A stretch of 54,613 nt of DNA from Egibacter sp. (GTDB lineage Bacteria; Actinomycetota; Nitriliruptoria; Euzebyales; Egibacteraceae): the NCBI GenBank assembly GCA_003553795.1, contig PWFH01000095.1, positions 1 to 54,613 on the forward strand. Direction: 5' to 3'. Below are positions 1 to 54,613 of this stretch, piece by piece. The notes under the pieces are model-generated. The model did not search any database. It saw only the letters and a program-made list of their open reading frames with translations, and was not told the origin of the DNA. How positions within the stretch are numbered: position 1 is the first letter of the stretch; each line of letters starts with the position of its first letter. Position numbers and translations under genes: made by a program.

Positions 1-594
1 ATCGGCCGCATCGACGAGGCCCAGAGCACCATCGCCTCCGCCGTGGAGGAGCAGCGCGCCACCACCGAGGAGATGAGCCGCAGCGTCAGCGAGGTCAGCC
101 AGGGCGCCGACAGCATCTCCGGGGCGACCGCGCGCGTGGCCGACACGAGCGGGGAGTCGAAGACCCAGTCGCAGGACGCCTTCCACGCCGCGGAGATCCT
201 TGGCGACACCGCGCTGCACCTCCACGGCGTCATCGGTGCGGGCAGCGGCGACCGCGACCCCGTCGAGGCGGCGATCGCCGCGCACGGCCGCTGGAAGGGG
301 CGCCTGGCCGAGGCCGCGCGCACCGGCCAGAGCGACGTCGACGTGGCGACCGCGAGTCGCAACGACGCCTGCGAGTTCGGCAAGTGGCTCGCGAGCGAGC
401 CGCGCACCCCGGTCGTCGAGGAGGTCAGCGAGATGCACGCGACCTTCCACCGCGAGGCCAGCAGCGTGCTCGACCTCGCGCTGCGCGGCGAGCGCACCGC
501 GGCCCAGCGCGAGCTCGAGCTCGGCACGGCCTTCACCGACATCTCCGCGCGGCTCACGAGCCGCATGGTCGCCTGGCACCGCGAGCGCTCGTAG
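1..594 (+). CDS. Methyl-accepting chemotaxis protein with C-terminal CZB domain (3' part)
   Basis: The frame is open from the first base and ends at TAG 592-594, so the N-terminal sensor lies outside the window. The visible protein begins in the coiled-coil signalling domain (EEQRATTEEMSRSVSEVSQGA), which docks CheA/CheW. It continues into a chemoreceptor zinc-binding (CZB) domain: HGRWKGRL, then CEFGKWL, then MHATFHREAS. These carry the His/Cys/His/His zinc ligands usual for the family. CZB domains in chemoreceptors and cyclases are known to sense zinc or hypochlorous acid through the zinc-bound Cys. That this protein senses either is inference. It is probably an inner-membrane or cytoplasmic receptor tail. 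Confidence 0.88.
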   Translation: MGRIDEAQSTIASAVEEQRATTEEMSRSVSEVSQGADSISGATARVADTSGESKTQSQDAFHAAEILGDTALHLHGVIGAGSGDRDPVEAAIAAHGRWKGRLAEAARTGQSDVDVATASRNDACEFGKWLASEPRTPVVEEVSEMHATFHREASSVLDLALRGERTAAQRELELGTAFTDISARLTSRMVAWHRERS

Positions 595-630
595 GCTCCC
601 GAGCGCCGCCTGACCCGGGTCGGGGTGCCC

Positions 631-642
631 TGACCCGGGTCA
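631..642. promoter_or_regulatory. Palindrome TGACCCGGGTCA upstream of tRNA-Ala, preceded by a direct-repeat copy
   Basis: TGACCCGGGTCA is a perfect 12-bp palindrome. Eleven of its bases (TGACCCGGGTC) also occur at 611-621, exactly 20 bp (two helical turns) upstream. A near copy, TGACCCGCGTCA, lies at 9341-9352 before another plus-strand gene. The layout suggests a protein-binding site, but no regulator can be assigned. Confidence 0.3.
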
Positions 643-669
643 GGCGTGGCGGGACCGCGGGCGCGCCGC

Positions 670-675
670 TAGACT
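670..675 (+). promoter_or_regulatory. -10 box of tRNA-Ala promoter
   Basis: TAGACT ends 15 nt before the tRNA 5' end and fits the actinobacterial sigma-70 -10 consensus TANNNT. No convincing -35 is visible. Confidence 0.45.
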
Positions 676-690
676 CCATGCGCGCAGCTC

Positions 691-763
691 GGGGCTGTAG
701 CTCAGTTGGCAGAGCACTTCGATGGCATCGAAGGGGTCAGGGGTTCGATTCCCCTCAGCTCCA
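691..763 (+). tRNA. tRNA-Ala (anticodon GGC)
   Basis: A full cloverleaf can be folded. The acceptor GGGGCTG pairs with CAGCTCC (one G-T). The D arm is GCTC/GAGC, the anticodon stem CTTCG/CGAAG with loop ATGGCAT (anticodon GGC), and the T arm AGGGG TTCGATT CCCCT. The discriminator is A763, and CCA is not encoded. It decodes GCC/GCU. Confidence 0.96.
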
Positions 764-768
764 CCCCA

Positions 769-793
769 GGCCACCCTCCCGGTGAGGGTGGCC
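769..793 (+). terminator. Hairpin after tRNA-Ala
   Basis: GGCCACCCTC (769-778) and GAGGGTGGCC (784-793) form a perfect 10-bp stem around a 5-nt loop. Only TT follows, so this is a high-GC terminator without a long U tract. It probably ends the tRNA-Ala transcript before the GH13 gene. Confidence 0.65.
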
Positions 794-845
794 TTCGTGC
801 GTGCGCCGCTGGACTCGCGGCGTGCGCCGTCCCGAGGAGGGCCCC

Positions 846-2465
846 ATGGCCGCGACGAGCCCGCACCTGCCGTGGTGGAACGACCGCGTCGGCTACCAGG
901 TCTACCTGCCCTCCTTCGCTGACGCCGACGGCGACGGCTGGGGCGATCTCGCCGGGCTCACCGCCCGGCTCGACCACCTCGCCGGGCTCGGGGTGGGGCT
1001 GCTGTGGCTCTCCCCCATCCATCCCTCGCCGATGGCCGACCACGGCTACGACGTCGCCGACTACCTCGACGTGCACCCGCGCCTGGGGACCCTCGCCGAC
1101 GTCGACCGCCTCGTCGCCGCCGCCGAGGCCCGCGACATCAAGGTGCTCCTCGACCTCGTGCCCAACCACACGAGCATCGCCCACCCGTGGTTCGCGCGCG
1201 CGCGCCGCGACCGCGAGGACCCCTACCGCGACTACTACCACTGGCGCGACCCCGCGCCCGACGGCGGGCCGCCGAACAACTGGACGTCGGTCTTCGGTGG
1301 GCCGGCCTGGACGTTCGACGAGACCACGGGGCAGTACTACCTCCACCTCTTCGCGCCCGAGCAGCCCGACCTCAACTGGGACAACCCCGCGGTCGCCGAG
1401 GAGTTCGACGCGATCCTGCGCTTCTGGCTCGAGCGCGGCCTCGCCGGCTTCCGCATCGACGTCGCCCACCGCATCATCAAGGCCCCGGGCCTGCCCGACC
1501 AGCCGGTCGTGCCGCCGGAGCTCAGGCCCACCGACCACAGCGGACGCTCAGCCGACCACCACGCGATCGAGCACATCCACGACGAGGACCAGCCGGGCCT
1601 CAAGGAGCTCCACGGCCGCTGGCGGCGCATCGCCGACGACTACGACGCGCTCCTGCTCGGCGAGATCTACCTGCTCGAACCGGCGACGCTCGCGCGCTAC
1701 CTCGCCGACCAGCGGGGTCTGCACCTCGCGTTCTTCTTCGGTCTCGTCGAGGCGCGCTGGCAGCCCGAGGCGCTCGCGACGATGCTGCGCGCCGGGGAGG
1801 TCACCGGCCCCCACCTCGCGTGGGTGCAGTCGAGCCACGACCGCTCCCGCGCGGTGACCCGCTACGGCGGCGGTGCGACGGGGCGCCGCCGTGCCCTGCT
1901 CGTCGCGACGCTCACCGCGGCGCTGCCCGCGCTGCCGGTGCTCTACCAGGGCGAGGAGCTCGGGCTCGACGACGGCGAGGTGCCCGTCGAGGCGATGCAG
2001 GACCCCCTCGCGCTGCGCAGCGGGGGCGCGCTCTCGCGCGACCCCGCGCGCACGCCGATGCCCTGGCGCGACGAGCCCGGGCTCGGCTTCACCTCCGGGC
2101 AGCCGTGGTTGCCCGAGGGCGGGCGCCGCAGGGGCGACACCGTCGAGGCGCAGGAGACCGACCCTGCCTCGCCGCTGGCGGCGCACCGACGGCTGCTCGC
2201 CACGCGTGCGAGCCTCGCCGACCTGCGGCACGGCGAGGTGCGCTGGGTCGGCGAGGCCCCGCCGCTGCTGGCCTACGACCGCGGGCAGGCCCGCGTCGTC
2301 GCCAACGTGGGGAGCTCGCCCGTCGCGCTGCCCCTCGAGGGCTCAGCCTGGCGGGTGGCCTTCGCCACCGGCGGGCTGGCCGAGGGCGCACGACTCGAGG
2401 GCGGCGCCGAGCTCGCATCCGAGCAGGCAGCCATCCTTGTCCGTGACGAAGCGCAGACCCCGTGA
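846..2465 (+). CDS. Glycoside hydrolase family 13 (alpha-glucosidase/alpha-amylase-like)
   Basis: The 539-residue cytoplasmic enzyme starts at ATG 846, chosen because GAGGAGGG lies just upstream and the GH13 fold begins at once (WWNDRVGYQVYLPSF). Conserved GH13 regions are in order: DLVPNH (D103-H108), GFRIDVAH with nucleophile D205, LLLGEIY with acid/base E273, and SSHD with transition-state stabiliser D332. The usual NHD is SHD here. A beta-sandwich C-terminal domain follows, with no signal peptide. GH13 enzymes of this length act on alpha-1,4 or alpha-1,6 glucosides, or as trehalose synthase or sucrose hydrolase; the exact substrate cannot be read. A GH65 phosphorylase at 39203 suggests wider maltose or trehalose metabolism. 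Confidence 0.88.
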   Translation: MAATSPHLPWWNDRVGYQVYLPSFADADGDGWGDLAGLTARLDHLAGLGVGLLWLSPIHPSPMADHGYDVADYLDVHPRLGTLADVDRLVAAAEARDIKVLLDLVPNHTSIAHPWFARARRDREDPYRDYYHWRDPAPDGGPPNNWTSVFGGPAWTFDETTGQYYLHLFAPEQPDLNWDNPAVAEEFDAILRFWLERGLAGFRIDVAHRIIKAPGLPDQPVVPPELRPTDHSGRSADHHAIEHIHDEDQPGLKELHGRWRRIADDYDALLLGEIYLLEPATLARYLADQRGLHLAFFFGLVEARWQPEALATMLRAGEVTGPHLAWVQSSHDRSRAVTRYGGGATGRRRALLVATLTAALPALPVLYQGEELGLDDGEVPVEAMQDPLALRSGGALSRDPARTPMPWRDEPGLGFTSGQPWLPEGGRRRGDTVEAQETDPASPLAAHRRLLATRASLADLRHGEVRWVGEAPPLLAYDRGQARVVANVGSSPVALPLEGSAWRVAFATGGLAEGARLEGGAELASEQAAILVRDEAQTP

Positions 2466-2587
2466 CCTCCCGGGCCTCACGCCTGCACTGACGGCCATCT
2501 GACACTCCCCTGTACGATCGGCCGCTACTGGGGGGCCGACCCCGCGGGTAAGAGTGGGGCGTCCCCACCCCAACAAGGAGACGGACG

Positions 2588-2731
2588 ATGCGAACCCAGC
2601 GCAAGCTCGTGGCCGGCCTCACCGCCGGACTGCTCGCCCTCGGTCTCGCGGCCTGCGAGGTCGACGAGGAGGCCCTCGACGACATGAATGACCTCGACGA
2701 CCCCGGTCTCGAGGAGGAGCAGGACCTCTAG
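2588..2731 (+). CDS. Very small acidic lipoprotein, 47 aa
   Basis: ATG 2588 has a strong SD (AAGGAG 2575-2580, 7-nt spacing). The 47-residue product has a basic n-region (MRTQRK), a hydrophobic core and a lipobox (LGLAAC, Cys 22). It ends in a very acidic tail (EVDEEALDDMNDLDD and on to EEEQDL). After lipid modification and cleavage, the mature peptide would be about 26 residues, almost all acidic. A perfect hairpin (GTGGGG CGT CCCCAC, 2554-2568) sits just before the SD and may control translation or mRNA stability. A terminator follows at 2758, so it looks like an independent unit. No known family is recognised; the function is unknown. Confidence 0.6.
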   Translation: MRTQRKLVAGLTAGLLALGLAACEVDEEALDDMNDLDDPGLEEEQDL

Positions 2732-2757
2732 GGTCGATCCTCATCCACGTCGACGAC

Positions 2758-2779
2758 GGACCCGGCTGCGGCCGGGTCC
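2758..2779. terminator. Bidirectional hairpin between the small lipoprotein and the histidine phosphatase
   Basis: GGACCCGGC (2758-2766) and GCCGGGTCC (2771-2779) pair perfectly around a TGCG loop. It lies between convergent genes and is followed by TTCG, so it could stop transcription from both sides. Confidence 0.65.
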
Positions 2780-2812
2780 TTCGCGTGTGAGGGGCGGTGC
2801 GGGTGCAGCGGC

Positions 2813-3436
2813 TCACGCCCTCGCGAGGCCGTCGAGGTGGTCGGTGGCGTCGTAGCCGAGCAGGCGCCAGCCACCCCGGCCGCGCTGCAGCGTCGAGCGG
2901 CCCGTGTTGCTCGCCCTGCCGAGCCGGTGCCGGCCGGCAGCCCCGAGGCCGAGTGCGGAGGCGACCGCGTGACGCACCGGACCGCCGTGGGTGACGACGA
3001 GGACGGTGCCCGACCCCTCGGTGAGCTCGTCGAGGGCGGCGGCGACCCGAGCGTGGAGCTCGTCGTCGGTCTCCCCTCCCCCGCGCCGCGGGTCCCCACC
3101 GGCCACCCAGTCCGCATAGCCCTCGGGGTCGACCTCGGCGACCTCGGCGTGGGTGCGCCCCGACCAGGAGCCGACGTCGATCTCGCGCCACCGGGCGTCG
3201 ACGCGCTCGGGGACGTCGAGCCGCGCGAGGATCGGCGCGGCGGTCGCCTCGACCCGCTCGAGGTCGCTGCGCACGAGGGCGACGACGTCGTCGGCCTCCC
3301 GCGCGAGGTGCGCTGCGGCGGCTGCGGCCTGGGCCCGCCCGAGCGCGGAGAGCCCCCCGCCGTCGTGGCCCTGCCAGCGGCCCTCGGCGTTCCAGACCGT
3401 CTCGCCGTGCCGGATGAGCACGACGCGACGGCTCAT
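2813..3436 (-). CDS. Histidine phosphatase superfamily protein (phosphoglycerate mutase-like, GpgP-type position)
   Basis: The 207-residue protein starts with the catalytic RHGE motif (MSRRVVLIRHGETVWN, phospho-acceptor H10). It has the second catalytic His region VVTHGG near residue 150. The start ATG overlaps the rsfS stop as ATGA (3433-3436), indicating translational coupling. In mycobacteria the gene directly after nadD-rsfS encodes glucosyl-3-phosphoglycerate phosphatase, so that role is a reasonable guess from synteny. Other members are general acid, alpha-ribazole or phosphoglycerate phosphatases, and the sequence alone does not decide between them. Confidence 0.85.
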   Translation of the reverse strand: MSRRVVLIRHGETVWNAEGRWQGHDGGGLSALGRAQAAAAAAHLAREADDVVALVRSDLERVEATAAPILARLDVPERVDARWREIDVGSWSGRTHAEVAEVDPEGYADWVAGGDPRRGGGETDDELHARVAAALDELTEGSGTVLVVTHGGPVRHAVASALGLGAAGRHRLGRASNTGRSTLQRGRGGWRLLGYDATDHLDGLARA

Positions 3437-3810
3437 GAGGCGTGCAGCGCGTCGTCGAGGGCAAGCTCGGGCGCGTCGGCCCAGAGCCGGTCGAGCCCGT
3501 AGTGGCTGCGCTGGTCCTCGCTGAAGACGTGGACGACGACGTCGCCGTAGTCGATGAGGACCCAGCCGGACTCCTTGCTGCCCTCGCGCCGCACGGGGCG
3601 GCGGGCGGCGTCCTTGAGCTGGCGCTCGACCTCCTCGGCGAGCGCGCCGAGCTGGCGCTCGCTGGCGGCGGAGACGAGGACGAAGTAGTCGGTGATGCCG
3701 AGGAGGTCGCCGACGTCGATGGCGCGCAGATCGCGGCCCTTCTTCTCGACGGCGGCGGCGATGGCGGTGCGGGCGGCGGTCTGGGCCTCGCTGCGGTCGA
3801 TGGCGCTCAG
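3433..3810 (-). CDS. rsfS: Ribosomal silencing factor RsfS, probably with a CTG start
   Basis: RsfS binds L14 and blocks subunit joining when nutrients are scarce. The protein (about 125 aa) reads DRSEAQTAARTAIAAAVE, then ITDYFVLVSAASERQ and GWVLIDYGDVVVHVF, all RsfS hallmarks. No ATG, GTG or TTG lies near the expected N-terminus. CTG at 3810-3808 is preceded by GGGAG with 8-nt spacing and gives M-SAIDRS, the length and register remembered for streptomycete RsfS (M-TATDRS). The nearest in-frame alternative is GTG 3879, which adds 23 unconserved residues and lacks an SD. A TACGAT box at 3903-3908 could be an internal promoter. It lies in the nadD operon. Confidence 0.88.
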   Translation of the reverse strand: MSAIDRSEAQTAARTAIAAAVEKKGRDLRAIDVGDLLGITDYFVLVSAASERQLGALAEEVERQLKDAARRPVRREGSKESGWVLIDYGDVVVHVFSEDQRSHYGLDRLWADAPELALDDALHAS

Positions 3811-3946
3811 GGCTCGTGCTCCCGATCGGTGTAATGGCCTGCCGCAGGCCCAGGTTCGCCGATGCGCGCGTGCACCCACCGGCGACGCGGCCTGCTGCCT
3901 GGATCGTACCGACGCCGCCGGGCGTACGCAGCGGCCCGCGCCCCGC

Positions 3947-4129
3947 TCAGCCGAGGCCGAACAGCCCGAAGGCCACCGCGGCCAGCAGCGCCCCGACGAC
4001 CGCGCCGATCGCCGCGCCGATGAGCATCCGGCGGGCCTTCTCGGCCCGCAGCGCCCGCCGCCGCTCCGCGGAGGTCCGTACGCGACCGCTGCCGGCGGCG
4101 GCACCGGAGCGTCGGCCGCGCCCGCTCAC
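3947..4129 (-). CDS. Small basic single-span membrane protein, 60 aa
   Basis: GTG 4129 overlaps the nadD stop as GTGA, a typical coupling arrangement. The first 34 residues are rich in Arg/Lys (MSGRGRRSG to RAEKARRM). Residues 36-60 form one hydrophobic helix (LIGAAIGAVVGALLAAVAFGLFG) ending at the C-terminus. This would be a tail-anchored or N-in membrane peptide. It sits between nadD and rsfS, where several actinobacteria carry a different, larger gene. No family is recognised. It may be real given its coupling and clean topology, but it is short. Confidence 0.5.
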   Translation of the reverse strand: MSGRGRRSGAAAGSGRVRTSAERRRALRAEKARRMLIGAAIGAVVGALLAAVAFGLFGLG

Positions 4130-4749
4130 ACCACACCGCCGAGCGCGAGGCCGTTGCCGTCGGTGCCGTAGAGCCCGTGCTTGCGCGCGAACTCCTCGAC
4201 CTCACGGGGGATGAGGTAGCGCACCGCCCGCCCCGCCGCGAAGCGCTCCCGGACGTCGGTGGAGGAGATCGCGAGCGCGGGGACGTCGAGGACGCAGACC
4301 TCGGCCCGGATGCCCTCGGCCTCGAGCCGGGCGAGGTCGTAGCCGGGTCGGGTCGCCGCGACGAACGTCGCGAGCTCGAGGCACTCGTCGGCGTCCTTCC
4401 AGGTGAGGATGTTGAGGATCGCGTCGGCGCCGGTGATGAAGTAGAGCTCGCCGTCGGGCAGCTGCGCGCGCAGCTCACGGAGCGTCTGCACGGTGTAGGT
4501 CGGCCCGTCGCGGTCGACCTCGACGCGGGAGACGCTGAAGGCGGGGTTGGCCGCCGTGGCGAGCACGGTCATGAGGTAGCGGTGCTCGGCGGAGGTCGTG
4601 TCGTCGTCCTTCTGCCAGGGCTGCCCGGCGGGCAGGAACACGACCTCGTCGAGCCCGAGGTCGGCGCGCGCCTGCTCGGCGGTGACGAGGTGACCGAGAT
4701 GGATGGGGTCGAAGGTCCCACCCATGATCCCGAGGCGCTGGCCGCTCAT
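4126..4749 (-). CDS. nadD: Nicotinate-nucleotide adenylyltransferase
   Basis: The enzyme joins nicotinate mononucleotide and ATP to form deamido-NAD in the cytoplasm. The 207-residue protein carries the nucleotidyltransferase motif GGTFDPIHLGH (about residues 10-20) and the ISSTDVR motif near residue 170, both diagnostic of NadD. TAGACT (4757-4762) lies exactly 7 nt before the ATG with no SD, so the mRNA is probably leaderless. It heads an operon of nadD, a small membrane protein, rsfS and a histidine phosphatase, with GTGA and ATGA overlaps at two of the junctions. Confidence 0.95.
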   Translation of the reverse strand: MSGQRLGIMGGTFDPIHLGHLVTAEQARADLGLDEVVFLPAGQPWQKDDDTTSAEHRYLMTVLATAANPAFSVSRVEVDRDGPTYTVQTLRELRAQLPDGELYFITGADAILNILTWKDADECLELATFVAATRPGYDLARLEAEGIRAEVCVLDVPALAISSTDVRERFAAGRAVRYLIPREVEEFARKHGLYGTDGNGLALGGVV

Positions 4750-4756
4750 GGCGCGC

Positions 4757-4762
4757 AGTCTA
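4757..4762 (-). promoter_or_regulatory. -10 box of leaderless nadD promoter
   Basis: TAGACT on the minus strand is followed by exactly 7 nt and then ATG, placing the transcription start on or next to the A of the start codon. Confidence 0.6.
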
Positions 4763-4800
4763 GCGACGTGTCCCTGCCATGCCCGGCTCCCGCGTGGGGC

Positions 4801-6045
4801 TCAGTGGCGCACCTGGCCGTCGCCCTCGACGACGTACTTCGTCGTCGTGAGCTCGGCGAGGCCCATGGGCCCACGCGCATGGAGCTTCTGCGTGGAGATG
4901 CCGATCTCGGCGCCGAACCCGAACTCGCCGCCGTCGGTGAAGCGCGTCGAGGCGTTGACCATGACCGCGGCGGCGTCGACCTCGGCGGTGAAGCGCCGCG
5001 CGGCGCCGCGGTCCTCGGTGACGATCGCCTCGGTGTGCCCCGTGCCGTGGGCGGCGATGTGGGCGATCGCCCCGTCGAGGCCGTCGACGACGCCGACGGC
5101 GAGGACGAGGTCGAGGTACTCGGCGTCCCAGTCCTCCCCGACCGCCAGGTCCATCGACGCGTGGGCCCGGGCGCGCTCGTCGCCCCGCAGCTCGACCCCC
5201 GCGGCAACGAGCTCGGCGGCGAGCCCCGGCAGGAGCTCAGCGGCGACGTCGGCGTGGACGAGGAGGGTCTCGGCGGCGTTGCAGACGCTCGGCCGGTGGG
5301 TCTTGGCGTTGAGGACGATCGCCCGGGCCCGGTCGGGGTCGGCGGCGCGGTCGACGTAGACGTGGCAGTTGCCCACGCCGGTCTCGATGACCGGCACCGA
5401 GGACTGCTCGACGACGGCGTTGATGAGCCCCGCCCCGCCTCGCGGGATGAGGAGGTCGACGAGCCCGCGGGCGCGCCCGAGCTCGGCGACGCTCTCCCGG
5501 CTCGTGTCGCCGATGAGACGGACGACGTCGGCGGGCAGCCCCTGCCCGGCGAGGGCCTCGCGCAGGATCTCGGCGAGCGCGGTGTTGGAGTGGATCGCCG
5601 TGCGGGAGCCCCGCAGGACACACGCGTTGCCGCTCTTGACCGCGAGACCGGCGGCGTCGACGGTGACGTTGGGACGGCCCTCGTAGACCATCGCGACGAC
5701 GCCGAGCGGCACCCGCACCTGGCGGATCTCGAGGCCGTTGGGGCGGGTGAAGCCGCGCTCGACGACGCCGACGGGGTCGGGCAGGTCGACGAGCTCGCGC
5801 AGGGCGGCGGCGATGCCGTCGAGGCGCTCGGGGGTGAGGGTGAGCCGGTCCTGCAGGGCCGTCGAGACGCCCTCCTCGCGGGCGCTTGCGAGGTCCGCGG
5901 CGTTGGCCTCGAGCACGCGTGAGTGACTGGCGTCGAGGGCCGCGGCCATGGCCTCGAGGGCGGCGTCACGCTCGGCGGCGGTGGCCTGGGCGAGCGCGGG
6001 CGCGGCGGCCTTGGCGGCGGCGCAGGCATCGCGGACGTCGGACAC
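4801..6045 (-). CDS. proA: Gamma-glutamyl phosphate reductase
   Basis: ProA reduces glutamyl-5-phosphate to the semialdehyde with NADPH, the second step of proline synthesis. The 414-residue protein starts at GTG 6045, chosen for its SD (GAAGGAG, 7-nt spacing) and the usual ProA length. The catalytic Cys lies in [13 protein letters not shown], and cofactor regions such as [11 protein letters not shown] and [10 protein letters not shown] are intact. A TACCAT box at 6131-6136 may be its promoter, giving a leader of about 80 nt. In many bacteria proA directly follows proB. Here a plus-strand gene (6196-6696) separates them, so proA seems to be transcribed on its own. Confidence 0.95.
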
Positions 6046-6195
6046 GGAGAGGCTCCTTCGTCGATGACCCGCGCTCCTCGCGCGGCCGGCCGACTGGCCG
6101 GGTCGCGAGCAGCGGGGCGCGGCTCGTGGCATGGTAGCCGCTGGTGCGTCGCACGGCGGCGCCGAAGGCGATCACAGGAGTCGAGGACCGAGGCG

Positions 6196-6696
6196 ATGGG
6201 CGACTTCGAGTCGGCACTGCAGGCGAAGCTCGCGCGCAACGCCGAGCTCGCCCAGGAGCGCGCGCAGGCCGAGAATGAGATGGACCGGCTCGAGCGGGAG
6301 GCCGCCGAGCGCGCCGAGCGCGAAGAGGCCGAGCGTCGCGCCGCCGCCCGGGCGCGCCACGGCGAGCTCGTCGACCGCCTCACCGAGGCCGCCGGCGCGC
6401 TCAAGGCGCACAGCCCGGAGAGCTTCGTCGTGCGGATGGGCTGGACGGCATCCGGCGAGGAGTTCATCGCGAAGATCTCCTCGCGCCGGCTCACGCCGGC
6501 GCGCTCGCTCTTCATCGAGCTCGACCGCGAGGACGACGAGGTCCTCGTGCGCTGGCACTCCGAGCGCGGCAAGGCCCTCGAGCTCTGGCGGCTCCTCGAG
6601 GTGTCACCCGAGCTGCTCGACGAGCTCGTCCTGCAGGTCGCCGACCAGGACCTCTGGCGCGATTCCTCCCGGCCGCCGGCCTTCCCCCAGGCCTGA
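6196..6696 (+). CDS. Uncharacterised protein with N-terminal coiled coil, on the opposite strand between proA and proB
   Basis: The 166-residue soluble protein has two parts. Residues 1 to about 65 are a charged heptad-rich helix (for example AQERAQAENEMDRLEREAA). Residues about 70-166 form a compact mixed domain (SFVVRMGWTASGEEFIAKIS, then LFIELDREDDEVLVRWHSE). ATG 6196 was picked because it begins the helix; CAGGAG lies about 14 nt upstream, a weak or distant SD. Codon bias matches the neighbours, so recent foreign origin is not evident. It runs against proB and proA and breaks the proBA unit. No family is recognised and no function is proposed. Confidence 0.7.
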   Translation: MGDFESALQAKLARNAELAQERAQAENEMDRLEREAAERAEREEAERRAAARARHGELVDRLTEAAGALKAHSPESFVVRMGWTASGEEFIAKISSRRLTPARSLFIELDREDDEVLVRWHSERGKALELWRLLEVSPELLDELVLQVADQDLWRDSSRPPAFPQA

Positions 6697-6705
6697 GGCG
6701 ACGGC

Positions 6706-7803
6706 TCAGAGCAGCACGAGCTGGTTGCGGTGGATGACGACCGCCGAGGATCGCGGGGTCGAGGCGTCGCGCTCATCCGCCCGCAGCGCCTCGACGCCCT
6801 CGCGGTCGTAGCCGACGAGCCCGCGGGCGATGAGCGCACCGTCGGGCCCGCGCACGTCGACGGCGTCGCCGGGGCGGAAGTCGCCTGCCGCACCGGTGAT
6901 GCCCACCGGCAGCAGCGAGGAGCCGCGGGCGCGCAGGGCGTGCTCGGCGCCGGCGTCGACGCTCAGCGCCCCGCGCGGGGTGCGCGCGAAGGCGATCCAG
7001 AGCTTGCGGCTCTCGGGGCGGCGCGAGGAGGGCGGGAACCACGTGCCGACCGCCGCCCCACCGACGGCATCGCCGACGACCCCGGGGCGACGGGCGTTCG
7101 CGATGACCGCGCTCGCGCCGCTGAAGGTCGCGATGCGTGCGGCCTCGAGCTTCGAGGCGATCCCGCCGCTGCCGACCTCCGAGCCGGCACGGCGGTCGCG
7201 GGGCACCTCGACGGCGTTGAGATCGTCGACCCGGTCGATGACCTCGCCGCTGCCGGCGACGTCGAGCAGCCCGTCGACGTCGGTGAGCAGGACGAGCAGG
7301 CGGGCGCCGAGCATGCTCGCGACGAGCGCGGCGAGCCGGTCGTTGTCGCCGAAGCGCAGCTCCTCGGTGGCGACGGTGTCGTTCTCGTTGACGATCGGCA
7401 CCGCCCCGAGGGCGAGGAGGGTGTCGAAGGTGCTGCGGGCGTTGAGGTACCGGGTGCGGTCGACGACGTCGTCGGGGGTGAGCAGGAGCTGCCCGCAGGC
7501 GAGGCCGTGGCCGGCGAAGCGGTCCTCGTAGGTGTGCAGGAGCAGACCCTGCCCGACGCTCGCGGCGGCCTGCAGCTGCGGGAGGTCGGTCGGGCGCCGG
7601 GCGAGGCCGAGCGGGCCCAGCCCCGCGGCGACCGCGCCGCTCGAGACGAGGACGACCTCGCTGCCACCCGCGCGGACCGCGGCGAGCTGGTCGACGAGCG
7701 CGGCAACCAGGCGCCGGTCGAGGTCGCCCTCGGGCGTGCGCAGGCTCGACGAGCCCACCTTGACGACGACCCGCGCCGGCGAGGGGAAGCGCGGCCGGCT
7801 CAC
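6706..7803 (-). CDS. proB: Glutamate 5-kinase
   Basis: ProB phosphorylates glutamate, the feedback-controlled first step of proline synthesis. The 365-residue protein has an amino-acid kinase domain (VVVKVGSSSL, VSSGAVAAG, VNENDTVATEE, GDNDRLAALVA, GGIASKLEAA) followed by a C-terminal PUA domain (about residues 280-355). The GTG start overlaps the obg stop as GTGA (7800-7803), so the two are translationally coupled, the classic obg-proB arrangement. Its 3' end converges on the plus-strand gene at 6196, with 9 nt between the two stop codons. Confidence 0.95.
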   Translation of the reverse strand: MSRPRFPSPARVVVKVGSSSLRTPEGDLDRRLVAALVDQLAAVRAGGSEVVLVSSGAVAAGLGPLGLARRPTDLPQLQAAASVGQGLLLHTYEDRFAGHGLACGQLLLTPDDVVDRTRYLNARSTFDTLLALGAVPIVNENDTVATEELRFGDNDRLAALVASMLGARLLVLLTDVDGLLDVAGSGEVIDRVDDLNAVEVPRDRRAGSEVGSGGIASKLEAARIATFSGASAVIANARRPGVVGDAVGGAAVGTWFPPSSRRPESRKLWIAFARTPRGALSVDAGAEHALRARGSSLLPVGITGAAGDFRPGDAVDVRGPDGALIARGLVGYDREGVEALRADERDASTPRSSAVVIHRNQLVLL

Positions 7804-9260
7804 GAGCCGCGCTCCGAGCCGCTGCCGCCCTCCGCACCCTTGCCGGTCTCCGGACCACTGCCGGTCTCCGCCCCGCTGCCGGTCTGCGCTCCACGACCGC
7901 CCTCCGCGCCGGAGGTCGCGTCACCGGGCGCCTCGTCGCCGAGGGCCTCGTCGATGGCGGCGCGCTCCTCGGGCGGCAGGTCGGCGAGCTCGGGGGCGAA
8001 GTCGAAGGCCACCCCCTCGAGGTCGACGGTGTCGCCCTCCCTGGCCCCCGCGGCGACGAGGGCGCGCTCGACACCGGCCCGCGCGAGCCGTCCCGCGAGG
8101 TAGGCCACGGCCTCGTCGTTGGCGAAGTCGGTCATCGCGACCCAGCGGCGCACTTGCGGGCCACGGACGCGGAAGCCGTCCTCGGCGCGATCGACGACGA
8201 AGCCCTCCTCGGCGCGCGGGCGCAGCACCGGGCGGGTCGTGGCCGGCTCGGCGACGGCGCGCGGCTCCTCGGCCCGCAGGCGGGCGACGAGCTCGGCGAG
8301 ACGGCCGACGAGCGCGGCGATGCCCTCACCGCTCACCGCGCTGCCGACGATGACCTCCCATCCCGCCTCCTCGAGGTCGGGCCGGACGATCTCGGCGACG
8401 TCGCGGTCGGCGTCGACCTTGTTGAGCAGGACGATCGCCGGGCGCTCGAGGAGGTCGGCGGCGTAGCGGGAGAGCTCGCCGACGACGACCTCGAGGTCCT
8501 CGCGGGGGTCGCGCTGGTCATGGCTCGCGCAGTCGAGCACGTGGACGAGGACCTTGGCCCGCTCGACGTGCCGCAGGAACGCGTGCCCGAGTCCACGGCC
8601 CTCGGCGGCGCCCTCGATGAGGCCGGGCACGTCGGCGACGACGAGGTCGACGTCGTCGTGGCGGACGACGCCGAGCGCCGGTGAGAGCGTCGTGAACGGG
8701 TAGTCGGCGATCTTCGGGCGGGCCGCGGAGATGCGGGAGATCAGCGAGGACTTGCCGACGTTGGGGAAGCCCACGAGGGCGACGTCGGCCGCCAGCTTGA
8801 GCTCGAGGACGAGCCAGCGCTCCTCCCCGGGCTCCCCGAGCTCGTGGAACCGCGGGCTGCGCCGCCGCGGGGTGCGGAACGCCGCGTTGCCGCGGCCGCC
8901 GCGCCCGCCCCGCGCGACGACGACCTCCTCACCGGGATCGGCGAGGTCGGCGAACGGCACGCCCTCGGCGTCGCTGACGACGGTGCCGACGGGCACGAGG
9001 AGGACCTCGTCCTGCCCGTCAGCGCCCTTGCGCCGGTCGCCCGACCCGTGACGGCCCCGGGTGGCGGCGCGGTGCGGTCGATGGTGGTAGTCCACGAGGC
9101 TCGCGAGGTCCTCGCTCGCGCGCACGACCACCGAGCCGCCCGTGCCGCCGTCACCGCCGTCGGGCGGGCCCTTGGGCTCGTAGGGCTGGCGGAAGAAGGA
9201 CGTCACGCCGTCGCCGCCGCGACCCGCCTTCGCATGGACCTTGACCTCGTCGATGAACAC
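7800..9260 (-). CDS. obg: GTPase Obg/CgtA
   Basis: Obg is an essential 50S-assembly and stress GTPase. The 486-residue protein has the Gly-rich Obg fold (residues 1 to about 158; GRGGDGVTSFFRQPYEPKG), the G domain (G1 GFPNVGKSS 164-172, later LNKVD), and the C-terminal OCT domain (FRVRGPQVRRWVAMTDF). It ends in a low-complexity tail of GA/SGSETG-like repeats coded by tandem DNA at about 7800-7905. GTG 9260 is chosen because the family begins exactly there (M-FIDEVKVHAKAG). TAGGCT sits 8 nt upstream without an SD, a leaderless or near-leaderless promoter. A plus-strand gene separates it from rpmA, its usual operon partner. Confidence 0.95.
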   Translation of the reverse strand: MFIDEVKVHAKAGRGGDGVTSFFRQPYEPKGPPDGGDGGTGGSVVVRASEDLASLVDYHHRPHRAATRGRHGSGDRRKGADGQDEVLLVPVGTVVSDAEGVPFADLADPGEEVVVARGGRGGRGNAAFRTPRRRSPRFHELGEPGEERWLVLELKLAADVALVGFPNVGKSSLISRISAARPKIADYPFTTLSPALGVVRHDDVDLVVADVPGLIEGAAEGRGLGHAFLRHVERAKVLVHVLDCASHDQRDPREDLEVVVGELSRYAADLLERPAIVLLNKVDADRDVAEIVRPDLEEAGWEVIVGSAVSGEGIAALVGRLAELVARLRAEEPRAVAEPATTRPVLRPRAEEGFVVDRAEDGFRVRGPQVRRWVAMTDFANDEAVAYLAGRLARAGVERALVAAGAREGDTVDLEGVAFDFAPELADLPPEERAAIDEALGDEAPGDATSGAEGGRGAQTGSGAETGSGPETGKGAEGGSGSERGS

Positions 9261-9268
9261 CGTCTGCC

Positions 9269-9274
9269 AGCCTA
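9269..9274 (-). promoter_or_regulatory. -10 box of obg promoter
   Basis: TAGGCT on the minus strand ends 8 nt before GTG 9260. It gives obg-proB its own near-leaderless promoter, consistent with the gap created by the plus-strand gene next to rpmA. Confidence 0.5.
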
Positions 9275-9401
9275 CTCCGGTCGGACCTCTGGGGACTCCG
9301 CAGATGCCGGAGGGCATGGCCGCGGCGGGTGTGGGCACCCTGACCCGCGTCACGCACCGGCCGCGGCCGAGCGCTGCGGCGCGTCCTGGGAGGAGACGGC
9401 C

Positions 9402-9764
9402 ATGAGCGAACGCGCCCTCGTCGGGCACCTCGCGATCCGTGTCGTGCTCGGCCTCGCCGGCTGGCTCAGCCCGACCGGGGCCGCGCGCCTCGTCGGCCTC
9501 GATCCGCAGCGCGAGACCGCGGTGGGATGGACGGGACGGCTCTACGCCACCCGCGAGCTCGTCATCGGCGGGGCGATCGCCACCGCCGGCGCCGAGGCCC
9601 GCCCCGGGCTGCTGCACTGGGCGTCGGCGATGAACGTCGCCGACGCGGTCGTCCTCGGAGCGGCGGGCCTGCGCGGACGCCTGCCTGCCGCCGCGGCCGT
9701 GCCGAGCGTCGCGCTCGCGCTCGTCTCGGCCGGCCTCGCCCGTCGGGCCGCCTCACGGACCTGA
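9402..9764 (+). CDS. Small integral membrane protein, 120 aa (DUF4267-like)
   Basis: ATG 9402 has a strong SD (GGGAGGAG, about 6-9 nt away). The 120-residue protein looks like four short hydrophobic segments (about residues 8-25, 50-63, 72-90 and 97-113). The linkers are GLDPQRETAVGWTGRLYATRE and GLRGRLP. The pattern resembles small four-helix membrane proteins annotated as DUF4267. It lies on the opposite strand between obg and rpmA, breaking the usual rplU-rpmA-obg transcript. The palindrome-like TGACCCGCGTCA (9341-9352) lies between the divergent starts. The function is unknown. Confidence 0.7.
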   Translation: MSERALVGHLAIRVVLGLAGWLSPTGAARLVGLDPQRETAVGWTGRLYATRELVIGGAIATAGAEARPGLLHWASAMNVADAVVLGAAGLRGRLPAAAAVPSVALALVSAGLARRAASRT

Positions 9765-9813
9765 CCGCCGGCGGCGGTCGGGCCGCGCGGCGGTGCCGCC
9801 GAGGCGGCGGGCC

Positions 9814-10065
9814 CTAGGCGTCGTGGATCTCGGCGAACTTGCGCTTGCCGCTCGTCCGGAACGACACGGTGCCGTCGGTGAGCGCGAAGAGCGTGTCATC
9901 GCCACCGCGACCGACGTTGGCGCCAGGGTGGATCTTCGTGCCGCGCTGGCGGACGAGGATCGTCCCGGCGGTCACCGTCTGGCCGCCGTAGCGCTTCACA
10001 CCGAGCATCTTGGGGTTGGAGTCACGACCGTTGTCGGTCGAGCCACCGCCCTTCTTCGTTGACAT
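9814..10065 (-). CDS. rpmA: 50S ribosomal protein L27
   Basis: The 83-residue basic protein begins [16 protein letters not shown] and contains [25 protein letters not shown], both diagnostic of L27, whose N-terminus reaches the peptidyl-transferase centre. The [11 protein letters not shown] form (not a cleaved Firmicutes-type leader) is normal for actinobacteria. It follows rplU by 10 nt and shares its promoter. The short GC hairpin at about 9795-9808 beyond the stop may act as terminator. Confidence 0.97.
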
Positions 10066-10075
10066 GGCGCTCCTC

Positions 10076-10387
10076 CTAGCCGGTGATCGCGTCGACGCGG
10101 ATCCGCGTCAGGTGCTGGCGGTGCCCCTTCTTGCGGCGGTAGCCGGTCTTGTTGCGGTAGGTGAAGACCGTGAGCTTCTCGCCGCGGCGCTCCCCGACGA
10201 CGCTCGCGGCCACGCGCGCCTTGGCGAGCGCGTCGGCGTCGACGGTCACCGAGCCGTCGTCGGCGACGAGCATGACCGGACGCAGCGACACCGCACCGTC
10301 GTCGTCGGCCTCGAGGCGCTCGACGTCGAGGGTGTCACCCTCCTCGACGCGGTACTGCTTGCCACCTGTGGCGATGACGGCGTACAT
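10076..10387 (-). CDS. rplU: 50S ribosomal protein L21
   Basis: The 103-residue protein reads [18 protein letters not shown] and ends [25 protein letters not shown], an unmistakable L21. The start is ATG 10387, with AGGAG about 8 nt upstream. A strong promoter (10517-10545) lies about 120 nt upstream, so the mRNA has a GC-rich leader of the kind in which ribosomal-protein autoregulation is often found. It is cotranscribed with rpmA. Confidence 0.97.
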
Positions 10388-10516
10388 CGCGGCTCTCCTG
10401 CGTGCGGTCGCGCAGCGGCGCGACGGGGGCTGATGCATCGGTCGGTCGGCGGGTTCGCCGGTGGGGCGGGTCACGGCCGCGGGCAGGACTGCTCGCGGCG
10501 CACGCGCCGACCCTTG

Positions 10517-10545
10517 AGTCTAGGGTCGAGGGCCCACCCCGTCAA
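10517..10545 (-). promoter_or_regulatory. rplU-rpmA promoter
   Basis: On the minus strand, TTGACG (10540-10545) and TAGACT (10517-10522) are separated by exactly 17 nt. This is the best sigma-70-type promoter in the first half of the window. The start of transcription would be near 10510, about 120 nt before rplU. It lies in the gap after rne, so L21/L27 are not dependent on read-through. Confidence 0.8.
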
Positions 10546-10562
10546 CGCGGGCGGGCACGGGC

Positions 10563-12626
10563 TCAACCGAGATCGACGATCTTCGCGCCCCGGCCCTCGC
10601 AGCAGTCGCAGGTCTCGGTGAAGGACTCCGTCAACCCCTGGCTGACGTTCTTGCGCGTCATCTGCACGAGCCCGAGCTTGGAGATCTCCATGACCCGCGA
10701 CTTGGTCTTGTCGCGGGCGAGCTCCCGGCGGAAGCGCTTGAGGACCTCCTCGCGGTTGGCGGGCACGATCATGTCGACGAAGTCGATGACGATGATCCCG
10801 CCCATGTCGCGCAGGCGCAGCTGCCGGGCGATCTCGTCGGCGGCCTCGAGGTTGTTGCGCAGCACGGTCTCCTCGAGGTTGTCCTTGCCCACGAAGCGAC
10901 CGGTGTTGACGTCGATGACCCACATCGCCTCGGTCTTCTCGATGATGAGGTAGCCGCCGGACTTCAGCCACACCTTCTTCTCGAGACCCCTGCGGATCTG
11001 CGTCGTGACGTCGTAGGCGTCGAAGAGGGCCTCCTCGCCCTCGTGCACGCTGACCTTGTCGACGTGCTCGGGGCTGACGTCGGCGAGGTAGGAGCGGACC
11101 TCCTCGCCGAGGTCGGAGGAGTCGACGACGAGCTCGGTGTACTCCGGCCCGAAGATGTCGCGGATGACGCGGATGACGAGGTCGGGCTCGGTGTAGACCG
11201 GCTCGAGCGCCTTGGCCTTCTCCGCGCGCTTCTGGACCTTCTCCCAGCGAGCGACGAGGCGGGCGACGTCGGCCTCGAGCGCCTCCCGGCTCGCGCCCTC
11301 CGCCGCGGTGCGGACGATGAGGCCGAAGCCCTCCGGGCGGATCTCGCCGAGGATGCCACGGAGCCGGTCGCGCTCCTCGTCGGTGAGCTTGCGGCTGATG
11401 CCGAGCATCCCCTCACCGGGGGCGAGGACGCAGAAGCGCCCCGCCAGCGAGAGGCTCTGGGTCAGCCGCGCGCCCTTCGTGCCCATCGCGTCCTTCGTGA
11501 CCTGGACGAGCACCGCCTGGCCCGGCTTGAGGGTCTGCTCGATGCGCGGCACGTCGCCGTCGAGGTCGGCCTCGTCGTAGTCGACCTCACCGGCGTAGAG
11601 CACCCCGTTGCGCCCCTGGCCGATGTCGACGAACGCCGCCTCCATCCCGGGCAGGACGTTCTGCACCCGGCCCTTGTAGATGTTGCCGACGATCGACGCG
11701 TCCTCCTTGCGCGTGACGTAGTGCTCGACGAGGTCGCGCTCCTCGAGCACCGCGAGCTGGGTGCGCTGCTCGCCCACGCTCACGAGCATCCGCCGCGGTG
11801 GCCCCTCGGTGATCGCCCGGCGCGTCTCCTCGGACACCCCGCCGTGCGGGCGGCCCCCACGACCGCGGCCCTGACCGCTGCGCCGACGCGACGAGCGCTG
11901 CCCCCGCCGCCCGGTCGCGGTGCGGGTCGCGGCGGGCCGCTCGCCACCCTCGGCCCCGCTCCCCTCCTCCTCGGTCGTGCCCGCGGCCGCCTCGTCCTGC
12001 GACGACGCATCCGCAGCACGCTGCTGGACGGAGGCCGCGGAGCCCGGGTCGGCCGGAGCGCCCTCGCCGCCACCCTGGGCGCCGGAGCCCCCGGACCCGC
12101 CGCGGCCGCGACCGCCCCGACGGCCCCGCCCGCCCCGACGGCCGCGCCGGCCGCGCCGGCGGACCTTCGAGTCGCTGTGATCACCGTCGGCGGCGTCGCC
12201 GTCCTCGCCGGAGTCGGCGCTGGCGTCATCGTCGGCAGCGGCGTCGGCACCCGCCTCCTCCGGCTCGGCGGCCTGCCCCTCGGCGGCCTCGGCCGGGGAC
12301 GCGGCGGCCTCCGCCTCGGCGACGTCAGGGCTCGTCGTCGTCTCGGAGCCGCCCTGCGCATCCTCGTCGTCGGCTTCTCCGGCGTCGGAGGCCTCGGGCT
12401 GGGCGTCGGGCTCGTCGGGGCCGTCGGCCTCGGGCTCGTCGGGGCCGTCGGCCTCGGGCTCGCCGTCGGCCTCAGGCTCGCCGTCGGTCTCGGGCACGCC
12501 CGCCTCGTCGTCGGAGCGCGGCGGGTCGACCTCAGCGCTGCGCGTGCGGGTGCGGGTGCGCACGCGGGTGCGCGACTCCGATGTCGTCGTGTCCTGGGTC
12601 TCGTCGGGCTGCTGGCTGTCGGTCAC
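10563..12626 (-). CDS. rne: Ribonuclease E/G family endoribonuclease
   Basis: The 687-residue RNA-processing enzyme starts at GTG 12626, with GAGG about 8 nt upstream. Residues 1 to about 270 are disordered, with Arg repeats (RTRVRTRTRTR), an acidic part built on EADGEPEADG/PDEPEADG repeats, then Arg/Gly-rich runs (RRGRRGRRGG). The catalytic core follows: an S1 domain (VGNIYKGRVQNVLPGMEAAFVDIG), the metal-binding VIDVNTGRF and GGIIVIDFVDM motifs, and the zinc-link CDCCEGRG near the C-terminus. The large extension is at the N-terminus, as in other actinobacterial RNase E proteins. It is the last gene of the radical SAM/DUF2344 operon and overlaps DUF2344 by 95 nt. Confidence 0.95.
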   Translation of the reverse strand: MTDSQQPDETQDTTTSESRTRVRTRTRTRSAEVDPPRSDDEAGVPETDGEPEADGEPEADGPDEPEADGPDEPDAQPEASDAGEADDEDAQGGSETTTSPDVAEAEAAASPAEAAEGQAAEPEEAGADAAADDDASADSGEDGDAADGDHSDSKVRRRGRRGRRGGRGRRGGRGRGGSGGSGAQGGGEGAPADPGSAASVQQRAADASSQDEAAAGTTEEEGSGAEGGERPAATRTATGRRGQRSSRRRSGQGRGRGGRPHGGVSEETRRAITEGPPRRMLVSVGEQRTQLAVLEERDLVEHYVTRKEDASIVGNIYKGRVQNVLPGMEAAFVDIGQGRNGVLYAGEVDYDEADLDGDVPRIEQTLKPGQAVLVQVTKDAMGTKGARLTQSLSLAGRFCVLAPGEGMLGISRKLTDEERDRLRGILGEIRPEGFGLIVRTAAEGASREALEADVARLVARWEKVQKRAEKAKALEPVYTEPDLVIRVIRDIFGPEYTELVVDSSDLGEEVRSYLADVSPEHVDKVSVHEGEEALFDAYDVTTQIRRGLEKKVWLKSGGYLIIEKTEAMWVIDVNTGRFVGKDNLEETVLRNNLEAADEIARQLRLRDMGGIIVIDFVDMIVPANREEVLKRFRRELARDKTKSRVMEISKLGLVQMTRKNVSQGLTESFTETCDCCEGRGAKIVDLG
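12408..12455. repeat. Two perfect 24-bp tandem repeats inside rne
   Basis: Units 12408-12431 and 12432-12455 are identical, and shorter 18-bp relatives follow to about 12491. In protein they encode the repeated E-A-D-G-P-D-E-P acidic blocks. Copy number could vary by slippage without breaking the frame. Confidence 0.75.
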
Positions 12627-13354
12627 GGTAAGTCGCCTCTTCGGGGTTCTCGGGGTGTGATGGCACGAGCGTGCCGTCGAGGGCCTCGCGCAGGCCCTCC
12701 TCGGTCGGCTCCCCCTGCGCGATGCGCGTCGTCACGGTGGGCGCGGGGAGCGCCACCCCGGCCACGCGGCGCGCCGCGTCGTCGAGCGCCTGGTGCACCT
12801 CGGAGGGGCGCATCGGCGGCTCGACGTGGTGCAGCGTCGCACGCACGGTCGGGATGCTGACGCCGTCGTCGGCGTCGTCGGTGGTGGAGAGATGGTGGAT
12901 GGCCGGGCGCAGGTCGAGCGTCGTGCGCTCCTCCTTGCGGAGTCGCTCCACGAGGACCTCGTCGGCCTCGACGACCGCGCGCACCGCGGGCGGCAGCGCA
13001 GCGGCGGCGGCGTCGGGGTAGCCGAGGTCCCACACCGAGGCGCGCAGCCACTTCGCGAGCCGCGGCGCGCCGTCGGCGACCTCGACGGCACTGCGTACGT
13101 CCATGCCCTCGGGCAGGCAGGCGTTGAGCCGGGCCATCGCCTCGGGCAGGTCGATGGGCTCGGTGAAGCGCAGCTCGGCGTACTCGGCCACCGAGGCGTA
13201 GCCGAGCGGCAGGGCGTCGGGGAAGCTCACCTTCGGGTGCGCGTGGAAGCCCTCGGAGTACGCGATCGGCACGCGCGCGCGCCGCAGGGACCGCTCCCAC
13301 ACCCGCCCCAGGTCGATCGCCGAGACGAACCGGAGCTTGCCGAGCTTGGCGTAC

Positions 13355-13371
<17 letters not shown>
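12532..13371 (-). CDS. TIGR03936-type radical SAM-linked protein (DUF2344)
   Basis: The 279-residue protein begins RARVRYAKLGKLRFVSAIDLGRVWERSLRRA and continues AYSEGFHAHPKVSFPDALPLGY, the signature of DUF2344 proteins. These occur next to, or fused to, the TIGR03960 radical SAM enzyme. GTG 13371 is the first start that keeps this conserved N-terminus. It overlaps the radical SAM stop by 17 nt, so the pair is coupled. The last 31 residues (PHPRAHPHPHAQR at the end) are read from the first 95 nt of rne in another frame and look non-family. The biochemical role is unknown; the partnership with a radical SAM enzyme and RNase E is widely conserved. Confidence 0.88.
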
Positions 13372-15268
<1,897 letters not shown>

Positions 15269-15341
15269 CGTGGCCCTCCCTGCGCGGCAGGACGGCGGTG
15301 GGGGCGCGCTGGCAAGCGGCGCCTCTGCGAAGACGCCCCGC

Positions 15342-15347
15342 AGTGTA
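15342..15347 (-). promoter_or_regulatory. -10 box upstream of the TIGR03960-DUF2344-rne operon
   Basis: TACACT on the minus strand lies between the rodA stop and the radical SAM gene. It predicts a leader of about 65-70 nt ending in the AGGGAGG SD. No good -35 is visible. Confidence 0.4.
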
Positions 15348-15372
15348 GCGGAGCACGAGCCCGGCGCGGGGG

Positions 15373-16554
15373 TCAGGAGAACCGGCGCATGTGGACGTTC
15401 TGGAGGATGCCGATGAGGATGAACGTCGAGATGAGGCTCGTGCCGCCGTAGGACAGGAACGGCAGGGGCAGCCCGGTGATCGGCATGAGCCCGAGCGACA
15501 TGCCGATGTTGATGAAGGCCTGGAAGGCGATGACGGCGACGACCCCGCCGGCGATGAGCGTACCGAAGGTGTCGCGCGAGAGCGCGGCGATGCGCAGCCC
15601 CCGGTAGAGCAGCATCCCGAAGAGCCCGAGCACGAGGGTCGACCCGAGGAAGCCGAGCTCCTCGGCGGGGACGGTGAAGATGAAGTCGGTGTGGTTCTCC
15701 GGCACGTAGGACAGCTGGGTCTGGGTGCCCTCGAAGAGCCCCTGGCCGGCGAGCTGGCCGGAGCCGATGGCGATCTGCGCCTGGTTGAGGTTGTAGAGGT
15801 CGTCCTGGACGTCGGCGGCCTCGGGGTTGAGGAACGAGGTCAGCCGCTCGAGCTGGTACTCCTGGATGAGGTCGAGCTGGAGCGCCCCGAGGATCGACAC
15901 GACGCCGATGACCGCGAGCGCGGCCATGTAGCGCACCCGGACCCGGGCCAGCAGCAGCACCGCGAAGGTGATCGCGACGAAGACCATCGCCGTGCCGAGG
16001 TCGGGCTGGAGGATGACGAGGACCATCGGCACCGCCGCGAGCGCGAGCGCCTCGACGAGCGCACGCAGGCCGAGGGCGCTCTCGCGGCGCTCGTGGAAAA
16101 GCGCGGCGAGCACGACGATGAGCGCGGGCTTGGCGAGCTCGGAGGGCTGGAACTGCAGCCCCCCGATGACGAGCCAGCGCGCCGAGCCGCTGACCGCCTC
16201 GCCGACGATGGCGAGGACGATGAGCATGACGATCGCGACGCCGTAGAGCACCGGCGCCCAGACCTGCAGGACGCGGTAGTCCACCGACATCGCGACGGCC
16301 ATCGCCGCGAGGCCGACCCCGAGGGCGATGAGCTGGCGGTTGACGAAGAGCAGCGGGTCGAGGCCGCCCGACTCGAGCACCGGGCTCGTCGCCGAGTAGA
16401 TGAAGACGAGCCCGAGCAGCGACAGCGCGACGGCGGTGAGGGCGAGCAGCGGGTCGACGTGGCGGGCGGGGGCGTGCACCCCGGTCCAGGTGCGCTGCAC
16501 CGCCTCGCGCTGGCGGCGCCCCTCGCTGACGTCCTCGAAGGCCGTGGCCATCAC
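15373..16554 (-). CDS. rodA: RodA-type SEDS peptidoglycan glycosyltransferase
   Basis: The polytopic membrane protein (393 aa, about 10 helices) polymerises lipid II with its PBP2 partner in the elongasome. SEDS hallmarks are present: GSARWLVIGGLQFQPSELAK, LQPDLGTAMVF, VPENHTDFIFTVPAEELGF with the catalytic-region Asp, and GLPLPFLSYGGTSL. Its start (GTG 16554 followed by ATG 16551) overlaps the mrdA stop, so synthesis of the two partners is coupled. RodA rather than FtsW is chosen because of the mreBCD-mrdA context. Confidence 0.95.
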   Translation of the reverse strand: MMATAFEDVSEGRRQREAVQRTWTGVHAPARHVDPLLALTAVALSLLGLVFIYSATSPVLESGGLDPLLFVNRQLIALGVGLAAMAVAMSVDYRVLQVWAPVLYGVAIVMLIVLAIVGEAVSGSARWLVIGGLQFQPSELAKPALIVVLAALFHERRESALGLRALVEALALAAVPMVLVILQPDLGTAMVFVAITFAVLLLARVRVRYMAALAVIGVVSILGALQLDLIQEYQLERLTSFLNPEAADVQDDLYNLNQAQIAIGSGQLAGQGLFEGTQTQLSYVPENHTDFIFTVPAEELGFLGSTLVLGLFGMLLYRGLRIAALSRDTFGTLIAGGVVAVIAFQAFINIGMSLGLMPITGLPLPFLSYGGTSLISTFILIGILQNVHMRRFS

Positions 16555-18560
16555 TCGGTCGCCTCCCCCGGCTCGATGTCGGTGACCCCGGCATCGAGGA
16601 GCTCCTCGAAGATGCGCCGCACGATCGGCGTCGCGGTCTGGCTGCCGCCACCGCCCTCCTCGACCACGGCGACGACGACGTAGCGCTCACCGTCGTGCGA
16701 GTCGACGTTGTAGGCGGCGAACCAGGAGTAGGGCTGTCGCGTCTTGCCGAACTCCGCGGTGCCGGTCTTGCCGGCGATCGCCGGGCCGAAGTCGGTGAAG
16801 ACGCTGCTGGCGGTCCCACCGGGGCCGGTCACACCCTCGAGTCCACGCTGGAGCACGTCGACGGTGGAGTCGGCGAGCTCGGGTCCGTCGAGCGTCTCGC
16901 TCTCGAGCTCCTCCACCTCGCCGTCGCGGTGCTCGAGGGCGCCGACGACGTGCGGTCTCAGGCGGCTGCCGCCGTTGGCGACGGTGGCGTAGGCGTGGGC
17001 GATCTGCAGGGGCGTGGTCTGGACGTCGCCCTGCCCGGTCGACATGTTCACCGCGTCACCGCCGCGCCAGGTCGCGCCGCGCTCGCTGCAGAGCTCGGTG
17101 TAGAGCTCCTCGGCGTAGCTGCCCTCCTCGGCGGCGGCGGCCTGCGCGCAGTAGCCGTCGCGGGCGCTCTCCCAGAACTCCTGCTTCCAGGCACGGCCGG
17201 GCACGACCCCGCCGCGCTCGGAGGGCAGGTCGACGCCGGTGGGCTCGCCGAAGCCCCAGTCCTGCGCGCCATCGGGCAGGATCTCACGCTCGGCGCCGCT
17301 GGCCTGCTCGTCGTTCCACATGCGCCGGGCGAGCTCGTAGTAGACGGTGTTGCAGGACTCCACGAGCGACTGGGCCATCGTGATGTTCCCGCCGCTGGCG
17401 GGGTTCCAGTTGCGGAAGACCTGCTCGTTCCACTCCCACTGCCCCGGACAGGGCAGCGTCGAGCTCGGCGAGACGTAGTCCTCCTCGAGGGCGGTCGCCG
17501 CGGTGACGATCTTCCACACCGAGCCGGGCGGGTAGCTCGACTGGATCGCACGGTTGAGCAGCGGGAAGTCGTTGTCGGGGTCGGTGATCTTCGAGAAGTA
17601 GTCCTGGCTGACCCCGCCGACGAACTCCGCGGGCTCGTAGGTCGGGTATGAGCTCAGCGCGCGGATCGCCCCGGTGTCGGCGTCGAGGACCACCGCCGCG
17701 CCACCGGGCGCCTCGAGCGTCGGCGCGATCCCGCGCGGGTCGCCGGTGGCCTGGGCGACGTCGATGCCCTCGGCGAGGGCCTCCTCGGCGGCCCGCTGGA
17801 CGTCGAGGTCGAGCGTGAGGCGCAGGTCCGCGCCCGGGGTCGGCAGGACCTCGTCGATCTGGCGCAGCACGTCCCCGGCGGGGTTGACCTCGAGACGGCG
17901 CAGGCCCTCGATCCCCCGCAGGGCGTCCTCGTAGGTGCGCTCGACACCGGCGGCACCGAGGAGGTCACCGGCGCGGTAGTCCTCGTAGCGCTCCTCCTCG
18001 AGCTCGTCCTCGGAGATCTCGGTGAGGTAGCCGAGGACGTGGGCGGCGAGGTCGCCGTGGGGGTACTCACGGCGCGGCAGCAGCTCGGCGTAGACGCCGG
18101 GATAGCGCGTCGACTGGTTCTCCCAGATGTAGAGGACGAGCTCCTCGGGCACGTCGACGGCGACGGGGCGGGGACGCAGCGGGCTCGCGCGGGAGGTCTC
18201 GATGTCCTCCCAGATCTCCTCGGGCGTCGTGCCGAGGAGGTCGGCGAGGTCGGCGATGACCTCGTCCTCCTCCTCACCGAGCTCGGAGGGCTGGACCCCG
18301 ACGACGTAGGCGTAGCGGTTCTCGACGAGGGTCTCGCCGTGGCGGTCGGTGATGACGCCGCGCGGGGCCTCGAGGCTGACCGTCCGCACCGCGTTGCCCT
18401 CGGCGAGGTCGGCGTACTCCGCGCCGGCCATGACCTGGAGGTACCACAGGCGCGCGAAGAGCAGCACGAAGAGGCTCACCACGATGAGCGCGAGGAAGGT
18501 GAGCCGGAGTCTCGTGCTCTCCGCCTCGTCGACGGAGGCCTTAGCGTTGAGGGGCTGCAC
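16551..18560 (-). CDS. mrdA: Penicillin-binding protein 2 (elongasome transpeptidase)
   Basis: The 669-residue class B PBP is anchored by one N-terminal helix (LTFLALIVVSLFVLLFARLWYLQ). It has a pedestal/dimerisation domain (PRGVITDRHGETLVENR) and a transpeptidase domain with SVWK (in SYPPGSVWKIV), SCN and KTGT (GKTGTAEF). Several Cys between the motifs could form disulfides. GTG 18560 is chosen because TAGGCT ends exactly 7 nt upstream and there is no usable SD, so an internal leaderless promoter is likely. A TTG at 18614 in the same frame would add 18 residues without support. It partners RodA. Confidence 0.94.
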   Translation of the reverse strand: MQPLNAKASVDEAESTRLRLTFLALIVVSLFVLLFARLWYLQVMAGAEYADLAEGNAVRTVSLEAPRGVITDRHGETLVENRYAYVVGVQPSELGEEEDEVIADLADLLGTTPEEIWEDIETSRASPLRPRPVAVDVPEELVLYIWENQSTRYPGVYAELLPRREYPHGDLAAHVLGYLTEISEDELEEERYEDYRAGDLLGAAGVERTYEDALRGIEGLRRLEVNPAGDVLRQIDEVLPTPGADLRLTLDLDVQRAAEEALAEGIDVAQATGDPRGIAPTLEAPGGAAVVLDADTGAIRALSSYPTYEPAEFVGGVSQDYFSKITDPDNDFPLLNRAIQSSYPPGSVWKIVTAATALEEDYVSPSSTLPCPGQWEWNEQVFRNWNPASGGNITMAQSLVESCNTVYYELARRMWNDEQASGAEREILPDGAQDWGFGEPTGVDLPSERGGVVPGRAWKQEFWESARDGYCAQAAAAEEGSYAEELYTELCSERGATWRGGDAVNMSTGQGDVQTTPLQIAHAYATVANGGSRLRPHVVGALEHRDGEVEELESETLDGPELADSTVDVLQRGLEGVTGPGGTASSVFTDFGPAIAGKTGTAEFGKTRQPYSWFAAYNVDSHDGERYVVVAVVEEGGGGSQTATPIVRRIFEELLDAGVTDIEPGEATE

Positions 18561-18567
18561 GGCTCCG

Positions 18568-18573
18568 AGCCTA
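18568..18573 (-). promoter_or_regulatory. -10 box of leaderless mrdA promoter
   Basis: TAGGCT on the minus strand is followed by exactly 7 nt and GTG 18560. It would let mrdA-rodA be transcribed separately from mreBCD. Confidence 0.55.
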
Positions 18574-18623
18574 GCAACGCCCGGGTTGCCCGGCCCCGGC
18601 GTGCCCTCGGCCAACGGTGACGG

Positions 18624-19136
18624 TCAGTTGGCTTGCGGCTGGTCGGGCAGCGAGGTGAGGACCCCCCGCAGCAGGAGCAGCAACGGCGCGGCCAGCAGCA
18701 CCGCCCAGGCCGCCGCGCCGACCGCCTCGAGGAGGAGGCTCACGAGGTCGGGTCCGTCGACGCCGAGGACGACCTCGAGGAGGCGGGAGAGCAGCACGAC
18801 GGCTGCGCTGCCCACCGCGGAGGCCAACGTCTGGCCGAGGAGCTCGTTGGCGGCGAGGTAGGGGCGGGCCGCCCCCGCCGCGTAGCCGACGAGGAGGAAG
18901 ACGAGCGCGGAGGTGCCGAGGATCGTCTCGCCCGAGGCGAGGAGGTCGACGACGAGGCCGGCGGCGAAGCCGTAGCGCAGGCCGGTGCCGGGGCCCTCGA
19001 GCAGCCCGAGCGCGAGGACGGTGAGCACGACGAGGTCGGGCACGATCCCGGCCACGGCCGCCGCCGGCGCGACGACGGTCTGCACGAGCAGCGCCGTCAC
19101 GAGCACGAGGGCGAGGACCGCCCCTCGGAGGATCAC
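18624..19136 (-). CDS. mreD: Rod shape-determining protein MreD
   Basis: The 170-residue membrane protein has five to six hydrophobic helices and the MreD-like segments QTVVAPAAAVAGIVPDLVVLTVLALGLLEG and GFAAGLVVDLL. MreD has weak sequence conservation, so size, topology and position between mreC and mrdA decide the call. The start overlaps the mreC stop by 4 nt (19133-19136). Confidence 0.9.
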   Translation of the reverse strand: MILRGAVLALVLVTALLVQTVVAPAAAVAGIVPDLVVLTVLALGLLEGPGTGLRYGFAAGLVVDLLASGETILGTSALVFLLVGYAAGAARPYLAANELLGQTLASAVGSAAVVLLSRLLEVVLGVDGPDLVSLLLEAVGAAAWAVLLAAPLLLLLRGVLTSLPDQPQAN

Positions 19137-20092
19137 TCGTCCTCCGCGCCGCCGTTGGCGTCCTCGTCGTCGGCGTCCTCGTCGTCGGCGTCCTCGTCGT
19201 CGGGATCGGACGGCGGGTCGGGGCGCTCGCCCTCCTCGGGCTCGACGACCTCGTCGGGGTCGAGGTCGGCTGGCGCCTCGGGCGCGTCGAGGACGACCTG
19301 CACGAAGGAGAGGCGCCGGAAGTCGACGTAGGGGCGCACGAGGAGGAAGCGCTCGCTCGTGCCGGCGCCCTGCTCCTCGATGATCTCGCCGATCGGCAGC
19401 CCGTCAGGGATCGTCGAGGCCTGGAAGGTGCGGGTGACGACCTCGTCACCCGGCTCGGCATCGGCCTCGGGGTCGAGCAGCTCGAGCTGGAAGGGGTCGG
19501 CGCCCTGGCCTCGCAGCAGTCCGGTCTCGGCGTTCTCGGCCACACGCACTGCGTAGCGCGCGCTCGGGCTCGTGAGGAGCTCGACGCGGGCGTGCGAGGC
19601 GGTCGCCTCGGTGACCTTGCCGACGAGACCTCGGGCGGAGAGCACGGCCATGCCGACCTCGACGCCCTGGTCGGCGCCGGTGTCGACGAGGACCGTCGAG
19701 CCCTGCTCACCGGGCGGCTGGCCGATGACGCGCGCCGCGCTCGTGGTGAGCTCGAGTCGTTCGCGCATCTCGAGCAGCTCACGCAGCTCTGCATTCTCCC
19801 GCTCGAGGTTCGCCACGCTCGGCAGCTGCTCGGTGAGCTCGTTGAGCTCGGCCTCGAGGGCGGTGTTCTGCTCGCGCAGCGAGCCGAGCTCGCCGATCGC
19901 CGCGACGAACGAGCCGACGGGTCGCACGACCGCGGCGAAGCCCTCCTGGACCGGCGAGAACACGACGACCGCACCGCGGCGCACCGCCGAGGTGAAGCCG
20001 TCGTCGCCGAGGCGGTAGTCGATCGTGATGAGCACGAGCGCCACGAGCGTGAAGACGGCGAGGAGGGTCCTGCTGCGTCGTCGGTCAGCCAT
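19133..20092 (-). CDS. mreC: Rod shape-determining protein MreC
   Basis: The 319-residue bitopic protein has a single N-terminal anchor (LLAVFTLVALVLITIDY). A coiled coil follows (LREQNTALEAELNELTEQ to NAELRELLEMRERL), then two beta-barrel domains (ARVIGQPPGEQGSTVLVDTGADQGVEVGMAV). It scaffolds PBP2/RodA in the periplasm. The C-terminus (about residues 275-319) is a very acidic tail with three DDEDA repeats encoded by three perfect 15-bp DNA units. That tail would lie outside the membrane. No clear SD is seen, so translation may rely on coupling within the mreBCD transcript. Confidence 0.94.
   Translation of the reverse strand: MADRRRSRTLLAVFTLVALVLITIDYRLGDDGFTSAVRRGAVVVFSPVQEGFAAVVRPVGSFVAAIGELGSLREQNTALEAELNELTEQLPSVANLERENAELRELLEMRERLELTTSAARVIGQPPGEQGSTVLVDTGADQGVEVGMAVLSARGLVGKVTEATASHARVELLTSPSARYAVRVAENAETGLLRGQGADPFQLELLDPEADAEPGDEVVTRTFQASTIPDGLPIGEIIEEQGAGTSERFLLVRPYVDFRRLSFVQVVLDAPEAPADLDPDEVVEPEEGERPDPPSDPDDEDADDEDADDEDANGGAEDE
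19157..19201. repeat. Three perfect 15-bp tandem repeats at the 3' end of mreC
   Basis: The unit GGCGTCCTCGTCGTC (plus strand) occurs at 19157-19171, 19172-19186 and 19187-19201. It encodes the DDEDA repeats of the MreC acidic tail and can change copy number without a frameshift. Confidence 0.9.
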
Positions 20093-20146
20093 CGGCGCGA
20101 GAGGGCGACGATCGCCACCGGCAGGGGCCGGCGGCGCGGTCGCCGA

Positions 20147-21199
20147 TCAGGTTCGGGAGCTCGAGATGAGCACGCGCTTGAGGGCCTCGAACTCCTCGAG
20201 CGCCTTGCCGGAGCCGATCGCCACGGAGTTGAGCGGGTTGTCGGCGGAGTGGATCGGCATGCCGGTCTCGTGCTTGAGGCGCTCGTCGAGGCCCTGCAGC
20301 ATCGCGCCACCGCCGGTAAGGACGATGCCCTTGTCCATGATGTCGGCGGCGAGCTCGGGCGGGCAGCGGTCGAGGGTGTTCTTCACCGCGTCGACGATCG
20401 AGTTCACCGGCTCCTCGATCGCGCGGCGGACCTCCTCGGCGGAGATGACGATGGTCTTCGGCAGGCCGCTGACGAGGTCGCGCCCGCGGATCTCGGCGTG
20501 GTTCTCCTCCGGCAGCGGGAACGCCGAGCCGATCGCCATCTTGATCTCCTCGGCGGTCCGCTCGCCGAGCATGAGGGAGTACTCCTTCTTCACGTAGTTG
20601 ATGATCGACTCGTCGAGCTCGTCGCCGCCGATGCGGATCGAGGCGCTCGTGACGATGCCGCCGAGGGAGATGACCGCGACCTCGGTCGTGCCGCCGCCGA
20701 TGTCGACGACCATGTTGCCGGCGGGCTCGTGCACGGGCAGGCCCGCGCCGATCGCCGCGGCCATGGGCTCCTCGATGATGTAGGCCGCGCGGGCCCCCGC
20801 CTGCACCGAGGCCTCCTCGACGGCGCGCTGCTCGACGCCGGTGATGCCCGAGGGCACGCAGACGATGACGCGCGGCTTGTTCATGAACGCGAAGTAGCGG
20901 CGGCGGTGGACCTTCTGGATGAAGTACCGCAGCATCTTCTCGGTCACGTCGAAGTCGGCGATGACGCCGTCCTTGAGCGGCCGGATCGCGACGATGTGGC
21001 CGGGCGTGCGGCCGATCATGCGCTTGGCCTCGCTGCCGACGGCGAGGATCGCCCCGTTCTTCGTGTTGATCGCCACGACGCTCGGCTCGTTGAGCACGAT
21101 GCCGCGACCGCGGACGTAGACGAGGGTGTTGGCGGTCCCGAGGTCCACGGCGATGTCGCGACCGAAGAACTGGAACACCGAGAAGGACTGTTGAGCCAC
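20147..21199 (-). CDS. mreB: Rod shape-determining protein MreB
   Basis: The 350-residue actin homologue forms membrane filaments that organise lateral wall synthesis. ATPase signatures are intact: [19 protein letters not shown] (phosphate 1), [18 protein letters not shown] (phosphate 2) and [14 protein letters not shown] (adenosine motif). GTG 21199 is chosen for its SD (GAGGA, 6-nt spacing) and because the family begins here. Having a full mreBCD set implies a rod-shaped, laterally growing cell, which sets it apart from the polar-growing mycobacteria and corynebacteria that lack MreB. A 13-nt inverted repeat (AACGGG T CCCGTT, 21275-21287) lies in its upstream region. Confidence 0.96.
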
Positions 21200-21438
21200 G
21201 ATCGTTCCTCGTGAGGGTTCGCCGGTGCACCGGACGGGCGTCCGTGCAGCAAAGCGTAGCGACCCGATGCCCACAACGGGTCCCGTTCGAGGGTACACGT
21301 CGGTGGCAAGCCCCGACAACGGTGCCCAACCGGACCCCCGGGACGCCGGCTGTGCGGGGTGCCCCGGGACGACACCGAGTGCGGGGACGGCTTGCGGAGG
21401 GCGACGGATGCCGCTCGTCGTGCGGCCGGAGCGGCGCA

Positions 21439-21894
21439 CTACAGCGCGCCGAGCCGCGCGAGGCTCACCCAGTCGGGGTCGCCCACGACGAGGTGGTCGA
21501 GGAGCTCGATCCCGGTGGTCTGGCCCGCCTCGGTGAGGCGGCGGGTGACCTGGCGGTCGTCGGCCGAGGGCGTCGGGTCCCCCGATGGATGGTTGTGGGC
21601 GACGACGATCGCCGAGGCCCCGGCGAGCAGCGCGTCGCGGTAGATCTCCCGTGGACTCATGAAGGTGTGATCGGCGGTGCCCGTCGACACCGTCGCGACG
21701 ATGATGAGGCGGTGCTTCGTGTCGAGCGCGACCAGGAGGCAGTGCTCCCGGTCGGCGCCGGCCAGGCGCGGCGCGACGAGCTCCGCGGCGTCCTCGGGCC
21801 GGCTGACCTGCGGCCGGCCCGCGGGTGGGCCCGGCCGGAACGTGCGCTCGAGGGCGGCGCAGGAAGGGCAGCCGGTGTCGGGGACGGCGGTCAC
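21439..21894 (-). CDS. radC: Short RadC/JAB-domain protein
   Basis: The 151-residue protein holds the JAB metalloprotease-like fold with the metal motif [14 protein letters not shown] (HxH...S..D). It lacks the N-terminal helix-hairpin-helix region of full-length RadC. The N-terminus has a CPSC motif. GTG 21894 has GAGGAG with 5-nt spacing. RadC genes are commonly found beside mreB. The old DNA-repair label has been questioned and the real function of RadC is not settled, so only the fold is certain. A peptidase acting on an unknown substrate is possible. Confidence 0.82.
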
Positions 21895-22032
21895 GGGCGC
21901 TCCTCTCAGGTGGGGGATGCGCGCATCGTGCCCCGCGTTGGCGCGGCCGGGTCCGCTCGGTGGGTCCGCGCTGTGGACGACGGGCCGCTGCCCTCCCGGT
22001 CACCCGCCTCGGGGTCCCCCGCCACCCACCGC

Positions 22033-22074
22033 GGCGGATGGCGGCTCACAGCGCTGTGAGCACCCGGATCCGCC
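22033..22074. other. Nested inverted repeats between radC and ndk
   Basis: GCTCACAGCGCTGTGAGC (22044-22061) is a perfect 18-bp palindrome. It is flanked by outer arms GGCGGAT (22033-22039) and ATCCGCC (22068-22074). The structure begins 44 nt beyond the ndk stop. It could be a terminator for ndk, although it has no T tract, or a dimeric operator upstream of radC. Confidence 0.6.
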
Positions 22075-22117
22075 ACTCGGCGTGGCGGGGCGAGCCCTCC
22101 TCGGGAGCGGGAGGTGG

Positions 22118-22528
22118 CTAGCCCTCGTCGGGGAAGAAGATCGCGACCTCGCGGGCGGCGCTGGTCGGCGAGTCGGAGCCGTGGACGATGTTCTCGCCGA
22201 TCTCGGTGGCGAAGTCCCCGCGGATCGACCCTGGGACGGCGTCGCTGGGGTTGGTCGCACCCATGATCCCCCGCATGCCTGCGATCGCGTCGGGGCCCTC
22301 GACGACCATGGCCACGAGTGGGCCTGAGGTGATGAAGTCGACGAGGCCGCCGTAGAACGGCTTGTCGACGTGCTCGGCGTAGTGCGCCTCGGCGGTCTCC
22401 CGCGAGATCTGCCGCAGCTCCATGCGGTGCAGGGAGAGCCCCTTGCGCTCGATGCGGCTGATGACCTCGCCGACGAGGCCGCGGGCCACGCCGTCGGGCT
22501 TGACGAGGATGAGGGTGCGCTCGCTCAT
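22118..22528 (-). CDS. ndk: Nucleoside diphosphate kinase
   Basis: The 136-residue enzyme transfers gamma-phosphate between NTPs and NDPs through a phospho-His. Motifs are [10 protein letters not shown], the catalytic NIVHGSDS (H116), and an intact C-terminus. ATG 22528 has GGAG about 10 nt upstream. TAGGAT at 22597-22602 may be its promoter, giving a leader of about 60 nt. It sits downstream of folC in the same direction, 160 nt away. Confidence 0.96.
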
Positions 22529-22688
22529 GTGCAGGAGTCTCCTGAGTCCGGTGGGGCGGGGATCGAGCCGGGCCGGCGCGCGGCCCACGGCGGGCGATCC
22601 TACCCGTGCCGCGAGCGGCTGCCGCGGGCCTGGCCGGCCCGCTGGGACGCCGCGGCGCAGGCTGCCGGGGCCGATCGCCGGTCCCGGG

Positions 22689-24011
22689 TCAAGCCACCGG
22701 CAGGCCGAGCGCGGTGCGCGCCTCGCCGACGATCGCCGCCGAGCCGGCGACGACGACCACGTCCTCCTTGGCGGCGAGGCCGCTCGCGCGCTCGATCGCG
22801 GCCGGCAGATCCTCGGCCAGCTCGGGCCGCGGCCGACCCGGCGTCGTCGCCTGCGCGGCGAGCGCGTCGACGTCCGCGGCACGCGGGCTGTCGGGCGGGC
22901 AGAGGACGAGGTGGTCGACGGTCTCGCCGAGCGCGGCGAGCAGCCCGAGGGGGTCGCCCTCGTCGGTGGCGCCGAGCACGAGCACGCGGTGGCGCACCGC
23001 GAACTCCTCGGTGAGCGCCTCGGCGAGGGCCTGGCCGGCCACACCGTCGGCGGCGAGGTCGAGCAGGACGCTCGCATCGTCGGGGCGACGCACGACCTCG
23101 AGGCGCCCGGGCAGGCGGACGGCGGCGAAGCCCTCACGCAGGACGTCGGCGTCGAGGCCGCCGGCGAAGCCGAGGAAGCCCTCGAGCGCGACGAGGGCCG
23201 TCGCAGCGTTGCGCGCCTGGTGCGCACCATGCAGCGGGAGGTAGACCTCGTCGACCTCCCCGGTCACGCCTCCGAGGTCGATCTGCTGCCCGCCGACGGC
23301 GAGGGCGCGCCGCCGCAGACCGGGGGCGCTGCCTGACACACCGGGCTCGCCAACCCTGGCCTCGAGGGCGTCGTCGGCGCCGACGACGACGAGGTGGGCG
23401 CCGCGCCGCTCGGCGACGGTCTCGAGCGCCCCGGCCGCGGCGGGCTGCGGCGCGGCGCCGACGAGCACCGCGTCCTCGCCGACGAGCGCCCCCCAGCGCT
23501 TGGCCTCCTCGGCGACCCCACCGCCGCCCTCGAGGTGGGTGAGCACCGCGGTCTCGGCCCGCGCGACGCTGGCCGCGGTCGCGCGTCCGGCGAGCACCTC
23601 GAGGATGGCGACGTCGACGGGTGCGTCGGCGAAGTGCATGACCGCGAGGGCGGCGACGGTCTCGTCGACGGTCAGCGGCGCGTCGTGGCGCGCGTCGACC
23701 TCCTCGAGGAAGGGGTCGAGCTCGGTCGTGCGCAGCGCGAGGTCCTCCGCCGAGATCGGCTCGGTGGCCACGCGGATGCGCTCCCGGGCGTCCTGGAGGT
23801 GCGGCGCGGTGAGCGTGCCGGCGGTCAGGCCGAGCGCGCCGAGCAGGCAGCCGAGCATCGTCGCCACCGAGGTCTTGCCGTGGCTGCCGAGCACGGCGAT
23901 GCCCGGAGAGGCGGTGTCGGGCCGGCCGAGGAGCTCGAGGAGCAACTGCGTGCGATGCGCCTCACCGCCACCGTCGGGGCCGTCGGCGAGCGCGCGCGCG
24001 AGCGGGTCCAT
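22689..24011 (-). CDS. Mur ligase-family protein, divergent FolC (dihydrofolate/folylpolyglutamate synthase)
   Basis: The 440-residue protein has a Mur-ligase P-loop ([12 protein letters not shown], residues about 43-54), the folate-type [14 protein letters not shown] segment and a C-terminal Rossmann domain. Its ATG overlaps the valS stop by one base (TGATG), and valS-folC is a classic pair, which supports the FolC call. It diverges at key sites. FolC normally has GTNGKGS, GLGGRLDATN and a TNIGLDH motif carrying a metal-binding His. Here these read [18 protein letters not shown] and LTHLEGGG. It may be an altered or inactive FolC, or a Mur ligase for another substrate. A second FolC elsewhere would help decide. 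Confidence 0.72.
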
Positions 24012-26653
24012 CAGCCGAGCGCCTCGCGCTGGGCGGTGAGCCGCTCGATCGCCGCGCGCCAGGAGGCGACCTTCTCCCGCTCGGCCTCGACGACCGCGGC
24101 AGGGGCCTTGGCGACGAAGGCCTCGTTGCCGAGCTTGCCCTCCGCGCGGGCGAGCTCGCCGCTCGCGCGCTGCAGCTCGCGGTCGATGCGGTCGCGCTCC
24201 TCGTCGAGGTCGATGACGCCCTCGAGGGGGATATGCAGCTCCGCGCCCGACAGCGCGACCTTGCCCGCCGGCCCGGCGAGGCCGGCCTCGCCCTCGGTGG
24301 CGAAGCGCCAGCTCGCGACGCCGCCGAGGCGGGTGATGCCCGCGAGCCCGCCGTCGAGGACGGCGCGGCGCTCGGGGCTCGCGTGCGCGACGACCTCGAG
24401 GCTGACCGACGGCGCGAGGCCGTGGTCGGCGCGGAAGCGCCGCAGCTCGGTGACGGCCTCCTGCAGCGCGGCGAACTCGGCTTCCGCCGCGGCGTCGCGC
24501 GCACCGACCCCGGTCTCGGGCCAGGCCGCGCCGATGAGCGCCTGCCCCTCGGGATGGCCGTGCAGCGTCTGCCAGAGCTCCTCGGTGACGAAGGGGATGA
24601 CGGGGTGGGCCAGGCGCAGGGCCTCGTCGAGCACGCCGGCGAGGACGCGGTCGGCGACGTCGTCACCGCGGAGCTTCGCGAGCTCGAGGTACCAGTCGCA
24701 GTAGTCGTCCCAGACGAAGTGGTAGAGCAGGCGCACGGCCTTGGCGAGGTCGAACTCGGCGTAGGCCGCGCCGACCTGCGCGCGCGTGTCCTCGAGGCGG
24801 GACAGGATCCAGCGGTCCTCGACCTCGAGCCCACGATCGGGCACCCCCGCGGCGACCTCGCTGCCGTCGAGGCGGGCGAGGACGAACCGCGCGGCGTTCC
24901 ACAGCTTGTTGCAGAAGCGCCGCGCGCCCTCGACCCACTCCTCGGCCAGCGGCGTGTCCTGCCCCGGGTTCGCGCCGCGCAGCAGGGCGAAGCGCAGGGC
25001 ATCGGCGCCGTACTTGTCGATGAAGTCGAGCGGGTCGATGACGTTGCCGAAGGACTTCGACATCTTCTTGCCCTCGGCGTCGCGCACCATCCCGTGGTTG
25101 AAGACGACGTGGAAGGGCACGTCGTCGCGCAGGTGCAGCCCCATCATGAGCATCCGGCTCACCCAGAAGGTGTTGATGTCGTAGCCGGTCTCCATGACGG
25201 CGTTGGGGTACCAGGTCGCGAGCTCGGGGGTGTCGGTGACCGCGCCGGTCCAGCCCAGCGTCGTGAACGGCCACAGCGCCGAGGAGAACCAGGTGTCGAG
25301 GACGTCGACGTCCTGGGTCAGCCCGAGCTCGGCGATCTCCTCGGGGGTGGGGTCGGTGCGGCGCACGTGCACGCCCCCGTCGCGGTCGTACCACGCGGGG
25401 ATGCGGTGGCCCCACCACAGCTGGCGGGAGATGCACCAGTCGTGGAGGTTGTCGAGCCACTCGAGGAAGCCCTTGGCGTTGCGCTCGGGCACGAAGCGCG
25501 TGCGCCCGGCGCGCACCGCCTCGGCGGCGCGGGAGGCCAGCGGGCCGACCTCGACGAACCACTGGTCGGACAGCCGGGGCTCCACGGCGGTGTCGCAGCG
25601 CGAGCAGTGCCCGACCTGGTGGGCGCGGTCGACGACGCTGACGAGGAGGCCGAGGGCGTCGAGGTCGGCCTTGACGCGCTCGCGGGCGGCGTAGCGGTCG
25701 AGCCCGGCGTAGGGGCCGCCGGCCTCGGTGATCCGCGCGTCGTCGTCCATGACGTCGACCGACGGCAGGTCGTGGCGCTGGCCGATCTCGAAGTCGTTGG
25801 GGTCGTGGGCGGGGGTGACCTTGACCGCGCCGGTGCCGAACTCGGGGTCGACCCAGGCGTCGGCGACGACCGGGATCTCGCGGTCGAGCAGCGGCAGGAC
25901 CACCGTCGAGCCGACGAGGTGGCGGTAGCGCTCGTCGTCGGGGTGCACCGCCACCGCGGTGTCGCCGAGCATCGTCTCGACCCGGGTCGTGGCGACGACG
26001 ACGCCGGCGGAGCCGTCGGCGCCGGGGTAGCGCAGCTCGGCGAGCTCGCCGGGGTCCTCGAGGTAGTCGACCTCGATGTCCGACAGCGCGGTCTGGCAGC
26101 GCGGGCACCAGTTGATGATGCGCTCACCCTTGTAGATGAGGCCCTGCTCGTAGAGCAGGCAGAAGGTCTCGCGCACCGCCTCAGCACGCGTCTCATCGAG
26201 GGTGAAGGCCTCACGGCGCCAGTCGCAGGACGCGCCGAGGGAGCGTTGCTGGCGGAGGATGCGCCCGCCGTACTCCTCCTTCCAGGCCCACACCCGCTCG
26301 ACGAAGGCCTCGCGGCCGAGGTCGTGGCGGCTCGTCCCCTCCGCAGCGAGCTCCTTCTCGACGACGTTCTGGGTGGCGATGCCCGCGTGGTCGGTGCCCG
26401 GCAGCCACACGGCGTTCTTGCCCTGCATGCGCGCGTGGCGGACGAGGGCGTCCTCGATCGCGCTCGTGAGGGCGTGGCCGATGTGCAGCGACCCGGTGAC
26501 GTTGGGCGGCGGCATCGCGATGGCGAAGGGCTCGCCCTCGTCGTCGGGCTCGGCGGCGAACCAGCCGCCGTCCTCCCACCAGTCGTAGCGGCGGGGCTCG
26601 ATCTCGGCGGGGTCGTAGCCGGACAGGGTGCGGTGATCGGTGGTCTCGGTCAT
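24011..26653 (-). CDS. valS: Valyl-tRNA synthetase
   Basis: The 880-residue class I synthetase has the HIGH motif (NVTGSLHIGHAL) and KMSKS (EGKKMSKSFGNVIDP). It has an intact CP1 editing domain (TTRVETMLGDTAVAVHPDD, GTGAVKVTPAHDPNDFEIG) and a C-terminal coiled coil (LDEERDRIDRELQRAS). ATG 26653 is chosen over ATG 26662 because TAGGAT (26661-26666) ends exactly 7 nt before it and overlaps the other ATG, so the transcript is probably leaderless. folC follows with a one-base overlap. Confidence 0.97.
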   Translation of the reverse strand: MTETTDHRTLSGYDPAEIEPRRYDWWEDGGWFAAEPDDEGEPFAIAMPPPNVTGSLHIGHALTSAIEDALVRHARMQGKNAVWLPGTDHAGIATQNVVEKELAAEGTSRHDLGREAFVERVWAWKEEYGGRILRQQRSLGASCDWRREAFTLDETRAEAVRETFCLLYEQGLIYKGERIINWCPRCQTALSDIEVDYLEDPGELAELRYPGADGSAGVVVATTRVETMLGDTAVAVHPDDERYRHLVGSTVVLPLLDREIPVVADAWVDPEFGTGAVKVTPAHDPNDFEIGQRHDLPSVDVMDDDARITEAGGPYAGLDRYAARERVKADLDALGLLVSVVDRAHQVGHCSRCDTAVEPRLSDQWFVEVGPLASRAAEAVRAGRTRFVPERNAKGFLEWLDNLHDWCISRQLWWGHRIPAWYDRDGGVHVRRTDPTPEEIAELGLTQDVDVLDTWFSSALWPFTTLGWTGAVTDTPELATWYPNAVMETGYDINTFWVSRMLMMGLHLRDDVPFHVVFNHGMVRDAEGKKMSKSFGNVIDPLDFIDKYGADALRFALLRGANPGQDTPLAEEWVEGARRFCNKLWNAARFVLARLDGSEVAAGVPDRGLEVEDRWILSRLEDTRAQVGAAYAEFDLAKAVRLLYHFVWDDYCDWYLELAKLRGDDVADRVLAGVLDEALRLAHPVIPFVTEELWQTLHGHPEGQALIGAAWPETGVGARDAAAEAEFAALQEAVTELRRFRADHGLAPSVSLEVVAHASPERRAVLDGGLAGITRLGGVASWRFATEGEAGLAGPAGKVALSGAELHIPLEGVIDLDEERDRIDRELQRASGELARAEGKLGNEAFVAKAPAAVVEAEREKVASWRAAIERLTAQREALG

Positions 26654-26660
26654 GCGGGGC

Positions 26661-26666
26661 ATCCTA
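26661..26666 (-). promoter_or_regulatory. -10 box of leaderless valS promoter
   Basis: TAGGAT on the minus strand, then 7 nt, then ATG 26653. It decides the valS start codon. Confidence 0.6.
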
Positions 26667-26737
26667 CGGGCGCGATCGGACGCCGCGCGGCACGGGAGCG
26701 CGCGGCGGGCACGGACAGGGGGTGACCCCGAGGTCGG

Positions 26738-28006
26738 TCAGGCGCTGCGCTCGCGGCGCTCGATGTCCTCGTCGCGGGGCACGAGCGTGGGGTTGACCTT
26801 CTCGCGGACGACCTCGCCGCTGATGACGCACTCGCCGACGTCGGTGAGGCTCGGCAGCTCGTACATCGTGTTGAGCAGGACCTCCTCGAGGATCGCGCGC
26901 AGCCCCCGGGCGCCGGTGCCGCGCAGGATCGCGAGGTCGGCGATGGCCTCGAGCGCGTCGTCGGTGAAGGCGAGCGCAACGTCGTCGTACTCGAAGAACT
27001 TCTGGTACTGCTTGACGAGCGCGTTGCGCGGCTCGGTGAGGATCTTCACGAGCGCGTCGCGGTCGAGGTGCTCGACGCTGGAGACGATCGGCAGCCGGCC
27101 GATGAACTCGGGGATGAGCCCGTAGCGGATGAGGTCCTCGGGCAGGACCTGGTCGAAGAGCTCGGCCTGGTCGCGCTCCCGGCTCGTGCGGACCTCCGAG
27201 CCGAAGCCGACGCCACGACGGCCGAGGCGCTGCTCGATGATCTGCTCGAGCCCGGCGAAGGCCCCTCCGACGATGAAGAGGACGTTGGAGGTGTCGATCT
27301 GGATGAACTCCTGGTGGGGGTGCTTGCGCCCGCCCTGGGGCGGCACCGAGGCCACCGTGCCCTCGAGGATCTTCAAGAGCGCCTGCTGCACCCCCTCGCC
27401 GGAGACGTCCCGGGTGATCGAGGGGTTCTCCGACTTGCGCGCGATCTTGTCGACCTCGTCGATGTAGATGATCCCCGTCTCGGCCTTCTTCGTGTCGAAG
27501 TCCGCGGCCTGGATGAGCTTGAGGAGGATGTTCTCGACGTCCTCGCCGACGTAGCCCGCCTCGGTCAGCGCCGTGGCGTCGGCGATGGCGAACGGCACGT
27601 TGAGGATGCGCGCGAGCGTCTGCGCGAGGAGGGTCTTGCCGGAGCCGGTCGGGCCGAGCAGGAGGATGTTCGACTTCGCGAGCTCGACGTCGTCCTCGCG
27701 CGCGGGAGCGCCGACCCGGATGCGCTTGTAGTGGTTGTAGACCGCGACGGCGAGGGTCTTCTTCGCCTCGTCCTGCCCGACGACGTAGCTGCGGAGGAAG
27801 TCGTAGATCTCGCGGGGCTTGGGCAGGTCACCGGGAGCGAGCTCGGGGGTCTCGGCGAACTCCTCCTCGATGATCTCGTTGCAGAGGTCGATGCACTCGT
27901 CGCAGATGTAGACGCCCGGGCCGGCGATGAGCTTCTTGACCTGCTTCTGCGATTTCCCGCAGAACGAGCACTTCAGCAGGTCGCCCGACTCCCCGAACTT
28001 CGCCAT
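26738..28006 (-). CDS. clpX: ATP-dependent Clp protease ATP-binding subunit ClpX
   Basis: The 422-residue AAA+ unfoldase delivers substrates to ClpP. It has the N-terminal zinc domain (C13, C16, C35, C38), Walker A GPTGSGKT (118-125), Walker [12 protein letters not shown], the GYVGEDVE pore loop and the IGF-like ClpP-docking loop. SD AAAGGA precedes the ATG. It follows clpP by 109 nt with a separate TACGAT box (28051-28056), so it may be transcribed both with clpP and alone. Confidence 0.97.
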
Positions 28007-28050
28007 GGCCTGCCGGTCCTTTGTTCGCTCGCGCGTGGCCAGGTCGTCTC

Positions 28051-28056
28051 ATCGTA
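28051..28056 (-). promoter_or_regulatory. Possible -10 box of clpX
   Basis: TACGAT on the minus strand, about 45 nt before the clpX ATG, in the clpP-clpX gap. No clear -35 is seen. Confidence 0.35.
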
Positions 28057-28115
28057 ACCGACGGCCCACCCTCGAGCGGGGGTCCCTCCACCCGTCGGCA
28101 CGCCGGGGCGACGGA

Positions 28116-28751
28116 TCAGCTCGACCGCAGGGACTTCTCCTGCGCACGACGGGACTTGATGACCTCGTCGAGGATGCCGTACTCCTGCGCCTCCTCGGCG
28201 GTGAGGATGAAGTCGCGGTCGGTGTCATCCTTGATCTTCTCCACGCTCTGCCCGGTCTTGGCGGCGAGGATCTCGTCGAGCATGTCGGCGATGCGCTGGA
28301 TCTCGCGCGCCTGGATCTCGATGTCGACCGACTGGCCCTCCGCGCCCCCGGCGGGCTGGTGCAGCAGGATCCGCGAGTGCGGCAGCGCGAAGCGCTTGCC
28401 GGGGGTGCCCGCGGCGAGCAGCACCGCCGCGGCCGAGGCCGCCTGCCCCATGCAGATCGTCTGGATGTCGGGCTTGATGTACTCCATCGTGTCGTAGATC
28501 GCGAGGAGGCTCGTCACCGACCCGCCCGGGGAGTTGATGTAGAGCGCGATGTCCTTCTCGGGGTCCTCGCCCTCGAGGTGGATGAGTTGCGCCATGATGA
28601 TGTTGGCGATCTCGTCGTTGACCGGCGTCCCGAGGAAGATGATGCGGTCCTTGAGCAGCCGCGAGTAGATGTCGAAGGACCGCTCGCCGCGGTTGGTCTG
28701 CTCGACCACCATCGGGACGAGGTAGTTCGTGGGGGAATCGACCTCAGCCAT
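28116..28751 (-). CDS. clpP: ATP-dependent Clp protease proteolytic subunit ClpP
   Basis: The 211-residue serine protease has catalytic Ser106 (MGQAASAAA), His131 (LLHQP) and Asp180 (DDTDRDF). The [10 protein letters not shown] oxyanion segment is also present. SD AGGAG lies about 8 nt upstream of the ATG. It lies 60 nt after tig, forming the usual tig-clpP-clpX cluster for co-translational folding and protein quality control. Only one clpP is present here. Many actinobacteria carry clpP1-clpP2 in tandem, so a second copy would have to be elsewhere. Confidence 0.97.
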
Positions 28752-28811
28752 CGGGCTCGCTCCTGGTTCGCGTCGGTGCCGCCGGTCGGGCGGGTGCCAC
28801 CCTAGCCGCGG

Positions 28812-30203
28812 CTAGGAGGCGCTGTCCGTGTCGTCCTCCTCGGCGCCCTCCGCCTCCCCGGCTGCGGCCTGCTCCTCGGCCTCGGGCGGCTCGAGATCGG
28901 CGTCGTCCTCGGGCGGGGCGGACAGGACCTGCACGTGCTCGAGGATGTGGTCGATGGCCTTGCGCCGGAAGGTGTCGGCCACGAGGGCGGGCAGGCGCTC
29001 GGGCGCGGTCATGAACTCCGCGAGCTCGCCGGCGTCGTGGCCGAGGCGGCCGGCCTGGCGGTGGATCTCGGCCTCGAGGTCCTCCTGGGTGACCTCGAGT
29101 CCGGCCTCGCGCCCGATCGCGTCGATGACGATCTGCGCGCGCACGGTCTCCTCGGCCTGCTCGCGCAGCTGCGCGATGAGGTCGTCGGGGGAGGTCCCGG
29201 TGAGCTGGAGGAACTGCTCGAGCTCGAGGCCGTACTGCTCGGCCTGGCTGGCGATGCGCCCGACCCGGTACTCGAGCTCCTGGCTGACCATCGCGCCGGG
29301 CAGCGGCACCTCGAGGCCCTCGACGATCGTCTCGATGACCCGGCCGCGCAGCGCTCCGCGGGCCTCGGCGCGCTTCTCCTTGGCGAGTTGGCGGGCGAGG
29401 TCGGCGCGCAGCTCCTCGATGGTGTCGAACTCGCTCGCGGTGATCGCGAAGTCGTCGTCGAGGTCGGGCAGCTCGGTGGCCTTGACCTCCTTGGCGATGA
29501 CGCGGAGGTCGACCTCCTTGCCGGCGTGCTCGCCGTAGTCCTCGCCGAGGGTGTCGCGGAAGGCGACGATCTGGCCGGCCTCGGTGCCGACGAGCTGGCG
29601 GTCGAGCTCCTGCTCGGTCTCCTCGGGGTCGCCGAGGCCGTAGAGGACGTCCTGCTCGGCGACCTCCTCGAGCGGCTCGCCCTCGTGCTCGGCGGTCATG
29701 CTCAGCACGACGTGGTCGCCGGGCTGGGCCGGGCGGTCGACGGTCGCGAGCTCGGCGAAGCGCTGGCGCAGCTGATCGAGCTGCTCGTCGACCTCGGCCT
29801 CGTCGACCTCCCACTCGGGGTGGGCGATCTGCAGCCCCTCGAAGTCGGGGACGTCGATGTCGGGGCGCACCTCGACGGTCGCGCTGAAGACCCCCTCCTC
29901 GCCGTCGTCGAAGGTCTCGACCTCGAACTCCGGCTGCCCGAGGACCTCGAGCTCCTCGGCCTCGACGGCCTCGCGGTAGAAGACCGGCACCGCATCGCGC
30001 GCGGCGTGGTCGAGGATCGCCGCGCGGCCGACGTGGGACTCGAGCACGCGCCGGGGCGCCTTGCCGGGGCGGAAGCCGGGCACGCGCACCTCCTTGGCGA
30101 CGTGCCGCGCGGCCTCGTCGACCGCCGCGCCGACGCGCTCGGCCTCGACGGTGACGGTGAGCTTGAGGGTGGTCTCGTCGATGCGCTCGACGCTGGTCTT
30201 CAC
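28812..30203 (-). CDS. tig: Trigger factor
   Basis: The 463-residue ribosome-associated chaperone has the ribosome-binding signature (VPGFRPGKAPRRVLE, residues about 42-56), a PPIase domain (GDHVVLSMTAEHEG) and a helical C-terminal cradle. The tail (about 430-463) is acidic and Ala/Glu-rich. GTG 30203 is chosen because GGAGG lies 8 nt upstream and the conserved N-terminus follows (MKTSVERIDETTLKLTV). It leads the tig-clpP-clpX group. Confidence 0.95.
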   Translation of the reverse strand: MKTSVERIDETTLKLTVTVEAERVGAAVDEAARHVAKEVRVPGFRPGKAPRRVLESHVGRAAILDHAARDAVPVFYREAVEAEELEVLGQPEFEVETFDDGEEGVFSATVEVRPDIDVPDFEGLQIAHPEWEVDEAEVDEQLDQLRQRFAELATVDRPAQPGDHVVLSMTAEHEGEPLEEVAEQDVLYGLGDPEETEQELDRQLVGTEAGQIVAFRDTLGEDYGEHAGKEVDLRVIAKEVKATELPDLDDDFAITASEFDTIEELRADLARQLAKEKRAEARGALRGRVIETIVEGLEVPLPGAMVSQELEYRVGRIASQAEQYGLELEQFLQLTGTSPDDLIAQLREQAEETVRAQIVIDAIGREAGLEVTQEDLEAEIHRQAGRLGHDAGELAEFMTAPERLPALVADTFRRKAIDHILEHVQVLSAPPEDDADLEPPEAEEQAAAGEAEGAEEDDTDSAS

Positions 30204-30348
30204 GCGGCAGGCCTCCGGTGCGTCACGGTCGGGTGGTCGGCGCGGCGCAACCGCCGCGCGAGCGACCATCCTCGCACGCCCCACGGTCCCGACGCAGCCA
30301 CCGCCCCCGGGCGCGGCGCGACCGGCCGCCTGCGTGGCGCTGGGCTCC

Positions 30349-30999
30349 CTACTTCTTCGCCGGCTGGTAGTAGGGATTGCTCCCCGAGGCATGGTCGGTG
30401 ACGTCGACGACGCGCTCGATCTCCTCGACCGCCGAGATGATCGCGGTCTCGATGCCCTGCGAGAGGGTGACCTGGGCCATGCCGCAGCCCTGGCAGCCGC
30501 CGCCGAGGCGGAGGTAGGCGGTGCCCTCCTCGACGGCGACGAGGTCGGCCCGGCCGCCGTGCGAGGCGATCTGGGGGTTGATGTGCTGCTCGAGGATCTG
30601 GATGACCTGCTGGGCGACGTCGCCGGAGAGGTCGATGTCGCCGAAGTCGCCGGAGACCGGGGAGGCCGGCTCCGGTGGCGCGGGCCGGTTGGGGTTCTCG
30701 AGGACGATCCCGCCGGTCTCGAGGTCGCCCTGGCGGTCGAGCGTCGCGCCGCGCAGCATCGGCACGCTCGCGGCGGGCACGATGACCGCGAGGTCGTCGT
30801 GCCACTGCACGACGTCGTCGGCGGCGGCCTCGGCGAGCACCTCGAGCGACATCGCGACGTCGTACTTGCCCGGGCTCTCGCCGGTGACCTCCAGCTTGAG
30901 CGCGAGGCGCTCGGGCTCGTCGTCACGGGAGCGGATGAGCCGCACCTTCTCGCGCGCGCCTTCGGTGACGGTGATGACGGGGCTGGCCTGGTCGCTCAT
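30349..30999 (-). CDS. Nfu-type Fe-S carrier (degenerate A-type domain plus NifU C-terminal domain)
   Basis: The 216-residue protein resembles NfuA. The N-terminal half (residues 1 to about 95) looks like an A-type carrier fold but has no Cys at all, as in known NfuA. The C-terminal NifU domain has the cluster-binding CxxC (C169, C172 in LGGGCQGCGMAQ). It would hand [4Fe-4S] clusters to client enzymes. TACCCT (31007-31012) ends 7 nt before the ATG with no SD, so it is likely leaderless. It is divergent from the ATP-grasp/radical SAM pair with only 76 bp between starts; radical SAM enzymes are natural clients. Confidence 0.88.
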   Translation of the reverse strand: MSDQASPVITVTEGAREKVRLIRSRDDEPERLALKLEVTGESPGKYDVAMSLEVLAEAAADDVVQWHDDLAVIVPAASVPMLRGATLDRQGDLETGGIVLENPNRPAPPEPASPVSGDFGDIDLSGDVAQQVIQILEQHINPQIASHGGRADLVAVEEGTAYLRLGGGCQGCGMAQVTLSQGIETAIISAVEEIERVVDVTDHASGSNPYYQPAKK

Positions 31000-31006
31000 G
31001 GCCGCA

Positions 31007-31012
31007 AGGGTA
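31007..31012 (-). promoter_or_regulatory. -10 box of leaderless nfu promoter
   Basis: TACCCT on the minus strand, 7 nt before ATG 30999. It faces away from the ATP-grasp promoter at 31063. Confidence 0.55.
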
Positions 31013-31062
31013 GCCCCCGAACGACCGTGATGACACCCCGCTGTCGGCGGGGTCACCGCCGC

Positions 31063-31068
31063 TACGCT
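31063..31068 (+). promoter_or_regulatory. -10 box of leaderless ATP-grasp promoter
   Basis: TACGCT, then exactly 7 nt, then ATG 31076. No SD is present. No clear -35 is visible. Confidence 0.55.
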
Positions 31069-31075
31069 GTCGCGC

Positions 31076-32335
31076 ATGCCCCGCATCGCCCTCGTCGTGC
31101 CGACGACGACCTACCGCGCCGCAGCCTTCCTCGAGGCGGCCCGTCGCGCCGGCGTCGACGTCGTCATCGCCAGCGACGACGAGCCCCACCCCCTCGCCGT
31201 CGAGCAGGTGAGCCTCGACCTCGCCGACGTCGACGAGGCCGCCCGCGCGCTCGCCATGGCCGCCGGCGACGTCGACGCCGTCGTCGGCGTCGACGACCAC
31301 GGCGTCGAGATCGCCGCGCTCGCCGCCGCCCGGCTCGGGCTCGACCAGAGTCCGCCCGAGGCCGTGGCGCGCACGCGCGACAAGGCGGCGATGCGCCGGG
31401 CGCTCGAGGGGCGGGCCGGCGTGCGCCAGCCGCCCTTCGTGGTCGCCGGCCCCGACGACGACGTCGCCGCGCTCGCTGCCGAGGTCGGGCCGCCGGTCGT
31501 GGTCAAGCCCGTGTCACTGGCGGCCAGCCGCGGGGTCATCCGCGCCGACGACCCCGCCGCGGCGGCCGCCGCCGCGGCGCGCTGCCGGCGCATCCTCGCC
31601 GCCGCCGGCGAGGACCCCGACGGCCCGCTGCTGGTCGAGGGCTACCTGCCCGGCGTCGAGGTCGCCGTCGAGGGCCTGCTGACCGACGGCCGCCTCGAGG
31701 TTCTCGCGGTCTTCGACAAGCCCGACCCGCTCGAGGGCCCGTACTTCGAGGAGACCCTCTACGTCACCCCCTCGCGCCTGCCCGGGCCGACCCTCGCCGC
31801 GATCGCCGAGGCGACCGCGGCGGCCACGGCCGGGCTCGGCCTGCGGCAGGGGCCGGTGCACGCCGAGCTCCGCGTCGACCGCGGCAGCCCGGCGCTGCTC
31901 GAGGTCGCCGCCCGCACGATCGGCGGGCACTGCGGACGCTCACTGCGCTTCGGCCTCGGCATGTCCCTCGAGGAGGTCGTCCTGCGCAACGCCGCGCGCC
32001 TGCCGACCCACGCGCTGGCCCCCGCGGGCGGCGCGAGCGGGGCGCTCATGCTGCCGATCCCGCGCAGCGGGGTGCTGCGCGCCGTCGACGGCCTCACCGC
32101 CGCGCGCGCGGTCGAGGGCATCGACGGCGTCGAGATCAGCGTGCCGCTCGGCGGCGCCGTCGAGGCACTGCCGGAGGGCGGGCGCTACCTGGGCTTCGCC
32201 TTCGCCTCGGGCGCCCGGCCCGCCGACGTCGAGGCTGCGCTGCGCGCGGCGTGGGCCGCCCTCGAGACCACCATCGACCCCGACGGCGCGCCCTGCGCGC
32301 CACAGGAGGTGAGCGCCGGATGCGCGTCGCCCTGA
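31076..32335 (+). CDS. ATP-grasp ligase paired with a CCAEP-tail radical SAM protein
   Basis: The 419-residue protein has a pre-ATP-grasp Rossmann-like domain (MPRIALVVPTTTYRAAAFLE, residues 1 to about 95). The ATP-grasp fold follows (PPVVVKPVSLAASRGVIR; LLVEGYLPGVEVAVEGLL; metal-binding segment HAELRVDRGSPALLEVAARTIGG), then a C-terminal domain like those of dipeptide ligases of the LAL_C2 type. Such enzymes activate a carboxylate as an acyl-phosphate and join it to an amine or thiol. Its 3' end overlaps the radical SAM gene by 16 nt, so both are made together. The substrate is unknown. The tight pairing suggests the ligase prepares or modifies the radical SAM substrate. Confidence 0.85.
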   Translation: MPRIALVVPTTTYRAAAFLEAARRAGVDVVIASDDEPHPLAVEQVSLDLADVDEAARALAMAAGDVDAVVGVDDHGVEIAALAAARLGLDQSPPEAVARTRDKAAMRRALEGRAGVRQPPFVVAGPDDDVAALAAEVGPPVVVKPVSLAASRGVIRADDPAAAAAAAARCRRILAAAGEDPDGPLLVEGYLPGVEVAVEGLLTDGRLEVLAVFDKPDPLEGPYFEETLYVTPSRLPGPTLAAIAEATAAATAGLGLRQGPVHAELRVDRGSPALLEVAARTIGGHCGRSLRFGLGMSLEEVVLRNAARLPTHALAPAGGASGALMLPIPRSGVLRAVDGLTAARAVEGIDGVEISVPLGGAVEALPEGGRYLGFAFASGARPADVEAALRAAWAALETTIDPDGAPCAPQEVSAGCASP

Positions 32336-33789
32336 TCTCCACCTACGAGCTCGGCCACCAGCCGCTGCACGTCGCCTCGCCGGCGGCGCACCTGCGCGCC
32401 GCCGGCCACGACGTCGCCGCCCGCGACCTCGCCGTCGAGCCGTGGGACGACGGGCTCGTGGCGTGGGCCGACGCGCTGGCCTTCAGCGTGCCGATGCACA
32501 CCGCGATGCGTCTCGCGGTGGCCGGCGCCGAGCGCGCCCGCGAGCTGCGCGGCGACCTGCCGATCGCCCTCTACGGGCTCTACGCCCCGGTGAGCCGGGA
32601 CACGACGGTCGGGCGCATCGCCGACGTCGTCCTCGCCGGGGAGTACGAGCCGGCGCTGCTCGGCTGGGTCGAGACCCTCGCCGGTCGCGACGGGGCGGCC
32701 GCGGCCGACGCCGCCCGGCGCCACCGGCGCGACGGTGCGGTCGCCGGCGACATCGGCGGCGACCCCGTCCTGCAGCTCGGCCGCCAGCGCTTCCGGACCC
32801 CCGCGCGCGACCTCCTGCCCGGCCTCGAGCGCTACGCCAGCGCCCACATCGACGGGCGGGACCACGTCGCCGGCTACACCGAGGCGAGCCGCGGCTGCGC
32901 CCACGAGTGCCGCCACTGCCCGGTGCCCGCGGTCTACGGCGGGGCGACCCGGCTCGTCGACCGCGACGTCGTCCTCGCCGACGTCGACCAGCAGGTCGCC
33001 GCGGGCATGCGCCACCTCACCTTCGGCGACCCCGACTTCCTCAACGCCCCGAAGCACGCCCTCGCGGTGGCCCGTGCGGTGCACGAGCGCCACCCCGACC
33101 TCACCTACGACGTCACGGTGAAGGTCGAGCACATCCTCCGCGACGAGGCGATCTGGGAGGAGCTCGCCGCGACGGGCTGCCGCTTCGTGATCTCGGCGAT
33201 CGAGCTCCTCGACGACGCCGTGCTCGAGCGCCTCGACAAGGGCCACACCGCCGCGCAGGCCGCCGCGGCCGTCGGCGTCCTGCGGCGCGCCGGCATCGAG
33301 CCACGGCCGTCGTTCCTGCCGTTCACCCCGTGGAGCTCGGTCGGCACGATCCGCGAGGTCTTCGACTTCGTCGTCGACCAGGACCTCCTCGGCACCGTCG
33401 ACCCGGTGCAGCTGTCGATCCGGCTGCTCGTGCCGACCGGCTCGCTGCTCCTCGACCTCGACGATCTCGCGCCGCTGCTCGACGGCTACGACGACGAGGC
33501 GCTGACGTGGCGCTGGCACCCCGCCGACCCCGCCGTCGACGACCTCCAGCAGGCACTGGCCAAGATCGCCGAGGAGGCCGCCGACGCCGGCCTGCCCCGG
33601 CGCGCGACCTTCGTGCGGATGCGCGCCGAGGTGCTCGCCGCCGATGGCGTGGCCGACCCGGCCGTGGCCGCCGAGGAGGGCATCCCGGCCACACTCGAGG
33701 ACGGCCCGGGCCTGTCCGAGCCGTGGTTCTGCTGCGCCGAGCCCACCGAGGGGCAGTTCGGCGTCGTCACGACCTGCGAGGGCTCCTAG
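32320..33789 (+). CDS. CCAEP-tail B12-binding/radical SAM protein (cysteine form of the CUAEP selenoprotein family)
   Basis: The 489-residue enzyme starts at ATG 32320 with a near-perfect SD (AGGAGGT, 9-nt spacing) inside the ATP-grasp gene. Residues 1 to about 120 resemble a cobalamin-binding domain (LISTYELGHQPLHVASPAAHL), though the classic DxHxxG is not obvious. The radical SAM triad is C193/C197/C200 (RGCAHECRHC). The C-terminal tail reads WFCCAEPTE with C471-C472 (codons TGC TGC at 33730-33735). This matches the family named for a CUAEP or CCAEP tail, where U is selenocysteine. Here the Sec position is Cys. The tail Cys pair may be catalytic or redox-active. The reaction is unknown. Confidence 0.85.
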   Translation: MRVALISTYELGHQPLHVASPAAHLRAAGHDVAARDLAVEPWDDGLVAWADALAFSVPMHTAMRLAVAGAERARELRGDLPIALYGLYAPVSRDTTVGRIADVVLAGEYEPALLGWVETLAGRDGAAAADAARRHRRDGAVAGDIGGDPVLQLGRQRFRTPARDLLPGLERYASAHIDGRDHVAGYTEASRGCAHECRHCPVPAVYGGATRLVDRDVVLADVDQQVAAGMRHLTFGDPDFLNAPKHALAVARAVHERHPDLTYDVTVKVEHILRDEAIWEELAATGCRFVISAIELLDDAVLERLDKGHTAAQAAAAVGVLRRAGIEPRPSFLPFTPWSSVGTIREVFDFVVDQDLLGTVDPVQLSIRLLVPTGSLLLDLDDLAPLLDGYDDEALTWRWHPADPAVDDLQQALAKIAEEAADAGLPRRATFVRMRAEVLAADGVADPAVAAEEGIPATLEDGPGLSEPWFCCAEPTEGQFGVVTTCEGS

Positions 33790-33831
33790 CCACGGCCCCG
33801 AGTCATCGCGCGCGCCCGCCGCGCGCCCGCC

Positions 33832-35112
33832 TCAGCCGGAGACCGGGGCGGCCACCTCGCCGCGCAGCACGGCGAGGCGCCCGCGCGTCGGGGGTCGCGC
33901 GACGAGCGCGAGCACGGCGACGGCCAGGGGCAGGACGATGAGCCAGGAGAGGACCTCGGCGTAGGAGCCGGTGAGCTCCGCGCCGCTAGCGAGGGCGAGG
34001 GGCCCGAAGGCCGTGCCGCCGACGTTGACCGCCATGACCGTGCCGCGGATCGAGCCGATGTGGGCGGTGCCGAAGAAGCGCGGGAACGCCGAGGCCTCGA
34101 GGGAGCGGATCGAGCCTCCGGCCGCGCCGAGGCACAGGGCGTAGACGATCGCGAGCGCCCCGGGTGCGACGACCGGCACGAGGAGCATCGCCGTGGCGAG
34201 CGCGGCCATCGAGCCGATGACGAGCCAGCGCGGGTCGAGCCGGTCGACGAGCGCGCCGACGCCGATCGTCGCGACGATCGTCGCGACGGTCTGGGGCACG
34301 AAGTTCGCCGCCGCCGCGGTCGTCGACAGGCCCTGGCCGGTGAGCAGGGAGATCTGGTGGAACTGCATCCCCGTGCCGATGAGCCCGACGGTGCTCACCC
34401 CGGCGGTGATCGCCCAGAACATCAGCGTCCGGCTCGCCTCGGCGCGCGTCCAGCCCCAGCGCTCGGGCGGGGGCGCACCGTCGGGATCGGGGGCGTCGCC
34501 GTCGACGCGCTGACCGACGTCCTCGGGGCGGTTGCGCATGCCGAGCAGCGCGATCGCGACGACGGCGCTGCCGACGGCGATCCCGGTCACGACCCAGCTC
34601 GCGCGCCAGCCCAGCGCCCCGATGATACGGGTGAGCACGATGGGGGTGACGGAGATGAGCGCCCCGCCAACCGCGACGGTGAGCCCGAGCGCGAGCCCGC
34701 GACGGCGCTCGAACCACAGCGCGACCGACGTCGTCGAGGTGAGCCCGAGCGCGCCCTGGCCGAGCATGCGGATGCCGGTGAAGCCCACGACGAGGCTCGC
34801 GAGGCCCGTGACCGCGCTCATGCCGACGAGGGCGGCCCCGAAGGCCACGCCGATGCCGGCCATGACGATGCGCACGCCGTAGCGGTCGATCGCCCGGCCG
34901 AACACCGGCATCGTCAGCGCCCCGGTCAGCGTGCCGACGAGGTAGGCCGTCGAGACCTGCGAGCGGGTGAGGTCGAGGGCGACGATGATCTCGTCGACGA
35001 AGACCGACACGCCGACGGTCTGCCCCGGCGCGGTGAGCGCGAGGCCGAGGGCAGCGAAGAGCACGACGCGCCAGCCGTAGAAGCGCAGCTGGGCGGCGAC
35101 GCGAGCGCGCAC
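33832..35112 (-). CDS. Major facilitator superfamily transporter
   Basis: The 426-residue protein has 12 hydrophobic segments and MFS features: the loop 2-3 motif (FGRAIDRYGVRIVMAG), LWFERRRGLALGL, and a charged central loop (GQRVDGDAPDPDGAPPPERWG). The pattern resembles the oxalate/monocarboxylate (OFA-like) group, but the substrate cannot be told. GTG 35112 is chosen because AGGAGG lies exactly 8 nt upstream and the first helix follows. It is divergent from prfC and convergent with the CCAEP radical SAM gene (42-nt gap). Confidence 0.85.
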   Translation of the reverse strand: MRARVAAQLRFYGWRVVLFAALGLALTAPGQTVGVSVFVDEIIVALDLTRSQVSTAYLVGTLTGALTMPVFGRAIDRYGVRIVMAGIGVAFGAALVGMSAVTGLASLVVGFTGIRMLGQGALGLTSTTSVALWFERRRGLALGLTVAVGGALISVTPIVLTRIIGALGWRASWVVTGIAVGSAVVAIALLGMRNRPEDVGQRVDGDAPDPDGAPPPERWGWTRAEASRTLMFWAITAGVSTVGLIGTGMQFHQISLLTGQGLSTTAAAANFVPQTVATIVATIGVGALVDRLDPRWLVIGSMAALATAMLLVPVVAPGALAIVYALCLGAAGGSIRSLEASAFPRFFGTAHIGSIRGTVMAVNVGGTAFGPLALASGAELTGSYAEVLSWLIVLPLAVAVLALVARPPTRGRLAVLRGEVAAPVSG

Positions 35113-35257
35113 GGGCGGGGCCTCCTGTGAGGACGCAGGTGACGGCGGCCGCGGCCACGGCCGTCGCGAGCGCACTATCGTAGCCAGGTCGGTCCGCGCC
35201 TCAGCGCCGGTGCGGTCGACCGTTCGTGCACCAGCGACCCGCCCTCGAGGAGCCAGC

Positions 35258-36874
35258 ATGCCCACCGCCACGCCCGACCTGCTCGACGAGGTCGGCCGTC
35301 GCCGGACCTTCGCGATCATCAGCCACCCCGACGCCGGCAAGACGACGCTGACCGAGAAGTTCCTGCTCTTCGCCGGGGCGCTGCACGAAGCGGGGGCGGT
35401 GAAGTCCCGCAAGCAGGCGCGCACCGCGACGAGCGACTGGATGGCCCTCGAGAAGGAGCGCGGGATCTCGATCTCCTCGACGGTCCTGCACTTCGCCTAC
35501 GGGCCCTGGCGCTTCAACCTCCTCGACACCCCCGGCCACGCCGACTTCTCCGAGGACACCTACCGGACCCTCTGGGCCGCCGACGCCGCGGTCATGGTGC
35601 TCGACGCCGCCAAGGGCCTCGAGCCGCAGACGCTCAAGCTCTTCAAGGTCTGCCGCGACCGCGGCATCCCCATCGTCACGTTCGTCAACAAGGTCGACCG
35701 TCCCGCGCTGGCCCCGCTCGAGCTCCTCGACCAGATCGCCGGGCAGATCGGCCTCGACCCCGTGCCGGTGACCTGGCCGGTCGGCGACGGCGGCGACTTC
35801 GCCGGCATCGTCGACCGGCAGGCCGGCGAGCTCATCCGCTACGACCGCACCGCCCACGGCTCGACGATCGGCGACGAGGAGCGCATCCCCCTCGAGAAGG
35901 CCGCCGAGGCGGGTGCCGAGGCGATCGGCTGCCCCGCCGACCGCTTCGCCCAGGCCCTCGAGGAGCTCGAGCTCCTCGACCTCGACCGGCCCGACGTCGA
36001 CGGCGAGGCGGTGCTCGACGGCCGGCAGACCCCGGTGTTCTTCGGCTCGGCGCTCGGCAACTTCGGCGTGCGTCGCCTCCTCGAGGGCTTCGCCGAGCTC
36101 GCGCCGGCGCCCGGCCCGCAGACCATCGTCGAGCCCGAGGACGGCGACCGGCCGATCGAGGCGCCCTTCAGCGCGCTCGTCTTCAAGGTCCAGGCGAACA
36201 TGAACCCGCGCCACCGCGACCGGGTGGCGTTCCTCCGGGTCCAGTCAGGGACCTTCGACCGTGGGATGAGCGCGACGCTGGCCCGCACCGGGCGGCCCTT
36301 CGCGCTGAAGTACGCCCATCAGCTCTTCGCCTCCGAGCGCGAGACCGTCGAGCAGGCCGTCGCCGGCGACATCGTCGGCGTCGTCGGCGCGACCGGCCTG
36401 CAGGTCGGCGACTCGCTCTACGCCGAGGACCGCGTCGTCTTCCCGGCGATCCCGACGTTCTCCCCCGAGCGCTTCGCGCGGGTGCGCAACCGCGACTCAG
36501 GCCGCTTCAAGCAGTTCCGCACCGGCCTGGCCCAGCTCGACGAGGAGGGCGTCGTCCACGTGCTGCGCCACCCCGAGCTCGGCGATCAGGAGCTCATCCT
36601 CGCCGGGGTCGGCCAGCTGCAGTTCGAGGTCACCCAGCACCGCATGGCCGAGGAGTTCGGCTGCGAGATCAGCCTCGAGCCCGCCCCCTTCGAGCTCGCC
36701 CGGCGCATCGACGCCGCCGACGAGCCCAAGGTGCGCGGGCAGCGCGGCACGAGCGTCTTCCAGGACCGCCACGGCACCACCCTCGTGCTCTTCCGCAACG
36801 CCTTCGCGCTGCAGTGGGCGCAGCAGGACCTGCCCGACGTCCCCTTCCACGAGCTCGGCATCAGCCGGTCGTAG
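35258..36874 (+). CDS. prfC: Peptide chain release factor 3
   Basis: The 538-residue translational GTPase recycles RF1/RF2. It has G1 SHPDAGKT, switch region RGISISSTVLHF, G3 DTPGHADFSEDTYR and G4 NKVDR. The RF3-specific C-terminus includes GQLQFEVTQHRMAEEFG. The RTATSDWMALEKERGIS segment separates RF3 from EF-G. SD GAGGAG has 5-nt spacing from ATG 35258. It appears monocistronic, with a TATCGT box at 35176-35181 as a possible -10. Confidence 0.95.
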   Translation: MPTATPDLLDEVGRRRTFAIISHPDAGKTTLTEKFLLFAGALHEAGAVKSRKQARTATSDWMALEKERGISISSTVLHFAYGPWRFNLLDTPGHADFSEDTYRTLWAADAAVMVLDAAKGLEPQTLKLFKVCRDRGIPIVTFVNKVDRPALAPLELLDQIAGQIGLDPVPVTWPVGDGGDFAGIVDRQAGELIRYDRTAHGSTIGDEERIPLEKAAEAGAEAIGCPADRFAQALEELELLDLDRPDVDGEAVLDGRQTPVFFGSALGNFGVRRLLEGFAELAPAPGPQTIVEPEDGDRPIEAPFSALVFKVQANMNPRHRDRVAFLRVQSGTFDRGMSATLARTGRPFALKYAHQLFASERETVEQAVAGDIVGVVGATGLQVGDSLYAEDRVVFPAIPTFSPERFARVRNRDSGRFKQFRTGLAQLDEEGVVHVLRHPELGDQELILAGVGQLQFEVTQHRMAEEFGCEISLEPAPFELARRIDAADEPKVRGQRGTSVFQDRHGTTLVLFRNAFALQWAQQDLPDVPFHELGISRS

Positions 36875-36904
36875 CCGGCCCGGCGCCGCGGCCCGTCGAC
36901 GGCC

Positions 36905-38044
36905 TCAGCGCACCGCCGAGGCCGCGAGCTCGCCCGGCGCCGCGGTGCCGATGCGCTCACGCAGGCGCAGCGCGCGCTGCAGGCCCTTGACGTCGGCGAC
37001 CTTGTCGGGGGCGACGAGGGTGACGACGAGACCGTCGGCGCCGGCCCTGCCGGTGCGGCCCGAGCGGTGGACGTAGTCCTTCTCAGTGGCCGCCGGGTCG
37101 AAGTGCACGACGACGCCGACGTCGTCGACGTGGATGCCGCGCGCGGCGACGTCGGTCGCGACGAGCGCGGCGACCTCACCGCTGCTGAAGGCCGCGAGCG
37201 CGCGCTGCCGCTGGTTCTGCGAGCGGTTGCCGTGGATCGCCGCCGAGGCCACGCCGCGGCGGTTGAGCTGCTTGGCGACGCGGTCGGCCGCGTGCTTGGT
37301 CCGCGTGAACACGATCGCCGAGCTCGCGTGCGCGACGACGTCGCGGGTCAGCGCCACGCGCTCGCTGGGCTCGGCGTGCCAGAAGTAGTGGCGCACCTCC
37401 CCCTGCTCGGCGGGGTCCTCGGCGAGCTCGTGGCGGACGGGATCGCGCTGGTAGCGACGGATGAGCACGTCGACGTCGCCGTCGAGGGTGGCCGAGAACA
37501 GCAGCGTCTGACGCTGCTTCGGCGTCGTGTCGAGCAGGCGGCGCACCTCGGGCAGGAAGCCCATGTCGGCCATGCGGTCGGCCTCGTCGAGGACGACGAC
37601 CTCGACGTCGGAGAGGTCGGCGTCGCCACGGCCGACGAGGTCGGCCAGGCGCCCCGGGCAGGCGATCGCGAGGTCGACGCCACGGCGCAGACGCTGCTGA
37701 TCGCGTCCGAGGCTCGTGCCGCCGTAGAACGTCGCGACGCGGCGGCCGGCGGCCTGCGCCAGCGGGGTGAGCTCGGCGGCGACCTGCGCGGCGAGCTCGC
37801 GGGTCGGCAGCAGCACGAGACCACGGGGGCGGCGCGGCTCGGCGCGGCCCACACGGGCGGCCAAGGGCAGGGAGAAGGCGAGGGTCTTGCCCGAGCCGGT
37901 GGGCGCGCGGCCGCAGAGGTCGCGCCCGGCCATCGCCTCGGCGATCGTCGCCGCCTGGATGGGGAAGGGCTCGGTGATGCCACGCTGGGCGAGGGCACCC
38001 ACGAGCTTGCGGGGCACGCCGAGCTGGTCGAACGAGGTCGTCAA
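36905..38044 (-). CDS. DEAD-box ATP-dependent RNA helicase, TTG start
   Basis: The 379-residue core helicase has all motifs: Q motif region (FDQLGVPRKLVGALAQRGITEPFPIQ), Walker A APTGSGKT, PTRELAAQ, DEAD (VLDEADRMADMG), SAT (LLFSATLDGD), IVFTRTKHAADRVAKQL, ATDVAARGIHV and HRSGRTGRAG. It lacks a long C-terminal RNA-binding extension, so it is a minimal RhlE/RhlB-like protein. TTG 38044 is chosen because AGGAG lies 9 nt upstream and it starts just before the conserved FDQLG. A promoter at 38242-38271 predicts a leader of about 190 nt, as is common for cold- or self-regulated helicase genes. Confidence 0.92.
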   Translation of the reverse strand: MTTSFDQLGVPRKLVGALAQRGITEPFPIQAATIAEAMAGRDLCGRAPTGSGKTLAFSLPLAARVGRAEPRRPRGLVLLPTRELAAQVAAELTPLAQAAGRRVATFYGGTSLGRDQQRLRRGVDLAIACPGRLADLVGRGDADLSDVEVVVLDEADRMADMGFLPEVRRLLDTTPKQRQTLLFSATLDGDVDVLIRRYQRDPVRHELAEDPAEQGEVRHYFWHAEPSERVALTRDVVAHASSAIVFTRTKHAADRVAKQLNRRGVASAAIHGNRSQNQRQRALAAFSSGEVAALVATDVAARGIHVDDVGVVVHFDPAATEKDYVHRSGRTGRAGADGLVVTLVAPDKVADVKGLQRALRLRERIGTAAPGELAASAVR

Positions 38045-38821
38045 GGGAGAGGGCTCCTGCCTGGCGCACGCGCGCCGGGCGGTCGGGTCGCAGCGCAGGG
38101 CTCTGCGCACGCGGGTGGGCACGCTCGAGGCTGCGATGGAGGTTGCCCGCCGCCACGCTCGGCGCCTCGCGGAGCGCTCGCCTGCTCGGCGGGCGCGGTC
38201 GGCGCGCGTGCTCGAGACCGGGCTGCCCGGCCTCCTCAGCGAGTGTAGACCTTCGTGGCCGGCGCCGTCATGCCGGCACCGCGCCGCGCCCTCGCGGCGC
38301 GCCGGCAGCAGGATCCCCACGAGCGCACCGAGCACGAGCAGCTGGAAGGTTCCTCGTCCCAGCTGGTGCTGCAGCGTCGGGATCAGCGTCACGGTCAGGT
38401 GGTCTCTGGGTCACCCGCGAAGGTACGACATCACGGCGACAACCCCGGGTCGGCCCGCAGATCGCATCGCCACCGCCGATCATCGAGCCAGCGACGGATC
38501 AGGACGACCCACCCACCACGCCGCGGTTGACGACACGAAGGCACCCGTCGACCGACGAGGCCGCGCGACAAGCCTTGAGGGAGGCGAACCTGTGCTCGTC
38601 CCGAGCCGGGAGCCGAGCCTCGTGTCGCTCCCCCTCTTCTCAACGACCTCTTGGCGCAACCCCTCAGTAGACTGTCCATGCGAGGCGACCGTCCGCGCGA
38701 CCGAACAGGCGACAGTCGGCGCGTGCGGTGGCCGTACAGCCCGCCATTCTTGTGGCGTACTGTGGCGCAGGCATACCGTGGCCGTCTGCGGAGATCAGCA
38801 CCTTCGCAGGCCACAGCATCA
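38045..38821. other. 777-bp gene-free region: helicase leader and promoter, then no recognisable gene
   Basis: From 38045 to about 38235 this is the helicase 5' leader. From 38272 to 38821 no ORF shows coding character, and base composition is less G+C-biased at about 38630-38820. TTGTGG (38750-38755), an 18-nt spacer and TACCGT (38774-38779) form a plausible promoter for the tRNA-Pro/tRNA-Gly pair. TGTGGCG occurs twice at a 10-bp interval (38751 and 38761). Confidence 0.5.
38242..38271 (-). promoter_or_regulatory. DEAD-box helicase promoter
   Basis: On the minus strand ATGACG (38266-38271, near TTGACG) and TACACT (38242-38247) are 18 nt apart. Transcription would begin near 38235, about 190 nt before TTG 38044. 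Confidence 0.55.
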
Positions 38822-38895
38822 CGGGACGTGGCGCAGCTTGGCAGCGCGCCTGCTTTGGGAGCAGGAGGTCGCGGGTTCGAATCCCGCCGTCCCGA
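38822..38895 (+). tRNA. tRNA-Pro (anticodon TGG)
   Basis: The acceptor CGGGACG pairs with CGTCCCG. The D arm is GCGC/GCGC, the anticodon stem CCTGC/GCAGG with loop TTTGGGA (anticodon TGG), and the T arm GCGGG TTCGAAT CCCGC. The discriminator is A38895. A tRNA-Gly follows 47 nt later. Confidence 0.96.
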
Positions 38896-38942
38896 CGCCG
38901 GCCCGGGCGTGGCGGCAGGACCGCTAGGCTCGGGCGCCGCCC

Positions 38943-39013
38943 GCGGGCGTAGCTCAATGGCAGAGCCCCAGCCTTCCAAGCTGGTGATGCGGGTTCGATT
39001 CCCGTCGCCCGCT
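38943..39013 (+). tRNA. tRNA-Gly (anticodon TCC)
   Basis: The acceptor GCGGGCG pairs with CGCCCGC. The D arm is GCTC/GAGC, the anticodon stem CCAGC/GCTGG with loop CTTCCAA (anticodon TCC), and the T arm GCGGG TTCGATT CCCGT. The discriminator is T39013. It is probably cotranscribed with tRNA-Pro. Confidence 0.95.
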
Positions 39014-39202
39014 CCGGACCCCCCTCAGCCCGGCGCTCGTCGCTCCACGGCCCTGCGCCGCGCCGCAGCGCGATCCGCAAACCCCGAGCCGACCGGGCAC
39101 GACGGTCGTCGGCGACGCGCCGGGCCCAAGGACCTTTCCCGCCCTGCGGCGGTCGTGTTCGCTCGTGGCGGACGCTGCCGCACGAGGAGGAGGTCCGGAC
39201 CG

Positions 39203-41578
39203 ATGCTGCCGCGCGAGGTCGTCCCCCTACCCGAGCACGTCTACCCGGCCGAGCCGTGGCGGCTCGTCGAGGCCCGCTTCGACACGAGCCACCTCGACCG
39301 GGCCGAGACCGTCTTCGCGGTCGGCAACGGCTACCTCGGCTGCCGCGGGACCTTCGAGGAGGGCCGCCCCGGCCTCGCCCCGGGCACGTTCGTCAACGGC
39401 TTCCACGAGACCTGGTCCATCGAGCACGCCGAGGACGCCTACGGCCTCGCGCGCACCGGCCAGACGATCGTCAACGTGCCCGACGCCACGCTGCTCGAGC
39501 TGCACGTCGACGACGAGCCGCTCTTCCTGCCCACCGCGCGGATGCGCCACTACGAGCGCGTGCTCGACATGCGCGACGGCACCCTGACCCGCGAGCTCGA
39601 GTGGTCGACGCCGGCGGGCAAGCACGTGCACATCCGGACGCTGCGGATGGCCTCCTTCGAGCACCGCCACGTCATGGCCTTCGAGTTCGAGGTCACTCTC
39701 CTCGACCACGCGGCGCCGCTCGTGCTCTCCTCGAAGGTCGTCAACCGCCAGGACCGCGAGGCCTCGGTCTCCTCGCAGGCCGGCGAGGAGAGCGCGACCC
39801 GCGACCCGCGGCTCGCGAGCACCTTCGACCACCGGGTGCTCCAGACGCGGGTGCACCGTCGCGAGGGCACCCGCCTGCTGCTCGGCTACGAGACGGCCAA
39901 CAGCGGGATGACGCTGGGGCTCGGCGTCGACCACCTCATCGAGACGGCGAACCCCTACGAGCTCGCCTTCTCCCACGAGGAGGACGTCGAGCGGCTCGCG
40001 ATCCTCGTCGACGCCGCGCCAGGCGTACCGGTGCGGGTCGTGAAGTACGCGACGTACCAGACCTCCCGCAGCGTGCCCGCCGGCGACCTCGTCGCGCGCA
40101 GCGAGCGCACGCTGCGGCGGACCATGCGCGAGGGGCTGCCGCGCCTGCTCGAGCAGCAGCGCGAGCACCTCGACCGCTTCTGGGCGCGCGCCGACATCGA
40201 GGCGGAGACCGGCGAGGACACGCCGCGGGTGCAGCAGGCGATCCGTTGGAACCTCTTCCAGCTCGCGCAGGCCTCCTGGCGCGCCGAGGGGACCGGCATC
40301 CCCGCCAAGGGCCTGACCGGGCAGGCCTACGAGGGCCACTTCTTCTGGGACGCCGAGATCTACATCCTGCCGTTCCTCGCCTACACCCAGCCGCGGATCG
40401 CCCGCAACCTCCTGCGCTTCCGCCACAGCCTCCTCGACAAGGCCCGCGAGCGGGCCGCCGAGCTCAGCGAGGGCGGGGCGCTGTTCCCGTGGAGGACGAT
40501 CAACGGTGAGGAGGCCAGCGCCTACTACCAGGCCGGCACCGCGCAGTACCACATCGACGCCGACATCGCCCACGCGTTGCAGCGCTACGTCAACGTGCGC
40601 GGCGACTGGGGGTTCCACCTCGAGGTCGGCGCGGAGCTGCTCATCGAGACCGCGCGGCTGTGGACCAGCCTCGGCTTCCACGACCCCGAGGGCCGCTTCC
40701 GCATCCACGCGGTCACCGGCCCCGACGAGTACAGCACCGTCGTCGACGACAACAGCTTCACCAACCTCATGGCGCAGGTGAACCTGCGCTACGCCGTCGA
40801 GGTCGTGCGCAGGCTCGAGGCCGACAGCCCCGAGGCGTTCTCGCCGATCGCCCACGCCTGCGCCCTCGAGCCCGGGGAGGTCGAGGCGTGGGAGGCCGCC
40901 GCCGAGGCGATGCACGTCCCCTACGACCGCGAGCTCGGCATCCACCTCCAGGACACCCACTTCCTCGACCGCGAGGTATGGGACCTCGACGCCACCCCCC
41001 GGGAGCGCTTCCCGCTGCTGCTGCACTACCACCCGCTCGTGATCTACCGCTACCAGGTCATCAAGCAGGCCGACGTCGTCCTCGCGATGTTCCTCCTCGA
41101 CGACGAGTTCGACCTCGACGTCAAGCGGCGCAACTTCGACTACTACGACCCACTGACGACCGGGGACTCCTCGCTGTCGGCAGCCATCCAGAGCATCGTC
41201 GCCGCGGAGATCGGCAACGAGGCCAAGGCCCTCGAGTACTTCGACTACGCCCTGATGATGGACCTCGCCGACCTCGCGGGCAACGTCTCCGACGGCGCGC
41301 ACATCGCCTCGGCAGGGGGCGTCTGGCAGACGCTGGCCTTCGGCTTCGCCGGCGTGCGCGACACCGGTGGCCGGCTGCGCATCGACCCGCGCCTGCCCTC
41401 GACGTGGTCGCGCCTGCGCGTGCCGGTGCGCTTCCAGGACCGCCAGCTCACGATCGAGCTCACCCACGAGACCGAGCGCTACGAGCTCCTCGAGGGCGAG
41501 GCGCTCGAGCTCACGATCCGCGGCAGCGACCTGCGCCTCGAGCCGGGCGCCGCCCTCGAGCTTCCCGCCGCCCCCTGA
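39203..41578 (+). CDS. Glycoside hydrolase family 65 protein (maltose/trehalose/kojibiose phosphorylase-like)
   Basis: The 791-residue protein has the N-terminal super-sandwich domain (FAVGNGYLGCRGTFEEGRPG), an (alpha/alpha)6 barrel with the general acid Glu509 in TGPDEYS, and a C-terminal sandwich. GHFFWDAEIYILPFLAYTQP and the phosphate-site-like GDSSLSAAIQSI are typical of GH65 phosphorylases, which split alpha-glucosides with inorganic phosphate to give beta-glucose 1-phosphate. The exact disaccharide cannot be read; trehalose, maltose and kojibiose are candidates. A purine-rich stretch (GAGGAGGAGG) about 9 nt upstream of ATG 39203 serves as SD. It stands alone; in many genomes a beta-phosphoglucomutase adjoins it. 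Confidence 0.92.
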   Translation: MLPREVVPLPEHVYPAEPWRLVEARFDTSHLDRAETVFAVGNGYLGCRGTFEEGRPGLAPGTFVNGFHETWSIEHAEDAYGLARTGQTIVNVPDATLLELHVDDEPLFLPTARMRHYERVLDMRDGTLTRELEWSTPAGKHVHIRTLRMASFEHRHVMAFEFEVTLLDHAAPLVLSSKVVNRQDREASVSSQAGEESATRDPRLASTFDHRVLQTRVHRREGTRLLLGYETANSGMTLGLGVDHLIETANPYELAFSHEEDVERLAILVDAAPGVPVRVVKYATYQTSRSVPAGDLVARSERTLRRTMREGLPRLLEQQREHLDRFWARADIEAETGEDTPRVQQAIRWNLFQLAQASWRAEGTGIPAKGLTGQAYEGHFFWDAEIYILPFLAYTQPRIARNLLRFRHSLLDKARERAAELSEGGALFPWRTINGEEASAYYQAGTAQYHIDADIAHALQRYVNVRGDWGFHLEVGAELLIETARLWTSLGFHDPEGRFRIHAVTGPDEYSTVVDDNSFTNLMAQVNLRYAVEVVRRLEADSPEAFSPIAHACALEPGEVEAWEAAAEAMHVPYDRELGIHLQDTHFLDREVWDLDATPRERFPLLLHYHPLVIYRYQVIKQADVVLAMFLLDDEFDLDVKRRNFDYYDPLTTGDSSLSAAIQSIVAAEIGNEAKALEYFDYALMMDLADLAGNVSDGAHIASAGGVWQTLAFGFAGVRDTGGRLRIDPRLPSTWSRLRVPVRFQDRQLTIELTHETERYELLEGEALELTIRGSDLRLEPGAALELPAAP

Positions 41579-41633
41579 CCCGGCGCCGCGTCGCGCCGAC
41601 GGCGTCCGCGGGCGGTGGCCCCGGGCGCCCCCG

Positions 41634-42077
41634 TCAGTCGGTGTGCCCGTTGCGCTCGGCCAGCTCGACGTCGACGGCGGCGACGTCGGCGAAGGTCGTC
41701 TCCCGCAGGCGCTCGCGCAGCGCCTCCTGCGCACTGACCCAGAAGCGGTGGACCGCGCACTCGTTGTCCCAGCGGCACGGCCCGCCGGTCATGACGCACT
41801 CCTCGACCTTGGCCTCGCCCTCGATGGCCTCGATGACGTCGAGCATCCGCGTCTCGCTCGCCGCCTGGGCGAGGGCATAGCCGCCATCGCGCCCTGCGAG
41901 GGAGCGCACGAGCCCCGCGGAGACGAGCTGGGCGAGGATCTGCGGCAGGTAGGACTCGGGGATCGCCATCGCCTCGGCGATCTCCCTCGTCTTGCGGCGC
42001 CCGTCGTCCTCGTGCCGGGCGAGGTCGAGCATCGCCCGCACGGCGTAGTCGCCCTTGCGGCCCAGTCGCATGCGCAT
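41634..42077 (-). CDS. Rrf2-family Fe-S transcriptional regulator
   Basis: The 147-residue protein begins RLGRKGDYAVRAMLDLARHE, the classic Rrf2 start. It has a winged-helix recognition region (AIPESYLPQILAQLVSAGLVRS) and three Cys (C94, C101, C107; spacing x6, x5) in the position that holds an Fe-S cluster in IscR, NsrR and RsrR. It probably senses nitric oxide, redox state or iron. TAGGCT (42085-42090) ends 7 nt before ATG 42077 with no SD, so the mRNA is likely leaderless. No isc or suf genes lie beside it, so its targets are elsewhere or include the divergent membrane gene. Confidence 0.88.
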   Translation of the reverse strand: MRMRLGRKGDYAVRAMLDLARHEDDGRRKTREIAEAMAIPESYLPQILAQLVSAGLVRSLAGRDGGYALAQAASETRMLDVIEAIEGEAKVEECVMTGGPCRWDNECAVHRFWVSAQEALRERLRETTFADVAAVDVELAERNGHTD

Positions 42078-42084
42078 CGCGGGC

Positions 42085-42090
42085 AGCCTA
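42085..42090 (-). promoter_or_regulatory. -10 box of leaderless Rrf2-gene promoter
   Basis: TAGGCT on the minus strand, 7 nt, then ATG 42077. It decides between ATG 42077 and the in-frame ATG 42071. Confidence 0.55.
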
Positions 42091-42199
42091 CTACTCCCGC
42101 GCCGTGATGCGCGGAGGCACCACCACGACGGGAGGTGCTGCCGCGCCGAGGGGCCCGCCGTATCCTCGCAGGGCGCGTCGGGTCGACGAGGGAGCAACG

Positions 42200-42577
42200 G
42201 TGGCTGAGGCGCAGCGCTGGGACGACCGCAGCTGGGAGCAGGTCTGGGACCGCATGCTCGGCCCCGTGCAGCGCTACCACTTCGCGCTCACCCTCTGGCG
42301 CCGGGAGATCCCCGACGAGCCCTTCGACCGCCGCGTCGTCGTCGAGCTCGCGCGGCGCTGGCGCCGTCGGGCGGTCACGCTCGTCGTCCTGTGGAGCCTG
42401 TGGATCGCCTACTGGACGATGCTCATGCGCGCCGAGGTCACGCTGCGCAACGCGGAATCGGTCGGGTTCCCGCTGGCGATGATCCTGCTCGGCGCCGCCG
42501 GGGTGGCCTTCTGCCTGCACGCGCGGCGCCGGTTCGAGCCGGTGGCGCGCACGTTCGACCCGCCGCCGAGCGCCTGA
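42200..42577 (+). CDS. Small membrane protein with two predicted helices, 125 aa
   Basis: GTG 42200 has SD GAGGGAG with 5-nt spacing, and a TATCCT box (42161-42166) lies upstream. The soluble N-terminus is Trp/Arg-rich (AEAQRWDDRSWEQVWDRMLG). Two helices follow (about residues 58-76 and 91-106), then a basic cytoplasmic tail (HARRRFEPVARTFDPPPSA). The last residues and stop lie in a 19-bp tandem duplication. It is divergent from the Rrf2 regulator (about 120 bp between starts), which may regulate it. No family is recognised. Confidence 0.65.
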   Translation: MAEAQRWDDRSWEQVWDRMLGPVQRYHFALTLWRREIPDEPFDRRVVVELARRWRRRAVTLVVLWSLWIAYWTMLMRAEVTLRNAESVGFPLAMILLGAAGVAFCLHARRRFEPVARTFDPPPSA

Positions 42578-42594
42578 CCCGCCGCCGAGCGCCT
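42557..42594. repeat. 19-bp perfect tandem duplication across a stop codon
   Basis: GACCCGCCGCCGAGCGCCT occurs at 42557-42575 and again at 42576-42594. The stop TGA (42575-42577) straddles the junction, so loss of a copy would change the reading end of the membrane protein gene. Confidence 0.85.
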
Positions 42595-42666
42595 GAGCCG
42601 CCGCGCTCGCCCGGGCCGCCGCCGGTTGCCTCGACTCCCGCCGGCCCGTCGTCACCGAACCTACGG

Positions 42667-42695
42667 TTACGGCACCGTAATCTACGGTACCGTAG
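42667..42695. promoter_or_regulatory. Cluster of operator half-sites upstream of the nitronate monooxygenase-like gene
   Basis: TTACGG CA CCGTAA (42667-42680) and CTACGGTACCGTAG (42682-42695) are two perfect inverted repeats built on the same half-site TACGG/CCGTA. An extra TACGG half-site lies at 42662. The symmetry is typical of TetR-family operators. They lie about 90 bp before ATG 42787, so they very likely control the enzyme gene. Whether the TetR at 44316 binds here is unknown; its own operator at 45044 has a different sequence. Confidence 0.7.
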
Positions 42696-42786
42696 GGTTG
42701 GTGGAGCCCCGGGCGCGCCGGGGTGCCGGGGGGCCGGGGGCTCCTCGCAGACCCCCCGCTGCGCGGCCGCGCCGCGCGCCGGACCG

Positions 42787-44319
42787 ATGACCGCGACGAG
42801 CGCCGAGGACCATGCCGTGACCGACGCCGAGTACCACGCCTCCGTCAGCGACCGCGCCGCCCTGCCGTGGCATCCGCGCATCCTCCAAGGCGGCATGGGG
42901 GTCGCGGTCTCCGACTGGCGCCTCGCCCGCGCGGTGGCGACCTCAGGGCAGATGGGCATCGTCTCGGGCACGGCCATCGGCCTCGTCGTGGCCCGGCGGC
43001 TCCAGCTCGGCGACGAGGGCGGGCACGTGCGCCGCGCGCTCGCCGCGCTGCCGCTGCCAGGCGTGGCCGAGCGCATCCTCTCGCGCTACTACGTCGAGGG
43101 CGGGAAGGCCGAGGGCCGGCCCTTCAAGGCCGTGCCCGCGTTCACCCCCGAGCCCAAGCGTCCCCTCAACGAGCTCACCGTCGCGGGCAACTTCGTGGAG
43201 GTGCACCTCGCCAAGGAAGGCCACGACGGCCTCGTCGGCCTCAACCTCCTCCACAAGGTCCGCCTGCCCACCCCCTCCTCCCTCTACGGGGCGCTGCTCG
43301 CCGGCGTCGACGCCGTCGTCATGGGCGCGGGCATCCCCCGCGACATCCCGCACATGCTCGACCTCCTCGCCGCGCACCTGCCCGCCGAGGTGCCCCTCGA
43401 CCTCCCGCCCGCCGCCGACGGCACCCGCCGCGCGCTGCGCTTCGACCCTGCCGAGCTGTGGGGCGAGGCGAGCCCGCCAGCGCTGCGGCGCCCGCCGTTC
43501 TTCGCGATCGTGAGCTCGCACACCCTCGCCAAGGCGCTCGCGCGGGAGCCGGTCAGCCGCCCCGACGGCTTCGTCGTCGAGGCGCCCATCGCCGGGGGTC
43601 ACAACGCGCCGCCACGCGGCAAGGGGCCGCTCGACGAGCGTGGGCAGCCGGTCTACGGCCCCCGCGACGAGGCCGACCTCACCAAGGTCGCCGAGGTGGG
43701 ACTGCCGTTCTGGGTCGCCGGCGGCTACGCCCAGCCCACGCGCCTCGCCGAGGCGCTCGAGGCCGGCGCGAGCGGGGTCCAGCTCGGCACCGCCTTCGCC
43801 TTCTGCGAGGACTCCGGCATCGAGACGAGCCTCAAGCGCCGGCTGCACGAGCAGATCCGTCGCGGAGAGGCCGAGATCGTCACCGACGCGGTGGCCTCCC
43901 CCACCGGCTTCCCCTTCAAGGTCGCCACCCTCGAGGGCACGCTGTCCGAGCAGGACGTCTACGAGGAGCGCGGCCGCATCTGCGACCTCGGCTTCCTCAC
44001 GACGCCGTACGAGCGCGAGGACGGCTCGGTCGGGATGCGCTGCCCCTCCGAGCCGGTCGACGACTGGGTGCGCAAGGGCGGCGACCTCGCCGAGACCGTC
44101 GGTCGCAAGTGCCTCTGCAACGGGCTCGTCGCCACCAACGGGCTCGCGCAGTCGCGCCCCAACGGCGACGTCGAGCCGCCGGTCATCACGAGCGGTGACG
44201 ACCTCAGCCTCGTCGCCGAGCTCCTCGAGCGCCACGGCGTCGAGGGCTACCGCGCGCACCACGTCATCGAGGCCATCCTCGCCCGCACCCCCGCGCTCGC
44301 CTCGAGCGGGGCCACCTAG
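42787..44319 (+). CDS. Nitronate monooxygenase-family flavoprotein
   Basis: The 510-residue protein is an FMN TIM-barrel of the 2-nitropropane dioxygenase/nitronate monooxygenase family. Evidence includes LPWHPRILQGGMGVAVSDWRLARAVATSGQMGIVSG at the N-terminus, the active-site stretch VEAPIAGGHNAPPRG and the FMN phosphate site EALEAGASGVQLGTAFAFCEDSG. It is longer than typical members (about 330-380 aa), with inserts near residues 95-130 and 210-240 and a C-terminal Cys-containing extension (VGRKCLCNGLVA). Such enzymes oxidise nitronates or act as enoyl reductases. ATG 42787 is used; no strong SD is seen. It ends tail to tail with a TetR gene, sharing a CTAG. Confidence 0.82.
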   Translation: MTATSAEDHAVTDAEYHASVSDRAALPWHPRILQGGMGVAVSDWRLARAVATSGQMGIVSGTAIGLVVARRLQLGDEGGHVRRALAALPLPGVAERILSRYYVEGGKAEGRPFKAVPAFTPEPKRPLNELTVAGNFVEVHLAKEGHDGLVGLNLLHKVRLPTPSSLYGALLAGVDAVVMGAGIPRDIPHMLDLLAAHLPAEVPLDLPPAADGTRRALRFDPAELWGEASPPALRRPPFFAIVSSHTLAKALAREPVSRPDGFVVEAPIAGGHNAPPRGKGPLDERGQPVYGPRDEADLTKVAEVGLPFWVAGGYAQPTRLAEALEAGASGVQLGTAFAFCEDSGIETSLKRRLHEQIRRGEAEIVTDAVASPTGFPFKVATLEGTLSEQDVYEERGRICDLGFLTTPYEREDGSVGMRCPSEPVDDWVRKGGDLAETVGRKCLCNGLVATNGLAQSRPNGDVEPPVITSGDDLSLVAELLERHGVEGYRAHHVIEAILARTPALASSGAT

Positions 44320-44948
44320 CCCGGCGGCACGGCGCCCGCGTCGGGGTCGGGTGGGCCCCGCAGCCCGTCGAAGAGCAGGGCGAGCACCGCGTCGGCGAGA
44401 TCGCCCGCGTCGTGACGGCGCTGGGCGACGACCGGGCGCAGCGTGCCCAGCAGCGCGTTGACGAGCTCGGAGTGCAGCACCGCGTCGACGTCGGCGCGGA
44501 ACTCCCCGCTGGCCACACCGTCGGCGATGGCGCCCTCGAGGTGGCCCCGCAGCACCTCGGCGCGCTCGTGGATGGCGACCATGACCTCCTCGGGGACCCC
44601 GGCGTCGACGTGGCTGAGGCCGAAGCGCTGGGGATGGCTCGCGAACTCGTCGAGCTGGGCGCGCACGTAGCGCTCCACCCGCGCCGCCGCCCCCTCGGTG
44701 TGGGCGAGCTCCTCGCGCAGGTGGGCCTCGAAGCGGTCGATCTCCTCGCCCACCCAGGCAGCGAGGACGTGAGGCACATCGGGGAAGTACTTGTAGAGCG
44801 TCGGCCGGCTCACCCCGGCGCGCTCGGCCAGCGCCGACATCGTCACCCCGGGCATCCCACGCTCACCGACGAGACAGAGGGCCGCCTCGACGATCGAACG
44901 GCGCGTCCGGGCGCGCTGCGCGTCGACCGTGGCGCTACCGTCCGTCAT
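44316..44948 (-). CDS. TetR-family regulator, divergent from an MMPL pump
   Basis: The 210-residue repressor has an N-terminal helix-turn-helix (RRSIVEAALCLVGERGMPGVTMSALAERAGVSRPTLYKYFPD) and an all-helical ligand domain. ATG 44948 is used, with GGAGG just upstream; ATG 44957 in the same frame is an alternative adding three residues. Its promoter (TTACAA, 16 nt, TAGGGT) overlaps the inverted repeat at 45044-45062, so it probably represses itself and the MMPL pump. Its stop codon overlaps that of the nitronate monooxygenase gene in one CTAG. Confidence 0.88.
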   Translation of the reverse strand: MTDGSATVDAQRARTRRSIVEAALCLVGERGMPGVTMSALAERAGVSRPTLYKYFPDVPHVLAAWVGEEIDRFEAHLREELAHTEGAAARVERYVRAQLDEFASHPQRFGLSHVDAGVPEEVMVAIHERAEVLRGHLEGAIADGVASGEFRADVDAVLHSELVNALLGTLRPVVAQRRHDAGDLADAVLALLFDGLRGPPDPDAGAVPPG

Positions 44949-45043
44949 GGCCTCCATCCTGCCCCATGGCGACCGTCGTGGTGCGCACGACCACGCGGCA
45001 CCGCAGGGCGCGCTGCTCTGCACGCGTTCGCACCCTAGGCTTG

Positions 45044-45062
45044 CGCTTACAGTTTGTAAGCG
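45044..45062. promoter_or_regulatory. TetR operator between tetR and the MMPL pump gene
   Basis: CGCTTAC (45044-45050), a 5-nt centre AGTTT and GTAAGCG (45056-45062) make a perfect 19-bp inverted repeat in the divergent intergenic region. It overlaps the -35 of the tetR promoter and lies 60 bp before the MMPL ATG. Confidence 0.75.
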
Positions 45063-45121
45063 ATCGACCGAGGGTATCGACCGACGCATCGCCCGCACCC
45101 ACCGCGAGGAGACCACACCCC

Positions 45122-47710
45122 ATGCGCACGTTCTTCGACCTCGTCGAGCGCCTCGTCACGGGGCGCCCGCGCACCGTGATCCTCGCGATCGTCGCCCTGA
45201 CCGTCGTCTTCGCCGGCTTCGCCTCGCAGTCGCAGACCGTCGAGGACGACGCGGCGACGATCGAGAGCGCCGAGGTCGACGCCGCCGAGGTGCTCGACGA
45301 GGCGTTCGGCGACACCGAGGACGTCCTGCAGGTCATCGTCTCGACCCCCGGGCGCGATGTCCGCAACGCCGACGCGCTCGCGGCGAGCAGTGCCATCGTC
45401 GACGCGATCGAGGACAGCGCTGCCGCTGACCGTCTCTCCGAGCAGGCCGGGCGGCCGGCGGTGCTGAGCTTCCTCTCCGGCGCGCAGATGGCCGCGGACA
45501 TGGGCGGGCTCGACCCTGACGGGCTCGACGACGAGGCCGTCGCCGAGCTCGACGCGCAGGCCGCTGAGATGGTCCCCCCGGAGGTCGCCGAGCAGACCGC
45601 GGGCCTGCTCGGCGACGGTGAGCCGCCGGAGTCCGGGCTCGTCCTCGCCTTCGTCGACACCGATGGACTCGATGACGAGGCCGCCACCGACGTCCAGCGC
45701 ACCCTGCGCGACGCGATCCTCGCCGCCGACGTCCCCGCCGGCGTCGACGTCGAGCCGTTCAGCTTCGCGCTGCTCTTCGACGACTCCGACGTCGGCCCGG
45801 AGGTCGGCCGCCTCTTCGGTACCGCCGCGGCGATCATCCTCGCGGTGCTCTTCGTCGTCTACTGGGTCACCCCGGCAGCGGGCACCCGCGCGGCGATCGT
45901 CCGGCGCACCGCCGCCGACGTCGGGCTGACCTTCGCCGCGATCCTCATCGCCATCGTGTGGATGCAGGGCAGCGGCGTGATCCTCGGCCCCGACTTCCTC
46001 GGCCTGTCGGGCTACTTCAGTCCCCAGACGCAGATCGTGCCGATCCTCATCATCGGTCTCGGGGTCGACTACGCCATCCACGTCTCCGCGCGCTACCGCG
46101 AGGAGCTCGGCGCCGGCCGCTCCCCCGACGCCGTCGTCGGCACCTCGCTGCGCACCGTCGGCGTCGCCCTCGTGCTCGCCACCGGCACGACCGTCGTGGG
46201 CTTCCTCACCAACCTCGCGAGCCCCGTCGAGTTCCTGCGCACCTTCGGCGTGCTCGCCGCGGCGGGGATCCTCGCGGCGTTCATCGTGAGCGTGACCCTC
46301 CTGCCTGCCGCGCGGCTCGTCCTCGACCGGCGCGCCGCGGCGAAGGGCTCCCTGCCGGTCGCCTCGCTCGGCTCGTCGAAGGAGCGCCTGCTGCCCAGGC
46401 TCGCCGAGCGCACCTCGATCCTCGCCGAGCGCGCGCCGGTGGCGACGATCGTCGTGGCCGTCGCCCTCGCCGGGCTCGGCGGCTACGGCTACACCCAGCT
46501 CGACACCGAGTTCAGCGTCACCGACTTCGTTCCGCAGGACGCGCCGATCCTCGAGGTCTTCGACCAGCTCCAGGAGGACTTCGGTGGCGGGTTCGCCGAG
46601 ACGACCGAGGTGCTGCTCACCGGCGACCTCGCGAACCCCGAGGCCCACAACGCCGTCGTCGACAGCGTCGAGGGCCTCCGCGACCTCGACGACGTCGGCC
46701 AGCTCGGCGAGGCCGCCGACGCCGACTCCATCGTCAGCGCGCTCGGCTTCGCCCTCAGCCAGGACGGTGAGGAGCTCGGCCCCGAGCTCGCCCAGCTCGG
46801 CCTCTCACAGGACGGCCGCGCCGACGCCGACGCCGACGTCGCCGCGATCTACGACCGCCTGCTCGCCGCCGCGCCGGAGGCCACGGGCGAGGTCCTCGCC
46901 GAGCGGGGCGACGGCTACGTCGGCCGGGTCGTCGCCCGCACGAGCGCCGGGGAGTCCGCCGCCGGCGAGCTCGGCGCCGACCTCGCCGCGGCGTTCGCGC
47001 CGGCGACCGAGGCGGGCCTCGAGGTCACCCCGACGAGCCAGGAGATCGTCCAGGCCGGGGTGACGAGCGACATCGAGGACTCCCAGCTCGTCTCCCTCGC
47101 GATCGCCCTCGGCGCGGCCATGCTCCTGCTCGTCGTCAACTTCTGGATCACCGCCCGACGACCGGCGCTCGGGGTGCTCACCATCGCCCCCGTCGGCCTC
47201 GTCCTCGCCTACACCTTCGGGATGATGGCGGCGACCGGCATCCCGCTGACCCCGGTCACCGCGACGCTCGCCGCGCTCGCGATCGGCATCGGCGTGCCGT
47301 TCACCATCCACGTGACCCACCGCTTCCAGGAGATGCGCCTGACGCTGCCCGACGTCAACAGCGCGCTGCGGGCCACCGCCCGGCGCACCGGCGGGGCGCT
47401 GGCCGGCTCGGCGCTGACGACGGTCGTCGGCTTCGGGGTGCTCACGACCTCGACGCTCGTGCCCTTCAGCCAGCTCGGGTTCGTCACCGTCTACGCCATC
47501 GGCTTCGCCCTGCTCGCGGCGATCCTCGTGCTGCCGAGCCTGCTCGTGCTGTGGGACCGCTTCCACCGCCGCATGGGCGAGGAGCCCTTCGCCGCCGATC
47601 CCCTCGAGGCCGCCGGGCTCGAGTCCGGCGGTGGGGCGCCCGCAGCCACCGAGACCCCGGCCGGGGCGGGTCAGCCGACGGCGACACCGAGCGCGGAGCC
47701 GACGAGGTAG
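45122..47710 (+). CDS. MMPL/RND-type membrane transporter
   Basis: The 862-residue protein has the two-repeat RND layout. Each half has one anchor helix (VILAIVALTVVFAGFAS; VATIVVAVALAGLGGYG), a large extracellular domain and a bundle of five helices, giving 12 spans. GLGVDYAIHVSARYREEL in helix 4 and IGIGVPFTIHVTHRFQEMRL in helix 10 are the proton-relay regions; the second half replaces the Asp by Pro/Phe. It would export lipids, hopanoids or drugs. SD GAGGAG has 9-nt spacing. Repression by the divergent TetR is likely. Its 3' end overlaps the VIT gene on the other strand by 40 nt. Confidence 0.88.
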   Translation: MRTFFDLVERLVTGRPRTVILAIVALTVVFAGFASQSQTVEDDAATIESAEVDAAEVLDEAFGDTEDVLQVIVSTPGRDVRNADALAASSAIVDAIEDSAAADRLSEQAGRPAVLSFLSGAQMAADMGGLDPDGLDDEAVAELDAQAAEMVPPEVAEQTAGLLGDGEPPESGLVLAFVDTDGLDDEAATDVQRTLRDAILAADVPAGVDVEPFSFALLFDDSDVGPEVGRLFGTAAAIILAVLFVVYWVTPAAGTRAAIVRRTAADVGLTFAAILIAIVWMQGSGVILGPDFLGLSGYFSPQTQIVPILIIGLGVDYAIHVSARYREELGAGRSPDAVVGTSLRTVGVALVLATGTTVVGFLTNLASPVEFLRTFGVLAAAGILAAFIVSVTLLPAARLVLDRRAAAKGSLPVASLGSSKERLLPRLAERTSILAERAPVATIVVAVALAGLGGYGYTQLDTEFSVTDFVPQDAPILEVFDQLQEDFGGGFAETTEVLLTGDLANPEAHNAVVDSVEGLRDLDDVGQLGEAADADSIVSALGFALSQDGEELGPELAQLGLSQDGRADADADVAAIYDRLLAAAPEATGEVLAERGDGYVGRVVARTSAGESAAGELGADLAAAFAPATEAGLEVTPTSQEIVQAGVTSDIEDSQLVSLAIALGAAMLLLVVNFWITARRPALGVLTIAPVGLVLAYTFGMMAATGIPLTPVTATLAALAIGIGVPFTIHVTHRFQEMRLTLPDVNSALRATARRTGGALAGSALTTVVGFGVLTTSTLVPFSQLGFVTVYAIGFALLAAILVLPSLLVLWDRFHRRMGEEPFAADPLEAAGLESGGGAPAATETPAGAGQPTATPSAEPTR

Positions 47711-48237
47711 CCGAGGAGTCCGGCGCCGCCACCGATGAGCAGCACCCGCAGCCCCGAGCGCCAGGGGCTGCGGCGCGTCAACCGGGTGAGGATCGCCCCG
47801 GCGGCGAAGAGCGCGAGGACGCTGAGCAGGACGCTCGACAGCACCGCCGTGCGCCCGCCGGAGAAGAGGAAGGGCAGCAGGGGGATCACCCCGCCGGAGG
47901 CGAAGAGCAACCCGTTGGCGGCCGCCGCGCGGTATGGGCTGACGTTCTCGCCGTCCTCGACGACCTGGCCGACCTCGAGCAGCTCGCGCTGGGTGCGCAC
48001 GCTCACGTACTCGCCCGCCCCCATCGACATCGCCCCCGAGACGATGCCAGCGACCCCCGCGACGAGGACCGCCTCGGGAGTGAACTGCGCGCCGGCCACG
48101 CCCATGATGAGGCCGAAGTTGCTCACGATGCCGTCCTGGACACCGAACACCCCGGCGCGGATCGTGTTCGACCGCTCGAGGCCGTTGCGCTGCTCGACCA
48201 CGTCGGCAGCACCATCGCTCGTCGTTCGCTCGCTCAT
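47671..48237 (-). CDS. VIT1/CCC1-family iron/manganese transporter
   Basis: The 188-residue membrane protein has five helices and the family signatures GVQDGIVSNFGLIMGVAGA in helix 1 and SMGAGEYVSVRTQRELLE in helix 2. These carry the acidic and Met residues of the metal path. The cytoplasmic metal-binding insert of plant VIT1 is short here. Bacterial members export or store Fe2+/Mn2+. The promoter (GTGACA, 18 nt, TACCGT) ends 7 nt before the ATG with no SD, so the mRNA is likely leaderless. A DtxR-like site lies just upstream of the -35. Confidence 0.88.
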   Translation of the reverse strand: MSERTTSDGAADVVEQRNGLERSNTIRAGVFGVQDGIVSNFGLIMGVAGAQFTPEAVLVAGVAGIVSGAMSMGAGEYVSVRTQRELLEVGQVVEDGENVSPYRAAAANGLLFASGGVIPLLPFLFSGGRTAVLSSVLLSVLALFAAGAILTRLTRRSPWRSGLRVLLIGGGAGLLGYLVGSALGVAVG

Positions 48238-48244
48238 CGCCTCA

Positions 48245-48274
48245 ACGGTAGTCCAGCGCAGGGCACCCTGTCAC
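48245..48274 (-). promoter_or_regulatory. Leaderless promoter of the VIT-family gene
   Basis: On the minus strand GTGACA (48269-48274), an 18-nt spacer and TACCGT (48245-48250), then 7 nt and ATG 48237. It is the most complete leaderless promoter in the window. Confidence 0.65.
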
Positions 48275-48275
48275 C

Positions 48276-48294
48276 ACAGGTAAGGTTTCCCTGC
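48276..48294. promoter_or_regulatory. Weak DtxR/IdeR-like box upstream of the VIT-family gene
   Basis: ACAGGTAAGGTTTCCCTGC matches the 19-bp iron-box consensus at 12 positions by my count and has CAGG/CCTG outer symmetry. It sits just upstream of the -35, the position from which IdeR activates iron-storage genes in mycobacteria. Suggestive only. Confidence 0.25.
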
Positions 48295-48422
48295 CGCCTC
48301 GAGGACGCTGCTCGCTCATCGACCCGTGGCCGCGCGGAGCGCCGAGGAGGCCCTGCTACGCTGCTCGTAGACCGTCCCGGCCGGGTGCTGCGGCGCCGCG
48401 CCCGGCCCTGGACCACGCCCAA

Positions 48423-48495
48423 GCGCCCGTAGCTCAGGGGACAGAGCAGCGGACTTCTATTCCGCGGGTCGGGGGTTCGAATCCTCCCGGGCGCG
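48423..48495 (+). tRNA. tRNA-Arg (anticodon TCT)
   Basis: The acceptor GCGCCCG pairs with CGGGCGC. The D arm is GCTC/GAGC, the anticodon stem GCGGA/TCCGC with loop CTTCTAT (anticodon TCT), and the T arm GGGGG TTCGAAT CCTCC. The discriminator is G48495. It decodes the rare AGA/AGG codons. First of an Arg-His-Lys cluster. Confidence 0.95.
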
Positions 48496-48535
48496 CGTGT
48501 ACGATTGGCGACCGCCGCGCGCTGTCGCGGTGCAT

Positions 48536-48610
48536 GGTGGCCGTAGCTCAGTCGGTTAGAGCGCCGCGTTGTGGTCGCGGAGGTCGCGGGTTCGATTCCC
48601 GTCGGTCACC
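48536..48610 (+). tRNA. tRNA-His (anticodon GTG)
   Basis: G48536 is the encoded extra 5' G (-1) opposite C73 (48610), the tRNA-His identity feature. The acceptor GTGGCCG pairs with CGGTCAC. The anticodon stem is CCGCG/CGCGG with loop TTGTGGT, and the T arm GCGGG TTCGATT CCCGT. TACGAT (48500-48505) just downstream of tRNA-Arg may add a promoter. Confidence 0.95.
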
Positions 48611-48668
48611 CTCCTTCCGCCCTCGCACCGGCCGTGGGGTGGCCCGGCCCTCGTAGACCGTCGAAGCT

Positions 48669-48683
48669 CGCCCCATGGGGGCG
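48669..48683 (+). terminator. Hairpin between tRNA-His and tRNA-Lys
   Basis: CGCCCC (48669-48674) pairs with GGGGCG (48678-48683) around a 3-nt loop, followed by GCTTTCC. A short terminator-like stem after tRNA-His, just before the tRNA-Lys promoter. Confidence 0.45.
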
Positions 48684-48702
48684 GCTTTCCGCTTCAGAGT
48701 GC

Positions 48703-48708
48703 TACACT
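48703..48708 (+). promoter_or_regulatory. -10 box of tRNA-Lys
   Basis: TACACT, 14 nt before the tRNA-Lys 5' end. It indicates tRNA-Lys has its own promoter after the hairpin at 48669. Confidence 0.5.
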
Positions 48709-48722
48709 CTCGGACCGCACGA

Positions 48723-48796
48723 TGCCCTCGTAGCTCAACCTGGCAGAGCACCCGGCTCTTAACCGGCGCGTTGAAGGTTCGAATCCTTCCGGGGGC
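48723..48796 (+). tRNA. tRNA-Lys (anticodon CTT)
   Basis: The acceptor GCCCTCG pairs with CGGGGGC (one T-G). The anticodon loop CTCTTAA gives CTT on stem CCCGG/CCGGC, whose outermost pair is a C-C mismatch. The T arm is GAAGG TTCGAAT CCTTC. The discriminator is A48796, and CCA is encoded at 48797-48799, unlike the tRNA-Ala here. Confidence 0.94.
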
Positions 48797-48825
48797 ACCA
48801 CCGGCCAAGGCGTGGCCTCCGCTGC

Positions 48826-49293
48826 TCACGATCCCCCCTCCTCCGTCGGCGCTCGGCCGCGGCCTCGTGGGCCGTACGTCCGCTCGCGATGGCAGTTGGC
48901 ACACACGACGTCGCACTTGGCAATCTCCTCGCGGAGGCGCTGCGCCGTGGCGTCACGAACCTGCGAGGCGATCGCCCAGGACTTGACGCCGCGCACGTGG
49001 TCGAAGTCGAGCACGTAGGGCGGATACCGGCGGCCGCAATCGGCGCAGGGTCGGTCCTTCGCCTCACGCACGAGCCGCCGATTGGCCTCGAGTCGAGCGC
49101 GACGGGTCGCTTCCACAGCCAAGAGGTGGCGAGCGCGGTTCTCGGCGTACCACGCAGCCTGGTACGCGGCCTTGCAGTCGCGACAGTGGCTCTGTCGGCG
49201 GGCACCGTCGCGACGGCGCAGCGGGAATGCCGCGGCGGGCTTGCGCTGCCCGCAGCGGCTGCAGGTCCGGTCGGCATCGGCGGCAGCGTCCAT
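48826..49293 (-). CDS. HNH endonuclease-like zinc protein
   Basis: The 155-residue basic protein has an N-terminal zinc knuckle (CSRCGQRKPAAAF then SHCRDCKAAYQAAWYAENR). A second CxxC follows (CADCGRRYPPYVLDFDHVRG), then a C-terminal CANCHRERTYG. The CADC, DFDHV and CANCH segments are the HNH/treble-clef nuclease pattern. The N-terminal part resembles short phage- and integrative-element-associated proteins. ATG 49293 is used; ATG 49302 is an alternative, and neither has a clear SD. It ends 30 nt from a tRNA cluster, a frequent site for mobile DNA, but no integrase or repeat is visible. Confidence 0.75.
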   Translation of the reverse strand: MDAAADADRTCSRCGQRKPAAAFPLRRRDGARRQSHCRDCKAAYQAAWYAENRARHLLAVEATRRARLEANRRLVREAKDRPCADCGRRYPPYVLDFDHVRGVKSWAIASQVRDATAQRLREEIAKCDVVCANCHRERTYGPRGRGRAPTEEGGS

Positions 49294-49451
49294 GGGAGGC
49301 ATCGTCGCCCAAGGGTGCGACACCGCCCTGCGCGGCGCGCCCGGTCGTCCACAGGCCTGCGGCACCGGCTCAGGATACGGCGGGCCGGCCGGCGCACCCG
49401 CTCAAGGGTACGGTCGTGGCCAGCGATGACCCTCGGGGCCGGAGGTGGGCG

Positions 49452-50138
49452 ATGTGCGGGCGGTTCGTCGCGGCGACCGACGCCGAGGGCTTCGCGCGGC
49501 TGCTCGTCGTCGACGAGCGTCAGACCGACGACCTCGGGCCGAGCTACAACGTCGCCCCGAGCCAGCAGGTCTACGCCGCGGCTGAGCACGACGGCCGGCG
49601 TCACCTCGTCGCCCTGCGCTGGGGCCTCGTGCCGGGGTGGGCCAAGGATCCCAAGATCGGCAACCGGCTCATCAACGCCCGCAGCGAGACCGCCGCGGAG
49701 AAGCCGTCGTTCCGCGACGCCTTCCGCAAGCGTCGGTGCCTCATCCCCGCCGACGGCTTCTACGAGTGGCAGCAGCGCGAGGACGGCAGCAAGGTGCCCC
49801 ACCTCATCCACCGCGCCGACGAGGCGCCGATGGCCTTCGCGGGCCTGTGGTCGGTGTGGCGCGATCCCGAGGCGCCCGACGCCGAGCCGCTGCGCACGTG
49901 CACGATCCTCACGACCGGGGCCAACGCCTTCATGGCGGGGATGCACGACCGCATGCCGGTGATCCTCGAGCCCGAGGCCTGGGGCCCCTGGCTCGACCGC
50001 GACCTCGCCGACGTCGAACGGCTGCAAGGCCTCCTCGGCCCGGCCGACGATCGCCTGCTCACCGGCCATGCCGTCTCGACCGAGGTCAACAGCCCACGGC
50101 ACAACCACCCCGGCCTGCTCGAGCCGGTCGACGCCTGA
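49452..50138 (+). CDS. SRAP-domain abasic-site-protecting protein (HMCES/YedK family)
   Basis: The 228-residue protein starts MCGRF, where Cys2 becomes the catalytic N-terminal residue after Met removal and forms a thiazolidine crosslink with abasic sites in single-stranded DNA. The other active-site residues are present: N75 (INARSET), E105 (GFYEW) and H165 (GMHDRMPVIL). SD GGAGG has 6-nt spacing from ATG 49452, and the MCGRF start is fixed by mechanism. It would protect abasic sites at replication forks. It stands alone between the HNH gene and a TetR gene. Confidence 0.93.
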   Translation: MCGRFVAATDAEGFARLLVVDERQTDDLGPSYNVAPSQQVYAAAEHDGRRHLVALRWGLVPGWAKDPKIGNRLINARSETAAEKPSFRDAFRKRRCLIPADGFYEWQQREDGSKVPHLIHRADEAPMAFAGLWSVWRDPEAPDAEPLRTCTILTTGANAFMAGMHDRMPVILEPEAWGPWLDRDLADVERLQGLLGPADDRLLTGHAVSTEVNSPRHNHPGLLEPVDA

Positions 50139-50219
50139 GCGCGCGCCACCGCAGCCCGGGCCGCCCCTCGCCCCGCGCGGCCGCGTCTCACGGGCACCTG
50201 CTCGACGGGGTGCCCATGC

Positions 50220-50798
50220 TCAGCGTGGGGTGGCGAGCTCGCTGGCGAGGAACATGTCGACGGCGTGGTCGACGAGGTCGGTCCAGCGGGTGCCGTCGGG
50301 GTCGTTGCTCACCTGCTGGGTGGCAAGGCCGGTGACGAGCGCGGTCCACAGGTCGACGGCCCGCTCGCTCGTCACCCCGGCGGCGGCGAGGACCCCACGC
50401 AGGCGCTCGAGGACCTCCTCGGCCAGCGCGTAGGAGGCCGGCGACGGCACGAAGCCGGGCACCACGCGCAGGAAGAGGAGCTGGTAGCGCGGCGGGTCGG
50501 CGACGCAGAAGTCGACGAACTCCCGCGCGACCGCGCGCAGCAGGTCGACCGGGTCCGCTGGCCGCGGCATCGCGTCGGTCCGGGCGAGCAGCTGCGCGGA
50601 GCCCTCGGCGAACATCGCGTCGTAGATCGCCTCCTTGCTGCCGAAGTACCCGTAGAGCGACGGGGCGCGCATGCCGACCTCGGTCGCGACCTCGCGGAGC
50701 GACCAGCCGGTGAGGCCGCGCTCGCGGGCGAGCCGCCAGGCGGCGTCGAGGATCTCCTGGCGTGTGGCCTCGTGCCGGCGTGCGCGTCGGTCGGTCAT
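50220..50798 (-). CDS. TetR-family regulator with two operators in the divergent promoter region
   Basis: The 192-residue repressor has the N-terminal HTH (RQEILDAAWRLARERGLTGWSLREVATEVGMRAPSLYGYFGSKEAIYDAMF) and a TetR_C-like ligand domain. SD GAGGG lies about 7 nt before ATG 50798. Two 15-bp inverted repeats of the same design (50856 and 50906) lie between it and the divergent DinB-type gene; one overlaps that gene's promoter and the other its own. It therefore likely represses both directions until a ligand binds. Confidence 0.9.
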   Translation of the reverse strand: MTDRRARRHEATRQEILDAAWRLARERGLTGWSLREVATEVGMRAPSLYGYFGSKEAIYDAMFAEGSAQLLARTDAMPRPADPVDLLRAVAREFVDFCVADPPRYQLLFLRVVPGFVPSPASYALAEEVLERLRGVLAAAGVTSERAVDLWTALVTGLATQQVSNDPDGTRWTDLVDHAVDMFLASELATPR

Positions 50799-50855
50799 CG
50801 CTTGCCCTCCTCGCCTTGCCCGCATTGCGGCCCGTCGGCCCCGGCTCGAGGTGAT

Positions 50856-50870
50856 CCTAACATTGTTTGG
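50856..50870. promoter_or_regulatory. TetR operator 1 (imperfect)
   Basis: CCTAAC ATT GTTTGG matches the second operator (CCTAAC GGT GTTAGG) with one arm mismatch and the same 3-bp spacer. It overlaps TAGGAT on the minus strand (RC of 50854-50859), a likely -10 of the tetR gene. Confidence 0.7.
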
Positions 50871-50878
50871 AAATCCAC

Positions 50879-50907
50879 TTGACGTTAGCCGCGACCCCGA
50901 GTACACC
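50879..50907 (+). promoter_or_regulatory. Promoter of the DinB-type/DsbA-like pair
   Basis: TTGACG (50879-50884), exactly 17 nt, TACACC (50902-50907). Transcription would start near 50914, inside operator 2, giving a leader of about 50 nt. Confidence 0.75.
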
Positions 50908-50920
50908 TAACGGTGTTAGG
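50906..50920. promoter_or_regulatory. TetR operator 2 (perfect)
   Basis: CCTAAC GGT GTTAGG is a perfect 6+3+6 inverted repeat. It begins in the -10 box and covers the predicted transcription start, an ideal position for repression. It is 50 bp (centre to centre) from operator 1. Confidence 0.82.
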
Positions 50921-50965
50921 CAAACCGGGCGGGCATGGGGGCAAAGCCCTGGGGAGGAGCAGAGG

Positions 50966-51742
50966 ATGAGCATCGACACCGTGAGGACCGTGGAGGAGAT
51001 CCCGCGCATCACACGCGGCAGCGATGCGCCGGAGGTGGCGCTCGCCGCCTACGACCACCTGCTCGCGCTCCTCGAGCGCCTCGAGCCCGACGAGTGGGCC
51101 GCGCCCACGGAGTGCCCCGCCTGGGACGTGGGCGCGATGGTCGGCCACCTCATCGGGGCGGGCAAGGCCGGCGCCTCGATCCGTGAGTCGCTGCGTCAGC
51201 AGCGCTGGGGCCGTCGCAACGCCGCGGCCTTCGACGGCAACACCCTCGACGCCACCAACGCCCTGCAGGTCGCCGACCACGCCGGGCTGTCGCGGGAGGA
51301 GCGGCTCGCCGCCCTGCGCGCGGTCGCCGCGCCCGCGGTGCGCGGACGGATGCGCCTGCCGGCCCTGCTGCGCCGCGTCTCGGTGCCGCTCGATCAGGGC
51401 GGCTCGACCGCACCGGGCATGCCCGACCGCCTCGGGCTCGGCGCCCTCGTCGACGTCGTCTACACCCGTGACGTCTGGCTGCACCGCGTCGACATCTCCC
51501 GGGCCACCGGCCGCCGACTCGACCTCGGCCCCACCGACGCGCGCATCGTCGCCGACGTCGTCGCCGAGTGGGCCGCGCGCCACGGCCAGCCGTTCCACCT
51601 CACGCTCACCGGCCCGGCTGGCGGGCAGTTCCGCCAGGGCCACGGCGGACCCCGCCTCGAGCACGACGCCGTGGAGTTCTGCCGGACGCTGTCGGGTCGG
51701 GCACCCGGCGAGGGGCTGCTCGCCACGCGGGTCGTGTTCTGA
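50966..51742 (+). CDS. Maleylpyruvate isomerase/DinB-family protein (mycothiol-dependent type)
   Basis: The 258-residue protein has the actinobacterial signature HLLALLERLEPDEWAAPTECPAWDVGAMVGHLIG of mycothiol-dependent maleylpyruvate isomerase N-terminal domains (TIGR03083 group). A second helix pair carries the metal-binding DVWLHRVDISRATGR. Such proteins use mycothiol as thiol cofactor for isomerisation or S-transfer. The C-terminal part may be an SCP2-like fold. GGGGAGGAG lies upstream of ATG 50966. It is repressed by the divergent TetR and leads an operon with a DsbA-like protein 4 nt downstream, pointing to inducible detoxification. Confidence 0.83.
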   Translation: MSIDTVRTVEEIPRITRGSDAPEVALAAYDHLLALLERLEPDEWAAPTECPAWDVGAMVGHLIGAGKAGASIRESLRQQRWGRRNAAAFDGNTLDATNALQVADHAGLSREERLAALRAVAAPAVRGRMRLPALLRRVSVPLDQGGSTAPGMPDRLGLGALVDVVYTRDVWLHRVDISRATGRRLDLGPTDARIVADVVAEWAARHGQPFHLTLTGPAGGQFRQGHGGPRLEHDAVEFCRTLSGRAPGEGLLATRVVF

Positions 51743-51746
51743 GGTC

Positions 51747-52487
51747 GTGGACGCCGCGGCCGGAGGCAGGGGTGCGGACGGCCACCCGCCCGAGCCGTTC
51801 GGCGGCGCACCGGGGACGCTCGTCGTCTTCAGCGACATCGCCTGCCCCTGGTCGACCGTCGTCGTGCTGCGCCTGCGTGAGGCGCGTGCTGCGCGAGGGG
51901 GCACCGCCGCACCGCCGATCCTCCACCTCGCGCATCCACTCGAGCTCCTGCACCGCAAGCCCTTGGCGCGCCGGGTCATCGACGCCGAGATCCCCGGCTG
52001 CGCCGCCGCAACGCCGCACTTCGGGTGGTCGCTGTGGCAAGGCCGGCTCGACGAGTACCCGGTTTCGAGCCTCCCCGCAGTCGAGGCGGTGCAGGCGGCT
52101 CGGCGACAGTCCGAGGCCGCCGCCGAGGAGCTCGACTTCGCGCTGCGCCGAGCCCTGTTCGTGGAGTCGCGCTGCATCACCCTGCGCCACGAGGTGCTGC
52201 GTGCCGCGGCGCGGTGTCCGCTCGTCGACGTCGAGCGTCTCGCGGGCGACCTCGACACCGGAGCCGCACGCCCGGCGGTCAGCCGCCAGTCCCAGGCCGC
52301 CATGGCCGGGGCGGCCACCTGCAGCGGCTACGTGGTCGCACCGGACGGCTCGGGGCTCTGCAACCCGGGCGTGCGCACCCGCTGGCTCGGCCCGACGCTG
52401 CCCGCCGGGGTCCCCGTCGTCGTCGCCGACGATCCCGTCCGCTACGGCGATCTCGTGGGCCTCGCGCTCGACGACCCGGCGGCGTGA
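51747..52487 (+). CDS. DsbA-family (FrnE/HCCA isomerase-like) protein lacking the second active-site Cys
   Basis: The 246-residue protein has a thioredoxin-fold start (PGTLVVFSDIACPWSTVVVLRLREAR), helical insert and C-terminal GVPVVVADDPVRYGDLVGLAL. The FSDIACPW motif is that of FrnE and 2-hydroxychromene-2-carboxylate isomerase relatives. The active site is C33-P-W-S, so only the first Cys remains and a CxxC disulfide exchange is not possible. A glutathione- or mycothiol-dependent isomerase or transferase role fits better than an oxidase. GTG 51747 begins 4 nt after the DinB-type gene's stop; its SD is short. No signal peptide. Confidence 0.75.
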   Translation: MDAAAGGRGADGHPPEPFGGAPGTLVVFSDIACPWSTVVVLRLREARAARGGTAAPPILHLAHPLELLHRKPLARRVIDAEIPGCAAATPHFGWSLWQGRLDEYPVSSLPAVEAVQAARRQSEAAAEELDFALRRALFVESRCITLRHEVLRAAARCPLVDVERLAGDLDTGAARPAVSRQSQAAMAGAATCSGYVVAPDGSGLCNPGVRTRWLGPTLPAGVPVVVADDPVRYGDLVGLALDDPAA

Positions 52488-52570
52488 GGTTCCCGGGCCG
52501 CGCGCCCGGCGGCCGACGAGGCCCACATCCCGCCGTGCAGCGTCAGTACGGCGGGTATCGTGCCGAGGGC

Positions 52571-52651
52571 GCGCGAGTGGCGGAACGGTAGACGCGCCAG
52601 GTTTAGGTCCTGGTCCCTCCGGGGGTAGGGGTTCGACTCCCCTCTCGCGCA
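52571..52651 (+). tRNA. tRNA-Leu (anticodon TAG)
   Basis: The acceptor GCGCGAG pairs with CTCGCGC. The anticodon stem is CCAGG/CCTGG with loop TTTAGGT (anticodon TAG). A long class II variable arm (TCCCTCCGGGGGTA region) marks Leu. The T arm is GGGG TTCGACT CCCC. The discriminator is A52651. TATCGT (52556-52561), 9 nt upstream, is a likely -10. Confidence 0.95.
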
Positions 52652-52727
52652 CGCTGCGGCCATCGGCCGCCGCAACCGCCGGCGGCCCGGCCGCGAGGGC
52701 CGGGCCGCGGTGGGAAACGGCGGTGGG

Positions 52728-53723
52728 TCAGAAGATCCTCATCGCAACGTCGGCGGGGTCGTCGAAGAGCATGTTGAGCTCGTCGTCGAGCTTGCAGAGG
52801 GTGAGCGACAAGCCCGCCATCTCCAGCGAGGTGCAGTACTCGCCCACGTAGGAGCGGGTGACGTTGATGCCGCGGTCGGTCAGCATCGCGTGCGCGATGC
52901 CGAAGACGAGGTAGAGCTCGGAGATCGGCGTGCCGCCGAGCCCGTTGATCATGAGCGCGACCTCGTCGCCGGACTCGTAGGGCAGATCGACGACCACGGC
53001 CTCGACGAGCTCCTCGGCGATCTCGTTGGCGGTCTTGATCTTGTCGCGCCTACGGCCCGGCTCGCCGTGGATGCCGACGCCGACCTCCATCTCGTCGTCG
53101 CCGATCTCGAAGATCGGCGTCCCGCGCGCCGGCGGCGTGCACGACGTCAGCGCGATGCCCATCGTGCGGGTCACGTCGTTGACGCGGTTGCCGAGCGCCA
53201 CGAGCTCGTCGAGGTCCGCCCCGCGCTCGGAGGCCGCGCCAACGGCCTTGATCACGAAGAAGTTGCCCGCGACCCCACGGCGACCGGTCGTGTGCGTCGA
53301 GTCCTGCACGGCGACGTCGTCGTTGACGACGATCGTGCCGACGCGGATGCCCTCGGCCTCGGCGAGCTCACGGCCCATGTCGAAGGCCATGCGGTCACCG
53401 GTGTAGTTGTTGATGATGTGCAGGACGCCCTTCTCGCTGTTGAGCAGCTTCGTCGACTCGATGACGAAGTCCGAGGGCGGACCCGCGAAGACGTCGCCAG
53501 GGCACGCGCCGTCGAGCATGCCCTTGCCGACGATCATCACGTGCGCAGGCTCGTGGCCCGAGCCGGAGCCCTGCAGGATCGACACCTTGTCGTCGCGCGG
53601 CATGTCGGCCCGCATGATGAGGTTGTAGTCGGGTACGTACGTGAGCTTGCCGGGGTTGGCCGCCATGATGCCTTGGAGCATCTCGGGGACGAACTGCGTC
53701 GGGTCGTTGACGAACTTCTTCAC
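52728..53723 (-). CDS. dhaK: Dihydroxyacetone kinase subunit DhaK
   Basis: The 331-residue protein binds dihydroxyacetone covalently through a His hemiaminal. The substrate His219 is in EVGVGIHGEPG, and the conserved GSGSGHEPAH (52-61) and NYTGD motifs are intact. The GTG start has SD AAAGGAG with 6-nt spacing. It follows dhaL by about 40 nt. In PTS-linked systems a DhaM phosphodonor is usually nearby; none is visible in this window. Confidence 0.95.
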   Translation of the reverse strand: MKKFVNDPTQFVPEMLQGIMAANPGKLTYVPDYNLIMRADMPRDDKVSILQGSGSGHEPAHVMIVGKGMLDGACPGDVFAGPPSDFVIESTKLLNSEKGVLHIINNYTGDRMAFDMGRELAEAEGIRVGTIVVNDDVAVQDSTHTTGRRGVAGNFFVIKAVGAASERGADLDELVALGNRVNDVTRTMGIALTSCTPPARGTPIFEIGDDEMEVGVGIHGEPGRRRDKIKTANEIAEELVEAVVVDLPYESGDEVALMINGLGGTPISELYLVFGIAHAMLTDRGINVTRSYVGEYCTSLEMAGLSLTLCKLDDELNMLFDDPADVAMRIF

Positions 53724-53764
53724 TACGGCTCCTTTCGCCTCGCCTGCGCCGCAGGCGACGCTGC

Positions 53765-54403
53765 CTACGCCTCGCCGATCTCGGCGCTGACGTTCTCGAA
53801 CATCACGGCGATCGCGATCGCGCCGGCGTCGACGGACTCCCGGCTGCGCTCCCCCGTGTAGGAGGCGCGACCCCGACGGGCGAGCATCCCGAGGGTGCCC
53901 TCGGCGGAGGTGCGCGCCGTCGCCGCGGCCGCGGCGACGGCCTCCTGCGGGCTGCCACCCGCCTGGAGGGAGGACTCGAGGGTGTCGGTGGCGGGGACGA
54001 GCGCGTCGAGCAGGGTCTTGTCGCCGAGCTCGGCCTGCCCCCGCTGCATGATCCCCTCGGCTGCGGCGCGCAGCGCCGCGACGACGTCCTCACCGGAAGG
54101 GTCCTCGTTGCCGCTGAGCGCGACCCCGGCGCGCAGGAACCCCGTGCCCCAGATCGGCCCGGAGACGCCGCCGACGGCCTTCGAGAGCACGATCGCGGCC
54201 GCCTTGAGCAGGCCGCCGACGTCCTCGTAGCTCAGGTCGTCCCACTGCTCGAGGAGCCGGCCGAAGCCGGTTGAGAGCGAATGGCCGAAATCGGCGTCGC
54301 CGGCGGCGGCGTCGAGGTCGCTGAAGTACGCCTCGTTGTCGACTGCGGTCTGTGCGATCGTCCGAACGATGCGCTCGGCGTCCTTGAGGGTTGCGTCGCC
54401 CAC
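53765..54403 (-). CDS. dhaL: Dihydroxyacetone kinase subunit DhaL
   Basis: The 212-residue all-helical subunit binds ADP/Mg and passes phosphate to the DhaK-bound substrate. The metal-site loop reads DAAAGDADFGHSLSTGF (usual GDGDHG replaced by GDADFG). The KAVGGVSGPIWGTGFLRAG and RGRASYTGERSRESVDAGA segments are typical of DhaL. GTG 54403 is chosen because GGAGG lies 4 nt upstream; GTG 54430 in frame would add nine residues. It is upstream of dhaK in the same transcript. The altered metal loop may reflect a variant subgroup. Confidence 0.88.
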   Translation of the reverse strand: MGDATLKDAERIVRTIAQTAVDNEAYFSDLDAAAGDADFGHSLSTGFGRLLEQWDDLSYEDVGGLLKAAAIVLSKAVGGVSGPIWGTGFLRAGVALSGNEDPSGEDVVAALRAAAEGIMQRGQAELGDKTLLDALVPATDTLESSLQAGGSPQEAVAAAAATARTSAEGTLGMLARRGRASYTGERSRESVDAGAIAIAVMFENVSAEIGEA

Positions 54404-54485
54404 TGGTCCTCCCTGCGTCGGGTTCCTCACCGGAACGGTGATCGGTGGTGCTCGTCGAGGAGCACGGCTGCACTGGTGCCGCGGC

Positions 54486-54613
54486 TCAGCCGCCGGGGGT
54501 GAGGCCTGCGGCGGCGTTGGCGTCGGCGGCGGCGGTCATGAAGCGCCGTTGGTAGGCCACGACCTGGGGGCTGGAGGCCCAGCGGGCCAGGTAGGCCGGC
54601 TCGGTGGTGATGA
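54486..54613 (-). CDS. C-terminal fragment of an unidentified protein
   Basis: An open minus-strand frame enters from the window edge and ends at TGA 54486-54488. It encodes the last 42 residues, including EPAYLARWASSPQVVAYQRRF followed by an Ala-rich end (MTAAADANAAAGLTPGG). It is in the same direction as dhaL and about 80 nt upstream of it, so it could be part of the same operon. Too short to recognise. Confidence 0.5.
   Translation of the reverse strand, partial: ITTEPAYLARWASSPQVVAYQRRFMTAAADANAAAGLTPGG

Follow-up and report, generated by a model that had tools for sequence, protein, structure and literature searches.

Results

The contig PWFH01000095.1 of the soda-lake bacterium Egibacter sp. 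(assembly GCA_003553795.1; the whole stretch of 54,613 nt is called the window in the following) carries a conserved gene module in which a radical SAM protein of the CUAEP family is associated with an ATP-grasp ligase of the L-amino-acid-ligase (LAL) type and an NfuA-type Fe-S carrier. The module is real and conserved, and its central family is named but functionally unpublished as far as the literature could be searched. The closest characterised relative of the radical SAM protein is ArsL, which was absent from an earlier sequence-only reading of this DNA and leads to a specific chemical hypothesis. We regard a three-gene biosynthetic module consisting of an ArsL-like enzyme, a LAL-type ligase and NfuA as the best explanation of the locus, at a probability of roughly 40%, and infer its chemistry from the kinship with ArsL. 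What is new is that the family is a sister of ArsL, that a third gene belongs to the unit, that the radical SAM gene depends on the ligase in one direction only, and that some hosts are selenium-free. The features of the locus are as follows.

30352..30999, minus strand: NfuA-type Fe-S carrier (nfu), degenerate A-type N-domain and NifU C-domain with CxxC
31000..31075, no strand: intergenic region of 76 bp between the divergent nfu and ligase genes, gene order kept across phyla
31076..32335, plus strand: ATP-grasp ligase of LAL type, 419 aa (PF13535, PF18603, match to 3vot)
32320..33789, plus strand: CCAEP-tail radical SAM protein, 489 aa (NF040546)
32896..32919, plus strand: CX3CX2C motif (C193, C197, C200) of the SAM-cleaving [4Fe-4S] cluster, invariant in 59 non-redundant members
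33730..33744, plus strand: C471-C472-A-E-P tail, C472 codon TGC, both positions invariant Cys/Sec

Gene layout

The ligase and radical SAM genes (ORFs 31076-32335 and 32320-33789) overlap by exactly 16 nt, as had been described, and an AGGAGG sequence is located at position 32304, just 5' of the ATG of the radical SAM gene. The divergent Fe-S carrier gene likewise lies at the distance given for it, with the nfu start codon at 30999 on the minus strand and the ligase start at 31076. The designation as a two-gene system has to be replaced, because the co-occurrence of nfu shows that the unit comprises at least three genes, in the order nfu <- -> ATP-grasp -> radical SAM. A RiPP precursor was considered and rejected, as the 16-nt overlap and the 76-bp divergent gap leave no room for it in the operon, and a recurrent small ORF was not seen. 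An MFS gene beside the window locus was also rejected as a conserved exporter, being common only to the window and its sister genome.

The radical SAM protein and its tail

In a profile search, the radical SAM protein reached 544.6 bits against NCBIfam NF040546 (rSAM_CUAEP; E 1.7e-163), which lies above the curated cut-off of 500, so the resemblance of the tail is not due to chance. The runner-up was ArsL (NF040542) with 286 bits, and all other families stayed below 52 bits. The cluster motif C193/C197/C200 (CX3CX2C) can be read from the translated ORF as claimed. The sequence WFCCAEPTE is present as well, but it does not form the C-terminal end for which it had been taken: it is followed by 12 further residues (GQFGVVTTCEGS), and the protein stops at residue 489 with the terminus CCAEPTEGQFGVVTTCEGS, which contains no RCCLKC.

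At least 540 relatives are encoded in the GTDB genomes that were scanned; the 80 best of them were read and span the Actinomycetota, Chloroflexota, Gemmatimonadota, Methylomirabilota, Acidobacteriota, Dormibacterota, and KSB1. The closest public relative among the GTDB matches is encoded by the Nitriliruptorales MAG isolate CSSed165cm_391 (L023; 93% identity). All of these best 80 of at least 540 relatives share the tail WFC-[Cys/UGA]-[A/S]EP, the second position being Cys in 50/80 and UGA in 30/80. Such a search had been recommended with the sequence-only reading, and its outcome, together with the membership in NF040546, indicates that the tail is homologous to that of the CUAEP family and that C471-C472 indeed correspond to the Cys-Sec positions. 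Only five Cys residues are invariant among the 59 non-redundant members of the family, namely those of the cluster motif and the two in the tail. No publication on the function of the CUAEP family was found in a search covering open-access papers, in line with the earlier reading, which named none, and the family is absent from the main text of a 2026 review on the prokaryotic selenoproteome. The CUAEP protein on a MAG contig filed under Bifidobacterium breve (L089, CAMDSG010000207.1) shares 97.6% identity with its counterpart from the actinobacterium IMCC26256; the contig is mislabelled or contaminated.

Structure prediction had been proposed for the pair, and separate AF2 models gave a best match for each of the two proteins, AprD4 for the radical SAM protein and 3vot for the ligase. 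The radical SAM model has a pLDDT of 92.9, with about 86-87 in the tail blocks, and matches AprD4 (6fd2) at a TM of 0.61. CUAEP shares a Rossmann-like N-domain and the radical SAM barrel with AprD4 and other B12-fold radical SAM enzymes, but differs from them in its low identity (20%), its tail and the lack of any sequence sign of cobalamin binding. The assignment as a B12-type enzyme could therefore be kept as a fold resemblance only: the Pfam B12-binding domain scores 28.8 bits, below the cut-off of 32.1, and the DxHxxG motif is missing from the window protein and matched in just 5/80 of the best 80 of at least 540 relatives. As some B12 radical SAM enzymes, such as TsrM, lack this motif, the window protein may still bind B12; dependence on B12 was rejected as unsupported.

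The ligase and the Fe-S carrier

The ligase contains the Pfam domains PF13535 (91.7 bits) and PF18603 (LAL_C2, 52.4 bits), both above cut-off, and aligns in phmmer with the structurally solved LAL BL00235 (3vot) at an E-value of 2e-28. Its AF2 model (pLDDT 87) has 3vot as the best Foldseek match, with a TM of 0.76-0.79. The enzyme thus falls into the LAL family by domains, sequence, and fold, which agrees with the acyl-phosphate type of ligase proposed before, and it is predicted to form amides. The substrates of LAL enzymes are free amino acids. The window ligase has the ATP-grasp and LAL_C2 domains in common with the known enzymes BL00235/3vot, RizA, and BacD/YwfE, but is only about 25% identical to them and, unlike these, represents an orthologous group of its own tied to nfu and CUAEP.

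The nfu product was recognised over its full length (1-190/190) by TIGR03341 (NfuA) at 103 bits, below the equivalog cut-off of 269, and by PF01106 at 72 bits; it is to be regarded as NfuA-like, but not as the proteobacterial equivalog. The C-terminal tail of these carriers (TDHASGxNPYYEPAKK) is nearly invariant. An NfuA-type carrier is known to restore the lipoyl synthase LipA in E. coli (PMC9585516), where a likewise bimodular NfuA with a CxxC motif serves a radical SAM enzyme. Unlike LipA, however, CUAEP has no room for an auxiliary cluster with three Cys ligands, since its five invariant Cys are too few for it beside the tail pair, and the most plausible task of the carrier is to keep the SAM cluster loaded. 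The neighbourhood of LipA and LipB genes in the loci of Chloroflexi was discarded as clade-restricted and redundant.

Co-inheritance of the three genes

Among 71 CUAEP loci with at least 1 kb of upstream sequence, taken from the best 80 of at least 540 relatives, the ligase gene is located directly upstream on the same strand in 45, and a divergent nfu gene follows next in all of the 40 adjacent-ligase loci with enough flank. The expectation that the ATP-grasp gene is kept beside CUAEP and nfu across genomes is thereby borne out; adjacency is missing in 16 genomes, 15 of which encode an orthologous ligase elsewhere (above 340 bits). Relocated or solitary copies of the ligase gene still have nfu beside them, as found in 11/11 opened copies and in a further 6/6.

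The co-occurrence was also counted in two evenly drawn samples, one of 198 genomes from the phylum of the window and one of 121 genomes of Chloroflexota. The first sample contains CUAEP in 15 genomes, the ligase in 20, and both in 14, which means that the ligase is present in 14/15 CUAEP genomes versus 6/183 others (p 5.5e-16, ignoring shared ancestry). Its NfuA-type carrier follows the ligase even more closely (20/20 ligase genomes versus 13/178 others, p 4e-19, again ignoring shared ancestry), and a divergent nfu gene adjoins the ligase gene in all 20. Eight of the 13 ligase-free genomes with such a carrier belong to one family and have lower scores. In the Chloroflexota, CUAEP was detected in 31 and the ligase in 38 genomes, the latter being present in 31/31 CUAEP genomes versus 7/90 others (p 1.9e-22, a value that likewise ignores shared ancestry). 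The pattern thus repeats in two phyla and persists where the genes lie dispersed. Accordingly, nfu is a conserved partner rather than a bystander; a housekeeping role beside the ligase was rejected on these counts, yet the carrier is not fully exclusive to ligase genomes.

Over both samples, 45/46 CUAEP genomes contain the ligase. Contig ends cut into the one exception (G100) and likewise into two ligase-only genomes (G211, G258). The dependence is one-way, as the ligase occurs without CUAEP, whereas CUAEP practically never occurs without the ligase, which suggests that the ligase either precedes the radical SAM enzyme or has additional partners. Four near-complete genomes (G123, G134, G267, G020) carry the ligase-nfu pair and no CUAEP, and a moaA-like gene adjoins the ligase gene in G267. 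As to further neighbours, a DUF169 gene (PF02596) is found near nfu, ligase or CUAEP in 22/80 loci (e.g., L091, 7382-8104), and loci of the Thermoleophilia type (L028, L033, L044, L057) harbor a SaoD/DsrE-family gene in antisense orientation just downstream of CUAEP. The L057 copy matches NF040913 (198 bits); SaoD refers by name to the Sec-assisted organometallic (SAO) system.

Relation to ArsL

A quick tree of 65 CUAEP and 6 ArsL proteins resolved each family as a monophyletic group with full support, and CUAEP is the sister family of ArsL, by far the nearest other family among those scored. The two can be aligned throughout up to the tail and have the CX3CX2C motif and a vicinal C-terminal Cys pair in common. 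Of the 80 columns conserved to at least 97% in CUAEP, 44 agree with ArsL, such as those of the cluster motif and E10, G12, Q14, P15, D237, D239, R368, and S375, while 36 differ, among them P58-M-H-T versus P-L-F-D, G86-L-Y versus G-Q-H, K268R, R329N, and P372Y. These differing blocks could shape the binding of SAM or of the substrate, and the cleavage mode and the acceptor may differ between the families. ArsL terminates in KRCCLKC, whereas the CCAEP/CUAEP tail follows after an extension of about 50 residues that is missing from ArsL; the Cys pairs may therefore be equivalent without strict positional homology. Other differences to ArsL are the nfu partner, the lack of arsM, arsR, and arsQ, and the frequent occurrence as a selenoprotein. 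The window genome was searched for an ArsL of its own, and none was found.

LAL-type ATP-grasp genes are also located beside arsL in ArsL-type clusters on plasmids of Priestia, Alicyclobacillus, Klebsiella, and Pantoea (L104, L105, L107, L108, L135), the Klebsiella plasmid being conjugative, and such clusters might yield peptides derived from arsinothricin-like amino acids. A shared ancestral pair was rejected, because in a control with other LAL ligases the ArsL-linked and the CUAEP-linked ligases are each nearer to other LALs, so that either the partners came together repeatedly or one ligase replaced another. The pairing in both radical families is thus no evidence for a shared operon ancestor; separate gains of a ligase would be expected if both families deal in amino-acid products.

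Exchange of Cys and Sec

Sec forms of CUAEP contain a hairpin about 15 nt past the UGA codon, with a mean z of -1.55 against codon shuffles, compared to 0.03 in the Cys forms. SelB was detected above cut-off in 20/25 Sec-form genomes reached through the loci and in 12/25 Cys-form genomes. Neither SelB nor SelD was found above cut-off in the window genome (96.5% complete) or in the complete genome of IMCC26256 (L079), which also carries the trio. The window protein lacks the marks of a bacterial selenoprotein, C472 being encoded by TGC in a genome with neither factor above cut-off, and the Cys form thus needs no selenium machinery, as had been anticipated. In the quick tree of CUAEP and ArsL proteins, the deepest members of the family are Sec forms (KSB1, Gemmatimonadota, Methylomirabilota, and T. 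roseum), and parsimony yields 11 Sec/Cys changes, at least three of which are forced by well-supported branches. Together with the hosts free of SelB and SelD, these exchanges indicate that the second tail position is a working residue which Cys can replace, and that selenium is no ingredient of the pathway. Six Nitriliruptorales relatives (G001, G002, G003, G013, G014, G019) have a SelD of their own that is read through an in-frame TGA; one of these (G003) has a Cys-form CUAEP despite retaining SelB and SelD.

Discussion

In the preferred reading, the ligase would convert the carboxylate of an amino acid to an acyl phosphate and then to an amide, and the radical SAM enzyme would tailor the product of the ligase. 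This order appears the more likely one, since the radical SAM gene practically never occurs without the ligase gene while the latter occurs alone. The C-terminal Cys-Cys (or Cys-Sec) pair would reach the active site, where it may offer a soft, thiophilic acceptor and/or take and return the electron that closes the radical cycle, consistent with the redox or transfer role assumed for the tail before, and the largely dedicated NfuA would reload the oxygen-labile cluster. The expected product is an unusual, small, peptide-like metabolite bearing an ACP group. A point against this explanation is that the ligase-first order would contradict the order copied from an ArsL-like pathway. We consider a more far-reaching version unlikely, in which the ArsL-type enzyme would bond the ACP carbon of SAM to a soft non-carbon atom (arsenic or another element) held by a Cys-Sec tail, with a peptide from the ligase as the site of attachment or insertion, giving a new class of organo-element metabolites with its own Fe-S carrier, and in which the pathway would be widespread, largely chromosomal, selenium-enhanced, and typical of mostly uncultured Actinomycetota and Chloroflexota.

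An ACP radical in ArsL is reportedly also the subject of a 2024 JACS paper cited by others. Exchange of Cys and Sec is typical of redox-active positions, a topic that also belongs to the arguments for canonical radical SAM chemistry: a 5'-deoxyadenosyl radical may attack the ligase product, with the tail acting as a disulfide or selenenylsulfide relay that supplies hydrogen or electrons at the end. The invariance of C471/C472 and the best fold match, AprD4 being a radical SAM diol dehydratase (TM 0.61), fit this mechanism, as does the interchange at the second tail position; a survey touching on such interchange is available (PMC13188914). We nevertheless regard it as somewhat improbable, because the sister enzyme ArsL, with which over half of the conserved columns are common, is held to use an ACP radical (PMC8552651). 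ArsL alone suffices for the synthesis of hydroxyarsinothricin (AST-OH) from arsenite in E. coli, for which ACP transfer to arsenite is the proposed route (PMC8552651). A true organoarsenical pathway would accordingly be one in which the tail pair holds arsenite and an amino acid of the hydroxyarsinothricin type, or its dipeptide formed by the ligase, is made as an antimetabolite. ArsL as the nearest characterised family (286 bits), the vicinal Cys pair in both families and the LAL-type ligases in ArsL clusters speak for it, but the window protein reaches only 286 of the 450 bits required for ArsL membership and lacks RCCLKC. Moreover, the 25 most-hit families among 112 neighbours from non-redundant loci include no ars gene family (arsM, arsR) and no transporter, the recurrent genes being those for aconitase, pyruvate dehydrogenase, lipoate, and the molybdenum cofactor; a conserved exporter is lacking, and the distribution is chromosomal and syntenic, unlike that of an antibiotic island. 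Arsenic is thus one candidate acceptor among several, and a dedicated arsenical pathway seems quite unlikely.

Modification of a protein appears highly improbable, although the ligase-nfu pair is tighter than the ligase-radical SAM pair and persists without CUAEP. NfuA would then be the substrate or carrier, and the ligase and/or an ACP transfer would modify its nearly invariant tail, by analogy with Dph2, which modifies a histidine. The NfuA-type proteins of the 13/178 ligase-free genomes and the use of free amino acids by LAL enzymes argue against this, and a cluster-loading carrier accounts more simply for the link to nfu. The chance of a selenium-handling pathway, with Sec mirroring a selenium substrate or product, is almost negligible: Sec is present in the deepest members, but this idea is largely refuted already by the two trio hosts with neither SelB nor SelD above cut-off (the window genome and IMCC26256), which indicate that selenophosphate is not needed.

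Non-canonical ACP-radical SAM chemistry is, to our knowledge, so far known for Dph2 and ArsL. If the preferred three-gene reading holds true, this chemistry would also cover the large family next to ArsL, which has a Cys/Sec pair in its tail and a defined set of genes, and an unseen metabolite would be present in many Actinomycetota and Chloroflexota from soil, lakes, and the sea. Because the radical SAM gene depends one-way on the ligase, the order of the steps can be tested, and simple starting points are available with the Cys form from a genome free of selenium machinery and with the complete genome of IMCC26256. A cultured organism with a protein of the family is Thermomicrobium roseum, whose annotated CUAEP gene (NC_011961.1; L103, 7935-9410) ends at an in-frame TGA after ...LTESWFC while the frame runs on with AEP; its CUAEP protein is very likely a selenoprotein cut off in the annotation.
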